Below, piece by piece: positions 1 through 47,308 of a stretch of 47,308 bases of DNA (positions are counted from its first letter, which is position 1; every line of letters begins with the position of its first letter). Where the stretch lies: the IMG/VR virus record IMGVR_UViG_3300032116_000352, positions 1-47,308 of that record, one strand, 5' to 3'. The position numbers were made by a program, and so were the translations under genes. This DNA comes from a virus. Below the pieces are notes generated by a model, which saw nothing but the letters and a program-made list of their open reading frames with translations, was not told the DNA's origin and made no database searches.

Positions 1-39
1 ATCGTCGGGGTGAACTGGTTTTGATATATAGTTAAAAAA

Positions 40-70
40 ATTCTCCATAGGTTTTTGTCCTATGGAGAAT
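40..70 (-). terminator. Rho-independent terminator after the leftmost gene
   Basis: A perfect 12-bp inverted repeat (40-51 with 59-70) encloses a 7-nt loop. Read on the minus strand it is followed by a run of seven T. It lies 27 nt past the stop codon at 98, so it should end the minus-strand operon. Bases 1-39 hold no gene that I can support. Confidence 0.88.
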
Positions 71-97
71 ATAGTAGTTGTTATTAATATGTGAAGA

Positions 98-1312
98 TTA
101 TTGAGTTTTTTTGTTGTATCCTAATAATCTATTCATTTTATCTATATCTTCTTTGATAAGTTTTTCTTTTTTATCCTCTTTTGACTCCAAAGCTTGGAAT
201 ATTCTTGCAACATTTTTTTCTTTTTCGTCGTCTTGTTTAGAATCATAAACCGGTTGTGGTTGTCTGTTATATCCTTCTTTCTTTTTGAGAATTGATAAAT
301 AGTTATTTTTTCTAACTTTATTTCTTTTCTCATTGACTTCTGTTTCGACAGCGTTAGCCCATTTAGGATTGTTACCTGTTTTAGATGACCCAACAATGTT
401 AGCCTCTACCCACTCTTCTTTCGGATGAATTTCATCATATGATATGTTTTCAAGAGCAGCACCGGCAAAATTTTCAATATATTCCTCAACTTCCTTGGTA
501 GGTTTATAAGTTTTCTTTTTCATTTCACCCAATTCTCCATTTCCTTTTGGGAAAACTTTAGGTTCGAAATCGAAATCACCTTTAGAACCATCCTTGAGAT
601 ATTCTTTCATTTTTTTAGTGACAGACTCGATATAATCTTCATTCGATTCTTTTGATTTTTCTAAGTTCTTTTTAGTTGTTGAGACGCCAGGAGGATTTGA
701 TTGTTTGCGAATATTATTATTTTTTTCTTCATTAACAATTCTTTCTATCATATCAATCATCTCTTTTTCAGTTAATCTCACAGATTCTTTTACTGGGTAT
801 TTTTTACCTCCAAATTTGAATTCATCTTCACCACTTTCTCTTGCCTTCTCTACAGCTCCTGTGAAAGCGTTACCTTCTTCCATTTCTTCGTCAGTTTGAT
901 GTTTTTTTGATTTTCTCAATAATTTGAAATCTTCAGAATCTATTCGGTTATTTTTATTTTTGTCCAATCTTTTTTGGTTTCCGTGTAATTTTTCGGTCAT
1001 TTCTGATTTTGCGTATTTTTTGTGTGATTTACACGCCTCCTCATCAAATTGGTAACTTTCTTCATTACAAACTCTTTCCAATTTTTCCATTGGGTCAAAA
1101 TCGGCTTCGTAAATACCTTCCATTTTATATCCACATTCTGAACATTCTCCTTCTCTCATCATTCCACCGCATTCAGAACATTCTGATTCATTCATATATT
1201 CCTCATCAACCTCGGATTGGATTTTATTAATAAGTTCGTCCGCTTTTTCTTCCAATGATTCACGAAGAACTTTATCAACGACAGAATCAATATAGTTTTT
1301 TAATGTTTTCAT
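98..1312 (-). CDS. Hypothetical phage protein with zinc ribbon and EF-hand-like motif, possibly virion-associated
   Basis: This 404-residue, very charged protein has no enzyme signature that I recognise. Residues 45-60 hold two CxxC pairs (C45/C48 and C57/C60), a likely zinc ribbon. Residues 117-128 match the 12-residue EF-hand calcium loop, with D117, N119, N121, I124, D125 and D128, although position 12 is Asp instead of the usual Glu. A stretch near residue 180 (VRLTEKEMIDMIERI) resembles the N-terminus of the plus-strand protein at 6900. Short linear motifs of this kind recur in structural and scaffold-like proteins of large T4-like phages, so a virion or prohead role is an inference. It is the last gene of the leftmost operon. 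A terminator follows it, and a TATTTAT motif lies 13 nt before the start. Confidence 0.7.
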   Translation of the reverse strand: MKTLKNYIDSVVDKVLRESLEEKADELINKIQSEVDEEYMNESECSECGGMMREGECSECGYKMEGIYEADFDPMEKLERVCNEESYQFDEEACKSHKKYAKSEMTEKLHGNQKRLDKNKNNRIDSEDFKLLRKSKKHQTDEEMEEGNAFTGAVEKARESGEDEFKFGGKKYPVKESVRLTEKEMIDMIERIVNEEKNNNIRKQSNPPGVSTTKKNLEKSKESNEDYIESVTKKMKEYLKDGSKGDFDFEPKVFPKGNGELGEMKKKTYKPTKEVEEYIENFAGAALENISYDEIHPKEEWVEANIVGSSKTGNNPKWANAVETEVNEKRNKVRKNNYLSILKKKEGYNRQPQPVYDSKQDDEKEKNVARIFQALESKEDKKEKLIKEDIDKMNRLLGYNKKTQ

Positions 1313-1325
1313 AATTTTTTTTATA

Positions 1326-1332
1326 ATAAATA
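1326..1332 (-). promoter_or_regulatory. TATTTAT start-proximal motif
   Basis: The minus strand reads GATATTTATTATAAAA, with 13 nt between the motif and the ATG at 1312. It is one of at least ten copies in the window; its function is unproven. Confidence 0.4.
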
Positions 1333-1335
1333 TCT

Positions 1336-2310
1336 TTATTTTTTGTATTTTATCAACCTATCTAACTCAATAAGTAAAATGTTCTTGATATGTGATTCGG
1401 ATATATTGTGTTTGTGAGATATATTTTTTATAACCTCTTTAACATTTTCGTTTTCAAAAATCTTTAAAGCCTTGATATCACCCTGATTACAGTATGGGAA
1501 CTTCTGACACTTCTTTCTAACCTCAACAAACTTACCACCTGGTATCTGTGTTTTACGAGCGCCTCTCCAATTTTTTTTTGTTGAGGATTTCGCCCATATT
1601 GATGGACCAACATAAGCTCCTGCAGATGCCGCACCTGTTGCTTCTTTTGTTTCAACTTTTTTGGGTTCTCCTTCAAGTTGAGTTTTGATTTTTTTTATTG
1701 ACTCTTTGTCGCCATCAGTGGTAGTTATGTAATCAACTACATTATCGTCAACATCTTTGGATAATGAAGGAAAAGGATAACTATACTTTCTCGATAACCT
1801 TTTTTTCTTATTTAACCTTTTGATTTTATATTGAGTAGGGTCTTTCTTCACTAACCAATAAGGGATTTTGATGAATTTGAAACCACTGAATCCTGTATCA
1901 TCGTCGAGTATTTTTATTTGTGATTTTGGTAATTTGAATTTGAAAATAGATATCTCATAGGTTTCTTTACCGTCCATATAAATTCTACCGACTTCGTTTT
2001 CGTGTATGTTTAATACCTCTATAAATTTATCAGATGAGTCATCGACTATTTTATAAGCGGCAATGTATGATTTGTCTTCAGGGTTATAAATTGATTTAAA
2101 GAAATTTGGTTTTTCACCCTCTATTTTTTCTTCATCTTCTTTCATATCACCAGAAAATAATGCCGAATATGGTCCGGCTGAAGCGGCTGCGGTGGCTTCC
2201 GTGTTTTCTTCCTCAGGCAAATTTCTTTTTAGGGCCATTATTTGTGGTGATGAACCCATTCCTGTTCTATTAAGTGCATTTTTAAGTTGTGTTCCTACGT
2301 TTGATTCCAT
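1336..2310 (-). CDS. Hypothetical phage protein with a duplicated EATxAASAGxY motif
   Basis: I choose the ATG at 2310 because it sits directly behind the stop codon of the upstream gene at 2313; the longer frame to 2358 would overlap that gene. The protein of about 324 residues is basic overall. It contains one short motif twice: EATAAASAGPYS near residue 38 and EATGAASAGAYVGP near residue 225. After the second copy come a KCQKFPYCNQGD segment and a helical C-terminus. Such Ala/Ser/Gly-rich motifs look like linear interaction or processing sites in an otherwise variable protein. I do not recognise a function. Its place beside other structural-looking genes suggests a virion or assembly role, as inference only. 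Confidence 0.65.
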   Translation of the reverse strand: MESNVGTQLKNALNRTGMGSSPQIMALKRNLPEEENTEATAAASAGPYSALFSGDMKEDEEKIEGEKPNFFKSIYNPEDKSYIAAYKIVDDSSDKFIEVLNIHENEVGRIYMDGKETYEISIFKFKLPKSQIKILDDDTGFSGFKFIKIPYWLVKKDPTQYKIKRLNKKKRLSRKYSYPFPSLSKDVDDNVVDYITTTDGDKESIKKIKTQLEGEPKKVETKEATGAASAGAYVGPSIWAKSSTKKNWRGARKTQIPGGKFVEVRKKCQKFPYCNQGDIKALKIFENENVKEVIKNISHKHNISESHIKNILLIELDRLIKYKK

Positions 2311-2312
2311 TT

Positions 2313-2558
2313 TTAAGCCCTCCTTATTCTTGGTTCCCACGAACCTCTTTGTGTCCACATAAATTGGTAGAATTCAACCATTCCTCTAACTATTAATTCT
2401 TTGACTTCACTCTCCAATTTACCTTTTTTTATTTCTTTAACAACCTCATCCATCATTCTATTTTCGAATTGTTTAACGGTCTGAGAATTCAAAAATTCTC
2501 TGATTTCTTTTCTCACCAAAGTTTCAATCTCTTTTTTTTCAGTGGATGTTAGTGCCAT
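2313..2558 (-). CDS. Small conserved-type phage protein, helical
   Basis: This is an 81-residue protein, mostly amphipathic helix and rich in Lys and Glu, with an aromatic Trp/Arg-rich tail (QRGSWEPRIRR). It starts one nucleotide after the stop of the gene at 2560 and ends 2 nt before the next start, so it is translated as part of one operon. The N-terminal style (MALTSTEKKEIETLVRKEI) is reminiscent of small proteins in T4-like marine phages. I cannot assign a function. Confidence 0.65.
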   Translation of the reverse strand: MALTSTEKKEIETLVRKEIREFLNSQTVKQFENRMMDEVVKEIKKGKLESEVKELIVRGMVEFYQFMWTQRGSWEPRIRRA

Positions 2559-2559
2559 T

Positions 2560-3192
2560 TTATTTCTTTAACTTTATTTTCCAATTTATTCCTCCCATTA
2601 TGGTAGGTAATCCATTAGAGTTTATTCCTATACCCAAATTATATATCTTATCCTTTTTATCCTTGTAAAGTAAGCTCAGACCACCATAATTTATTATATT
2701 TTTTTTATCAAATCCTGTCTGAAATCCGATAAACATCTGTCTTTTGGGTAGTTCGGCGAGGAATAATGTATCATTTATTATTCTTTCTGTTATCGATGAT
2801 TCAAATACTCTTGCGAATATTTTATTCTCAGTAATTGTATCTTTAATTATGACATATGATTTTTGACCTAAATCCAAAGTATCAGTATAAAATCTTTTCG
2901 AGAAGTAGTCTTTGAGAATTAGTTGTGTATCAACATCTGAAGGAATATAAACAGGAACTTTAACTTCAACTTTGATTTCCTTACCTTTTCTATATATAAT
3001 TGAATCTCTTGTTATGTAAGTCGTATCTTTTCTATGGTCAACAACTTCATATTTTTTCCCGTTAACTTTTATTATATCTCCTTTCTTTGTCCCGTCTACA
3101 TCACCATCACACATTTGTAAAAGTAAAATTATGATTATCAATCCGATAATCATAATAGTTTTTAAATCCATTTTTTTCAAAAAGTTATACAT
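2560..3192 (-). CDS. Membrane-anchored protein of unknown function
   Basis: The ATG at 3192 is preferred because it overlaps the upstream gene by only 8 nt; the longer frame reaches 3234. The 210-residue product has one strongly hydrophobic segment near residues 12-28 (IMIIGLIIIILLLQ), then a large soluble part. That part contains repeated Asp-Thr-Ile/Leu pieces (KDTTYITRDS, YTDTLDL, IKDTITE), and the C-terminal 70 residues are Gly-rich beta-type sequence ending in basic residues. This shape, a short inner anchor and an external beta domain, fits a periplasm-facing protein. Because it lies 3' of the amidase gene, a role in lysis (spanin-like) or in superinfection control is possible but not shown. 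Confidence 0.6.
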   Translation of the reverse strand: MYNFLKKMDLKTIMIIGLIIIILLLQMCDGDVDGTKKGDIIKVNGKKYEVVDHRKDTTYITRDSIIYRKGKEIKVEVKVPVYIPSDVDTQLILKDYFSKRFYTDTLDLGQKSYVIIKDTITENKIFARVFESSITERIINDTLFLAELPKRQMFIGFQTGFDKKNIINYGGLSLLYKDKKDKIYNLGIGINSNGLPTIMGGINWKIKLKK

Positions 3193-3811
3193 TTTCTTCA
3201 GGTTCTGTTGAGTCAGTTTTTTTCCTAGCGGCAATTATTTTGGCCCACTTGGATTTAAATTTTTCGTAAAATTGTCTTAATTTTTCAATCATTTGGTCAA
3301 AATCTTGGTCTACTTTAACCATCTCACTATTAACGTAAACACCATTGGTCTCACCAATTCTATACATAAAATCCATATCGAATTCTATTAGTTTTCCTGA
3401 CCATTCAACACTGTCTTGATAAACATTGAGAGAATTAAAATCAACCATATCAGACACCTCAGCCACAAATTCATCCATAGTATCCTGAAATGATTCTTTT
3501 TCTAAAGAAGTAATTTGTAAATCTTTTTGGTCTTTACCATGCATTGTTAAGATACCTCCCGATATTCTATATGCTTGTTGTTTATCTTCTTTATTTTTTT
3601 CTTCAAACTCTATTTCCGTTTCAACAGATGATGGAACGTTTATTCTTTTTGCAATTTCAGCACCAGTATCAATATCTTTCATTTTTTCTTCTTCCTTGAT
3701 ACCATATTTTTTTTTGATGTTTTTTATATCTTCTCGCAATAATTTATTATTATATGCAAGCATCGACCTTGAGGCTTCAAGTAGATTTTTAATTTCTTCG
3801 TGTTTGTTCAT
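3185..3811 (-). CDS. Hypothetical phage protein
   Basis: The start chosen is the ATG at 3811, immediately after the amidase stop codon (3813-3815). The longer frame to 3838 would run back into the amidase gene. The product of 208 residues begins with a helical segment (EIKNLLEASRSMLAYNN) and a KKYGI element, has an acidic middle, and ends in a basic helix (KFKSKWAKIIAARKK). No catalytic motif is visible. It sits in an operon with the amidase and the membrane-anchored protein. I do not recognise the family. Confidence 0.62.
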   Translation of the reverse strand: MNKHEEIKNLLEASRSMLAYNNKLLREDIKNIKKKYGIKEEEKMKDIDTGAEIAKRINVPSSVETEIEFEEKNKEDKQQAYRISGGILTMHGKDQKDLQITSLEKESFQDTMDEFVAEVSDMVDFNSLNVYQDSVEWSGKLIEFDMDFMYRIGETNGVYVNSEMVKVDQDFDQMIEKLRQFYEKFKSKWAKIIAARKKTDSTEPEENV

Positions 3812-3812
3812 A

Positions 3813-4400
3813 TTAGAATAGTTTGTTAAATTTTTCAAAATCGAAAGCAGGGCTTACATCAGTAAATATCACATCGTAGTTGCTTTTTGTGACAATACCA
3901 TCGAATTTTTCAATTCCAGTGAATTTTGTGTTATGTCCTATTGTTTTTTTATCGATTTTGAATTCGTCACATAATTTATTACATAAAAAATGCAATCTTT
4001 CATATTGAATATCGGTATATGGTTGCCAAAAAAAATAATCTCTCCATTTTTTGTCCACAATATCTCCTTTATAAATGTTACCTATCCAATTTCGATAGTG
4101 GTCTTTGAGGGGTTCTTTATCTACCCAACCCAAATTTTCTAAAGATATTATAATACCATTTCTGTTTACATTATCGTCTTTGAAGAAATTTGTATGTCCT
4201 ATGTCGGGTAACAATTTTAGTATTGTTCCTTCTCTTGTAAGAACATAATTTGGTATTCTATTGAACTTGCCGTTCAATCTGTGTTTAAGTGATGATAGAT
4301 ACTCTCCTACCTCTCTTGAAGTGTGGCACAGGATTATTTGTTTTTTCTTTTTTTGTTTTCCTGTTGTTTTAAAATCTCCATACTCAATAATCTCAGGCAT
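3813..4400 (-). CDS. N-acetylmuramoyl-L-alanine amidase (Amidase_2/PGRP fold), probable endolysin
   Basis: The 195-residue protein matches the Amidase_2 (PGRP) fold, which cuts the bond between N-acetylmuramate and L-alanine in peptidoglycan using zinc. Visible elements are the first zinc histidine in IILCHTS (H26), the NYVLTREGTILKLLPD strand pair, an ISLENLGW strand, the second histidine in GHNTK (H156) and the acidic third-ligand region TDVSPAFDF (D181). The usual third ligand in many members is Cys or Asp, so Asp fits. There is no signal peptide, so release would need a holin or another membrane route. The neighbouring membrane proteins at 4393 and 5238 are candidates. It overlaps the upstream gene by 8 nt, which suggests coupled translation. 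Confidence 0.85.
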   Translation of the reverse strand: MPEIIEYGDFKTTGKQKKKKQIILCHTSREVGEYLSSLKHRLNGKFNRIPNYVLTREGTILKLLPDIGHTNFFKDDNVNRNGIIISLENLGWVDKEPLKDHYRNWIGNIYKGDIVDKKWRDYFFWQPYTDIQYERLHFLCNKLCDEFKIDKKTIGHNTKFTGIEKFDGIVTKSNYDVIFTDVSPAFDFEKFNKLF

Positions 4401-5241
4401 TTCTTTTAGTGTAAGTCAGTCTCTTTATGCCAGAATCTTCAGCCAACTTATCTTTAAGTTCTTCTACAGTTTGGTTTTCTACTACTATCTCTTCTTGAGG
4501 TTCTTCAATAACCTCCTCAATTTTAATCTCTGTTGGTTCTTCAATAATTTCTTCTGTCTTTTGTAGTGTTTCTATTGGTTCTGGTTCAGAAACGAGTTGT
4601 TCGGTTTTTCCGAACTTCTGATTATGTAATTCATTAAGATGTTTTTGAATAGCATCTACTTTTTCTTTAGGTAAATCTATAGTTTCTAATTTTTGATTTT
4701 CTCTTTCAATAATTCCTGCCTGGCGAGAAACTTCTTCTAAATCTATTACTGGTGTTGGAGTTTGAATAAGTTGTTCTTCTCTATTAGAATATACAACCAA
4801 CATGTGAGCAAAAGTCAAAGATATGATTGGTAATAACCCACCACTGAAAAGTGCCAATATTAATTTGTGTGTTGGTATGTCGGTTGTTTCAATACCCATA
4901 GGTTCAAAAAGTGGTCCTGCCATTTCCATCCATTGTATGAATAACTCTGATTGTTCTTCGATGAATGAGAATGAGAAAAATAAATTACCAACAAACTGAA
5001 TGAATGTTACCAATATGAAAGGGAAATAAATAAATTTTCCTAATTTAACTGAAACACCAGCAAGTGCCGAAAGGGCGGCTATCTCAACCGCAACGGAGAG
5101 ATAAACCGCCCAAGCAAATGGGTTAGATATTCCATAAAAGGACGTTACGTGTGATATTGATACAAAAGCAACTAATAGTATCGGAATAACAAACGCTGTT
5201 ACGATTATACTTTTAAGATTTCTTTGAATCCAATTTTTCAT
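4393..5241 (-). CDS. Multi-pass membrane protein with acidic coiled tail
   Basis: The 282-residue protein has about four hydrophobic segments in its first 150 residues (about 12-30, 42-62, 70-92 and 125-148). A long, Glu-rich, soluble tail follows, with EEIIEEPTEI-type repeats and a basic end (LTYTKRNA). It overlaps the next gene upstream by an ATGA (5238-5241) and the amidase by 8 nt, so all three are probably translated together. A holin-like role is suggested by the neighbourhood, but four segments plus a 130-residue acidic tail is larger than usual holins. I therefore call it only a membrane protein. Confidence 0.65.
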   Translation of the reverse strand: MKNWIQRNLKSIIVTAFVIPILLVAFVSISHVTSFYGISNPFAWAVYLSVAVEIAALSALAGVSVKLGKFIYFPFILVTFIQFVGNLFFSFSFIEEQSELFIQWMEMAGPLFEPMGIETTDIPTHKLILALFSGGLLPIISLTFAHMLVVYSNREEQLIQTPTPVIDLEEVSRQAGIIERENQKLETIDLPKEKVDAIQKHLNELHNQKFGKTEQLVSEPEPIETLQKTEEIIEEPTEIKIEEVIEEPQEEIVVENQTVEELKDKLAEDSGIKRLTYTKRNA

Positions 5242-5516
5242 TTTTCATTTTTAATTTTTAGTTCGTTAACAGGAACTTTGTTTTTGTCCGATAACTCCTC
5301 AATTTCAAGTGTTCTCCAATTAGGCGTTTCTTTAATGATTTTTACCATCTGTTCTTGTTTGATAGATGTTGAATCAATTTGATGAACCTTTTTGTTTAGT
5401 CCTTCGATGTTTTTTTCCATTCTTTTAAGTTCTGAGGAAGTTCCACAAGTCTTTAAAAATGTGAATAGACACAGAATGAGCGTAGCGAGGGTGAAATACT
5501 TTTGATACTTTTCCAT
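5238..5516 (-). CDS. Small single-pass membrane protein with coiled-coil
   Basis: The 92-residue product has a short N-terminal cytoplasmic part, one hydrophobic segment (residues 8-21) ending in a Cys, and then a predicted coiled-coil (ELKRMEKNIEGLNKKVHQI). This is the general shape of an inner-membrane spanin or an Rz-like protein, and it sits two genes before the amidase. No convincing lipobox is present, since the sequence before the Cys is FLKT. Function is therefore inferred only from topology and position. A TATTTAT motif is 10 nt ahead of the start. Confidence 0.6.
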   Translation of the reverse strand: MEKYQKYFTLATLILCLFTFLKTCGTSSELKRMEKNIEGLNKKVHQIDSTSIKQEQMVKIIKETPNWRTLEIEELSDKNKVPVNELKIKNEK

Positions 5517-5526
5517 AGTTTTTCTT

Positions 5527-5533
5527 ATAAATA
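5527..5533 (-). promoter_or_regulatory. TATTTAT start-proximal motif
   Basis: The minus strand reads AAAATATTTATAAGAAAAAC. The motif is 10 nt from the ATG at 5516 and lies in the 29-nt gap after the sigma-factor gene. Confidence 0.42.
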
Positions 5534-5545
5534 TTTTAATTTTTG

Positions 5546-6346
5546 TTAAATGTAGTCAAAGAGTTCTGAACTTTCGTTGCGTAACTTACGTAACGCTTTT
5601 TCTTTGATTTGACGAACTCTTTCTTTTGTGAGGTCAAAATCCTCTCCTATGTCCTCCAATGTACGGGGCGTTCCAGAAAGTCCAAAATAATCTTCAATAA
5701 TTACACGTTCTCTTTCATCCAAAACATTCAATACCTGAAACAACTTTTGTTTTAATTTATCTTTGGTGTTGAATACCTCATCAGGCATAGTCACGTTTTC
5801 GTTTACAATCACATCAATAAGTGTATCACCATCCTCGTTGATTTCATCGTTAAGATTTACCATAGATGGTAGTGATGTAAACTTCTCGGGAAGTTGTTTA
5901 CCGTTGTTTTCGATTTCTTTTTTAGCCCTATGTAGGTCTTGAACCACGTTAACCGGAAGACGAATAGTTCGGGCGTTCTCATTCAGAGATTGTAATATAC
6001 ATTGACGAACCCACCACACAGCATATGATATAAAACGTAGGTTCTTACTCCAATCAAAATTCTCGATTGCTTTGATAAGACCCATATTACCTTCGGCAAT
6101 CAAGTCGGGAAAATCAAGCCCTTGATTTTGATATTGTTTGGCAACCGTGATAACAAACCTCAAATTACCCTCAACGAGTTCTTTGTTGATTTTTTTTCGT
6201 TGGTCTTCTGTCAGGTTTCCTGAAGATATGAGTTTTGCAAGTTCTTTTTCTCGCTCGGGGGTCATAACCTTAATCTTCCTCAAATCTTTGAGGTATGATT
6301 GAATTTCTTCTTGGTTAATAGGTAGGGAGGTGTTTTTCTCTTTCAT
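5546..6346 (-). CDS. RNA polymerase sigma-70 family factor, RpoD-like with complete regions 2-4
   Basis: At 266 residues this is close to the short primary sigma factors of Bacteroidota and lacks region 1.1. Region 1.2 is near residues 12-40. Region 2 is clear: NLRFVITVAKQYQNQGLDF, then DLIAEGNMGLIKAIENFDW and the melting/-10 part RFISYAVWWVRQCILQSL. Region 3 is shortened. Region 4 carries a typical helix-turn-helix (TLEDIGEDFDLTKERVRQIKEKALRKL). Unlike T4 gp55, which lacks region 4, this protein should recognise both promoter elements. It probably retargets host RNA polymerase to phage promoters; which class is not shown by the sequence. It overlaps the upstream gene by 4 nt (ATGA). Acquisition from a host rpoD-type gene is an inference from the similarity. 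Confidence 0.92.
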   Translation of the reverse strand: MKEKNTSLPINQEEIQSYLKDLRKIKVMTPEREKELAKLISSGNLTEDQRKKINKELVEGNLRFVITVAKQYQNQGLDFPDLIAEGNMGLIKAIENFDWSKNLRFISYAVWWVRQCILQSLNENARTIRLPVNVVQDLHRAKKEIENNGKQLPEKFTSLPSMVNLNDEINEDGDTLIDVIVNENVTMPDEVFNTKDKLKQKLFQVLNVLDERERVIIEDYFGLSGTPRTLEDIGEDFDLTKERVRQIKEKALRKLRNESSELFDYI

Positions 6347-6846
6347 ATTCTATCTGCGTGTTTTTGTAAAGTTTTTCTTTCTTGTTCTGTTAAAGAGTAG
6401 ATTCCTTCTGTGTTTATCTTATCCAAAATCTCGTCCAAAGATAGTTCTTTTTCTTTAGGTCTAACAATTTTTGTTTGAGATTTTGAATTAAGTGGTGGTA
6501 CCAATCGGTCAATGTCGATTTCGTCCTCCAAATTATAATTATCCTCATCTATGATTTCTGACGTTCCAAACAGATATTTGTGAACATCCATAGGTAAAGA
6601 GGTGTATACATTATTAGTGTATGGAGTCAATAAAAATAGGGTCACGATACCTTTTAACAACTCATCTATATATATGGCAACCTCTTCTTGGTCATCGAGT
6701 GAGTTGAAATTCATGACCGCAACATTATCACCATAACTATATTTAACTGACTCCTCATCAGATATGATAGAAACGGATTCAGCAATTATTTTAACCAATT
6801 TTGTTTTTTTCGAAAAGTCCCCGAAGACAACTAAAAGATATTTCAT
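6343..6846 (-). CDS. Hypothetical protein with rhomboid-tail-like C-terminal motif
   Basis: I place the start at the ATG at 6846 because it lies just downstream of a Bacteroidota-type promoter; the frame itself extends to 6894. The 167-residue product begins with a beta/alpha-like segment (MKYLLVVFGDFSKKTKLVKII). It is acidic in the middle and ends with SLDEILDKINTEGIYSLTEQERKTLQ. From memory, this last pattern resembles the short C-terminal module found on many Bacteroidota rhomboid-family and other proteins. The gene is translationally coupled to the sigma factor, so a role in controlling it is possible. No function is assigned. Confidence 0.6.
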   Translation of the reverse strand: MKYLLVVFGDFSKKTKLVKIIAESVSIISDEESVKYSYGDNVAVMNFNSLDDQEEVAIYIDELLKGIVTLFLLTPYTNNVYTSLPMDVHKYLFGTSEIIDEDNYNLEDEIDIDRLVPPLNSKSQTKIVRPKEKELSLDEILDKINTEGIYSLTEQERKTLQKHADRI

Positions 6847-6862
6847 ATCGTAGATTATTTTA

Positions 6863-6895
6863 CAAATATAAGGATATTTATTTGGTAAACACAAA
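6863..6895 (-). promoter_or_regulatory. Bacteroidota-type promoter for the 6846 gene and sigma-factor operon
   Basis: The minus strand carries TTTG (6895-6892), a 21-nt spacer and TATATTTG (6870-6863). This fits the Bacteroidota primary-sigma consensus TTG/TTTG, 17-23 nt, TAnnTTTG. Transcription would start roughly 10 nt before the ATG at 6846. The same octamer, with the same flanking TA, precedes the primase gene. Confidence 0.6.
6875..6881 (+). promoter_or_regulatory. TATTTAT motif before the plus-strand gene at 6900
   Basis: The plus strand reads GGATATTTATTTGG, with 18 nt to the ATG at 6900. It lies inside the spacer of the divergent minus-strand promoter, so the two signals overlap. Confidence 0.4.
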
Positions 6896-6899
6896 TTTT

Positions 6900-7556
6900 A
6901 TGAGAAAAATTATCAAATTAACAAGAAATGAACTTGTTGAGCAAATTAGAAAATCTATAACTAAAAACATTAACGAAGTGGATTACACGGCTGATGTTGA
7001 GAGGGGAACTCAACCAAGAGAGTTTCAAGTAAAAGATATTTTTGGTCCAACTTATTCAAGGTATATTCCAAACGACGTTATTCGTTATATGAGAAAAAAC
7101 CCTGCCGCAATTTTTCAAAGACTTTTTGACATATATGGTGAGGAAGCGTTTACTTATTTGGAGAACGCTAGAGACAAACGTGGCGGTTCATCTTCGATGG
7201 AGGAACCGATGATGGAGGCAACAGAAGACGATGAATCAGATTTTGAAGATTTCGATGACGAGGATGATTCAACTGACCCTTTGATGGAAAAAATCAAAGA
7301 GGTTGTCGATAGTGACGGAGAATTTGATGAATCAGACATAGATGATATTTTTAGTTACGAAGGAGATATAAGGCAATTCAGAGGTTCAATCTATATTGAT
7401 GGTGTTGTTCCTGAAACTGAAGATAAAGAATTTGATAGAAAAGCGGCAATGAAAGTAATGGAGTTTTTTGCCAAGAAAACTGATGCCAATCAATATGTTG
7501 GTGGTGTTGGATTTAAAAGACGAGATATTACAAAACCCTACGATACTGATTTCTAA
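6900..7556 (+). CDS. Acidic hypothetical phage protein
   Basis: The frame is open from 6801, but the ATG at 6900 is the sensible start because upstream sequence is the divergent promoter region. The 218-residue product starts with a basic helix (MRKIIKLTRNELVEQIRKSI) that resembles a segment of the protein at 98-1312. The middle (about residues 100-160) is dominated by Asp and Glu. The C-terminal third looks folded (FRGSIYIDGVVPETED, QYVGGVGFKRRD). It is a single plus-strand gene between two minus-strand operons, ending at a bidirectional terminator. Acidic proteins of this kind may mimic DNA or bind cations, but nothing in the sequence settles this. Confidence 0.68.
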   Translation: MRKIIKLTRNELVEQIRKSITKNINEVDYTADVERGTQPREFQVKDIFGPTYSRYIPNDVIRYMRKNPAAIFQRLFDIYGEEAFTYLENARDKRGGSSSMEEPMMEATEDDESDFEDFDDEDDSTDPLMEKIKEVVDSDGEFDESDIDDIFSYEGDIRQFRGSIYIDGVVPETEDKEFDRKAAMKVMEFFAKKTDANQYVGGVGFKRRDITKPYDTDF

Positions 7557-7560
7557 AAAG

Positions 7561-7587
7561 AAACCCCACCTTATAGGATGGGGTTTT
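7561..7587. terminator. Bidirectional terminator between convergent genes
   Basis: AAACCCCA (7561-7568) pairs with TGGGGTTT (7579-7586), and an inner CC/GG extends the stem around a short loop. The plus strand continues with T6G, and the minus strand with TTTCTTTTT. The stop codon of the methyltransferase gene (7571-7573) lies in the loop, so the hairpin is partly coding. Confidence 0.82.
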
Positions 7588-8395
7588 TTGTTTTTATTCT
7601 TTGGTTTATGATTTCGAAATACTCTGTGGAAATCTCTGAACCAAGAAAATTTCTATTCATTTCAATAGCCGCTTTAGCCACGGTTCCACTACCCATAAAA
7701 GGGTCATATATTAAATCACCAACATTAGACCAAGAATGAATGTGGTCTTTTACTAAATTTATAGGAAAAATTGCCGGATGTTTGTATGCAATTTCATCTT
7801 CTTGTCCATTTTTTGAGGTTTTATATTGCCAAATATTGTATCTTTGTCCAAACTCTTCTATCACTTTCTTTTTTCTTTCCACTGTAGAACCATCCTTTTG
7901 TCTTACAGTATTTTTTCCCCAACTACCAATTTGCCCTGCATATATATTAGCCCTATCTTTTATGGGGTTGAATGTTTTAGGTTTTCCTTTACTGAAAACA
8001 AACATATATTCAAAAATTTGATGATATCTATTTGATGACGGATTAGAAAAATTATTTTTTTGATAAATCATTGTGTCGTGAATATTGAATCCGAGTTCTT
8101 TAAAGAACAAGGCTTGTCTGAATGATGTTCCGGTTTCGCTCCCTTTGTGTGTGGCGTCACCAACAACCCAAACTACAATACCACCTTTTTGTGTCTTTTT
8201 GTATAGTAATTTGGCAATTTCTTCAAAATCAAAAGAGTAACCATTAAATTTGTCTTGATTACTTACGATGACATCATTGTAAGTTCTCAAATCATCGTAA
8301 GGTGGTGATGTAATTGTCAAATCTATCGTGTTGTCTTTCAAATTTTGAAGGGTTACCTTACAATCTTCGTTATAGACCTCGTTCAAATATCTCAT
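7571..8395 (-). CDS. DNA methyltransferase, beta-class (N4-cytosine or N6-adenine)
   Basis: The 274-residue protein has the two hallmark motifs of amino-methyltransferases in beta order. The catalytic motif IV comes first (TITSPPYDD, residues 28-35). The S-adenosylmethionine motif I comes near the C-terminus (DPFMGSGTVAKAA, residues 231-243). SPPY is commonest in N4-cytosine enzymes but also occurs in N6-adenine ones, so the target base is undecided. It is full length for the family. Its start lies inside the end of the gene at 8370-8834 (26-nt overlap), which encodes an endonuclease-like protein. The pair may form a small restriction-modification unit, or the methylase may simply protect phage DNA. 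Confidence 0.92.
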   Translation of the reverse strand: MRYLNEVYNEDCKVTLQNLKDNTIDLTITSPPYDDLRTYNDVIVSNQDKFNGYSFDFEEIAKLLYKKTQKGGIVVWVVGDATHKGSETGTSFRQALFFKELGFNIHDTMIYQKNNFSNPSSNRYHQIFEYMFVFSKGKPKTFNPIKDRANIYAGQIGSWGKNTVRQKDGSTVERKKKVIEEFGQRYNIWQYKTSKNGQEDEIAYKHPAIFPINLVKDHIHSWSNVGDLIYDPFMGSGTVAKAAIEMNRNFLGSEISTEYFEIINQRIKTKNPIL

Positions 8396-8834
8396 AAAAT
8401 TTTTTACTAGAAATACTTTTATTTTTATTGAGATGATTATTATCTATCAAATAATAAATATCTTTTTTTGTTACTTTTATGAACTTCAATTCTGAAAGAT
8501 TCCTTTTATCTATCAAGATAAAACAATCCAAATTATTTAGTTTATTTCTGAACCCTTCTTCAGTGACTTTTCTACCATAACCTATTTCCTTAGATTGAGC
8601 AAAACTTACTTGTTTTGTAATACTTCTAATCTCAATTTTTTCCCCTTTGTCATTCAAATCGAATATTGAATTTTCCGGTTCTCTTTCGATTTTCAATCTT
8701 TCTTTCTCTATAAATTCGCCCAATCTACCTAAAACTCTACCGTCATCTAAAAAATCTTTAAGGGACTCTAAGGTAATGTTGAGACCCTCGGCAATTTTCA
8801 CCAAATCAATTTTATGTTCGTTAACAATTTTCAT
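8370..8834 (-). CDS. Putative PD-(D/E)XK restriction-endonuclease-like protein
   Basis: The 154-residue product begins with a helical, helix-turn-helix-like part (residues 6-35). What follows matches the order of a PD-(D/E)XK core: a helix with GRLGE (E40), a strand with FDLND (D59), and a second strand IEIRS with E68 and R70 in place of the usual E-x-K. The rest (KVTEEGFRNKLNNLDCFILID and a basic C-terminus) is compatible with this fold. Overlap with the methyltransferase gene supports a restriction partner. The Arg for Lys change and small size leave room for an inactive or accessory protein. Identification is from pattern only and should be tested by profile search. Confidence 0.5.
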   Translation of the reverse strand: MKIVNEHKIDLVKIAEGLNITLESLKDFLDDGRVLGRLGEFIEKERLKIEREPENSIFDLNDKGEKIEIRSITKQVSFAQSKEIGYGRKVTEEGFRNKLNNLDCFILIDKRNLSELKFIKVTKKDIYYLIDNNHLNKNKSISSKKFYEIFERGL

Positions 8835-8864
8835 AGTAATATTTTTTTCTAAAATTAAAAAAAA

Positions 8865-11198
8865 TTACTGAATAACTCTACTAATATTATCCTCTTTTTT
8901 TATTTTCACCACATTATCACCCCAATTAGAAATTAAAGGGTTGTGTGTGATAAGGAAAATCTTCTCGAAGTAATCTTTAATCTTACTGAAAAACTCATAA
9001 ACCATATCCAAGTTTTCATTTGATATCTTTCCGAAGACCTCATCCATAACAATTATGTTTGGTTTAGGTAATGAACATATCTTACTCAGTACGGACCTCA
9101 AGGCAAGTGACGCAATTGTCTTTTCATAACCCGACCCCGATGTCATAAGTTTCTCAACTTGTGTATTGTTATCAATCATTATAAACTCAACTTCGTTCTT
9201 GTCATTGATTCTGATTTCCAACTTAAAGTATGAACTATCCTGAAGTAATCTTTGGAGTTCTGAATTGATAATCGGCATCATAGTTTTCATAATCGACTTT
9301 GTAATACCATTTTTTCCGAAGATTTCTAAATACAACTTATAGATTTTTTCTTTTGATGACTCCTCTGATATTTTTTGAATCATAGAGAAATTATCTTTGA
9401 TTTTCTTGTTGAGTGTTTCGTTCTGAAATCTTAACTGACCAATCTCGTTTGTATATCTACTTTGTTCTCCGTTGAGTTCATCCATACGTAGGTTAGCCTT
9501 GATTAACTTACTTTCAATTTGTTTATTCTCCTCTATTTTGACTTGAATTTGATTATACTTTGCAAGTTTATCGTTCAGAGATTCAATTTTCAGATTATTA
9601 CTTTCAACCGATACTTCGTGTTTTTCCTTAATGAGTTTGTTTTTTTCGTACTCATCAAACTCTTTTTTAAGTTGTGTGAATGACTTCTCTTTGTCTGATA
9701 AATCATTCATTAACTCCACTATTTGGTCTTTATGCGTGGTAAGTCCTACAAGTTCTGATAATTTTGACTTTGTTATCTCGGCGTTTAGTAGTTCAATACC
9801 GCAGTGCTCACACTTAATACCTCCTGACACAGATTTCGCCAGTTCATTCAAGTTTGAAATCTTTGACTCAACTTCGAATTTTTTTCTTAACTCAACATTA
9901 TATAGTTCTTTAACCTTGTCGTGCTCGTCTTCTTTGTAATATGAGGATGGTTCAACAACATTGATTGAGTTTATTAAAGACACCAATCTTGTATTGTCTA
10001 ACTTAAGTGTCTCAATTTCAGAGTTTAACTTATCGGGATTTAGAATCGCAATTGCGTTATCAATGTCAGTATGTTTTTGAGATATAAGAGAGTCGCGGTA
10101 TTCTTGTCCTTTTTGAATACGTTGTTTAACATCTTCTAACAGGTTTTCATTTGAACCAATCTTTGTTTCGTTCTCGAGGATTTTACTTTCTGACTCATCG
10201 ATTTCTTGTTTCAACGACTCTGTGTTGTAAATGTTTGACAACATAGATTTTGAAAATTCACTGTAGAGTTCTTTACCCGCTTCTTCTTTTTTCTTTAGGG
10301 ATTCCAATCCCAAGAATCTGGATAAAACCTGTCCTCTTGCCGTTGGTTTTGATTCCAATAGGTCCTCCAAGTTTGACGCTGTGGTGAGGATGGTCATAAG
10401 AAAATCATCCATCTCACCGATAGATTTTTTAATGAAGTTCTCGGTTTCTCGTCTTTGCTCTCCTGTAAAGTTTTGTAATGAACCATCTGACAACTTCTTA
10501 AAAAAATCCAAATTGGTTTTTACATTCCATTCACCCGACTTTGATAACTTTCTCTCGATTGTTCTTACGAGGATATATTCCTCACCATCAATTAGAATAT
10601 CACCTCTAACTGAAACTTTGTTTTTATCAGTAAACCTGTTGAAGATTTCCTCCGCCTTTTGGGTTTTGGTGGTAGTGTTAAAAAATAAAAATAATAATAA
10701 ATCTACAGTAAGGACCGTCTTACCACCGAAATTCGGAGGGTCTGATTCTACTACGGTTATTCCATCACACTTATCAAAATCTAAAACTTGGTTGTCACCA
10801 TAAGATAAGAAGTTTGAGAACTCAATTCTTTTGATAAACCACTTTTTGAAAGGTGTGACTTCTGTTTCATTTAACACCAATTTGTTTTCAACCTGAGAAT
10901 CAATCTTAAGAATATTGTCGTACTGGTCGTCGGCTGATTTACTTTTTAGATACGACTTGATAAGTTCCCTTTGATAATTCTGGTCTAAAATGTTGAATGA
11001 TATGTCGACCGATTGGACATCAGTATCTTCAACAGGTTTTACCTTTGTGATAACATTAACATTGTTGGACAGATACTTCTTTTGAAAGTATTGTTTAACA
11101 CTTTTGATTTTCTCTTGTGTAAAGTTTTCAGGAGTGTCTTCCCAAACTACTTGTACGTAAGGATTATCTAATGATGATATGTCCAATTTATGTTTCAT
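8865..11198 (-). CDS. gp46/SbcC/Rad50-like recombination ATPase
   Basis: I use the ATG at 11198, 10 nt after the upstream stop; the frame continues to 11270 but would overlap that gene. The product is 777 residues. After an unusual 120-residue N-terminal extension come the start of the ATPase domain (FIKRIEFSNFLSYGDNQVLDFD, about 121-142), a Walker A (PPNFGGKT, about 154-161), long coiled-coils, and a CxxC zinc hook (KCEHCG). The second ATPase half has an ABC-type signature region (TSGSGYEKTIASLALRS) and Walker B (NIIVMDEVF), then an ITHNP switch. In T4, gp46 with gp47 processes DNA ends for recombination-dependent replication. The gp47-like gene is four genes upstream. The first Walker A residue is Pro rather than Gly. 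Confidence 0.9.
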   Translation of the reverse strand: MKHKLDISSLDNPYVQVVWEDTPENFTQEKIKSVKQYFQKKYLSNNVNVITKVKPVEDTDVQSVDISFNILDQNYQRELIKSYLKSKSADDQYDNILKIDSQVENKLVLNETEVTPFKKWFIKRIEFSNFLSYGDNQVLDFDKCDGITVVESDPPNFGGKTVLTVDLLLFLFFNTTTKTQKAEEIFNRFTDKNKVSVRGDILIDGEEYILVRTIERKLSKSGEWNVKTNLDFFKKLSDGSLQNFTGEQRRETENFIKKSIGEMDDFLMTILTTASNLEDLLESKPTARGQVLSRFLGLESLKKKEEAGKELYSEFSKSMLSNIYNTESLKQEIDESESKILENETKIGSNENLLEDVKQRIQKGQEYRDSLISQKHTDIDNAIAILNPDKLNSEIETLKLDNTRLVSLINSINVVEPSSYYKEDEHDKVKELYNVELRKKFEVESKISNLNELAKSVSGGIKCEHCGIELLNAEITKSKLSELVGLTTHKDQIVELMNDLSDKEKSFTQLKKEFDEYEKNKLIKEKHEVSVESNNLKIESLNDKLAKYNQIQVKIEENKQIESKLIKANLRMDELNGEQSRYTNEIGQLRFQNETLNKKIKDNFSMIQKISEESSKEKIYKLYLEIFGKNGITKSIMKTMMPIINSELQRLLQDSSYFKLEIRINDKNEVEFIMIDNNTQVEKLMTSGSGYEKTIASLALRSVLSKICSLPKPNIIVMDEVFGKISNENLDMVYEFFSKIKDYFEKIFLITHNPLISNWGDNVVKIKKEDNISRVIQ

Positions 11199-11208
11199 GG
11201 TTTTATAA

Positions 11209-11415
11209 TTAAAGTTCGGTGGTGGGTTGAATAGGTTCAACGTCTTGGAAAAGTTGGTTTTCTGTTTCACCTGTAGATTGAGCTCTTAGTTCCTCGATTT
11301 GTTTCATCAACATTTCTTGCATTTTGTTTTGCATGTTTTTTCTCTGACCATTAACTCTTTGTGTTCTTGCACGAGATTTCTTTTTGTGGTCTTTTCTGTT
11401 TTTTGACTTTGGCAT
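11209..11415 (-). CDS. Small basic helical protein
   Basis: This is a 68-residue protein. The first 27 residues are extremely basic (KSKNRKDHKKKSRARTQR), followed by a Met/Gln/Glu-rich helix (MQNKMQEMLMKQIEELRAQ) and a polar tail. The charge pattern suggests binding to nucleic acid. It lies between the gp46-like gene and a membrane-protein gene with only 3-10 nt gaps, so it belongs to the recombination operon. No family is recognised. Confidence 0.55.
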   Translation of the reverse strand: MPKSKNRKDHKKKSRARTQRVNGQRKNMQNKMQEMLMKQIEELRAQSTGETENQLFQDVEPIQPTTEL

Positions 11416-11418
11416 ATG

Positions 11419-11778
11419 TTATTGATTTTGATTGTTATTATTTGGTCTATTTACTTCGAACCATTCTATAATTGCGTTGATTGCCCATGCCGCTCCTGAT
11501 GATAGTAAACCATCAAAGAACCAAGAAACATAATGATTAACTCCTAGTATTTCGTGAACGGGAGAATAAACCGCAATACCTAAGAAAAACCCCAGCCAAA
11601 CGCCGAAACACATTATACATTGTATCATTTCCGAAATGAATCTGAATACCCCTGACATTGGTAAAGTTGTATTACCAACATCGTAAATCGATTGTCTGAA
11701 TCCTGCAAAGATTTTTCCATACACCACAACATTCGCGGTACCGTATGCTAAAATCATCCATAAAATTAGTGCTGTCAT
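11419..11778 (-). CDS. Small membrane protein of unknown function
   Basis: The 119-residue product has about three hydrophobic segments (residues 2-24, 50-70 and 82-104) and a polar Asn/Gln-rich C-terminal tail. The second segment contains two Cys (MIQCIMCFGVWLGFF). The start overlaps the upstream stop by 4 nt (11775-11778), indicating coupled translation. A membrane protein inside a DNA-processing operon could anchor replication or block a second phage. Neither role is visible in the sequence. Confidence 0.6.
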   Translation of the reverse strand: MTALILWMILAYGTANVVVYGKIFAGFRQSIYDVGNTTLPMSGVFRFISEMIQCIMCFGVWLGFFLGIAVYSPVHEILGVNHYVSWFFDGLLSSGAAWAINAIIEWFEVNRPNNNNQNQ

Positions 11779-12173
11779 AATCTTGAATTTAAATTTGAAC
11801 TTGTATGATAAATGGCCCCTCTTGATAATACTACATCCTTGAATTGGGTTACCATCTCTTCAAGTTGGTTTATTTTTTCGTTCTTTAATGATAATTCTTT
11901 TTTTAATGTCTGTAAAGTTCCCTCTAACAATTTAATCTTTGTATCATCGCATGGTTTTTCAACCACCTTTTCTACGATTTTCTCTACTTCAATTTCAATA
12001 ACTTCAGGTTCCTTTCCGTTAATGAGTCCGTATTTGTCTATCGCATAACCCTTCTTGAAACAATACTGAATATATTTCTCTACATCTTCAATATTATTTA
12101 ATTCACAAAACTTTTGAACATTTTGTAAGTCCGAGTCCGATAGTTTAAGCATTGACAAGTCGTTCTGTTCCAT
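11775..12173 (-). CDS. Hypothetical coiled-coil protein
   Basis: This is a 132-residue protein. The N-terminal part has small helices (LKLSDSDLQNVQKFCELNNI, EKYIQYCFKKGYAI). A long coiled-coil follows, starting at EVIEIEVEKIVEKVVEK and continuing to about residue 120. It overlaps the gp47-like gene by 29 nt. Coiled-coil proteins between gp47 and gp46 homologues may be accessory factors of the nuclease complex, but this is inferred from position only. Confidence 0.55.
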   Translation of the reverse strand: MEQNDLSMLKLSDSDLQNVQKFCELNNIEDVEKYIQYCFKKGYAIDKYGLINGKEPEVIEIEVEKIVEKVVEKPCDDTKIKLLEGTLQTLKKELSLKNEKINQLEEMVTQFKDVVLSRGAIYHTSSNLNSRL

Positions 12174-12939
12174 CTACTAAATCTTCTATTGAGTTTATTT
12201 TAAATGATAAAAATGGTTTTGGATTTACGAGGTCAACAAATTCGTATTTGTTTTGGTCAACATGATAAATTCCATAACCGTGTTTGTTGATTGTTTCACC
12301 GTAGTTTTGTTGGATGGTGGACCCAATCATATAAGCTTTTTTTCCTCCTGGTATGTCAAACACCTGTCTTTTGTGAATGTCCCCACATAATACCAAATCA
12401 CACCCTTCAAACTTTGATGATTCAAACCCTGAATCAAACTTATATCCCACATCTGTTGATAATCCTTGTACTGGTCCGTGAAACAAACCAATCTTTAATC
12501 TATTTGAATCAGGTATCGATGGTGGAATGTTGTGGTCAGTTAATGAATACACAACCCAATCTATGTTCGAATCTTCATAAACTCCTCGTTGTTTGTAATA
12601 TATAACATTATCATCTTTCAAGGAATCGATAATCGGTGTAAGAGCATCCAACCTTGATTGATTGTTTTCGAGAAAGTCGTGATTACCGATAATAAGGATA
12701 GTTTTTGTGATTTTCGAACATTCAGTCAGAACCCACGCCACAAACTCGACAAGTTCGGGAGTCATTTGGTTTTTACTATGAACCAAGTCACCGGTAAATA
12801 CAATCCTATCAGGTGCGATTTGTTTCCACTGTTCAAAAGCATCGACCAAAATTTTCTTATATAGGTCGTGGTCTTTGAATAGACGGATGTGTAAATCTGA
12901 AAAATGGACTATTTTATTTATCATCTGATTGTTCTTCAT
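12145..12939 (-). CDS. gp47/SbcD/Mre11-like recombination nuclease
   Basis: The 264-residue protein shows all main metallophosphoesterase motifs of the Mre11 family: FSDLHI (D15, H17), FTGDL (D51), IGNHD (N86, H87), LFHGP and LCGDIHKRQ. It is shorter than bacterial SbcD because it lacks most of the C-terminal capping part, as phage gp47 proteins often do. With the gp46-like ATPase it should form an end-processing nuclease needed for recombination and recombination-dependent replication. It overlaps the zinc-ribbon gene by 26 nt; an internal ATG at 12924 would cut the overlap to 11 nt. Confidence 0.92.
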   Translation of the reverse strand: MKNNQMINKIVHFSDLHIRLFKDHDLYKKILVDAFEQWKQIAPDRIVFTGDLVHSKNQMTPELVEFVAWVLTECSKITKTILIIGNHDFLENNQSRLDALTPIIDSLKDDNVIYYKQRGVYEDSNIDWVVYSLTDHNIPPSIPDSNRLKIGLFHGPVQGLSTDVGYKFDSGFESSKFEGCDLVLCGDIHKRQVFDIPGGKKAYMIGSTIQQNYGETINKHGYGIYHVDQNKYEFVDLVNPKPFLSFKINSIEDLVDGTERLVNA

Positions 12940-13150
12940 AAAACGGATTGAAATCGTTATTTACGTGACCACATTTCTCACACATATAAGTTGGAAAAGG
13001 AACGTCAGTATCTCTTGGAGTTGCAGTTAATAGTTTGGAGACTCTTTTTAGAATTACAACTTCTTTGAAGAAGATTCCCCCACAACTTTCGCAAGAGATT
13101 GTAGGTTGTTCACGTAAGTCGATTTTTGGTTTTCCAATGTCTAAATCCAT
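12914..13150 (-). CDS. Small zinc-ribbon protein
   Basis: This is a 78-residue protein with two CxxC pairs, SCESCGG (C20/C23) and MCEKCGH (near residue 57), separated by about 35 residues of beta-type sequence. This is the arrangement of a four-Cys zinc ribbon. Small zinc ribbons are common in T4-like replication regions and often have unknown roles. It lies between a PD-(D/E)XK nuclease and the gp47-like gene, with a 12-nt gap before it. Confidence 0.65.
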   Translation of the reverse strand: MDLDIGKPKIDLREQPTISCESCGGIFFKEVVILKRVSKLLTATPRDTDVPFPTYMCEKCGHVNNDFNPFYEEQSDDK

Positions 13151-13162
13151 ATTTTATATATT

Positions 13163-13930
13163 TTATTTTTTTATTGTTTCCAACATTAGTTTGATTTCCG
13201 CTTGTAGGTCTTTACAAGGAATAACTTTGTAGATGTCATTAACTTCATTTATCCAAATCAAATATAAGTTACCTAACTCTAAACCTGTATTTTTCTCTAT
13301 GATGTGTTTATAAAGGTTCAGTTGTAAAGAGTAGGTATTTAATTCACAATAATCAAGATGTGATATGGGAGTTTTGAAGTATTGACCGTAAGTGTTTTTG
13401 GTTTTGATTTCTTTGTTTGTCTTATAGTCATAAATTTCTAATTTTCCCGACTTCTTATTGTAAAACAAACAATCGACCATACCAGCGATTCCATAATCAA
13501 GGTCACCTACCACAAACTCCATCTTTACAGGAATCAGGTTTTCTTTTGCATCATTATAAAACTTTTTAAAGATATCAACACACTTCTCGAATTTCTCCTT
13601 GATAATATCTTGACCGAACTTTCTAACAACAGGTAGTGGGTCGTAGGGGAATACCTTATTATACCACCAGTTCTCGGCAAAGTTATGCACCAAAGAACCT
13701 TTCACGGTTGATACATCCCTTTTCAAATCCCACTCGTTAATTACATCCTGAACATCAAGACCCCTTTTAGCAGCATAACTTTCGGCAATATTTTCGGTAT
13801 CGAACTTATCTTTGAATTTACCGATAAATGTGGTGGCACTTGTTAATTCTTTATTGTTAACAAAATATTTGTGTGGTTCGTCATAATATTTTATATGAGC
13901 GAACTTATTTAACTCTAATAGTATTTCCAT
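13163..13930 (-). CDS. PD-(D/E)XK exonuclease (RecB/Cas4-like fold)
   Basis: The 255-residue protein carries GSLVHNFAE near residue 90, which resembles the first helix motif of RecB-type nucleases. Near residues 150-172 come GIAGMVDCLFYN and LEIYDYKTNK, giving the catalytic Asp and the D-x-K pair. QLNLYKHII then fits the QxxxY motif. This order is typical of RecB-like or Cas4-like nucleases that act on DNA ends. There is no helicase domain and no visible Cys cluster for iron-sulfur. It is encoded between the primase and the recombination nuclease, so a role in end resection or host DNA breakdown is likely. Confidence 0.82.
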   Translation of the reverse strand: MEILLELNKFAHIKYYDEPHKYFVNNKELTSATTFIGKFKDKFDTENIAESYAAKRGLDVQDVINEWDLKRDVSTVKGSLVHNFAENWWYNKVFPYDPLPVVRKFGQDIIKEKFEKCVDIFKKFYNDAKENLIPVKMEFVVGDLDYGIAGMVDCLFYNKKSGKLEIYDYKTNKEIKTKNTYGQYFKTPISHLDYCELNTYSLQLNLYKHIIEKNTGLELGNLYLIWINEVNDIYKVIPCKDLQAEIKLMLETIKK

Positions 13931-13957
13931 AGTATTTTTTTAAAAGGTAAGGAAAAA

Positions 13958-14857
13958 TTATTTAATATCAAAATAGAACTCTTCGATTTTACCTTGTAAA
14001 TCACATATATCTTTGTCTTCAGGAAGTTTTAGGACTTTTACTTTTCCAAATAATCTACCCCCATTTAATTCGTGAAATAACTTGACCGTATTTTTCCAAG
14101 CGTCTCCATCTAAGGCGATTATTATGTTTCGGTTAGCCTTTTCATAAAGTGTTTCAAATAACAACTTTGACATAGATTTTCCAAGCATAGGTATCGAGTT
14201 TTCCAAAAACACAGCGTCAAATACCCCTTCACATAAGTAAATGTCTTTATCCCAATCAATTAAACTTTCGTTGAATATGATTTTGTCTTTCTCGGCTTGG
14301 GGGTTTTTGTATTTTGACCTTGTAGTTTTATTCCAAGACCTCGCTATAAAGTAATTTGGATTTCCGTCTTTATCAAAGGAGGGTATAATAATTCTTCCCA
14401 TAAAATCACCTTGGTCACAGAATCCTATTTTATATTTTTCTATAATTTCTTGACTGATGTTTCGTTCTTTGAGGTAATTGATTGCTTGTTTGTAAACAGG
14501 ATAAACTGGGTTTGAGTCCTTGAATTGAGTGAATCCTTCAGGTAATCTGAACTTTGGTTTTTTTGGTTCTTGTTTTTTCTCTTCTTCGGGTTTGAATAAA
14601 GAATATATTTTCTTTTGTTTTTTGGTTCCGAACTCGTCAATTAATTTTCCAAGTGCTCCGTGAGTTCCGTTAGAGTCTCCGCAGGCCCAACACTTATAAA
14701 CATGTTTGAATACGTTGACCTCCAAGTTACCTTTGTTTTGGGCTTGGTCACAGTAGGGACAGTTAAAAGAATACTGGCCCTTACTTTCGTAGTGGAGTTT
14801 TTCTTTACCCAAGAAACCTCTAACGATATCTACAACTATTTCTTGTTCGTCTTGCAC
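13958..14857 (-). CDS. DNA primase, zinc-ribbon plus TOPRIM (DnaG/gp61-like)
   Basis: The frame extends to 14893 without an ATG in the N-terminal part. A GTG at 14857 is the most sensible start, giving 299 residues. A zinc-binding module comes first (CPYC, C33/C36, and CWAC, C56/C59), then a charged linker with EEEKKQEPKK. The catalytic part has GRIIIPSFDKDGNP, the TOPRIM motif YLCEGVFDAVFL and IIIALDGDAWKN. These are the DnaG-type Glu and Asp-x-Asp metal ligands. It lacks a helicase domain. It is the first gene of the minus-strand replication and recombination operon and is preceded by a Bacteroidota-type promoter. Confidence 0.88.
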   Translation of the reverse strand: MQDEQEIVVDIVRGFLGKEKLHYESKGQYSFNCPYCDQAQNKGNLEVNVFKHVYKCWACGDSNGTHGALGKLIDEFGTKKQKKIYSLFKPEEEKKQEPKKPKFRLPEGFTQFKDSNPVYPVYKQAINYLKERNISQEIIEKYKIGFCDQGDFMGRIIIPSFDKDGNPNYFIARSWNKTTRSKYKNPQAEKDKIIFNESLIDWDKDIYLCEGVFDAVFLENSIPMLGKSMSKLLFETLYEKANRNIIIALDGDAWKNTVKLFHELNGGRLFGKVKVLKLPEDKDICDLQGKIEEFYFDIK

Positions 14858-14862
14858 AAATA

Positions 14863-14893
14863 CAAATATACCAAAAAAATTAACTCCAATCAA
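14863..14893 (-). promoter_or_regulatory. Bacteroidota-type promoter before the primase operon
   Basis: The minus strand has TTG (14893-14891), a 20-nt spacer and TATATTTG (14870-14863), fitting TTG-N17-23-TAnnTTTG. Only about 5 nt separate the octamer from the GTG chosen as the primase start, so the transcript would have a very short leader or the true start lies further in. Confidence 0.5.
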
Positions 14894-14919
14894 TATTCAC
14901 AAGTTTTTCCTACCTGTTA

Positions 14920-14926
14920 TATTTAT
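14920..14926 (+). promoter_or_regulatory. TATTTAT motif before the plus-strand adhesin cassette
   Basis: The plus strand reads GTTATATTTATAGTC, with 17 nt to the ATG at 14944. It lies in the 86-nt divergent gap that also holds the primase promoter. Confidence 0.4.
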
Positions 14927-14943
14927 AGTCATAAGTTAAATCC

Positions 14944-15669
14944 ATGCCTAATTTTATAACTATTGATACAATAACAGGAGTTGAACCTTATCACATTTAT
15001 CTTTGTGATACAAATTTCGAAAATTGTATCTATATCAACACAATAAATGACGTTGATATACCTTATACATTTGAGCTACCTCCAATTTATGCCGATTCAC
15101 AAAATATTGTTATAAGATTTGAAAATGACGGTGGATGTGGTGTAAATAGTTATTTGAATACACAATATAAGGCCTGTAGGTATTCACAGTGGGAAACATT
15201 ATTTTGGATGACTTATCAAGGAAATCCTTTATCAGGACCTTTCAGTCCAATAAATTCATACTTGTCCTCTTTCATAGTAAATGGAAATGAATTACTTACT
15301 GGTTATGTTGATTTGGATGTGACAGGGCCTGTTACACCTGTCTTACAAAATGGGGTTTATAATTATCCAACAATTGTAGATTGGTTGAATAATACAGTTT
15401 TTCCGTCTTTGAGCTTGTCGGGGTATACAGCTCAGATGTCTTTTTTACCTTATGATGGTGGGAGTTTAGATTCCTCAGATATTCCTTATTTTTATATTAT
15501 ATATCCAAAAGATGATACATTTTCAATCGTCGTTAATACTTGGTCTACAACGCTTACATATAGTAACACAGGAGTAACTCCATCAAGTGGGACTTATTCA
15601 ACATATACATCAGATTGTAACATCACAACAATAAAAAATGAACCAACAGGGCCTGTAGTGGTCGAATAA
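14944..15669 (+). CDS. Adhesin-type virion protein, N-terminal module shared with the 26029 gene
   Basis: The 241-residue product is rich in Thr, Ser, Tyr and Asn, with no enzyme motif, as is usual for receptor-binding tail parts. Residues 1-65 (TIDTITGVEPYHIYLCD, then ENCIYI and LPPIYADSQNIVIRFENDG) align by eye with the N-terminus of the minus-strand protein at 25064 (TINTISLSPDYQIYICD, NNCVFT, LPSIYSNAGSVGVKIINNG). A second domain (YNYPTIVDWLNNTVFPSL) is of a type also seen at the C-terminus of the 997-residue tail protein. It is transcribed against the surrounding tail genes, followed after 1 nt by another adhesin gene. Confidence 0.65.
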   Translation: MPNFITIDTITGVEPYHIYLCDTNFENCIYINTINDVDIPYTFELPPIYADSQNIVIRFENDGGCGVNSYLNTQYKACRYSQWETLFWMTYQGNPLSGPFSPINSYLSSFIVNGNELLTGYVDLDVTGPVTPVLQNGVYNYPTIVDWLNNTVFPSLSLSGYTAQMSFLPYDGGSLDSSDIPYFYIIYPKDDTFSIVVNTWSTTLTYSNTGVTPSSGTYSTYTSDCNITTIKNEPTGPVVVE

Positions 15670-15670
15670 T

Positions 15671-16957
15671 ATGGCGTTAAACGATTTTTGTCTTTCAGTA
15701 AATTATGGTGATTTAGGTCAATATAGTGGTGGCTTCGAAGCGGCGGGTAGTTATAACGCAAAATATTATTACACAGGAAATGGTGCAACTTTGAGTTACA
15801 TATATTATAATACTGGCACAACTTCTTGGTGTCTTTCTGAAACTTTAGGAGGTAATTGTATATTATTTGGAAAAAGTAATTGTAACGAAAACGACCCTGA
15901 CTTGTGTGATGGACTTTTCAATCCAGGAATTTGTCCGACTCCGACACCTACACCAACGACCAATTGTGATACATTCACTTTCGAGGCTGTGTTCCAATGT
16001 GACATACCAACAACACCAACACCGACTCCGACACCAACTGTAACAACAACCCCTACGGTAACTCCGTCATCTACAAATGTGTGTTCCACTACTCTTAATT
16101 CATTCACATTCACATTTACTAGTGTTTCTCTCACACCAACACCAACACCAACAGTTACACCAAGTTTCGGTCCGATTCAGAGAGATTGTAGTTTCAGTGG
16201 TTCTGCAATATTCAATACAATAACTGATACTATTGTTTGCCCTCAAACAAAACAATTTAGAGATTGTGAAAATGGGCAAATGTATTATACAAATGACAAT
16301 GTAAGTTCTACGATTGATATGTTTGTTGATAGAATTTATAATGCAACGGTTAATGGTAGTCTTAGATGTATTAGTTTCGTTGGTTCTTCTTTGAATACAG
16401 GTATTGATACTATTGTCATTAACAATGGACCTTACGGTAATTATAGTGAGGGTGATTGTAATCAGGGATGTTCAGGAACACCACCAACTCCTTCTCCGAC
16501 ACCAACACCATCAATTACTCCTACAAATACAGTAACACCGAGTGTAACACCAACAATTCCACTTACTAGTACTCCAACGCCGACAAACACACCAACAACC
16601 ACACCAACGCCTACTTTGTTGAGTCCTATGTGTTTTGTAACAACAGTTTTCAATGGACCTGCCGGTAGTCCAAGTAACCCAACATTCAGTTGCACAACAC
16701 AACCAGCGGGATATTTTAATTCTAAACCATATTATAATTATAATAATTTTACGGACTGTACATCACCATTACCACTTGTTGTTTATTGGAATAATTCATT
16801 AAGTAGATGGGAATTTTCAACTAATGATATACCAAATCCAACTTATGTTTTAAGCTATAACACCAGTACAGGAAGTTATCCTACAGGTTCTTGGGTTCGT
16901 GTCACCGTACCAGGTGTCAATTACGGTATAGTATTTTCTTCTATCGGTAGTTGTTAA
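15671..16957 (+). CDS. Pro-Thr-linker adhesin with two copies of an NxKxYY/W module
   Basis: This 428-residue protein is built from small Cys-containing domains joined by four Pro-Thr linkers (DNA about 15936-15960, 16005-16072, 16132-16156 and 16481-16620). The first domain has YNAKYYYTG then YIYYNTGTTSWCLS. The last has FNSKPYYNY then VVYWNNSLSRWEFS. These look like two copies of one module, also found in the minus-strand genes at 20274 and 25064. Cys residues come in regular pairs, suggesting disulfide-stabilised domains outside the cell. A role in host binding at the tail is inferred from composition and context. Its start is 1 nt after the previous stop. Confidence 0.68.
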   Translation: MALNDFCLSVNYGDLGQYSGGFEAAGSYNAKYYYTGNGATLSYIYYNTGTTSWCLSETLGGNCILFGKSNCNENDPDLCDGLFNPGICPTPTPTPTTNCDTFTFEAVFQCDIPTTPTPTPTPTVTTTPTVTPSSTNVCSTTLNSFTFTFTSVSLTPTPTPTVTPSFGPIQRDCSFSGSAIFNTITDTIVCPQTKQFRDCENGQMYYTNDNVSSTIDMFVDRIYNATVNGSLRCISFVGSSLNTGIDTIVINNGPYGNYSEGDCNQGCSGTPPTPSPTPTPSITPTNTVTPSVTPTIPLTSTPTPTNTPTTTPTPTLLSPMCFVTTVFNGPAGSPSNPTFSCTTQPAGYFNSKPYYNYNNFTDCTSPLPLVVYWNNSLSRWEFSTNDIPNPTYVLSYNTSTGSYPTGSWVRVTVPGVNYGIVFSSIGSC

Positions 16958-16959
16958 AA

Positions 16960-17265
16960 ATGAATACAATAACCTATAAAAATAGAGAAAGATTAGATAG
17001 AGGTAGGTTAAAATCATTCGAAGATTTACCCGATTCTATAAAGGAAAATTTCAAAACCATAAAAAGTGTGATTAATAAAACTAACCCAAATACTAAATGT
17101 TACGTTATGGGTAGTTACTATTGGGGATTTTGGGATGAGGTGTCTGATTTGGACATTGTGGTGGATACCCCGATAGAAAATATACAGGAAATAAAGGATT
17201 CATTACCAAATATCAAATTTGATATTTTAAATATCAAGTTGTTCCGTGAGATAGAAATACCTTAA
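16960..17265 (+). CDS. Minimal nucleotidyltransferase (MNT-type, pol-beta superfamily)
   Basis: I choose the ATG at 16960, 2 nt after the preceding stop. The 101-residue product has the hallmark VMGSYYWGFWDEVSDLDIVV: G51-S52, then D63 and D65. A third acidic strand, FDIL, places D88. This is the complete catalytic set of small pol-beta nucleotidyltransferases. In bacteria such proteins often pair with a HEPN toxin or modify proteins or RNA with a nucleotide. No HEPN gene is visible next to it. Here it sits at the end of the inverted adhesin cassette and its stop overlaps the convergent resolvase gene by 3 nt. Its substrate cannot be read from the sequence. Confidence 0.78.
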   Translation: MNTITYKNRERLDRGRLKSFEDLPDSIKENFKTIKSVINKTNPNTKCYVMGSYYWGFWDEVSDLDIVVDTPIENIQEIKDSLPNIKFDILNIKLFREIEIP

Positions 17266-17867
17266 TTCCAAAAATTTTCTTTTTTCATAAAACCTAGACA
17301 ACAGGTATATGCATCGGACATATCAAAGTTCTCCTTTTTAAGTGTTTGGTTTTTAGTATACTGCCACTTTATTTGTGGTTCTCTTTTTGCAACTAAATCC
17401 CAAATTATCATTTTTTTGTCTATATCCTTCGGTAATCCACCGAATAAAACAAATTTGTTTTTGTCGTTTTCTTTCACCAATTCTGGAAAGGCAAATTTTC
17501 TCGAATTATAAGTAGATATGTATTCAGGGGTGATTCCTAAAATATCATATATCTCTTTTGAGATGAGAGTGTTAAATCTCAACAGGGTCTGTATAGTATA
17601 AATGTTATTAGAATTTAATAACGGTTCCTCTATAATGACCTTTGTAATACCTAAATTTTTATATTGTAAAAGTTTTTGTCTGAATACTTCAGCCTTTAGG
17701 AAAAGTTCTGTCAGTTTATTCTCTTCTTTTGGTTTCGGTACTGGTGAGATATGGGTTAGTTCCAATAGTTCTTGATTCATTATATCAAAAAGTGCCCACC
17801 CTATGGTTTTGGTACTGATATCTAACCCCAAAACTTTTGGGTTATTTTTTACAGAATTTTTTGTCAT
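17262..17867 (-). CDS. RuvC-like (RNase H fold) Holliday-junction resolvase
   Basis: The 201-residue protein starts its fold with VLGLDISTKTIGWAL (D16), has the second acidic strand KVIIEEPL (E80, E81), and ends with FDMSDAYTCCLG (D182, D185). This spacing matches the RuvC/YqgF superfamily. T4 uses a different resolvase (gp49, endonuclease VII), and none is seen here, so this may do the branch-resolving job before packaging. It lies at the 3' end of the tail operon, 4 nt after the tail gene at 17872, and converges on the nucleotidyltransferase gene. It may therefore be expressed late. Confidence 0.8.
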   Translation of the reverse strand: MTKNSVKNNPKVLGLDISTKTIGWALFDIMNQELLELTHISPVPKPKEENKLTELFLKAEVFRQKLLQYKNLGITKVIIEEPLLNSNNIYTIQTLLRFNTLISKEIYDILGITPEYISTYNSRKFAFPELVKENDKNKFVLFGGLPKDIDKKMIIWDLVAKREPQIKWQYTKNQTLKKENFDMSDAYTCCLGFMKKENFWN

Positions 17868-17871
17868 AAAA

Positions 17872-20235
17872 TTAAAAATCTAACTTAACCGTAAACTGTT
17901 GTATACCTGTCCTTAACACAGGTGATTGCAGTTTTGATATAACTATAAGGTCTTTATCAGAATCGTAAAGACCAATCTCGGTTATGTAAGGACTTTGTCC
18001 TGTCATCCAAGTGGGATTCGATGAATTTTGGAATTGGTTTTGGTTCAAATTACATAGATACTTCATCTCATATATAGTTGCCTGAATTTCAGTTTCTATG
18101 TTACCATAGAAGAAATATTCATCTCCGAAATTCAAGAGTTCGCCGGTCTGTCCTATGTTAGGTAAGGTTATGTAATTATCCAATCTGTATCTTGTTGTAG
18201 CATTATCATAATCACTAGAACTTATTACAAATGTAGTTCCTGTAATCGATGACATAGAAATATTACCATTCACAAATCCACTTGCAATTTCAGATGTAAA
18301 ATCAATTTGTCTCCAAGCTGTTGAGTCAGGTCTCGTATTTCCTGTTACCCTTTGACACAGAATCTCGAATTTATTAAAACTCGTAACACCAGTGAGGCAT
18401 CCGAATTCATTACCGAATCTGATAGACACGTTTTGGTCGTTAACTCCGCATGATTCATTTGGGCCCTGTATTTTCACATAATAATTACAATGTAATGAAT
18501 TAGTGAATGCACTTGTATTTGTAAATCTATAAGTGATATACATATACTCGTTGTTATTTGTCATAACACCTGGTTCTGAACCTGTTGGTGATTGTAACGC
18601 TATCCTTGGGGCCGGTAATGTCCAATTTCTGTTGGATTTATAAGACATTGCAGCAACTATTTCTTCATCATCTATTATTATAGTATGTAAGTCAGGGAAA
18701 ACTTTACCTACTCTATTTGGATAACCATTCGGATTTGGATTATTATCCCACAGGTGATAATATCTATGACCGGGATTATTCATATCTTCGTTTTTGTTAG
18801 ATGTCAAATAATGAACTTCAAATAAACCTAAGGAATCAAATCCGGCAGGGTCTACATAAAAAGTTTGACCGTAACAACACTCAGGATTTTTATGCCACTG
18901 AATCCAAGGTATGTGTACTTTGAAATTTCTTGCCATCCCTACTGTGTTTGTTGTGTTCTGACTATCGTATGGTTGTAGTGCAAATTTTTCACCGTAAACA
19001 AAATCGATACTATTATTGGTATAGTGTATTATTGCAATTGTTTTTTGCTCTTCAGGTGTCACCGTTATTTGGTCTCCCAATGAATTGTAATAATAAACAG
19101 AACTTGAATCTGTCTGTCCTGAACTTGAGTTGTATCCGAAATATTCTTTACTTCCTATATAATCTACCGACCCAAAATTTGTATAGTCAAGATTTATATT
19201 AGGAAATAACCCAGCAGGATTTTCAGTCCAAGGGATATTCATATTCCAAATATTCACATCATATTGGTCGATATCACAAACGGTTTGGAAATTAAAAACA
19301 TCTGAACTCCAATGAGCTTGAGGTGTAACCGAGTCATATATAGTTGTCATATTTGGTGGATAAATCAAAACTCTCGTATGACCTCCAATGGCTAAACTTT
19401 GGTAGTTTGGTAAAATTCTATCTAATGTGAGAACTAAACCACAAACGCTAACAATTCTATATGTAAGAATTGGAAAACAACTGTCAAAATATATTGTACA
19501 ACCATCATCCCCAGCGTTTTGTGGTGGGCAGTTGTTATAAGTTGGTGATACAGTTGGTGTTTCAAATGTCCTACTAACCGCAGGAGGACAAACCCCTGCC
19601 GCAGGGGTAGAGGTAGGTGTAGGTGTTGGGCTTTGTGGAGGGGTTGGTGTAGGCGTTGGTGTGGGTAAATTTACACAATTACAATTACAATCTCCTTGAC
19701 CGTCAAAATATATTGTTATGAAGTCACCCGCTTGTGGAGTATAAACCGTATAAGGATTACATCCTGAATATATAAGAGTAACTTCATTACTGGTACCATC
19801 CAATGTAGATAAGTCAACAACATAATCTGCGGTTATTACATATTCGGAACCTGTTTTTGCACTCCAATCATAAGGTGTAACAGAAGTATTGGCGGTGAAA
19901 AAACCTCTCATTGGTGCAACATTATAAATAGATTGTGGTTGAGAATCCATAAATGGGATTCCATAAGTTGCACCTGATAGTTCGTTGACATAAATTGGAT
20001 ACTTTACATTTTGCTTATTAGTTTGTGGTGCAAATGTTCCATTTTGGGAATTGAACGATGGTTCTAAAACTTGAGAATTGCTTTGGTTATATCCCGGTAC
20101 TTTGTTATACACAACTTCACTATCGCCAATTTGGAAATATGATATTTTGAAATTACCTTGTGATAACTTTTGTCTGCCGATATCGGTGATTCTTGTATTA
20201 ATTAATCCCGATGTATTTTTTTTGATATAAGCCAT
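17872..20235 (-). CDS. Tail fibre or tail-associated virion protein with Pro-Thr linker
   Basis: The 787-residue product opens with a segment seen in tail proteins of this kind (KKNTSGLINTRITDIGRQKL, KISYFQIGDSEVVYN). A Pro-Thr linker lies near residues 190-212 (DNA about 19601-19668). A large beta-rich body follows, ending in SPYITEIGLYDSDKDLIVIS, a pattern known from the ends of many phage tail-fibre domains. That combination makes a virion role likely and a fibre role plausible. Cys pairs cluster around the linker (CNCNC, CPPAV). A TATTTAT motif stands 5 nt ahead of the ATG. Confidence 0.72.
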   Translation of the reverse strand: MAYIKKNTSGLINTRITDIGRQKLSQGNFKISYFQIGDSEVVYNKVPGYNQSNSQVLEPSFNSQNGTFAPQTNKQNVKYPIYVNELSGATYGIPFMDSQPQSIYNVAPMRGFFTANTSVTPYDWSAKTGSEYVITADYVVDLSTLDGTSNEVTLIYSGCNPYTVYTPQAGDFITIYFDGQGDCNCNCVNLPTPTPTPTPPQSPTPTPTSTPAAGVCPPAVSRTFETPTVSPTYNNCPPQNAGDDGCTIYFDSCFPILTYRIVSVCGLVLTLDRILPNYQSLAIGGHTRVLIYPPNMTTIYDSVTPQAHWSSDVFNFQTVCDIDQYDVNIWNMNIPWTENPAGLFPNINLDYTNFGSVDYIGSKEYFGYNSSSGQTDSSSVYYYNSLGDQITVTPEEQKTIAIIHYTNNSIDFVYGEKFALQPYDSQNTTNTVGMARNFKVHIPWIQWHKNPECCYGQTFYVDPAGFDSLGLFEVHYLTSNKNEDMNNPGHRYYHLWDNNPNPNGYPNRVGKVFPDLHTIIIDDEEIVAAMSYKSNRNWTLPAPRIALQSPTGSEPGVMTNNNEYMYITYRFTNTSAFTNSLHCNYYVKIQGPNESCGVNDQNVSIRFGNEFGCLTGVTSFNKFEILCQRVTGNTRPDSTAWRQIDFTSEIASGFVNGNISMSSITGTTFVISSSDYDNATTRYRLDNYITLPNIGQTGELLNFGDEYFFYGNIETEIQATIYEMKYLCNLNQNQFQNSSNPTWMTGQSPYITEIGLYDSDKDLIVISKLQSPVLRTGIQQFTVKLDF

Positions 20236-20240
20236 TTGTT

Positions 20241-20247
20241 ATAAATA
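20241..20247 (-). promoter_or_regulatory. TATTTAT start-proximal motif
   Basis: The minus strand reads AGTATTTATAACAA directly before the ATG at 20235, with a gap of only 5 nt. It lies in the 38-nt gap after the 20274 gene. Confidence 0.42.
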
Positions 20248-20273
20248 CTTTTTCAATTCATTTTTTTTATTTT

Positions 20274-21626
20274 TTACAAAATCGATGACATACTTGGTGA
20301 TTCTTTTATTGAGTTAATAGAACAACAAGTACAATTCTGAATACTCGAATTATCTAACGTTATACTGTCAACACTTGTAACTGATGCACAGGGGTCAGTA
20401 ACCTGACCAAAAGGTAATGATTTAGTTATTGTTGTTATGACATTACCGCTAACCACATCGTTCCCTTGGATTTGGACATCAGTTGTATTTTGAGTAATAA
20501 CTTTAAATACTGAGTTAGCGGTACAATTAGTGTTAGTATTGTTTGATACTGTATTAATTACTGATTCGGTTAAGGGTAAATTCGTACCATTTTTTTGTAT
20601 GGAAATTGTTCTATTGATGACACCTGTGTTTTGAAATGGTGTTTCATCAAATGTGTTCGATTGTACTATGTCAAAATTTATAATTATACCAGTAGGAAGT
20701 TGAGTAATATTATTATTATTGATATCTTTAACTCTTACAATGAAATCAAATCTTTTTGTTATGGATGTTTGACCTAACCCATTGTTTCCTTGTTGTACTG
20801 TGGTAGTTGTGGTTTCTAACTTCAAAGTATAAGGTGTAATACCTGTACCAACAGGGACCGTAATTGTTTGAGTAGTTATCAAATTGTTAGCGTCTTTAGC
20901 CCAAACGGTGTAAGTTGATGGACAAAGATTGGAAAACAAAGGTGATGGTGATGTTGTTGTACCATTATTTATTGAATATAGTATCGGTTGAGCACCATTT
21001 TCTATTTGGATTTCTATCGCACCACTACAACCTTCGTTCAAACAAGTTGGGTTAGTAATATTGACGGTTTTTATACCAAATGGGGAGACCTGACAAGTAC
21101 CCTCACGAACTGTAACTGTATCTTGGTTACCAAATATAGTCCAACCGGCTATAGGTGGTGTTGCAGGATTACTATTTACCATTTGGCCAGATTGCCAATT
21201 TTCAACGAACCAATATTGATTCGACGAATCCCACTTAACATTATAAGTTGAGGAGCTCCAAACAGGTTTAGAATTATATGTTTGGTCAGTAAGTGTGAAA
21301 TTATATTGAGTCAGAGAACCTAAATAACCCCTACGAACTTCAAAACATAAGTTCGGTAAGGAGACTGGCGGACTACCCAAGGTATAAACTATAGGTTCAC
21401 ACTCATCCCCTTTTCCTGTGGTATTTACCAATAAAATCGAGGCCGCTGAATCCGGAATTTGGACTCCAAATCCTGAGCCAGTAGTTAATGCACTATAACT
21501 TATACCTACAGCGTTAGTACCTGTGGTATAACCTGTTGCAAAAGTATTACTTCCAACAGTATCGTAATATATGTTGTATGGACCAGCGGAGGTCCCTCCT
21601 GTTATTTTTACATAAAAATATCTCAT
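20274..21626 (-). CDS. Tail adhesin-type protein with an NxKPVW module and SprB-like unit
   Basis: The ATG at 21626 is 2 nt after the upstream stop and is preferred over the longer frame to 21650. The 450-residue product begins with a beta module (YFYVKITGGTSAGPYNIYYD). Next is a copy of the NxKPYY/W module (YNSKPVWSS, YNVKWDSSNQYWFVE). A SprB-like unit follows (IEIQIENGAQPILYSINNG, CPSTYTVWAKD), and then a domain with IDFIVRVKD-type strands and a C-terminal CTCC group. No Pro-Thr linker occurs, unlike its neighbours. A receptor-binding or decoration role in the tail is inferred from the shared modules. Confidence 0.66.
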   Translation of the reverse strand: MRYFYVKITGGTSAGPYNIYYDTVGSNTFATGYTTGTNAVGISYSALTTGSGFGVQIPDSAASILLVNTTGKGDECEPIVYTLGSPPVSLPNLCFEVRRGYLGSLTQYNFTLTDQTYNSKPVWSSSTYNVKWDSSNQYWFVENWQSGQMVNSNPATPPIAGWTIFGNQDTVTVREGTCQVSPFGIKTVNITNPTCLNEGCSGAIEIQIENGAQPILYSINNGTTTSPSPLFSNLCPSTYTVWAKDANNLITTQTITVPVGTGITPYTLKLETTTTTVQQGNNGLGQTSITKRFDFIVRVKDINNNNITQLPTGIIINFDIVQSNTFDETPFQNTGVINRTISIQKNGTNLPLTESVINTVSNNTNTNCTANSVFKVITQNTTDVQIQGNDVVSGNVITTITKSLPFGQVTDPCASVTSVDSITLDNSSIQNCTCCSINSIKESPSMSSIL

Positions 21627-21628
21627 AG

Positions 21629-24600
21629 CTATGCTGGTGGTGGTAAGCAAACAACACCTATATTTGTACTTAGTCCCGTTTCATTACTGAAGTATAATTT
21701 TCTAGTCGTCCCTACATCGTATGCAACTTCCAATACAATAGGACTGAAAGCCCCTGTTATTGTTCCTAGAACACTATACGAATAATTCAATACCGTAATA
21801 GTATCATCACCATTATTACCCACATAATAAAGGGCGTTACCTAAATAATAGGCGATACCTGATGGTGAATTTCCTACCGAAATTGTATTACTAACAGTAT
21901 TTGTAATAGTGTTTATCACTTTGACTTGATTTGCGGAGGTCATAGAAACTAAAAGGTCAGTATTTACAGAATCTGAAAATTTAGAATAAGTTGGTCCATT
22001 TCCACCTCCTAAATTGACTGAAGCCCCAAAATCAATGACCGAACCCACAGGGTCCAAATTGTAAATGTAATTACTTGTAAAATCAGAACTATATAATCTT
22101 CCTGTGTTAGACTTAAATTCTAACCAAACAGGGTCATTACCCGCAAAAAAGGTTAATGCTATAACTGTATTCGTTGTGCAATTCAAACTACAAAGCTCGA
22201 CTCCAATAATGTAGTTCATATTATTAGTCACCGAATTATACCTTATGGTTTTAACTATTCCACTTCTTTGGGTTGTAATTTCTTGCAACAATGAGTTTGT
22301 GTTACAATCAATGACTGCAATACTAGAGTCGCCACCTACATACATAGAATTATTTACAGAACAATAATCTATACTATAAGCACCCGCTTTCACATAAATT
22401 TGTCCAACTATAGTGTCTGTTGTACAATCCAAAATAGATACATAATCTGAACCAGAATTACAGATGTATAATTGGTTATTAGATACATTATACCTTAAAC
22501 CTGTTGGTGTTGAATAATTACTAGAAACATAATAAGGAACATTTTCGACACAAGTTGTTGCCGCTTGGGTTGGGGTTACAGTAGGGGTAGGTGTATTTGT
22601 TGGTGTAGTTGTTGGTGTTTGAGTTGGGGTTGGGGTTATTGTGAATTCTGTAAAGTCAGCTTCAGTAAAACAATCAACTTGTGGTTGTATTATCGAGCAT
22701 GTTGTTGTTGCGGTATAATCAGAAACTCCGTTCCAAGCATAATCCGTTACAACCGCGGTGTATTGTCCAAATGAAACATTACTCAAAATTCTTTCATTAC
22801 TTCCATTGTTCCATAAAATTTTGTATGGTGGAGTTCCACCCGCAATTATTAACTCTATCGTACTACCATTACATTCATTTTGACAATAGATATTTTTTGA
22901 ACATTGTCCCGAACAATAAGTGAAACCCTCAGGACAACTGTAACCAGAGGTTGTGTAGGTACCATTTGTATTTATAACTACATCAGCAACGTTGTTAAAA
23001 TAATTCTTTGAATTGAATACGGTTATTGCACTTAACTGATTACTATTTGTTATGGCGGTAAAAGTAGACAAACTAGGTGGGTTGTATATTTGACATCCGA
23101 AAGCACCTATACTTCCTCTGTTAAGTCCTAAAACTTCAATTGTGTGTTTACCGGCAGTTATTTCTAATGGAAATATATTCCACCATTTGAAATTGTTTGA
23201 ATCGGGTGGTCCGTTAGGGTTTACATTATATGTGTTTATTTTGGAAACTCCATCCAATCTGAATTGTATGTCGTTGTCAGCACCTAAACCAACATAGTAT
23301 GTTTTAGTTTCGGTTATATCAATACAAAAACTAAATCCTAACCATTTATCAAAAGGAGCACCGGTTGAACCACTTGTCCACAATGCACAAGTATTCATAA
23401 CACCAACAAATGGAGCCGATGTCAAAAGTATTGGATTAGTTCCTGTCCCCCCTGATGTGTAACCATTACTAAATATTTTAGAACCATTAACTGAATATTG
23501 ACTGTTAGTTTTTTGGGTTAATGTATAATAACTTACTGGCGTAATAGCACTTTGTGTTATAGTAGCAATACACGAATTAGTTCCGTTATTCAAAGGAGTC
23601 CACTGATAACCTGGGTCACATCCATTACATAATTGGTTTTCACAGTTAGTGACAATACATTCAACAGTTAAGGGATTGGAAATAACAACATCACATTCGT
23701 TTACAAAGTTTATTCTAATATCAGTACTTGGTAGATTAGAGGGTACTGATGAATAAGAAGGTGTTGGTGTTGGAGTTTTTGTAGGGGTTGGGGTTGAAGT
23801 AGGCTGAGAAGTTGGGTTAGGGCTTGGTCCTGGGTTAGGGCTAATCGGACCAACAGGTGTAACATCATAATTATTATTATCTTCTACAACAGGTGTGGTT
23901 GAAGTGTAAATAGTTGTCGAATCGGGATATGTTATTGTAGTTGTAACTTCTTGTGGTAACTCTACACAACATTCTAAATAGGTTATTGTAATATATCCAC
24001 CAACCCCTGCCGGTGTTATTGTATATTCCATACAATAACAAGTTGGTGTCAAAGTTGTGGTTGGGGTTATTGTTGGTGTCGGTGTAACTGATTTTGTCGG
24101 GGTCGGTGTTGGAGTCGGTGTAGGAGTAGTTGTAGGAGTCTGTGTAGGTGTTTTTGTGTTGGTTGGTGTCTGAGTAGGCGTCTTGGTATTTGTAGGTGTT
24201 TGTGTGGGTGTTTTAGTGTTTGTAGGTGTCGGGGTTGGGGTTACGGCTGAACAGGGGTTACTTGCTTGACAACTTTCACAACTAGTTTCACCTTCCAAAG
24301 AAACTCCAGCCTCGGGATATGTTGTTAGACCGGCAACATAACTTATTACTTTAGCACATCCTGAAAACCCACCAGGAACTTCTACGTTAAATACTGACCC
24401 AATCGGTAATTCACTACTTAATCCGTCAATATTAAACATTTCATACGGCTCACAACAAGCGGAAAAGGTCGTTGGGTCAACAAGTGGTGTTGGAGTTGGT
24501 GTAGGACTCGTTGTTACAGTTGGGGTATTTGTTGGTGTCTGAGTATTAGTAGGGGTGTTCGTTGGTGTTTGTGAAGGTGTTTTTGTGTTGGTTGGTGTTT

Positions 24601-24967
24601 GAGTCGGTGTCTGTGTTTGGGTTTTTGTCACAGTTGGGGTTTGAGTTACCGTTGGTGTGACTGATTTAGTAGGGGTTGGGGTAAAACTAGGTAGGAGAAT
24701 TACGGTTCCACCGCCACCGGTCTCTCCACCGCTAGAACACCAAGAGCAACTTATCGATGTTGTACTATTAATTACACTTAATACATTATAAGTTGAAGTC
24801 GGGGTTGGTATGGGTGCTTTGGTTGTTAAAGAATGAACGCAAAGATAAACGGTAGAAAAATTTGGGGCTAAACATTCAAGGTAGTATAAAGTTCCAGTAG
24901 CCAAAACTTGACTAGAACTAATTTTGACCGAACCTAAATTACAATCTGTTCCGTAATAAATTGCCAT
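21629..24967 (-). CDS. Giant modular adhesin with Pro-Thr linkers and C-terminal YVTN-like beta-propeller
   Basis: The 1112-residue protein has alternating small domains and Pro-Thr linkers (DNA about 24484-24686, 24040-24246, 23758-23850 and 22565-22640). After a Cys-rich N-terminal domain come a CC module (ACCEPYEMFNI ... CESCQ) and a larger domain about residues 470-650 that looks like a PA14-type jelly roll (YYVGLGADNDIQFRLDG, ITAGKHTIEVLGLNRG). One SprB-like unit follows (GGTPPYKILWNN). The last 320 residues form repeats such as NNQLYICNSGSDYVSILDC and NSMYVGGDSSIAVIDC, typical of YVTN/NHL-type beta-propellers. PA14 and propeller domains commonly bind carbohydrate or protein, so this is a strong receptor-binding candidate. 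Confidence 0.72.
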   Translation of the reverse strand: MAIYYGTDCNLGSVKISSSQVLATGTLYYLECLAPNFSTVYLCVHSLTTKAPIPTPTSTYNVLSVINSTTSISCSWCSSGGETGGGGTVILLPSFTPTPTKSVTPTVTQTPTVTKTQTQTPTQTPTNTKTPSQTPTNTPTNTQTPTNTPTVTTSPTPTPTPLVDPTTFSACCEPYEMFNIDGLSSELPIGSVFNVEVPGGFSGCAKVISYVAGLTTYPEAGVSLEGETSCESCQASNPCSAVTPTPTPTNTKTPTQTPTNTKTPTQTPTNTKTPTQTPTTTPTPTPTPTPTKSVTPTPTITPTTTLTPTCYCMEYTITPAGVGGYITITYLECCVELPQEVTTTITYPDSTTIYTSTTPVVEDNNNYDVTPVGPISPNPGPSPNPTSQPTSTPTPTKTPTPTPSYSSVPSNLPSTDIRINFVNECDVVISNPLTVECIVTNCENQLCNGCDPGYQWTPLNNGTNSCIATITQSAITPVSYYTLTQKTNSQYSVNGSKIFSNGYTSGGTGTNPILLTSAPFVGVMNTCALWTSGSTGAPFDKWLGFSFCIDITETKTYYVGLGADNDIQFRLDGVSKINTYNVNPNGPPDSNNFKWWNIFPLEITAGKHTIEVLGLNRGSIGAFGCQIYNPPSLSTFTAITNSNQLSAITVFNSKNYFNNVADVVINTNGTYTTSGYSCPEGFTYCSGQCSKNIYCQNECNGSTIELIIAGGTPPYKILWNNGSNERILSNVSFGQYTAVVTDYAWNGVSDYTATTTCSIIQPQVDCFTEADFTEFTITPTPTQTPTTTPTNTPTPTVTPTQAATTCVENVPYYVSSNYSTPTGLRYNVSNNQLYICNSGSDYVSILDCTTDTIVGQIYVKAGAYSIDYCSVNNSMYVGGDSSIAVIDCNTNSLLQEITTQRSGIVKTIRYNSVTNNMNYIIGVELCSLNCTTNTVIALTFFAGNDPVWLEFKSNTGRLYSSDFTSNYIYNLDPVGSVIDFGASVNLGGGNGPTYSKFSDSVNTDLLVSMTSANQVKVINTITNTVSNTISVGNSPSGIAYYLGNALYYVGNNGDDTITVLNYSYSVLGTITGAFSPIVLEVAYDVGTTRKLYFSNETGLSTNIGVVCLPPPA
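24040..24246 (-). repeat. Pro-Thr linker with tandem 30-bp units
   Basis: Within the 1112-residue adhesin, this segment encodes three nearly identical TPTNTKTPTQ decapeptides in a row, followed by a pure PT run. The DNA units are about 30 bp with synonymous differences, so the array is selected at the protein level but could still change length by slippage. Confidence 0.75.
24484..24686 (-). repeat. Long Pro-Thr/Gln/Asn linker
   Basis: About 67 residues of TPT, TQT and TNT repeats near the N-terminus of the 1112-residue adhesin. It separates the N-terminal domain from the CC module and is likely an extended, possibly O-glycosylated spacer. Confidence 0.7.
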
Positions 24968-24983
24968 TAAATGTTTTTTTGTT

Positions 24984-24990
24984 ATAAATA
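24984..24990 (-). promoter_or_regulatory. TATTTAT start-proximal motif
   Basis: The minus strand reads CAATATTTATAACAAAA, 16 nt from the ATG at 24967. It lies in the 96-nt gap between 24968 and 25063, one of the larger gaps in the window. Confidence 0.42.
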
Positions 24991-25063
24991 TTGATTATTG
25001 CGTTTTGACACATAAAAAAATATAATCCGTACTATGACTAAATAAAGGTTTTGAATTATTAAT

Positions 25064-26029
25064 TTAGCAGGGGTCACTCAAAGTTGCGAAATAAGAAGCA
25101 TAACCTGACGTGTTACATATCCAAATCTGATTAGTGTTAGCAATAAAGTTTGTCACAACACTTATAGGTGTAGTTAAATTCGAGTCACTGAAAATTTGAA
25201 CAATACAGGATGGGCAGAAAGTAGAGGTGGAATTAATATAGAAATTGAAACTACTAGTTGATGATAATGTATATCTACTCAGACAACTTATAGTTCCTTT
25301 TACACTATTCACTAACAGTGATAGCGCTGGCGTCCGAGTTGGTGTTGGAGTACTTGTTGGTGTTGGGGATGGGCACACGCTAGAGGTAGAAGTTGAAATT
25401 CTATATGCTATAGCAAAAACAAACACGTTAAACCAACTATATGTTCCATTGGTGTATGGGTAATAGTCGGGATTTAGATTATAGGCGATTACAGCTCCAC
25501 TAGAAACTATATGTTCCCACCTCGTTGTTGTTGGATTCCAAACAACGAAAGAATTTGAGAATGTCAAACAATCTGAAAGTAGGATACCGTAATAAGGTTT
25601 ACCATTCAAAATCCCTAAAGGGGATAAACTACAACTGTAATTGCCGTTAGCTATACTTTGATTAATCATATTGAAGCACATAACGGGTGCCACAGTCGTT
25701 GTTGGTGTGGGAGTTGGAGTTGGTGTTGGACTTACAGCACCAGTTGTTGGTGTGATAGTTGGCGTAGGTGTTAGGGTAGGGGTTATCGATGGTGTGGGTA
25801 TTAAAGTATCACAAAGTAAAACTTCAAATTTTTCACAATTACCATTATTAATAATTTTCACCCCGACAGAACCAGCATTACTATAGATACTTGGTAAGGA
25901 TAATGTTATAGATGGAGGTACGTTTATTGGAACAAGGGCCGTAAACACACAATTGTTACCGTAAACATCACATATATATATTTGATAATCAGGACTTAAT
26001 GAAATTGTGTTTATAGTAACCGAATTCAT
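25064..26029 (-). CDS. Pro-Thr-linker adhesin
   Basis: The ATG at 26029 follows the upstream stop by 1 nt; the frame itself runs to 26038. The 321-residue product has an N-terminal module like that of the plus-strand protein at 14944. A Pro-Thr linker follows (DNA about 25690-25800), then an NxKPYY module (LNGKPYYGI, FVVWNPTTTRWEHI) and a second linker (about 25334-25376). Its C-terminal domain (FNFYINSTSTFCP ... QIWICNTSGYASYF) is shared with the end of the 968-residue SprB protein just upstream. It thus looks like a recombinant of pieces found elsewhere in the locus. A tail adhesin role is inferred. Confidence 0.67.
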   Translation of the reverse strand: MNSVTINTISLSPDYQIYICDVYGNNCVFTALVPINVPPSITLSLPSIYSNAGSVGVKIINNGNCEKFEVLLCDTLIPTPSITPTLTPTPTITPTTGAVSPTPTPTPTPTTTVAPVMCFNMINQSIANGNYSCSLSPLGILNGKPYYGILLSDCLTFSNSFVVWNPTTTRWEHIVSSGAVIAYNLNPDYYPYTNGTYSWFNVFVFAIAYRISTSTSSVCPSPTPTSTPTPTRTPALSLLVNSVKGTISCLSRYTLSSTSSFNFYINSTSTFCPSCIVQIFSDSNLTTPISVVTNFIANTNQIWICNTSGYASYFATLSDPC

Positions 26030-26030
26030 T

Positions 26031-28937
26031 TTAAGCAAATATACAAGGACTTCCTACCTGATTAGTATAAGTAGCAACCCCCGATTGGTTTATAGACCAA
26101 ATGTTATTTCCAATTCTCATATAAAGTGGTGCTTGTATTGGTGATATTGTAAGAGGCAAGCTCAACGCAGCATTCAGGTATAATTGGAATGGCTGACTAA
26201 TGTTGTATATGTTAGTACCAGGAGAAGTGTAGAAGTTAATTGTGTTAAGTTGTGTAAACTGTATGAAATTAGAAACACATGCATAACTACCTGTTGCGAA
26301 ACTATATAACGTACTGAAACTATTATTAGTTGGTGTCACGGTTTTAGTTGGTGTTGGTGTAGGACTTTGTCCCGGTGTTGATGTATTGGTAGGTGTTAAA
26401 GTTTGAGTTGGTGTTGGTGTCGGACTAAGACCTGTTGTTGGGGTTATTGTAGGTGTTATTGTCGGTGTTATAGTTGGTGTTTGGGTTGGTGAAGTGGTAA
26501 TTGTTGGTGTTGGTGAAGGAGTACAAGCAATGTTTGATGTCAAACAATCGTTACAATCAACGTATTGAGGTGTTTCGAAGAATTCATTATCTATGATACC
26601 TGTTATAGTTATAGTTGATGGGTCAACTACAACGAATGACATACAACCACCTGTTGTGTATATTGCATCACCTACTTCGAAGTTACCTAATCTCGATGCG
26701 ACTAACCAATAAGAATTGTCGCAACAAGCGGTAAATACTTGGAACGCCGGTTGACAAGATACACATCTAATATCATAATCTATTTTCAAATCTACAGTTA
26801 CTTGAGCATCGCTCAGAACATTCTGAGAAAGATTACAGTTAGTAGTAACTATGATTGTGTTGTTATTTATGTCAATAGTAACATCACCAATACCATAAAC
26901 ACTTTTTATCAGATTGATGATTGTCGAGGCCCATAAGGAGTCAGAAGGAACATCAGATAAAGACGTACTATTGTAAAATTCCGATGTTACTTGCGTCTCA
27001 CCAACATTTACAATCGCAGTCATTTTTGCATTATATAATATACAACTTGAATTTCCGTTAGATAAATCAAAATACCCTTCCGCTATCATCTGTTGGATAC
27101 CTTGTCTTTGGGGAATCCCTTGGTCTGTCAGAACACCACTACAAATATTGAATATTTGGAAATCTCCAACAGTATTTCTACCTAATAGTGTTATTTCTGC
27201 AGATTTAGTGCAACCACTTTTATCCACTATTGTTACTGAATATGTTCCAGCACTTAATGAATTAAGTGTAAGACCTGTTTGTCCATTTACATTACTTGAC
27301 CAATTAGCAGTAAATGGTGGATTACCATCAGTAATATAAACATTTATAGTACCATCATTACTAAATGTCACATCTGTTTTACTCAAGAAGAAATCTAAAC
27401 TATTTGAATTGACTATACTTATACTACTTGTCTGAGAACAACCACTTGAGTCAGTAACTCTAATATTATATACACCGCTTTGTAAATTATTGAATGTATA
27501 TGCGCTCGATACAAGTTGAGGTGAAAGCAAAGTATTGTTGAGTGAATAAACGAACGGACCTGTTCCACCTGGTGATTTTGTCACCGTGATTGAACCGTTA
27601 TTGTTCCCACACAAAGGTTGTGTTGCTGATGCTGTAACTGTGAATTTTGATTCAGCGGCAACTGTTATAAATTGCTGGTAGTTACATAAATTCGTACTGT
27701 CAGATATGATTAAAGTGTAGGTATCTGCACTTAGGTTGTTAAACGAGTAGCTCGGAAGTAAACTTGTTACATTTACTAACTCAAAGGATTGAGACGTTAT
27801 TAGTTTGTAGGAATATGGTGGTGTACCTCCGTTTAATAGAATTGATATTGAACCATTTAAGGATTGACAGGTTGCATTTTTCGAATTTACACTGAGGACG
27901 TTGAATATAGTTGGTGTTAGTAAAGTTACCGTTGTATTAAGTGTGCACAACCCAGCATCCGTTACTGTGAAATTGTATAATCCTGCGGCTAAACTTGTAA
28001 AAGTTACACTTTGATTGAATGAGATTTGAACTTCTCCAGTATTATTGTTGAGATAATAATAAGGGGCACTACCACCTGAAATTGTTATTGTTATTTCACC
28101 ATCATTACCGTAACAAGTTGGTGGAACTACCACGGATGAAATAAGTCCCATTAATGGCACTGCTTGAACTTGGGCAACTTGTGTTGATACACAACCCAAA
28201 GAATCAGTTACAGTCACACTATAAAAACCAGCCGTCAATCCTGTTATGTATGATGTTGTAGATTTATTCTTATCATCCCAAGAATAGGTGAATGGGCCGT
28301 TACCTGTTAAACCCGTGACATAGACCTTACCACTTCCATCACTTATTCTACCCGTACAATTACCGTCGTTTACAATATATAATCCATATTCTAATGTTGA
28401 GGATGACATCACAACACAGTTTTCACTTCGACCTGTACATCCTCCACCATTATTGGCAACAACATAATAGATACCATCCTCTAAATTATTGAAGTAGACA
28501 GGGTTTGTGCCACCTGTAGTACCGGTATAGTAAACATCATTTCTGTATAAATCGAAATATCCTTGTCCGTAAAAAATTGAGGTGGTAGCCGTAATACTAC
28601 CATTGTCTAACCCACAAAAAGTATCTGCGGATTCAATAGAAACACAAGTAGCGGAAGTAATAGTAATATTAACACTTTGTGTCTGTGGTCCAGGTGACCC
28701 ACAAGAATCAGTAATCGTAAAAGAATAAGTCCCAGCAGGTAACCCATTAATTTCATAGTAACCAAGTTTGATACCTTCAAATTGAACTGATGTATTAGGA
28801 TTTCCGTTGGGGTCTAACCACTGAAGTGTATATGGAAATACTCCGGTAATATCTAATGAAAAACCTCCGGATGAATTATTCTGACAATCACCCGTGACTG
28901 ATTGGTTTATAACTAATGGACATCCCGCCGCCATCAT
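26031..28937 (-). CDS. SprB-repeat tail adhesin
   Basis: The 968-residue protein holds seven repeats of about 80 residues in positions 8-575. Each has the pattern GG/NG-x-x-PY/PF-x-Y/W ... L-x-AG-x-Y-x-x-x-V/I-x-D ... GC, for example [12 protein letters not shown] with [15 protein letters not shown]. This is the SprB repeat known from the motile surface adhesin of gliding Flavobacterium. After the repeats come a domain with a CC module ([11 protein letters not shown] ... CNDCLTS), a Pro-Thr linker (DNA about 26337-26520) and a C-terminal domain shared with the protein at 25064. It overlaps the upstream gene by an ATGA. A likely role is binding or mimicking surface structures of a Bacteroidota host. 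Confidence 0.75.
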
Positions 28938-31927
28938 TTAGTACAAGCAATATCAAAGTTTATTCCGACATTCAATTCGAATTCGTTACCCAAAACAAAA
29001 TTATCACAAGTCAGATTTGTCACACTCAAATTATTATCTAATATTACATAATTTAATCCATAATTCAATAATTCATCGAGTTGAGATTGTAAAGCAGTCA
29101 ACCATTGTGACGCTGTTGGGGTACTGAAAGGTAGATTTAGTCCTACTCCATCAAAGAATTTATAATTAATTATTATATCGCCATTTAATTTTATGTTAAC
29201 GTACCATTCTGTTGAAATTGATGTTTGGTCACAATTTATTATGTTATAACCATTACTGTTCAAGTAATTAGTCAAAACTATATTTAAAACTCCTCCGAAA
29301 TTTTGTATAGCGGGAGTTGTGTCCCAAGGATATATTTTACAATTAAGTGCGGATGTTGGGCAATCATAATAAAATAGTGATGAATCCATTACACACGGTG
29401 AACAAGCGACAGGTATAATTTGACAACCTCTTTGTCTTCTCCAAACAAACTTTTGTTTGTGAAATATAGAATTTTCATATCTGACACCAGTATTCCAAAT
29501 TGTGGTTGCCGGAATCATTTGCTCAACTAATCTAATCCAATAATCTCCCAAACCATTAACATAATCAATCATTTTTTGGTAAGTAAATTGATTATTCGGC
29601 ACACCAACTTGTGATGCTGATTGTAAATACTGCCAATAAATAAATTGTAATGTGGGATACCCACCTGTTTTACCATCAGTTATATAAAGTCTATCTCTCG
29701 TATTAATCATATTTTGCCAAAAGGTTTGAGCAAATTCAAAAAACGTTTTTTGAGGTGGATTAGGGTCTATTTGTGTTCTATCGTATATTATTGGGTTGAG
29801 ATAAGTTGGGCAGTAACAATTTTGCGGTGTTGTTAAACCTGTTGATGGTATTGGATAGTCGTAATTTGCTGACAAATACCAAACATCATAAGTTAAACCT
29901 TGACCAACATTCATAAACAAATCTACATTTTTTACGTTCAATACTTGTTTTTCATAGTCAACGTAGTAGAAAGCATTCAACCCATCTTCATTTCTTCTAA
30001 TACCTGTTTCATTATCAGTCCAACTCTTATTATTATCGTTTGTTCTATATAAAGTATAACCTAAACTTGTATAAGGAAATTTTCTAAACCTATTCAAATA
30101 TTTCTGACCATAAGTGAAAGGTTCTAAATATGTTTGATAGTTCGGATTGAATCCAGAAAAACTACTTCTTGAGCTATCAAAAATTTCTAAACCTCTATGT
30201 ACTGGTGTTTGTTCAAACCAACCTGCTCCTTTTTGAAAAAAGTAATTTTCCGTTGGTGTTAAAATTTTAGGATACCCTTCTTCATCAACAGGATATTGGT
30301 CCAAAGATATATTGGCATCTTCTATTGTAGAAGTTATTGTAAATCCTGTATACTCGACCCCTCGTATTCTAAATATATTAGTAGGGTCTAAACTTGGTGT
30401 TTCTGACACATACGTTCCACCTGATATTCTTGCAATACTTTGGTTGAATTGTGTCATATTTATTCGTTGGTCAACTATGTAAATATTTTCATTGAACTCA
30501 ATTAACGCTTCTGGTGCTCCAATCAATCTTAACAAAGCTTCAATAGATTTTCTTGTCCCTTTCGATTTGAACAAATAGGCTGAATTCATAATCAAATTCC
30601 TGAAATATTGATAATTTAATTCATCAGGAGTTTGTGTTCTAGAATATCCTAAAAATTCAGGTGTGGTACTAGAATCAAATATTGTTGTTAAAAATTGGTC
30701 ATTCGTTATTGGAGAAATACTTGTGTTCCATCCAAGGGTTTGTGCTAAGTTTTTTAATAATTGCGATGGTATATCATTTTGAATTGTATAATTTACAGAA
30801 TTCATATAAGCCAAACCATCAATAAATTTTTTAACCTCGTCAAAACTTCTTCCATAGATTTGGAGAGTTTTTGTCATTTTTTGGTCATCTGTATCGAATT
30901 CTTTGAATGCATCTGTTGTTAAAAATCTTACCAAAGTATTTGTCTTGTATTCATCCAAATTATTGGCAATCTCTGCCAAACTCTCAAGATAATTTGTGTA
31001 GGAAAATGTTCTGATATCCAAATTCCAAATACCATCCAATGGCCAATTGAGTTTAACATTATCTATGAAATAATCTCCAGAGTCGTTTTCTTTAGGGACT
31101 TGGAATGTTGTTGTGTATATGGGATTGGTCAGTCGATTAAGAAGAAAATTTTCTACTTGGTCAAAATTATCTCTGAAAATACTTTCAACAATTGTATCGT
31201 CAGGTCTGATTAATAGAGTTTTAGTTGTAAATTGTTCCCCTGAAAATGGATTACCACTAACGTAAATTTTAAGAACACCTGTTGTCAGTCCTGTGGATGG
31301 TGTCAAAAACACAATTGGATAACTTTCGCCATCCACTTTCATTATATACTTTTTGGCTTGTGTTGTGAGATTTCTAAATTCGGATACTTGTATTTCTCTT
31401 AATTCGAGATTTCTTGTTGCGTTTGTAGTAAAATCTATTTCGAATGGATTTGATATTCTTGACAAATTTAGTTCCAAATACGTTTCACCCCTTGATTGAT
31501 TAAACTGAATGTTAGTCGCTGTAAAACCACTAGTATAATCTAAGGTCAGACTATTGAATTGCAATGCTGCGGGAAAATATCGTATAATTTTGTTAATCGA
31601 AACTTCAAATCTTTTGGCCAATGAGCCATACATAGAGAAATTACTAACATCACTCAAATCGAAGTTAGGAAATACTTGGTAATTCTTCTCTAAAATTGCT
31701 TTTGATTCTTCAATGTTTGTTATATTCAGAGTTTCTAAAGTTATTGGGTCCGAAAAAGCACCTACGATAAAATCTCTATTTGATTTTTCAGTGAAACTTG
31801 TGGAAAAAGTAAAATTACCTTGTGTTAAACCTCCTCCTTGAACTAATTGCAACCCGACCAGGTCATCAGCGAAGGTTCCTTCGCCACTGACAGATTGAGG
31901 AGGACAGGTATATTTAATAATCGCCAT
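28934..31927 (-). CDS. Large tail/baseplate protein with tail-protein-I-like segment
   Basis: The 997-residue product has no Pro-Thr linker and looks like a core tail protein. Around residues 436-486 it reads [20 protein letters not shown] then [19 protein letters not shown]. This resembles the KGT...L...G element of phage tail protein I (P2 gpI type), which links baseplate to fibres. The C-terminal 150 residues (about 850-997) are Cys-containing and adhesin-like. The start overlaps the upstream stop by 1 nt (TAATG). I infer a baseplate component that carries the adhesins encoded downstream. Confidence 0.62.
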
Positions 31928-32829
31928 TACTGAGTAATATTATTGAAGTTTTTACTATAATCTATATCAGTTCCTCTACTTTCTCTTACTTCGAACAATA
32001 ATTTGTTCAAGCTGTCTCTTACTTCGTATAGGTTGTATTGTTTATAAATCAAATTTTGTTCGTTGTAAATTGTGTATATACCATCATCCATAGATTTTGT
32101 TTGGTTACCGAATAACGCAATCGCTAAAGTTGAAGCATCGTGTTCTACCATTTCAATCTCTAAAGAAATCGGATTGAAAAAAGTATTTGTAATTATAACA
32201 TTTTGACCAGGTTGACCTATGTATGGTGTTGCGTTTGGTTTTGTGGCTGGTGCTGTAGACGGTGATAAAGTGCAGAACATATAATTTGTTGGTCCATCTA
32301 CGTATCTCCACCTAACCACCGTTTGACTTGAATTTGTAAGGTTTTGGTTCACCGGTTCACAATAAAAACTTGATGTTATTATTCTGAAAAAATTTGGGAC
32401 TTTTGTTCCATCGGGATTCAAATATTCTATTCTGAAACCAATTAGACCTTGTGCGGTAAATTTGTTTTGATATATAGTTGGAACAGAATTTATGTCGAAC
32501 ACTAACCCTTTAACATTAGGTAATGATGCTAACACTCCACAATCGGAAATCGAGGTTCTAATTTCTGCAGGTCTTAAATATACAGTATAGATACCCAATT
32601 TATTAAAATTTTCAACAGGTAGTTTCAGGTTATATAAACCACCCAAAAGTTCTACTGATGTTCCGTTAGTATTACTATTGTTGAAGTAAGGTGTCAGAAC
32701 TGACGATTCCAAAGTTGTAAGGGTAAAGTTGTTTGTTTCATCTCTACTTGGTGTGTAGTGAAGAAGTATTTCAACATCCTCGGGTGAAACGTCTGCCGGT
32801 CTTATAGTTCCATATGCTCCTGTTGCCAT
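31927..32829 (-). CDS. Tail/baseplate structural protein, unknown
   Basis: This is a 300-residue protein rich in Asn, Thr and beta-strand patterns (LGGLYNLKLPVENFNKLGIY, VYLRPAEIRTSISDC). The C-terminal region is helical and charged (YNLYEVRDSLNKLLFEVRES). It starts after a 24-nt gap that contains part of a TATTTAT motif and overlaps the next gene by 1 nt. No family is recognised; position in the tail operon is the main evidence for a virion role. Confidence 0.6.
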   Translation of the reverse strand: MATGAYGTIRPADVSPEDVEILLHYTPSRDETNNFTLTTLESSVLTPYFNNSNTNGTSVELLGGLYNLKLPVENFNKLGIYTVYLRPAEIRTSISDCGVLASLPNVKGLVFDINSVPTIYQNKFTAQGLIGFRIEYLNPDGTKVPNFFRIITSSFYCEPVNQNLTNSSQTVVRWRYVDGPTNYMFCTLSPSTAPATKPNATPYIGQPGQNVIITNTFFNPISLEIEMVEHDASTLAIALFGNQTKSMDDGIYTIYNEQNLIYKQYNLYEVRDSLNKLLFEVRESRGTDIDYSKNFNNITQ

Positions 32830-32839
32830 TTTTTTTACA

Positions 32840-32846
32840 ATAAATA
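32840..32846 (-). promoter_or_regulatory. TATTTAT start-proximal motif
   Basis: The minus strand reads AACTATTTATTGTAAAAAAA, 10 nt before the ATG at 32829. Confidence 0.4.
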
Positions 32847-32853
32847 GTTAATT

Positions 32854-34017
32854 TTAAAATTTCTGAACATTAAAAAATTTATATCCATAATTTGTTATAC
32901 CACCTGTCGATGTAACTTCCCCTAATCTTTCAATTCTTTCAAAGGGGGATACTCTACCTCTTTCAATGAATACATTTGATTGAATTTGAATTGGGTCAAC
33001 AGCATTCATCAAGGCTTCTTGTTTTGTTATTCCTGACATAGTTAACCATTCAGGTATTAATCCGTTTGATTGAACTATACTCAAGGTAGTCCCGTCATCA
33101 TAATCATAGTAATCGACCCCATCGATAGTATAACTCACATATGGGTCCGTGTTCGAACGACCCCAATATGTCCCTAAAACATCACCTACAACTTTTACCT
33201 GTTGGTTTTCTTTAAATCTTACAACACCATATTGTAGTAAGTCATTTAAACTACTTTGAGTTTGAGAGGATAATATAATTGGAAGTTGTGTAAATTGTGA
33301 ACCTACATAATCGTTTATGTTAGTTGAGCTATCATAATTTGTTATATAATCATAACTTATAGGTGTTCCACTCCAACTCCCGCTATTTGGTATGAAAAAA
33401 TATTGACCATTTGGATTCGAGGGTGACGCTTGTGAATAGGGAGTTGTAATGATATTTTGTGATACTGTAACACCCCAAATACTTACACCCGACAAACTTA
33501 AAGTATATGTGTTAGCACCTGTGGGGTATTGATGTAAAATACCATTTTGATTTGTGATTTCAGTTATAGGGGTTCCATCCCCCCAATCTAAAAAATATTT
33601 AGTTATCTTAAGATATTTCTTTAAATCTTTTTCTGAAGTGTTATAAAAGTAATAATCGTATGGTGATTCGGTTGTAGATGAATAAATAAAGTTATTAATC
33701 ACATCTTGTTGATATATACCACCATCAAATAAGTCATAATATCCGATATCGTTGAAGGTTTGAGTAATTAAAATCGGGATAGTTAAATCAGATAATGTAG
33801 ATACTCCTTCGGAACCACCTGACAATATCTGACTCATTGATAATTGTATGGTAGTAATACCTGTGGTTACTATAATATTTTCGGTGAAAGATGTTAAATC
33901 ACAACAAGTCAAATCAGGCACCAATACAGTTTCAGTGCTTGCAGTATAAACTACATCTTTGAATTTATTTTTGATTACAATTGGTGATATCTCTATATAA
34001 TACTTCTGTAGTTCCAT
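32854..34017 (-). CDS. Tail structural protein with PKD-like domain
   Basis: The 387-residue product has a PKD-like segment at about residues 139-195: KYFLDWGDGTPITEITNQNG then HQYPTGANTYTLSLSG. The WGDG followed by a HxY strand is the core of the PKD fold, an Ig-like domain frequent in surface and tail proteins. N-terminal strands and a C-terminal piece with ERGRVSPFERIERLGEV surround it. It overlaps the upstream gene by 1 nt (TAATG), so the block from 36624 to 32854 is one translation-coupled unit. Function beyond structure is unknown. Confidence 0.65.
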   Translation of the reverse strand: MELQKYYIEISPIVIKNKFKDVVYTASTETVLVPDLTCCDLTSFTENIIVTTGITTIQLSMSQILSGGSEGVSTLSDLTIPILITQTFNDIGYYDLFDGGIYQQDVINNFIYSSTTESPYDYYFYNTSEKDLKKYLKITKYFLDWGDGTPITEITNQNGILHQYPTGANTYTLSLSGVSIWGVTVSQNIITTPYSQASPSNPNGQYFFIPNSGSWSGTPISYDYITNYDSSTNINDYVGSQFTQLPIILSSQTQSSLNDLLQYGVVRFKENQQVKVVGDVLGTYWGRSNTDPYVSYTIDGVDYYDYDDGTTLSIVQSNGLIPEWLTMSGITKQEALMNAVDPIQIQSNVFIERGRVSPFERIERLGEVTSTGGITNYGYKFFNVQKF

Positions 34018-34841
34018 TACGGGTTAACATATTGATACCAATTTATTGGGTCGCTAGAGGACCCTTTTCTGACTTCATTATTTTGTGATGTATAATCAAA
34101 AATTTCATAAGTATAATCCGAATAATTCAACTTAACTTTATAATAGAAGTATTCGGATTGATTGAATTTGAATGACCCAATACTAGAAAATGGTCTATTT
34201 GTTAATCTTATAAATTCGCCTGTCTTAGCATTGAAGAACTTTGCAGACATATAAAAAGTAGTCAGATTCAAGTAATTTGTATTTTTCAACCAATAAATAA
34301 AGAAAGATTCTTTGTTTCCTAAGTAATCCAATGTAAATTTAGGAATTTTGACAGGTTTTAAATCCGGTAAAAATGGTTTTTGGATTTCTATTTTGGTCGA
34401 TAAATTTGTTGGTATTATAAGTGTTAAATAATTTATTTGTGTTCTACTATCATCAGTATCATACAAATCCAATTTAAAAAAAGATTTAGCAAAACTATTA
34501 GAAATAAAATAGGTTTCGTTTATGTCAAACCCTTGTTGTTCATAACTATTAATCCAACTTGTTGGATTTGATAAACTTCCGTTTATAGAATCAAAAAAAT
34601 TGAAAACATAATTAATATCTGTTTTGGTGGTAAAAGGGTATGTTTTGTTTCCAAATCGGACACAATCAAAGTCTGTTGGTTTTCCAATTACTTCCTCTAC
34701 GGTCCTTTGTTGAATTTCATCAATCGAATCGTCTTGTCCTAATTCACTCCATTTCAATTCAATTGGTATATCCAAATATTTATCATTGTTTGTTTGCAAG
34801 TTATTTGGATTCAAAACCATTTTATATTTACTCACATTCAT
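34017..34841 (-). CDS. Tail/baseplate structural protein, unknown
   Basis: The 274-residue protein is rich in aromatic residues and Asn, with many short strands (YFYYKVKLNYSDYTYEIFDY). There are no catalytic motifs and no membrane segment. It overlaps the upstream gene by 14 nt and the downstream gene by 1 nt. Its place directly after the large 598-residue and 1838-residue genes suggests a baseplate or fibre-connector part, as inference from order only. Confidence 0.6.
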   Translation of the reverse strand: MNVSKYKMVLNPNNLQTNNDKYLDIPIELKWSELGQDDSIDEIQQRTVEEVIGKPTDFDCVRFGNKTYPFTTKTDINYVFNFFDSINGSLSNPTSWINSYEQQGFDINETYFISNSFAKSFFKLDLYDTDDSRTQINYLTLIIPTNLSTKIEIQKPFLPDLKPVKIPKFTLDYLGNKESFFIYWLKNTNYLNLTTFYMSAKFFNAKTGEFIRLTNRPFSSIGSFKFNQSEYFYYKVKLNYSDYTYEIFDYTSQNNEVRKGSSSDPINWYQYVNP

Positions 34842-36624
34842 CGATTGTTGGGTCTTGGATTACGTTTATGAATTGGTTTTCATTTGAACCTTCAGGGACA
34901 ACTCGGAATGTTGTGATTTCAAATGGGTAATGAACTCCGTTCAAAAAAGGGAAATTTACACCAGCATCTGTTTCATCAACATATCCATAAGTATATACAT
35001 CTCTCCATCTGAACGATAACGAGTTTTCAGAATACGCCGCATAATTAGGAATACCTACCACATTTTGTGATTCACCTTCTTCGATATACGAAGAAAAATC
35101 TCTTACTTTTATTTTGTTGAAGGGTTCATAATAATAACCATATGGGTTTGAATTGAAATTTGCTGAAGACCCTAGGTTAATATTAAAAACGCTATCGTTA
35201 AAAACAAATTTGTGATATATTTGACTCAATTCGTTTTCACTGAATGTAAAATCATTCCACTCACACAAAGCGCCATCTAGTACGTCATTTACGACAGGAG
35301 GTTTATTGTAATAGAAAGTTCTGCCTCCTTGAGTAAAGTTTTGTAGTTGTATATTGGTAAGTGAATTTGTATTCAATTGTTGTGGATTTGAGTCCCACCA
35401 AGGGTTAGGTCTATCATTATTCAATTGTAAATTAAAACTGAACCCTTGTCTCAAACCGATGTTGTTTGATATAGGTTTCATAGTCCATCCAAATTTTCCA
35501 ATCCAAATTTGTGTAAAAAATAATTCTGATACCGGTCTCAATTGATTATCAACAACGTCCTTAAGATTTATGTCTTTGCTAAATGATAGAGTATAAGTTT
35601 GTCCATTATTTTTGACAGATAATCTTCCTCTTTGGTTGGGGGTTAATTGTTTTGGTTCATATTTTTTTTCAATTCGAAATGGGTTCAACTCAAATCCTGA
35701 ATTTGTTAAAACCGCATCTTCAGGATTTGTTAGTATTTTATGTTTTCTAACATAATATGTTGACCTAGTGTCTATCGGATGGTCAGGGTTTATTACACGT
35801 TTCAAAGTTCCTGTAACATTATCGCTAAATGTATTACCCAAATAACCAACATCAACCAATCCTACAACGTATAACTCAGAGTTAAATGAACCGTCACCCA
35901 AATAGTCTACCGAAAATAAATTATTGTTGTTGTATGAAAATGATAATTCAACATATTCACCAACGCTCAAATTATGTTTTAAGGAACAATATAAAAATAT
36001 GACGGGATGTCCGTTATATTTACCATTTTTAATAACAAATGGTATTCCATCACCACTCAACCACGAATGTGCAATATTGGGGTAAAATAGATTTTGACAT
36101 TGTAGAAACTTATTGGAGTCATTTTCATAGGCATAACTCAAATAAAAATTCCAGTTGTATGAATTAGCTTTTGATGTTTCGAAATCTATGTGTGGTTGTG
36201 TGACAGGATTTATTGTTGGTGTTGTATATCCTTGGACATTACTATCAGTTCTTATCAAGTCAAATTCGAAATATTGTGGGTATCCTGACCATAATATAGA
36301 ATCAGCTTGGTTGCTACCACAGGCGGCAAGTGCCGATGATACTGAGTTTACATAATATAAATTATCTCTGAAAGGTTTGTAATTGGTTTCACCAACATAT
36401 GAATTGTCAAATAAAAATGTTATTTTAGTGGATGGTCTGAATATATCGGATTTTTGTCTTTCTTGGAAGAATAACTCAGCTAAATTTATGTCTTGAATTC
36501 TTTCAAATTCTGCCTCTTGTAGGAAGTTTTGTTCCAAATTCAAACTTACTCTTGAGTCAACGTCTGAAGATTCGGCACTTCTTTGAGAACCTAAAACAAT
36601 CTTATATGTATTATTAACACCCAT
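34828..36624 (-). CDS. Baseplate/tail structural protein, unknown
   Basis: This is a 598-residue protein with a short helical N-terminal region (LEQNFLQEAEFERIQDINLAEL) and a long beta-rich body containing many Asn, Tyr and Phe. In T4 the baseplate wedge genes run 6, 7, 8, 9, 10, 11. This gene is the second after the gp6-like gene, so it may correspond to gp8 or gp10, but I see no motif that proves it. The start overlaps the stop of the 1838-residue gene by 1 nt. Confidence 0.6.
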   Translation of the reverse strand: MGVNNTYKIVLGSQRSAESSDVDSRVSLNLEQNFLQEAEFERIQDINLAELFFQERQKSDIFRPSTKITFLFDNSYVGETNYKPFRDNLYYVNSVSSALAACGSNQADSILWSGYPQYFEFDLIRTDSNVQGYTTPTINPVTQPHIDFETSKANSYNWNFYLSYAYENDSNKFLQCQNLFYPNIAHSWLSGDGIPFVIKNGKYNGHPVIFLYCSLKHNLSVGEYVELSFSYNNNNLFSVDYLGDGSFNSELYVVGLVDVGYLGNTFSDNVTGTLKRVINPDHPIDTRSTYYVRKHKILTNPEDAVLTNSGFELNPFRIEKKYEPKQLTPNQRGRLSVKNNGQTYTLSFSKDINLKDVVDNQLRPVSELFFTQIWIGKFGWTMKPISNNIGLRQGFSFNLQLNNDRPNPWWDSNPQQLNTNSLTNIQLQNFTQGGRTFYYNKPPVVNDVLDGALCEWNDFTFSENELSQIYHKFVFNDSVFNINLGSSANFNSNPYGYYYEPFNKIKVRDFSSYIEEGESQNVVGIPNYAAYSENSLSFRWRDVYTYGYVDETDAGVNFPFLNGVHYPFEITTFRVVPEGSNENQFINVIQDPTIDECE

Positions 36625-39600
36625 TAATCAACTGTAGTTTCAGTATCTACCCATTTTGTTATGAATCTATCCATAGCCGAAGCACCTCTATTCAACCCGA
36701 AATAAAAGAAGAATGGTCCTCCCGCAGTTACTACATTTTCTGGACCAAATGCTGAGGTCTCGTACGTATCAGCATCAGTAAAGGTTGGGTCTGCGGTGAT
36801 AATATCGGTAAAAAGGTCTACTGAATAAATATAACCCTTATAGTAATCAGATTGGTTTGGATTAGTTGTCCTAAAAAATCTCGATTGTGAAGTTAATCTA
36901 TCTAAAGACTGATATTTGTGATTGTGGAAAAATTCTGTTCCTAATTGACCACCTAATCCTACAGTATACCAATGCCCTTTTTGTGTTCCGAAAATATTTG
37001 CAGTTTCGTCATTTTGTGGAATCGCCCACTGATAAAATGGGACTAATTGGTCTCTAACCGGTATTGGATTTAAATTACAATTGTTCGCATTTAGTGATGC
37101 GGTTGGACTATAAACTATTCTTTTTGGTGAAATAAAATCTCTATTTTGTGTGAAAGAAGAGAAAAATATACCAACGACTGCATCTCCCGAACCTTCGTCA
37201 CCATTAAAATAAATTGTCTCTTGTTGAATTGTATTTGGGTCTTGTGGGTATGATTCCGCATCGAAGGGGACTATACCGAATTCAGAATTTATTGATATCA
37301 TTTGAGCATAATCCGCATCGACCATATTTTTATTTCTTACATTGAAGTCGAATGGTGGATTGTAATATTGATTGACAAATCTTTCTCTTGTGAAATAATT
37401 AAGAATACTTGCACCTCCGACTCCGAAAAATTGTTCCAAGAAATTGGTGTTGGCTAACCTTGATATGACAAACAGATTTAATATGTCATCTATTTCATTA
37501 AAAGTAGTTGAAGGTATTTTGTTCACAATATATCCTTCATATTCTTCAGAGGCACTTTGATTCAAAAATTTAGAAATTTCATCTCTCGGACCTAAGTCCA
37601 TAATTGTTGTAGGAAACATTAGGTTTTTCATATTACCTCCATAATACCTACCTAATCCAGGTCTGAATGTTTCTCGACCGATGAATCCATCGAATGTTCC
37701 TTCCTTGAAAGGACTACTTCTATAAAAGAAATTGTTAGTTGGTCTGTGAAAATAAACAGTTTCTTCACAAGTTTTATTATAGGGTCTGTTATATCTTGTA
37801 TCAAAAAATCTATCGTTTTTGAATGAAAACGCAAACAAGGTTCCATTAATCCAACTATTCGTAAACATGTGTCTAAAAACACCTTGACATAAACCAAAAA
37901 ACACTTTAGCTCTCGACAACCATTCTAATATAGTTATGACATCAACTGGTATAGATATAATTGGTTTGGTAACCATTTGATAACAATTATTTTTGAAATA
38001 TTGTACATTACCAGGGTTTTTTCTGGTACAAGTATCTATTTCATCAATATATATTGTTTTTTCCACTGTGTTGTATTTATAACACCCGAATGGAACCAAA
38101 GTTGAGTTTTCTTCACCGCAAGTGAATGATGATAAAACTTCATTAACAAATCCTGCGTTTGTGTCTCCTGTCACGTTATCACCATTGTCATCACCATTAT
38201 AACCTCCACCACCAACAAACGAACCTGAAGAGGCAAACGTTCCGTCTTCAGATACTTTGAATATCGCAAAACCTGTATTTTGTTGTAGTGCCATATGATT
38301 GTCACCATTGACAAAATTATAAGTAGATGTTGGTAACCTGTCTGACCTCATTACATATCTTCCTTGTGAGCTATGTTGTATGGTCGTAAATATATTACTA
38401 TACTTACGAGAATGGTAGACTCCCTGTACTCCGTATTCTTTATCAGTGTATAATCCTCCCCAAGATAAGTGAGAAAAACTACAACCTTCCACTTTTTCTT
38501 GTCTTTGGTATCCGTCTTTGGAGAAGATGTGTGAAGCCGATGTAGGGTCTAAATAATCCTCACCTTGGTCTGTTCTAATCTGTCCAAACACATTTGGAAA
38601 ATTTGGTTCCCTGTAGTCACTTGAATCCAAATCTGGCCCTCCTGGGTTTGGTGCCAAACCGTTGGTGTTTATTGCGAAAATCCCGTTATTTATAACCGCT
38701 ATCCCATTTGAATTAACAACCCCTCTACCTACCAAGTAATCGTTATTATTACCGTAACCAGGTAAGTATTCGGGTAGTGTTGAAAAATTGGAACCATCCA
38801 ATTTTAGGTAATATTGGTGTAGTTCATTGTTAAATACTTGGAAGTTTTGTGGGATAATATTTAAACTATTAAATGTTTTAAAATATAATCTCTCACCATT
38901 AGTGTCCGTGTCATCATTATTAGAAATTTCATTATGTCTCACACAATTATACCCTCCTTGAATGGGTATGTTAGGGTGAAAATCACCCACAACTGTTTCA
39001 AAATTCTCACTTTGTCCATAGAGTCTTCCTATTTCATATTTCACAGGTATTTTTGGAGTATTTGGGTCAACTCCTCTTACCATTATTAAAATACCAATAT
39101 CAGGCCAACCTTCAATAAATTGGAACGGGTATTGACCGTTATTTCCTGAAGAATAACTGGCGAATTCCAAAAAATCTCCAAGCCCATCACCACTCGTCAA
39201 ATTCCAAGGGGTTAGGAGTGTATTTGACCTATTAACGTAATTCATAAATACATTTTGTAGTAAGCATCTTTGAATGAATCCGTTTCCATCACCTCCGCCC
39301 TGATACATTTCACCTACAGTGGTAGGTTTGATTACTTGAAAATACTCAATATCCATTGGAAATTTAAACTTGGTCTGAGTATCTCCTGTTATATTTATTG
39401 TATAATTTGCATCTAGTGTCTGATTGGGATTATTATGGTCAGCGTATGGTACAGTAATCTGAGTTAATCCTGTGACACTCGTCACACCAGTTGTTGCACT
39501 TATTACATTCAAATCTTGCGATAAACTTGAATCTTGGAAGGCTAATAGTTGACCAGGTTGATATTGAGATAATTGGTTACTATCAACGAAAACTATTATT

Positions 39601-42137
39601 ACATTATCATAATGGAATTCATTACTACCAGGTTGGAAGGAAACTTTGATTCTATTATACCCTTCACCTGCGGTAGCATTATTGAAGTATTTAGCCTTAG
39701 CATTCCAAAGATTAACTCGTTCAGCAATTGGTAATCCTGTAGAAAACCATCCTTTTTTTGGTAATGTTGGGCTATTTGGGTCGAATACGTTACCACCACC
39801 GTAAGCATATGGTGGTTGTCCCGCACCAGCAATTGCTACTTGAATAGCATTCAATCTATTTTGACATACTTCGGGGTCATCATCCCAATCCTCTTCACTA
39901 CACGGTGGGTTATTTCCTTGTGGTATTTTATATTGAAAAATATTTGTAAAATCAAATAAAGTACCCGCAGGAGCGTTTTTAGTGAGTTGAGCTGCTTGTG
40001 AAGCATATTGGTCACCTTCGTAATCTTCAGCATCTTCATCTATACAATCACAAATTTCGCAATCAGGATATGTTAGGTTCGGTAACCTGATAATCATTTT
40101 TTTCCAAAGTTGTAGAATATCCTGTACTAAATCTCTTAAATCTCCGAAGTCAGGACAATTGACTCCATTTCCTCCAAAGAATTGACTGATACCATTTACT
40201 ATATTACATATTAGTATGACTATCAAATATATTATGGCAATAATAATAACTAACGGAAAAATAAGATACTTCAATATAAATGCAACTACGTGGCTTATAA
40301 TTAACAAAGCAAATAGTGTTGGTCTGAAAATTAAAATAAGAAATGAAAATAAAAGATATAAAAAGGTTGTTTTATACTGAGCATCATTTGTGGGAAAAGG
40401 GTTTGATGTTGATTGACAACTCTCGTCGGTAATATCTTTAACTCCCAAAAATTTAGCATTCGAAAAACCTTTCCTATACTGGTCCATCAACTGAGAAACG
40501 GTATATACCTTATTGTATCTCATTTCGTAAAAGGTATCCTCACAATTGATAGCCGTTTGTTCTTCAGCATAATCATCCCAAGATAAACTAAAAGAATATG
40601 ACCTTTCTACTTGATACTTAAGATAAGGTTCAATGTTAAAAAACATTGAAGCGGTTATAATTGGTTGGTTAGTATCTTCAAACGTTACAGTGACTTGTAG
40701 TGTTTGTCCGGGGTCAATTATGATATTATCTTTCAAAGTGGTTGCCACACCATCTATTATGAATGTGTAATCGGCAACATTAATTTTATTCGCAACTTTA
40801 ATAACAGCTTTGGACGGTAATGCTTGTAAAATGGATAAGGTTTGCGTGTTTATCACCGCACCAGGTATTGGTAAAGCTGCGAACTGTAATTCTTGAGTAT
40901 CACCTAAAGCACCCTGAAACTCGAATTTTGATGGGTCTTGGTCATATTGTTCCCAACCATATTCTCTAATATTAGGAACTAAAAAGTAACCACGTTTTAC
41001 GGGTTCACTTAATGTTGGTTGTTGTTGCCACTTGATTTTGAATCTATATTTTGCAGAAGATGGAACTCCAACTTTAGGGTCGTTGGATATTATTCGTTGT
41101 CCGAATTCGTCTGTTGTAATGTAGTCCAAATTCATTGGTACATCTAACAACCAAGTTCCATTTTCATCGATTACATTTCCGTCGTCTTCGAAATTATATG
41201 GTTCAAGTGCGGGTCTACCTTTATCGTCTTCAAATATTGTTTGTCTTATCGCCTTTATTTGACCAGGTCCACTAACCAATGAACACTGATTTCCTGCGTT
41301 TTTGTTAACCCTACATTTGGTTTTTTGAGCTTGCTCCTCAGGTGTAGAAATTAACGACCCCATAAAAATTGCCGTAGGTTGGATTTCCAAATTAGCCTCC
41401 AACCCTAAATCAAAATCAGTTCTTGTAATAGCAATCTGACATAAATCAGGGTCTCCCCAAAATGGTGCAACTTCTATTGTTCTTACAACATTTATAATTT
41501 GTGGTAAGGTATTTAAATTTTCTGAAGTTTTGAATCTTGTTCCGTCTACTTGTGATGGTGTTGCTAAACCTATCCTTACCAAATCTTGCGGAGAAAGAGA
41601 AAATTCACCAATATCTGATAAATCAACATCCATAACCAATGTCTGAACACCAATTGGAACTCCGAATATCATAAAGTCCCCACTTTCATTTGTTTGGACT
41701 GTGAACTTATAATACTTATCGTATAATTGAACTACCGTTTTGTTGGTCAAAGCGTCCTCTCGAGTTGGAAAAGTTCCTGTTGCTTGATGACCAGGATAAC
41801 TCGGTTCATATGGTAATAAATTATATCTATAACCATCTTCATTAACCTCAGCAACTGACTTGTATGGGTATATAGTATTAATAATTGGATTGTCTTCGTC
41901 TTCCTCACTCAGAGGAATGAAAACCGATATCTTCGCATTTGGTATTCCATAACCATTATTAACTAACACTCTACCAACAACAACACCATAATCTGAACAT
42001 TGTTTTTGATATACATCACTTTGAAGAAGTTTCAGAGAAAGTATCTCCAATAAGTCAAAATCCTGTTCTATTTTTACGTTGAGTTGTTTTGCGGTATTTT
42101 GACCAACTTCGGTTCTTATTCTAATTGTTTTCGGCAT
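36624..42137 (-). CDS. Giant baseplate-region protein with internal hydrophobic segments
   Basis: I use the ATG at 42137; the frame can start one codon earlier with TTG. The 1837-residue protein follows the gp6-like gene, where T4 has gp7 (1032 residues), so it may be an enlarged gp7 counterpart. Residues about 48-180 look like a carboxypeptidase-regulatory-type beta domain (GYGIPNAKISVFIPL, FTVQTNESGDFMIFGVPIG). Around 586-651 there is an unusual hydrophobic block (FLYLLFSFLILIF, LFALLIISHVVAFIL, FPLVIIIAIIYLIVILI), enough for two to three membrane passes. A Cys/Asp-rich motif (CEICDCIDEDAED) follows it. The rest is beta-rich. Confidence 0.65.
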   Translation of the reverse strand: MPKTIRIRTEVGQNTAKQLNVKIEQDFDLLEILSLKLLQSDVYQKQCSDYGVVVGRVLVNNGYGIPNAKISVFIPLSEEDEDNPIINTIYPYKSVAEVNEDGYRYNLLPYEPSYPGHQATGTFPTREDALTNKTVVQLYDKYYKFTVQTNESGDFMIFGVPIGVQTLVMDVDLSDIGEFSLSPQDLVRIGLATPSQVDGTRFKTSENLNTLPQIINVVRTIEVAPFWGDPDLCQIAITRTDFDLGLEANLEIQPTAIFMGSLISTPEEQAQKTKCRVNKNAGNQCSLVSGPGQIKAIRQTIFEDDKGRPALEPYNFEDDGNVIDENGTWLLDVPMNLDYITTDEFGQRIISNDPKVGVPSSAKYRFKIKWQQQPTLSEPVKRGYFLVPNIREYGWEQYDQDPSKFEFQGALGDTQELQFAALPIPGAVINTQTLSILQALPSKAVIKVANKINVADYTFIIDGVATTLKDNIIIDPGQTLQVTVTFEDTNQPIITASMFFNIEPYLKYQVERSYSFSLSWDDYAEEQTAINCEDTFYEMRYNKVYTVSQLMDQYRKGFSNAKFLGVKDITDESCQSTSNPFPTNDAQYKTTFLYLLFSFLILIFRPTLFALLIISHVVAFILKYLIFPLVIIIAIIYLIVILICNIVNGISQFFGGNGVNCPDFGDLRDLVQDILQLWKKMIIRLPNLTYPDCEICDCIDEDAEDYEGDQYASQAAQLTKNAPAGTLFDFTNIFQYKIPQGNNPPCSEEDWDDDPEVCQNRLNAIQVAIAGAGQPPYAYGGGNVFDPNSPTLPKKGWFSTGLPIAERVNLWNAKAKYFNNATAGEGYNRIKVSFQPGSNEFHYDNVIIVFVDSNQLSQYQPGQLLAFQDSSLSQDLNVISATTGVTSVTGLTQITVPYADHNNPNQTLDANYTINITGDTQTKFKFPMDIEYFQVIKPTTVGEMYQGGGDGNGFIQRCLLQNVFMNYVNRSNTLLTPWNLTSGDGLGDFLEFASYSSGNNGQYPFQFIEGWPDIGILIMVRGVDPNTPKIPVKYEIGRLYGQSENFETVVGDFHPNIPIQGGYNCVRHNEISNNDDTDTNGERLYFKTFNSLNIIPQNFQVFNNELHQYYLKLDGSNFSTLPEYLPGYGNNNDYLVGRGVVNSNGIAVINNGIFAINTNGLAPNPGGPDLDSSDYREPNFPNVFGQIRTDQGEDYLDPTSASHIFSKDGYQRQEKVEGCSFSHLSWGGLYTDKEYGVQGVYHSRKYSNIFTTIQHSSQGRYVMRSDRLPTSTYNFVNGDNHMALQQNTGFAIFKVSEDGTFASSGSFVGGGGYNGDDNGDNVTGDTNAGFVNEVLSSFTCGEENSTLVPFGCYKYNTVEKTIYIDEIDTCTRKNPGNVQYFKNNCYQMVTKPIISIPVDVITILEWLSRAKVFFGLCQGVFRHMFTNSWINGTLFAFSFKNDRFFDTRYNRPYNKTCEETVYFHRPTNNFFYRSSPFKEGTFDGFIGRETFRPGLGRYYGGNMKNLMFPTTIMDLGPRDEISKFLNQSASEEYEGYIVNKIPSTTFNEIDDILNLFVISRLANTNFLEQFFGVGGASILNYFTRERFVNQYYNPPFDFNVRNKNMVDADYAQMISINSEFGIVPFDAESYPQDPNTIQQETIYFNGDEGSGDAVVGIFFSSFTQNRDFISPKRIVYSPTASLNANNCNLNPIPVRDQLVPFYQWAIPQNDETANIFGTQKGHWYTVGLGGQLGTEFFHNHKYQSLDRLTSQSRFFRTTNPNQSDYYKGYIYSVDLFTDIITADPTFTDADTYETSAFGPENVVTAGGPFFFYFGLNRGASAMDRFITKWVDTETTVD

Positions 42138-42151
42138 CAATTATTTTTTTG

Positions 42152-42158
42152 ATAAATA
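42152..42158 (-). promoter_or_regulatory. TATTTAT start-proximal motif
   Basis: The minus strand reads ATACTATTTATCAAAAAAA, 14 nt before the ATG at 42137. It lies in a 75-nt gap after the gp6-like gene. Confidence 0.42.
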
Positions 42159-42212
42159 GTATTTATTCTATTTTATCTAAAAAAATAGACAATGGTTTAA
42201 TAAAATAAATTG

Positions 42213-44051
42213 TCAGGAAAAATTAAGCGTTTGTTGGTTTCTTACTCTCACCAATATGTCTTTACCAGGAAACCTAACTTGATAAATTTGACTCGGTTGA
42301 GCGAAAATGGTATCATCAATAAGTTCGATTTGTCTAGTCGCACTTGACACATATCTTTGAGATGTTTGAGAAGACGAATATTGACCTCCAACTAAGTTAA
42401 ATACGTCCAAGCCAGCAATTGAAATTACACCATTTATGTCTTGTATATTTTTTCTTATCTCGGACAAGTATACGTTTGAGCCCAACTCTATATTGCCAGG
42501 GTCAAAGTAATTTGTAACCGCATTTATTATTTCTGACACTACCGCACCTTGATTTTGAGAGGCATCTAACACAACAGAAATATCGAACTTCAAATCAATA
42601 ACCTCTGCGGTTGTTATACTAATATAGTCGTTCATCATCCTATAATTTGATAAGTAATTAGCCAAATTAGTTTTCAAGGTTTCCGATATAATTTCAGTCA
42701 ACTTACCATTATTGTCGTAGGACAAAAGTTGTATGACAACTTTATTGTCTATTTCAGTTATTGAAACTTTTGCCGGTGAGCCAAATTTGGATGGCATATT
42801 TCTTATTACCGCTTCGTAATCACTTACTGTAACTGCTCTATTTTGAGCGGCGAAATTGTATGTCACATAATTTCTAACTTCTTCTATTGTAGGAGTATTC
42901 AACCCTCCAATTGCTGCAGTTATATTATTACAGGTCAAGGAATTAATGACATTTGTATTTGTTGACTCGTTTGGACCATTAACAAAAAATGACGCATTTG
43001 CCACTTGGTTTATAACATTTACTCCTAAATTACTGACCAAACCTCCACCTACTCTATATTGAACAAATATTGTTGAATTTGATTTCAATGTGCTACCTAA
43101 CGCAAAGTTGTTCGAGTATTTTTGTAGATTAAGGGGTGTTCCGTTTCTTGCAAACTCTCTTAATAATTCATCGGTTGATTGACTACCTCCACCAAAAGTC
43201 ATTTTAAAAAATCCTTCAGGTGTGAATTCTGTAATAAATTTGTTTGAGGTTTGTAGATATCTCCCTACTTTAATGCCAGGTTTATCGGATGGTCTTGTTG
43301 GGTCCTCTATGAAGACCTTATCTTGAATCAAGGCATCAACTTCATACCATCTGTTTTCTAAACCTAAAAATTCTTGGGCGCTCGGAACGTTTGCGTATTG
43401 TGTTCCATCTTTCAATAGAACACTTGTAACACCTAATACATTTTTTTCAGGTAAAAACATTTCAAAAAATGGTCTTACGTCATTTGCATTTACAACTCTT
43501 TTGAATACTTTCGTTATACCATTAACAACAGGTTCTCTTTTTGTAATCCTATATGAAGTTATAATATTATTGGCATCGAAAATAGGAACTTTGGTTCTAT
43601 TTAGATTTCCGTCGGAATCAAAGTTAGAAGAAAAATCAATATCATTTAATGTTTCGAAAACTTGTCCCGCACCTGTAACTTGAGCCCCTCTCCTGATTAT
43701 ACCACAATATCTCAAATCTTCTCTATCACCGAAAGGGGGAACTATTATAGAAAATTCTGTGAGTGCAACCGATGGTCTCAGACCAGGAATTTTTAATCCA
43801 TAGGTTCTAGCAATGTTATATATAGAAGACCTTTGTTGTGCATATTGTAATACGGTCTCTTGAATACTTCTATCTATGTTGAATTGTAGGTTGTCGCTAA
43901 CAGCAGCGTTTAAATCCAACAAAACAGAAAATACCGAAGCATCATTAACGTTTTGAATTAAATCAGGATAATATGTCCTTACAAAATTTATTAGTTCTGT
44001 CCTTATTGATTGAAAATCTCTTGTTGTATAGGATATTTTTTTGTTTGACAT
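42213..44051 (-). CDS. Baseplate wedge protein, gp6-like (baseplate J family)
   Basis: The 612-residue protein begins ISYTTRDFQSIRTELINFVR then DLIQNVNDASVFSVLLDLNA, which is the characteristic opening of T4 gp6 and related baseplate J proteins. Its length is close to T4 gp6 (660 residues). The middle contains RNYVTYNFAAQNRAVTVSDYEAVI, the usual J-family motif before the C-terminal domain, and the end has a GVISIAGLDVFNL element. In the virion gp6 forms the inner iris of the contractile baseplate. The gp25-like gene lies 5 nt upstream in the operon, the same pairing as in other contractile phages. Confidence 0.88.
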   Translation of the reverse strand: MSNKKISYTTRDFQSIRTELINFVRTYYPDLIQNVNDASVFSVLLDLNAAVSDNLQFNIDRSIQETVLQYAQQRSSIYNIARTYGLKIPGLRPSVALTEFSIIVPPFGDREDLRYCGIIRRGAQVTGAGQVFETLNDIDFSSNFDSDGNLNRTKVPIFDANNIITSYRITKREPVVNGITKVFKRVVNANDVRPFFEMFLPEKNVLGVTSVLLKDGTQYANVPSAQEFLGLENRWYEVDALIQDKVFIEDPTRPSDKPGIKVGRYLQTSNKFITEFTPEGFFKMTFGGGSQSTDELLREFARNGTPLNLQKYSNNFALGSTLKSNSTIFVQYRVGGGLVSNLGVNVINQVANASFFVNGPNESTNTNVINSLTCNNITAAIGGLNTPTIEEVRNYVTYNFAAQNRAVTVSDYEAVIRNMPSKFGSPAKVSITEIDNKVVIQLLSYDNNGKLTEIISETLKTNLANYLSNYRMMNDYISITTAEVIDLKFDISVVLDASQNQGAVVSEIINAVTNYFDPGNIELGSNVYLSEIRKNIQDINGVISIAGLDVFNLVGGQYSSSQTSQRYVSSATRQIELIDDTIFAQPSQIYQVRFPGKDILVRVRNQQTLNFS

Positions 44052-44056
44052 ATTAT

Positions 44057-44512
44057 TTAAATATTAATAATTATGAAATCTGATGATTCAAAAGCACCAT
44101 CGGTAATTATATAATCAATTTTAACCTTTGCGGTGTGTTCTTTCTCTGATATATTTGTGACTCTAAATTCTTTTTGACCATTTGTTACAACAGTACCAAA
44201 TTCTTCATCTTCTGTTGATGCATCAAATACTTCTATTTTTGTTATTTTAACACCAGGAATATATTTTTCTGCAGATTGTCTTATTTCAGCCTCAATATCT
44301 GAAAATGTAGGACCATCCAATGGTTCGAATATGTATTCATATAATCTTGTTCCGAAATCAGGTAAAAAATATCTACTACCCTTTCTTGTTAATAATAGAT
44401 GAATTAGATTAGTTCTAACTTCCTCATCTTTTGTTTCTGATAAATCCAAAAAATTACCCGTTAAAGAGTTCCTGAATGGAAAATTTATTCCGTATGTTGT
44501 TCCATTTGCCAT
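44057..44512 (-). CDS. Baseplate wedge protein, gp25-like (GPW/gp25 family)
   Basis: The 151-residue protein has the gp25 core: TNLIHLLLTRKGSRYFLPDF then GTRLYEYIFEPLD, followed by a helix (DIEAEIRQSAEKYIPGV) and a strand pair near the end. It is somewhat larger than T4 gp25 (132 residues) because of a C-terminal extension. gp25 seeds the sheath at the baseplate and binds gp6. The gp6-like gene lies directly downstream. Together they show that the phage has a contractile tail. A TATTTAT motif lies 5 nt before the ATG. Confidence 0.92.
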   Translation of the reverse strand: MANGTTYGINFPFRNSLTGNFLDLSETKDEEVRTNLIHLLLTRKGSRYFLPDFGTRLYEYIFEPLDGPTFSDIEAEIRQSAEKYIPGVKITKIEVFDASTEDEEFGTVVTNGQKEFRVTNISEKEHTAKVKIDYIITDGAFESSDFIIINI

Positions 44513-44517
44513 ATTTC

Positions 44518-44524
44518 ATAAATA
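44518..44524 (-). promoter_or_regulatory. TATTTAT start-proximal motif
   Basis: The minus strand reads GAAGTATTTATGAAAT directly before the gp25-like ATG at 44512, with a gap of 5 nt. The motif fills most of the 14-nt gap after the 44527 gene. Confidence 0.42.
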
Positions 44525-44526
44525 CT

Positions 44527-45153
44527 TCAAGGTTTAATTTCTTGAATATTATAATAATAACTATCCCCATCCTCAGAAATCCATCTATCTGAACTTGTTT
44601 CAACTGAAGGTAATGAATTATCAACTTTTATGTCTTTCAAATTCAGTGGAAAATCAGTTGTTATCCAATTGGAATCTTTCCAAAATATTCTGTTATTTGG
44701 TTGACATAAAAGATACCCATCGTCTGACACAAGTAAATGACCACACTTATAATCAGATGGTTCATCACTATAAGCGTTATCAAACCAATCAATTGTCATC
44801 AAATATGTTACCCAAACTTTTGTTTTGTCTTTTAACACAACTTCTGCTCTTTTTCCTTTCAAAAACTCATATTCGGTCACTGTAACATTTTCTGAGAAAC
44901 AATCCCAAAGTTGTTTGAAATGAAAAGGAATGTCTTTGGTAGGTTCTTTTAGGAATATTTCAGATATCGGAACTCTTGACCTCAACATTCCATAGTCGGT
45001 CATTACGTGAAAAGTTAATATTTTACCTGATATTGATTGTATTCCAAATGCATAAGCGTTATGAAACTTATTGTTATCTTTTTCATTTTTGGTAAAATGT
45101 GATAATCTTACTAAACACTTAAAACTTTTAATATTTTCGTTTAACAACCCCAC
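44527..45153 (-). CDS. Hypothetical protein upstream of the baseplate genes
   Basis: The 208-residue product begins with a GTG at 45153 (no in-frame ATG nearby). It has beta-type sequence (FKCLVRLSHF, SISGKILTFHVMTDYGMLRS, RAEVVLKDKTKVWVTYL) and a C-terminal acidic, Tyr-rich tail (SEDGDSYYYNIQE). No domain is recognised. It is the first gene of the baseplate operon after the nrdA terminator, so a tail-assembly or regulatory role is possible. A TATTTAT motif ends 4 nt before the start codon. Confidence 0.62.
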   Translation of the reverse strand: MGLLNENIKSFKCLVRLSHFTKNEKDNNKFHNAYAFGIQSISGKILTFHVMTDYGMLRSRVPISEIFLKEPTKDIPFHFKQLWDCFSENVTVTEYEFLKGKRAEVVLKDKTKVWVTYLMTIDWFDNAYSDEPSDYKCGHLLVSDDGYLLCQPNNRIFWKDSNWITTDFPLNLKDIKVDNSLPSVETSSDRWISEDGDSYYYNIQEIKP

Positions 45154-45157
45154 ATAT

Positions 45158-45164
45158 ATAAATA
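45158..45164 (-). promoter_or_regulatory. TATTTAT start-proximal motif at the head of the baseplate operon
   Basis: The minus strand reads GGATATTTATATAT before the GTG at 45153. It lies right after the nrdA terminator, where a new promoter is expected for the downstream operon. This makes it the best-placed copy for a promoter role. Confidence 0.48.
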
Positions 45165-45175
45165 TCCACCTTTAT

Positions 45176-45205
45176 AAAACAAAAAATCCCGATTTCTCGG
45201 GATTT
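45176..45205 (-). terminator. Rho-independent terminator after nrdA
   Basis: A 9-bp stem (45184-45192 with 45197-45205) closes a TTTC loop. On the minus strand it is followed by TTTTTTGTTTT. It starts 3 nt after the nrdA stop codon (45209-45211) and separates nrdA from the baseplate operon. Confidence 0.88.
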
Positions 45206-45208
45206 ATG

Positions 45209-47308
45209 TTATGCTGAACATCCAAAACATTCTACCAAACTACTGTCGGGTCTTGGTGGTAAATTCATTTTACTGTAATCTACTTCGGGTAATGGTTGTG
45301 GTTTAACTTCTTGACTGATATCTACCGCCAAGTGTTTCGCTCCTGTTGAAATTGCCTTTGTTCTTACATAGTAACACAAAGTTTTCAATCCGTTTTCCCA
45401 AGCCTTAAAGTGAGATGAAGTAATTTTTGATACCGTTGGGTTTGCCAAATAGATATTCATAGATTGAGATTGGTCGATAAATGGTGCTCTATCAGACGAC
45501 ATATCAATTAGTTCTCTTTGAGAAATCTCCCAAATGGTTTTATACTTTTTCAAAAGATGTTCAATTCTTCTTACTTTTTTGTTGTAGTTTTTATCCTCAG
45601 CGTCCAAGTATTTGTTGAAGTTAATTGATTGGATTGAGCCTTCGTTTAAGATAATCTCATTTTTCACTTGTTCGTTCCAAATACCAATTTTTTCAAAGTC
45701 AGTGATAAGATATTTGTTTACAATCATAATTTCTCCACCAACAACTCGTCTATTGAATAACGCTGAGTGAGCGGGTTCTGTCATTTCATATGACCCTGTG
45801 ATTTTTGCAGACGATGCTACAGGCATCTGTGCTGTGGTAAGTGAATTACAAACACCAAAGAATTTAACACTTTCTTTGAGTGAGTTCCAATCCCACATTC
45901 CTGACAAATCACTCTCATTTAATCCCCACATATCAAATTGAAGTATTCCTTGAGACATTGGTGACCCTTTGAAGAAGTCGTATGGTAAATATTCTGCGGT
46001 TTTACACAAGTTATTTGATTCGTAAATCGCTCCGTAGTAGATGGTTTCAAAGATATCTTTGTTAAGTTTCTTTGCTTCATCAGAAGTGAAAACATAATCC
46101 ATTAAGTAAAACACATCTGCCAAACCTTGAGTTCCGATACCGATTGCTCTTTGTTCTAATCCACCTTTTTTACCTTTTTCTGTTGAGTAATAATTGATGT
46201 CGATAACCTTGTTAAGTGCTCTTACAACTTTACGAGTTTCTTCAAACAATCTTTGGAAATTAAACTTACCGTCCTCAACAAAGTTTTTCAAAATCATAGA
46301 AGATAGTGTACAAATCGCTGTTGTATTCTCGTCTGTATATTGGTAAATCTCATTACACAAGTTTGATTGTTTGATTACACCAATATTTTGATGGTTGGTC
46401 TTTTTGTTTGCATTATCTTTTGAACAAAGGTAAGGAACGCCAGTTTCAATTTGTGATTCAATAATCTTATACCACAACTCTTGAGCCTTGATTTTTTTTC
46501 CTAACCCTAAACTTACCGCCTTGTTATAATTCTCCTCATATTCCTCACCGTAACACTCTTGAAGTGGTTTTAATCCCGCCTTTAAAATATCATCAGGACA
46601 GAATAAATACCAATCTGATGACTCACGAACCGCTCTCATAAAGTTATCAGGTAACCACAAAGATGTGAAAAGGTCTCTTGCTCTTAACTCTTCAGGTCCT
46701 GTGTTTTTCTTGATGTCTAATAAATCAAAAATATCTCTGTGCCAAGGTTCGATATAGATGGCAGCACTACCAGGTCGTCTTCCTTGTTGGTTAAAGAACC
46801 TCAACGATTCATTTACGATTTTAAGATACTTTAATAATCCACCTGCAAATCCTCCTGATGAAGAAATACGAGTATCTTTTGACCTAATATTACTCATACA
46901 AAGTCCGATACCAGCAGCGTCAGAAGAGTATGTAGAGATATCTTTTAGTGTGTCCAATAATCCCTTTCTTGAATCATCGTTATTATAATGTAATACGCAA
47001 GACGCCAACTGTGGTACCTTTGTTCCCGCATTAATCATAATAGGGGTTGCGGGTGAGATAAGTTGGTTTGACAACGAATTGTAGTATTCAACTGCCTCTT
47101 CAAAAGATTTAGTAACCCATAAAGCAACTCTCATATACATATGTTGAGGTCTCTCAACTGATACGCCACTTGAGTTTTTGAGTAGATACATCTCTTGTAA
47201 TGAACGCCAAGCAAAGTAATCAAAATTATAATCCAATTCGTGGTTGATTACCTCATCAATTTTGTCTTTACCATAATATTTCATAGTCAAAATAAGGTCT
47301 TCATTGAT
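45209..47308 (-). CDS. nrdA: Class Ia ribonucleotide reductase, large (alpha) subunit; 5' part outside the window
   Basis: The protein reduces ribonucleoside diphosphates to deoxy forms together with a small subunit (NrdB) that is not in this window. The visible 699 residues contain PQLASCVLHY (first redox Cys), NLCNEI (active-site Asn, Cys, Glu), TAICTLSSM (second redox Cys), ARDLFTSLW and PVASSAKITGS. The C-terminal shuttle pair is ECFGCSA. The frame has no in-frame stop up to the right edge (it reads INEDLILTMKYYG), and family members have roughly 100 more residues before this point, including an ATP-cone. The gene is therefore cut by the window and the ATG at 47284 is probably not the true start. 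It ends in a strong terminator. Confidence 0.94.
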   Translation of the reverse strand: MNEDLILTMKYYGKDKIDEVINHELDYNFDYFAWRSLQEMYLLKNSSGVSVERPQHMYMRVALWVTKSFEEAVEYYNSLSNQLISPATPIMINAGTKVPQLASCVLHYNNDDSRKGLLDTLKDISTYSSDAAGIGLCMSNIRSKDTRISSSGGFAGGLLKYLKIVNESLRFFNQQGRRPGSAAIYIEPWHRDIFDLLDIKKNTGPEELRARDLFTSLWLPDNFMRAVRESSDWYLFCPDDILKAGLKPLQECYGEEYEENYNKAVSLGLGKKIKAQELWYKIIESQIETGVPYLCSKDNANKKTNHQNIGVIKQSNLCNEIYQYTDENTTAICTLSSMILKNFVEDGKFNFQRLFEETRKVVRALNKVIDINYYSTEKGKKGGLEQRAIGIGTQGLADVFYLMDYVFTSDEAKKLNKDIFETIYYGAIYESNNLCKTAEYLPYDFFKGSPMSQGILQFDMWGLNESDLSGMWDWNSLKESVKFFGVCNSLTTAQMPVASSAKITGSYEMTEPAHSALFNRRVVGGEIMIVNKYLITDFEKIGIWNEQVKNEIILNEGSIQSINFNKYLDAEDKNYNKKVRRIEHLLKKYKTIWEISQRELIDMSSDRAPFIDQSQSMNIYLANPTVSKITSSHFKAWENGLKTLCYYVRTKAISTGAKHLAVDISQEVKPQPLPEVDYSKMNLPPRPDSSLVECFGCSA

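Follow-up and report, generated by a model that had tools for sequence, protein, structure and literature searches.

Proteins built from SprB repeats (PF13573), among them SprB of Flavobacterium johnsoniae and many cargo proteins of the type 9 secretion system (T9SS), are widespread among Bacteroidota, with examples in Bacteroidales, Chitinophagaceae and Saprospiraceae, and possession of such units is therefore no marker of gliding. Ig-like domains, tandem or single, are also found in phage structural proteins, such as the fibritin of RB43 (wac; Pseudotevenvirus) and its relatives, and decoration proteins (5lxk, 8zvi). In crAss-like phages, tandem BACON domains near tail genes have been suggested to act in host binding (PMC6949934). 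The literature search found no paper describing SprB repeats in phage tails. The name 'SprB repeat' has, however, already been given automatically in UniProt to A0A6J5LD72, a 714-aa protein of an uncultured Caudovirales phage for which no description was found in the literature searched. The present study focused on a phage gene with seven such units. It defines a core tail component for a widespread, uncultured group of jumbo phages, in which a unit of Bacteroidota surface adhesins has become a fixed-length part of the tail module.

The window, i.e., the whole stretch of DNA analysed, is a 47-kb IMG/VR record (47,308 nt) and represents part of the genome of a large, lake-type bacteriophage, a T4-like jumbo myophage. 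Its relatives include contigs of up to 304 kb, the largest having 24 tRNA gene calls along with genes for a tail sheath and a T4-type large terminase. The nearest named records are the immuto-group Flavobacterium phages, Microcystis phage Mel-JY01 and uncultured huge phages, while the ribonucleotide reductase is closest to those of Tenacibaculum and Cellulophaga phages, and because of these relationships the lineage probably infects Bacteroidota. SprB units were sought in immuto, Mel-JY01, pT24, phi13:1 and LR756508, and none were found. At 98-1312 of the window (minus strand), an ORF of 404 aa weakly matches a Cas12f1-like TNB domain (TnpB-like), with a score under the cut-off.

An initial annotation of the window had proposed a tail protein with seven SprB-type repeats and single units in two neighbouring genes, and both proposals are borne out (Table 1). 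In a PF13573 profile search, SprB was the top Pfam match and highest-scoring family for the 968-aa protein (76.4 bits against a cut-off of 28), with the units spanning residues 14-586 and three of them individually above the cut-off (27534-27635, 27792-27890 and 28038-28136). A bacterial-only profile, made from 300 bacterial SprB units, detected six of the seven (28.8-53.7 bits), compared with a maximum of 10.0 bits among 1000 shuffles of the array. Unit 2 was missed by this profile but aligned to units 4 and 6 by hhalign (96.8% and 98.3%) and was also recognisable from the fold predicted by AF2. Taken together, these results indicate that the units are real rather than chance matches. The single units in genes 21629 and 20274 are likewise real according to the bacterial profile, and are matched by PF13573 below its cut-off (22796-22897, 25.9 bits; 20955-21068, 22.4 bits).

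Table 1. Coordinates of the SprB-type units, their genes and associated features in the window, and of T9SS-type SprB proteins in related contigs
Feature	Location	Strand	Evidence
968-aa tail protein, seven SprB-like (Ig-like) units	26031..28937	-	PF13573 1.3e-21; AF2, seven beta-sandwich units
Unit 1, aa 14-95	28653..28898	-	28.8 bits (bacterial profile); C18 conserved 77/77
Unit 2, aa 98-177	28407..28646	-	hhalign to units 4, 6; Cys108/167 in 76/77 and 72/77
Unit 3, aa 186-262	28152..28382	-	51.3 bits (bacterial profile); Cys194/249 in 77/77 and 76/77
Unit 4, aa 268-342	27912..28136	-	51.1 bits (bacterial profile); PF13573 43.8 bits; Cys275/331 77/77
Unit 5, aa 350-428	27654..27890	-	38.0 bits (bacterial profile); PF13573 35.1 bits; Cys357/418 77/77
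Unit 6, aa 436-510	27408..27632	-	51.7 bits (bacterial profile); PF13573 35.5 bits; Cys443/500 72/77 and 77/77
Unit 7, aa 514-586	27180..27398	-	53.7 bits (bacterial profile)
Alpha/beta domain behind array, aa 610-728	26754..27110	-	hhalign to C-terminal domain of 997-aa protein; AF2
Variable C-terminal extension: Cys-rich module, Thr-Pro linker, terminal domain	26034..26753	-	Comparison of 77 representatives
Single SprB-like unit in 1112-aa fibre-like gene 21629-24967	22736..22900	-	40.5 bits (bacterial profile)
Single SprB-like unit in 458-aa gene 20274-21650	20856..21068	-	39.8 bits (bacterial profile)
Conserved 997-aa tail-module protein, directly upstream of SprB gene	28934..31927	-	Adjacency; 46-89% identity across lineage
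C-terminal domain of 997-aa protein, common to SprB protein	28937..29365	-	hhalign
gp6-like baseplate wedge gene	42213-44051	-	phrog_219 1.9e-25
gp25-like baseplate wedge gene	44057-44512	-	phrog_261 2.7e-15
Host-type SprB protein of contig G007	L255:15066-17390 (G007:C1:75066-77393)		T9SS type B
Host-type SprB protein of contig G009	L272:7374-9890		T9SS type B
Host-type SprB protein of contig G012	L275:5925-11489		T9SS type A

The AF2 model of the 968-aa protein (mean pLDDT 77.8, most unit residues above 70) shows seven consecutive beta-sandwich units, as in tandem Ig-like phage structural proteins, followed by an alpha/beta domain at about residues 610-726; with a pTM of 0.40, the relative orientation of the units is unreliable. 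Foldseek and PDB profile searches returned tandem Ig-like rods, including contactins and phage decoration and whisker proteins. The top match in both was the grappling hook protein GhpA of Aureispira sp. (PDB 9flp and related; structural match E = 2e-19, PDB profile match E = 1e-9), which is also a tandem Ig-like rod from a Bacteroidota surface protein, but is a 5898-aa cell-surface protein and not a virion protein. Global TM-scores are low, so the similarity lies in the individual units and their tandem order. The top viral structural match (E = 2.5e-64) was A0A6J5LD72, which is 35% identical to the window protein over 731 columns and is very probably its ortholog.

The array is strongly conserved across the lineage. 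Many near-copy contigs were reduced to 98 distinct complete phage proteins and then to 77 representatives less than 90% identical. The gene occupies the same place for all 98 proteins, with identity falling to about 35%. None of the 77 representatives lacks a unit at any of the seven positions, and unit lengths are near-constant, although each locus scan took in its best 80 loci and divergent relatives with other unit numbers may be missed. The units of the window protein are mutually about 30-42% identical (BLAST alignments), and for 538 of 539 units the best match is the unit at the same position in another phage. Units 2-6 each have one Cys pair that is nearly invariant among the 77 representatives, and PF13573 was matched by 52 of the 52 aligned members of the ortholog family (E <= 0.001). 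Because of the same-position orthology, the fixed seven positions and the synteny, the array is, on sequence grounds, an old, fixed and vertically inherited tail part and not a recent host capture. One ortholog, of 2234 aa (L078:12925-19629), carries about 500 extra N-terminal residues with Thr-Pro-linked modules before its seven-unit array.

The gene order on the minus strand begins with the gp25-like and gp6-like genes and continues through large matchless proteins to the 997-aa protein, the SprB protein and a set of Thr-Pro-linker genes. The two baseplate wedge genes place the cluster in a contractile tail, and the 968-aa gene lies within this tail/baseplate cluster with conserved synteny, as an appendage gene should. 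It is directly downstream of the 997-aa gene in all 161 loci that show both. Among 83 loci fetched through the neighbour alone, the SprB gene was present in 79, and the four remaining contigs end within the neighbour itself. Profile and structure searches gave no usable family or fold match for the 997-aa protein (model mean pLDDT 59), and its presumed baseplate role rests on gene position; a part resembling tail protein gpI was seen by eye only and is not claimed. Its C-terminal domain is homologous to residues 610-728 of the SprB protein (hhalign 97.6%, E = 3.5e-12), and the order of helices and strands in the two domains agrees between their AF2 models.

The regions behind the array are far less constant. 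A C-terminal extension of at least 40 aa occurs in 44 of the 77 representatives, 29 of these with Thr/Ser-Pro-Thr linkers, and is absent from orthologs of the L010/L011 type. In relatives of the 304-kb type, unrelated genes have taken the place of those directly downstream, although gene 20274 retains a relative with 30% identity. Tail appendages usually consist of a conserved stalk followed by variable modules. In the window, inspection by eye shows Thr-Pro linkers connecting recurrent small domains, Cys-rich and adhesin-like, at 14944-16957 (plus strand), 21629-26038 and 26034-26753 (both minus strand), and across the two strands these domains resemble a shuffled set of fibre modules.

It is moderately likely that the 968-aa protein is a conserved Ig-like stalk or adaptor of fixed length within a tail appendage of these phages. 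This reading follows from the position in a baseplate-gene cluster, the invariable adjacency to the 997-aa gene, the seven fixed positions and the common alpha/beta domain, together with the variability of the extensions and downstream genes, the use of Ig-like units in other phage structural proteins, and the lack of export signals (see below). The product would be a tail-appendage protein conserved in this lineage of T4-like jumbo myophages, which probably infect Bacteroidota, and would be carried on the virion. Its seven units would form a rod of set length, serving as a stalk or spacer as Ig-like domains do in other virions. The domain behind the array, being found also in the 997-aa protein, probably functions in assembly or docking at the baseplate, and the variable Thr-Pro-linked domains of the protein and of the downstream genes would probably make contact with the host.

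It could instead be speculated that the array itself binds the receptor, its SprB-like units sticking to host polysaccharide or protein by weak, multivalent adhesion. The tandem BACON domains of crAss-like phages, proposed to bind hosts, offer a parallel (PMC6949934): they too belong to a Bacteroidota-associated domain family, stand in tandem beside tail genes, and are distinct from the bacterial copies, but they represent another domain family in another phage lineage, and the window array differs in being fixed at seven positions. Units 1, 5 and 6 are also more variable than units 3, 4 and 7. Receptor-binding parts usually vary most, however, and here it is the extensions and downstream genes that vary, the array being the conserved part; seven positions filled without exception would also be unusual for an adhesive array. 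Receptor binding by the array is therefore rather unlikely. Less likely again is a location at the neck or on the capsid surface, as a whisker or Hoc-like decoration, which would be in line with the Ig-like units of RB43 fibritin, of a neck whisker protein in the PDB and of phage decoration proteins. The gene lies within a baseplate/fibre module, no gene for neck or capsid was recognised close to it, and its product has a domain in common with the 997-aa protein of the tail module. RB43 fibritin differs further in adjoining neck genes, in having a Fibritin_C domain and in being better matched by Ig_3; the window protein has no Fibritin_C match, and its identification as a fibritin was rejected.

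How the array relates to bacterial adhesins requires some care, as PF13573 is not specific for Bacteroidota adhesins among Ig-like domains generally. It scores above cut-off on RB43 fibritin (41.9 bits) and on its homolog in Citrobacter phage KKP_3664 (49.8 bits), both of which are better matched by ordinary Ig models. The initial annotation had allowed that another Ig-like repeat of unrelated phages might prove the better match, and this turned out to be half the case: RB43-type fibritins pass the SprB profile, but for the window protein SprB remains the best family. Since these are phages of non-gliding enterobacterial hosts, a SprB-profile match in a phage is not by itself evidence for gliding, a warning for annotation more generally. 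Against the bacterial profile, the window units score 29-54 bits, mostly above RB43 (26-32 bits), whereas nearly all units of T9SS-type phage proteins and of the uncultured phage record LR756502 score higher (mostly 53-95 bits), the bacterial sample being biased toward the LR756502 protein since its units were the query for the genome scan (an alignment mixing phage with bacterial units proved too divergent to serve in this way). With scores between those of RB43 and the T9SS-type proteins, the window units are, as far as their profiles can tell, related to Bacteroidota SprB units but long diverged from them.

The nearest non-phage relatives found are Bacteroidota surface proteins, with up to about 50% identity per unit. 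Their SprB units and those of the window array belong to the same family, with a Cys pair in most units and the motifs GG-PY-Y and G-Y-V-V-D-GC in common. The architectures differ: the window protein has seven fixed, mutually divergent units, whereas the bacterial proteins found have up to 47, and there is far greater similarity among the units of LR756502 than among those of the window array. Unlike the adhesins, the window protein also lacks export features. Searches for a T9SS sorting domain (TIGR04131, TIGR04183, PF13585 and PF18962) gave no match in it, and a crude hydropathy scan detected no signal peptide-like stretch in the 77 orthologs (maximum 1.96, compared with 2.2-3.2 for T9SS-type phage proteins).

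These differences weigh on the proposal that the tail engages moving SprB-type adhesins or gliding treads, by mimicry, co-assembly or riding, which goes back in part to the initial annotation and is unsupported given the missing signal peptide-like stretch and sorting domain. The unit family is indeed that of the host adhesins, it has been suggested that phages of F. columnare use parts of the gliding machinery as receptors, in line with a proposal for F. johnsoniae (PMC7345892), and relatives of the window phage also encode T9SS-targeted SprB proteins. Against this, the family is widespread in Bacteroidota surface proteins and its profile matches the fibritin of phages whose hosts do not glide, and nothing in the tail protein points to gliding partners; engagement with gliding structures is considered very improbable. 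The same annotation had suggested capture of a host adhesin fold, which holds in that the units are of SprB type with nearest non-phage relatives in Bacteroidota, but not as a recent event: despite the per-unit identity to bacterial proteins, recent acquisition of a host adhesin gene fragment is the least credible explanation and was rejected, given the positional orthology of the units, the occurrence of the gene at one place for 98 proteins as little as 35% identical, bacterial-profile scores below those of nearly all T9SS-type phage units, and a GC and GC3 (0.24) like those of neighbouring genes.

A more direct link to gliding-associated export than the tail gene is found outside the 47-kb window, in the largest members of the lineage. 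Four of the five contigs longer than 200 kb encode proteins with a T9SS sorting domain (PF13585), compared with none of 26 shorter contigs. Those of G007 (775 aa) and G009 (839 aa) are 46% identical; both have a hydrophobic N-terminus and combine two SprB units with PKD-like domains and a sorting domain of type B. G012 specifies an 1855-aa protein with a hydrophobic N-terminus, in which four SprB units are combined with a sorting domain of type A. G012 also shares with G011 a conserved three-gene cassette (L274:9125-10921 and L273:7700-9437, respectively), whose small products have signal-like N-termini; the second is PKD-like, and the third has a type B sorting domain. Across G007, G009, G011 and G012 the genes have common neighbours, including an FKBP-type protein (named by eye) and a gene resembling those for small membrane proteins, an arrangement that speaks against misassembly. 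The sorting-domain proteins look like cargo exported by the host T9SS during infection, those with SprB units offering a possible phage route to the host surface, and their genes look more recently acquired than the tail array. Only one precedent for phage-encoded T9SS cargo was found, that of Cryophage (PMC7468147), which the SprB proteins of this lineage extend, and they suggest how phages might change the surface of gliding-type bacteria, an idea that can be put to the test. The lineage would thus use the SprB unit twice, once in a fixed, seven-unit arm of the phage tail and, among its largest members, again in a T9SS-targeted protein on the surface of the infected cell. That the two interact is a slim prospect, but if true could serve, for example, in excluding superinfecting relatives or in placing virions on moving adhesins.

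Related genes were seen in two other phage records. The 642-kb uncultured phage record LR756502.1 encodes a 1670-aa T9SS-type protein (L007:13888-18900) with 14 SprB matches, PKD and CHU_C, and elsewhere the record matches CHU_C twice more and Por_Secre_tail once; because of its sorting domain, the 1670-aa protein was rejected as a relative of the tail protein. Flavobacterium phage immuto 3-5A, which is in culture, has a gene (L282:1192-1923; MW353176.1 12691-13422) that is annotated as cohesin domain-containing and matches the T9SS type A sorting domain PF18962, which makes this phage a tractable isolate for the study of phage-encoded T9SS cargo.
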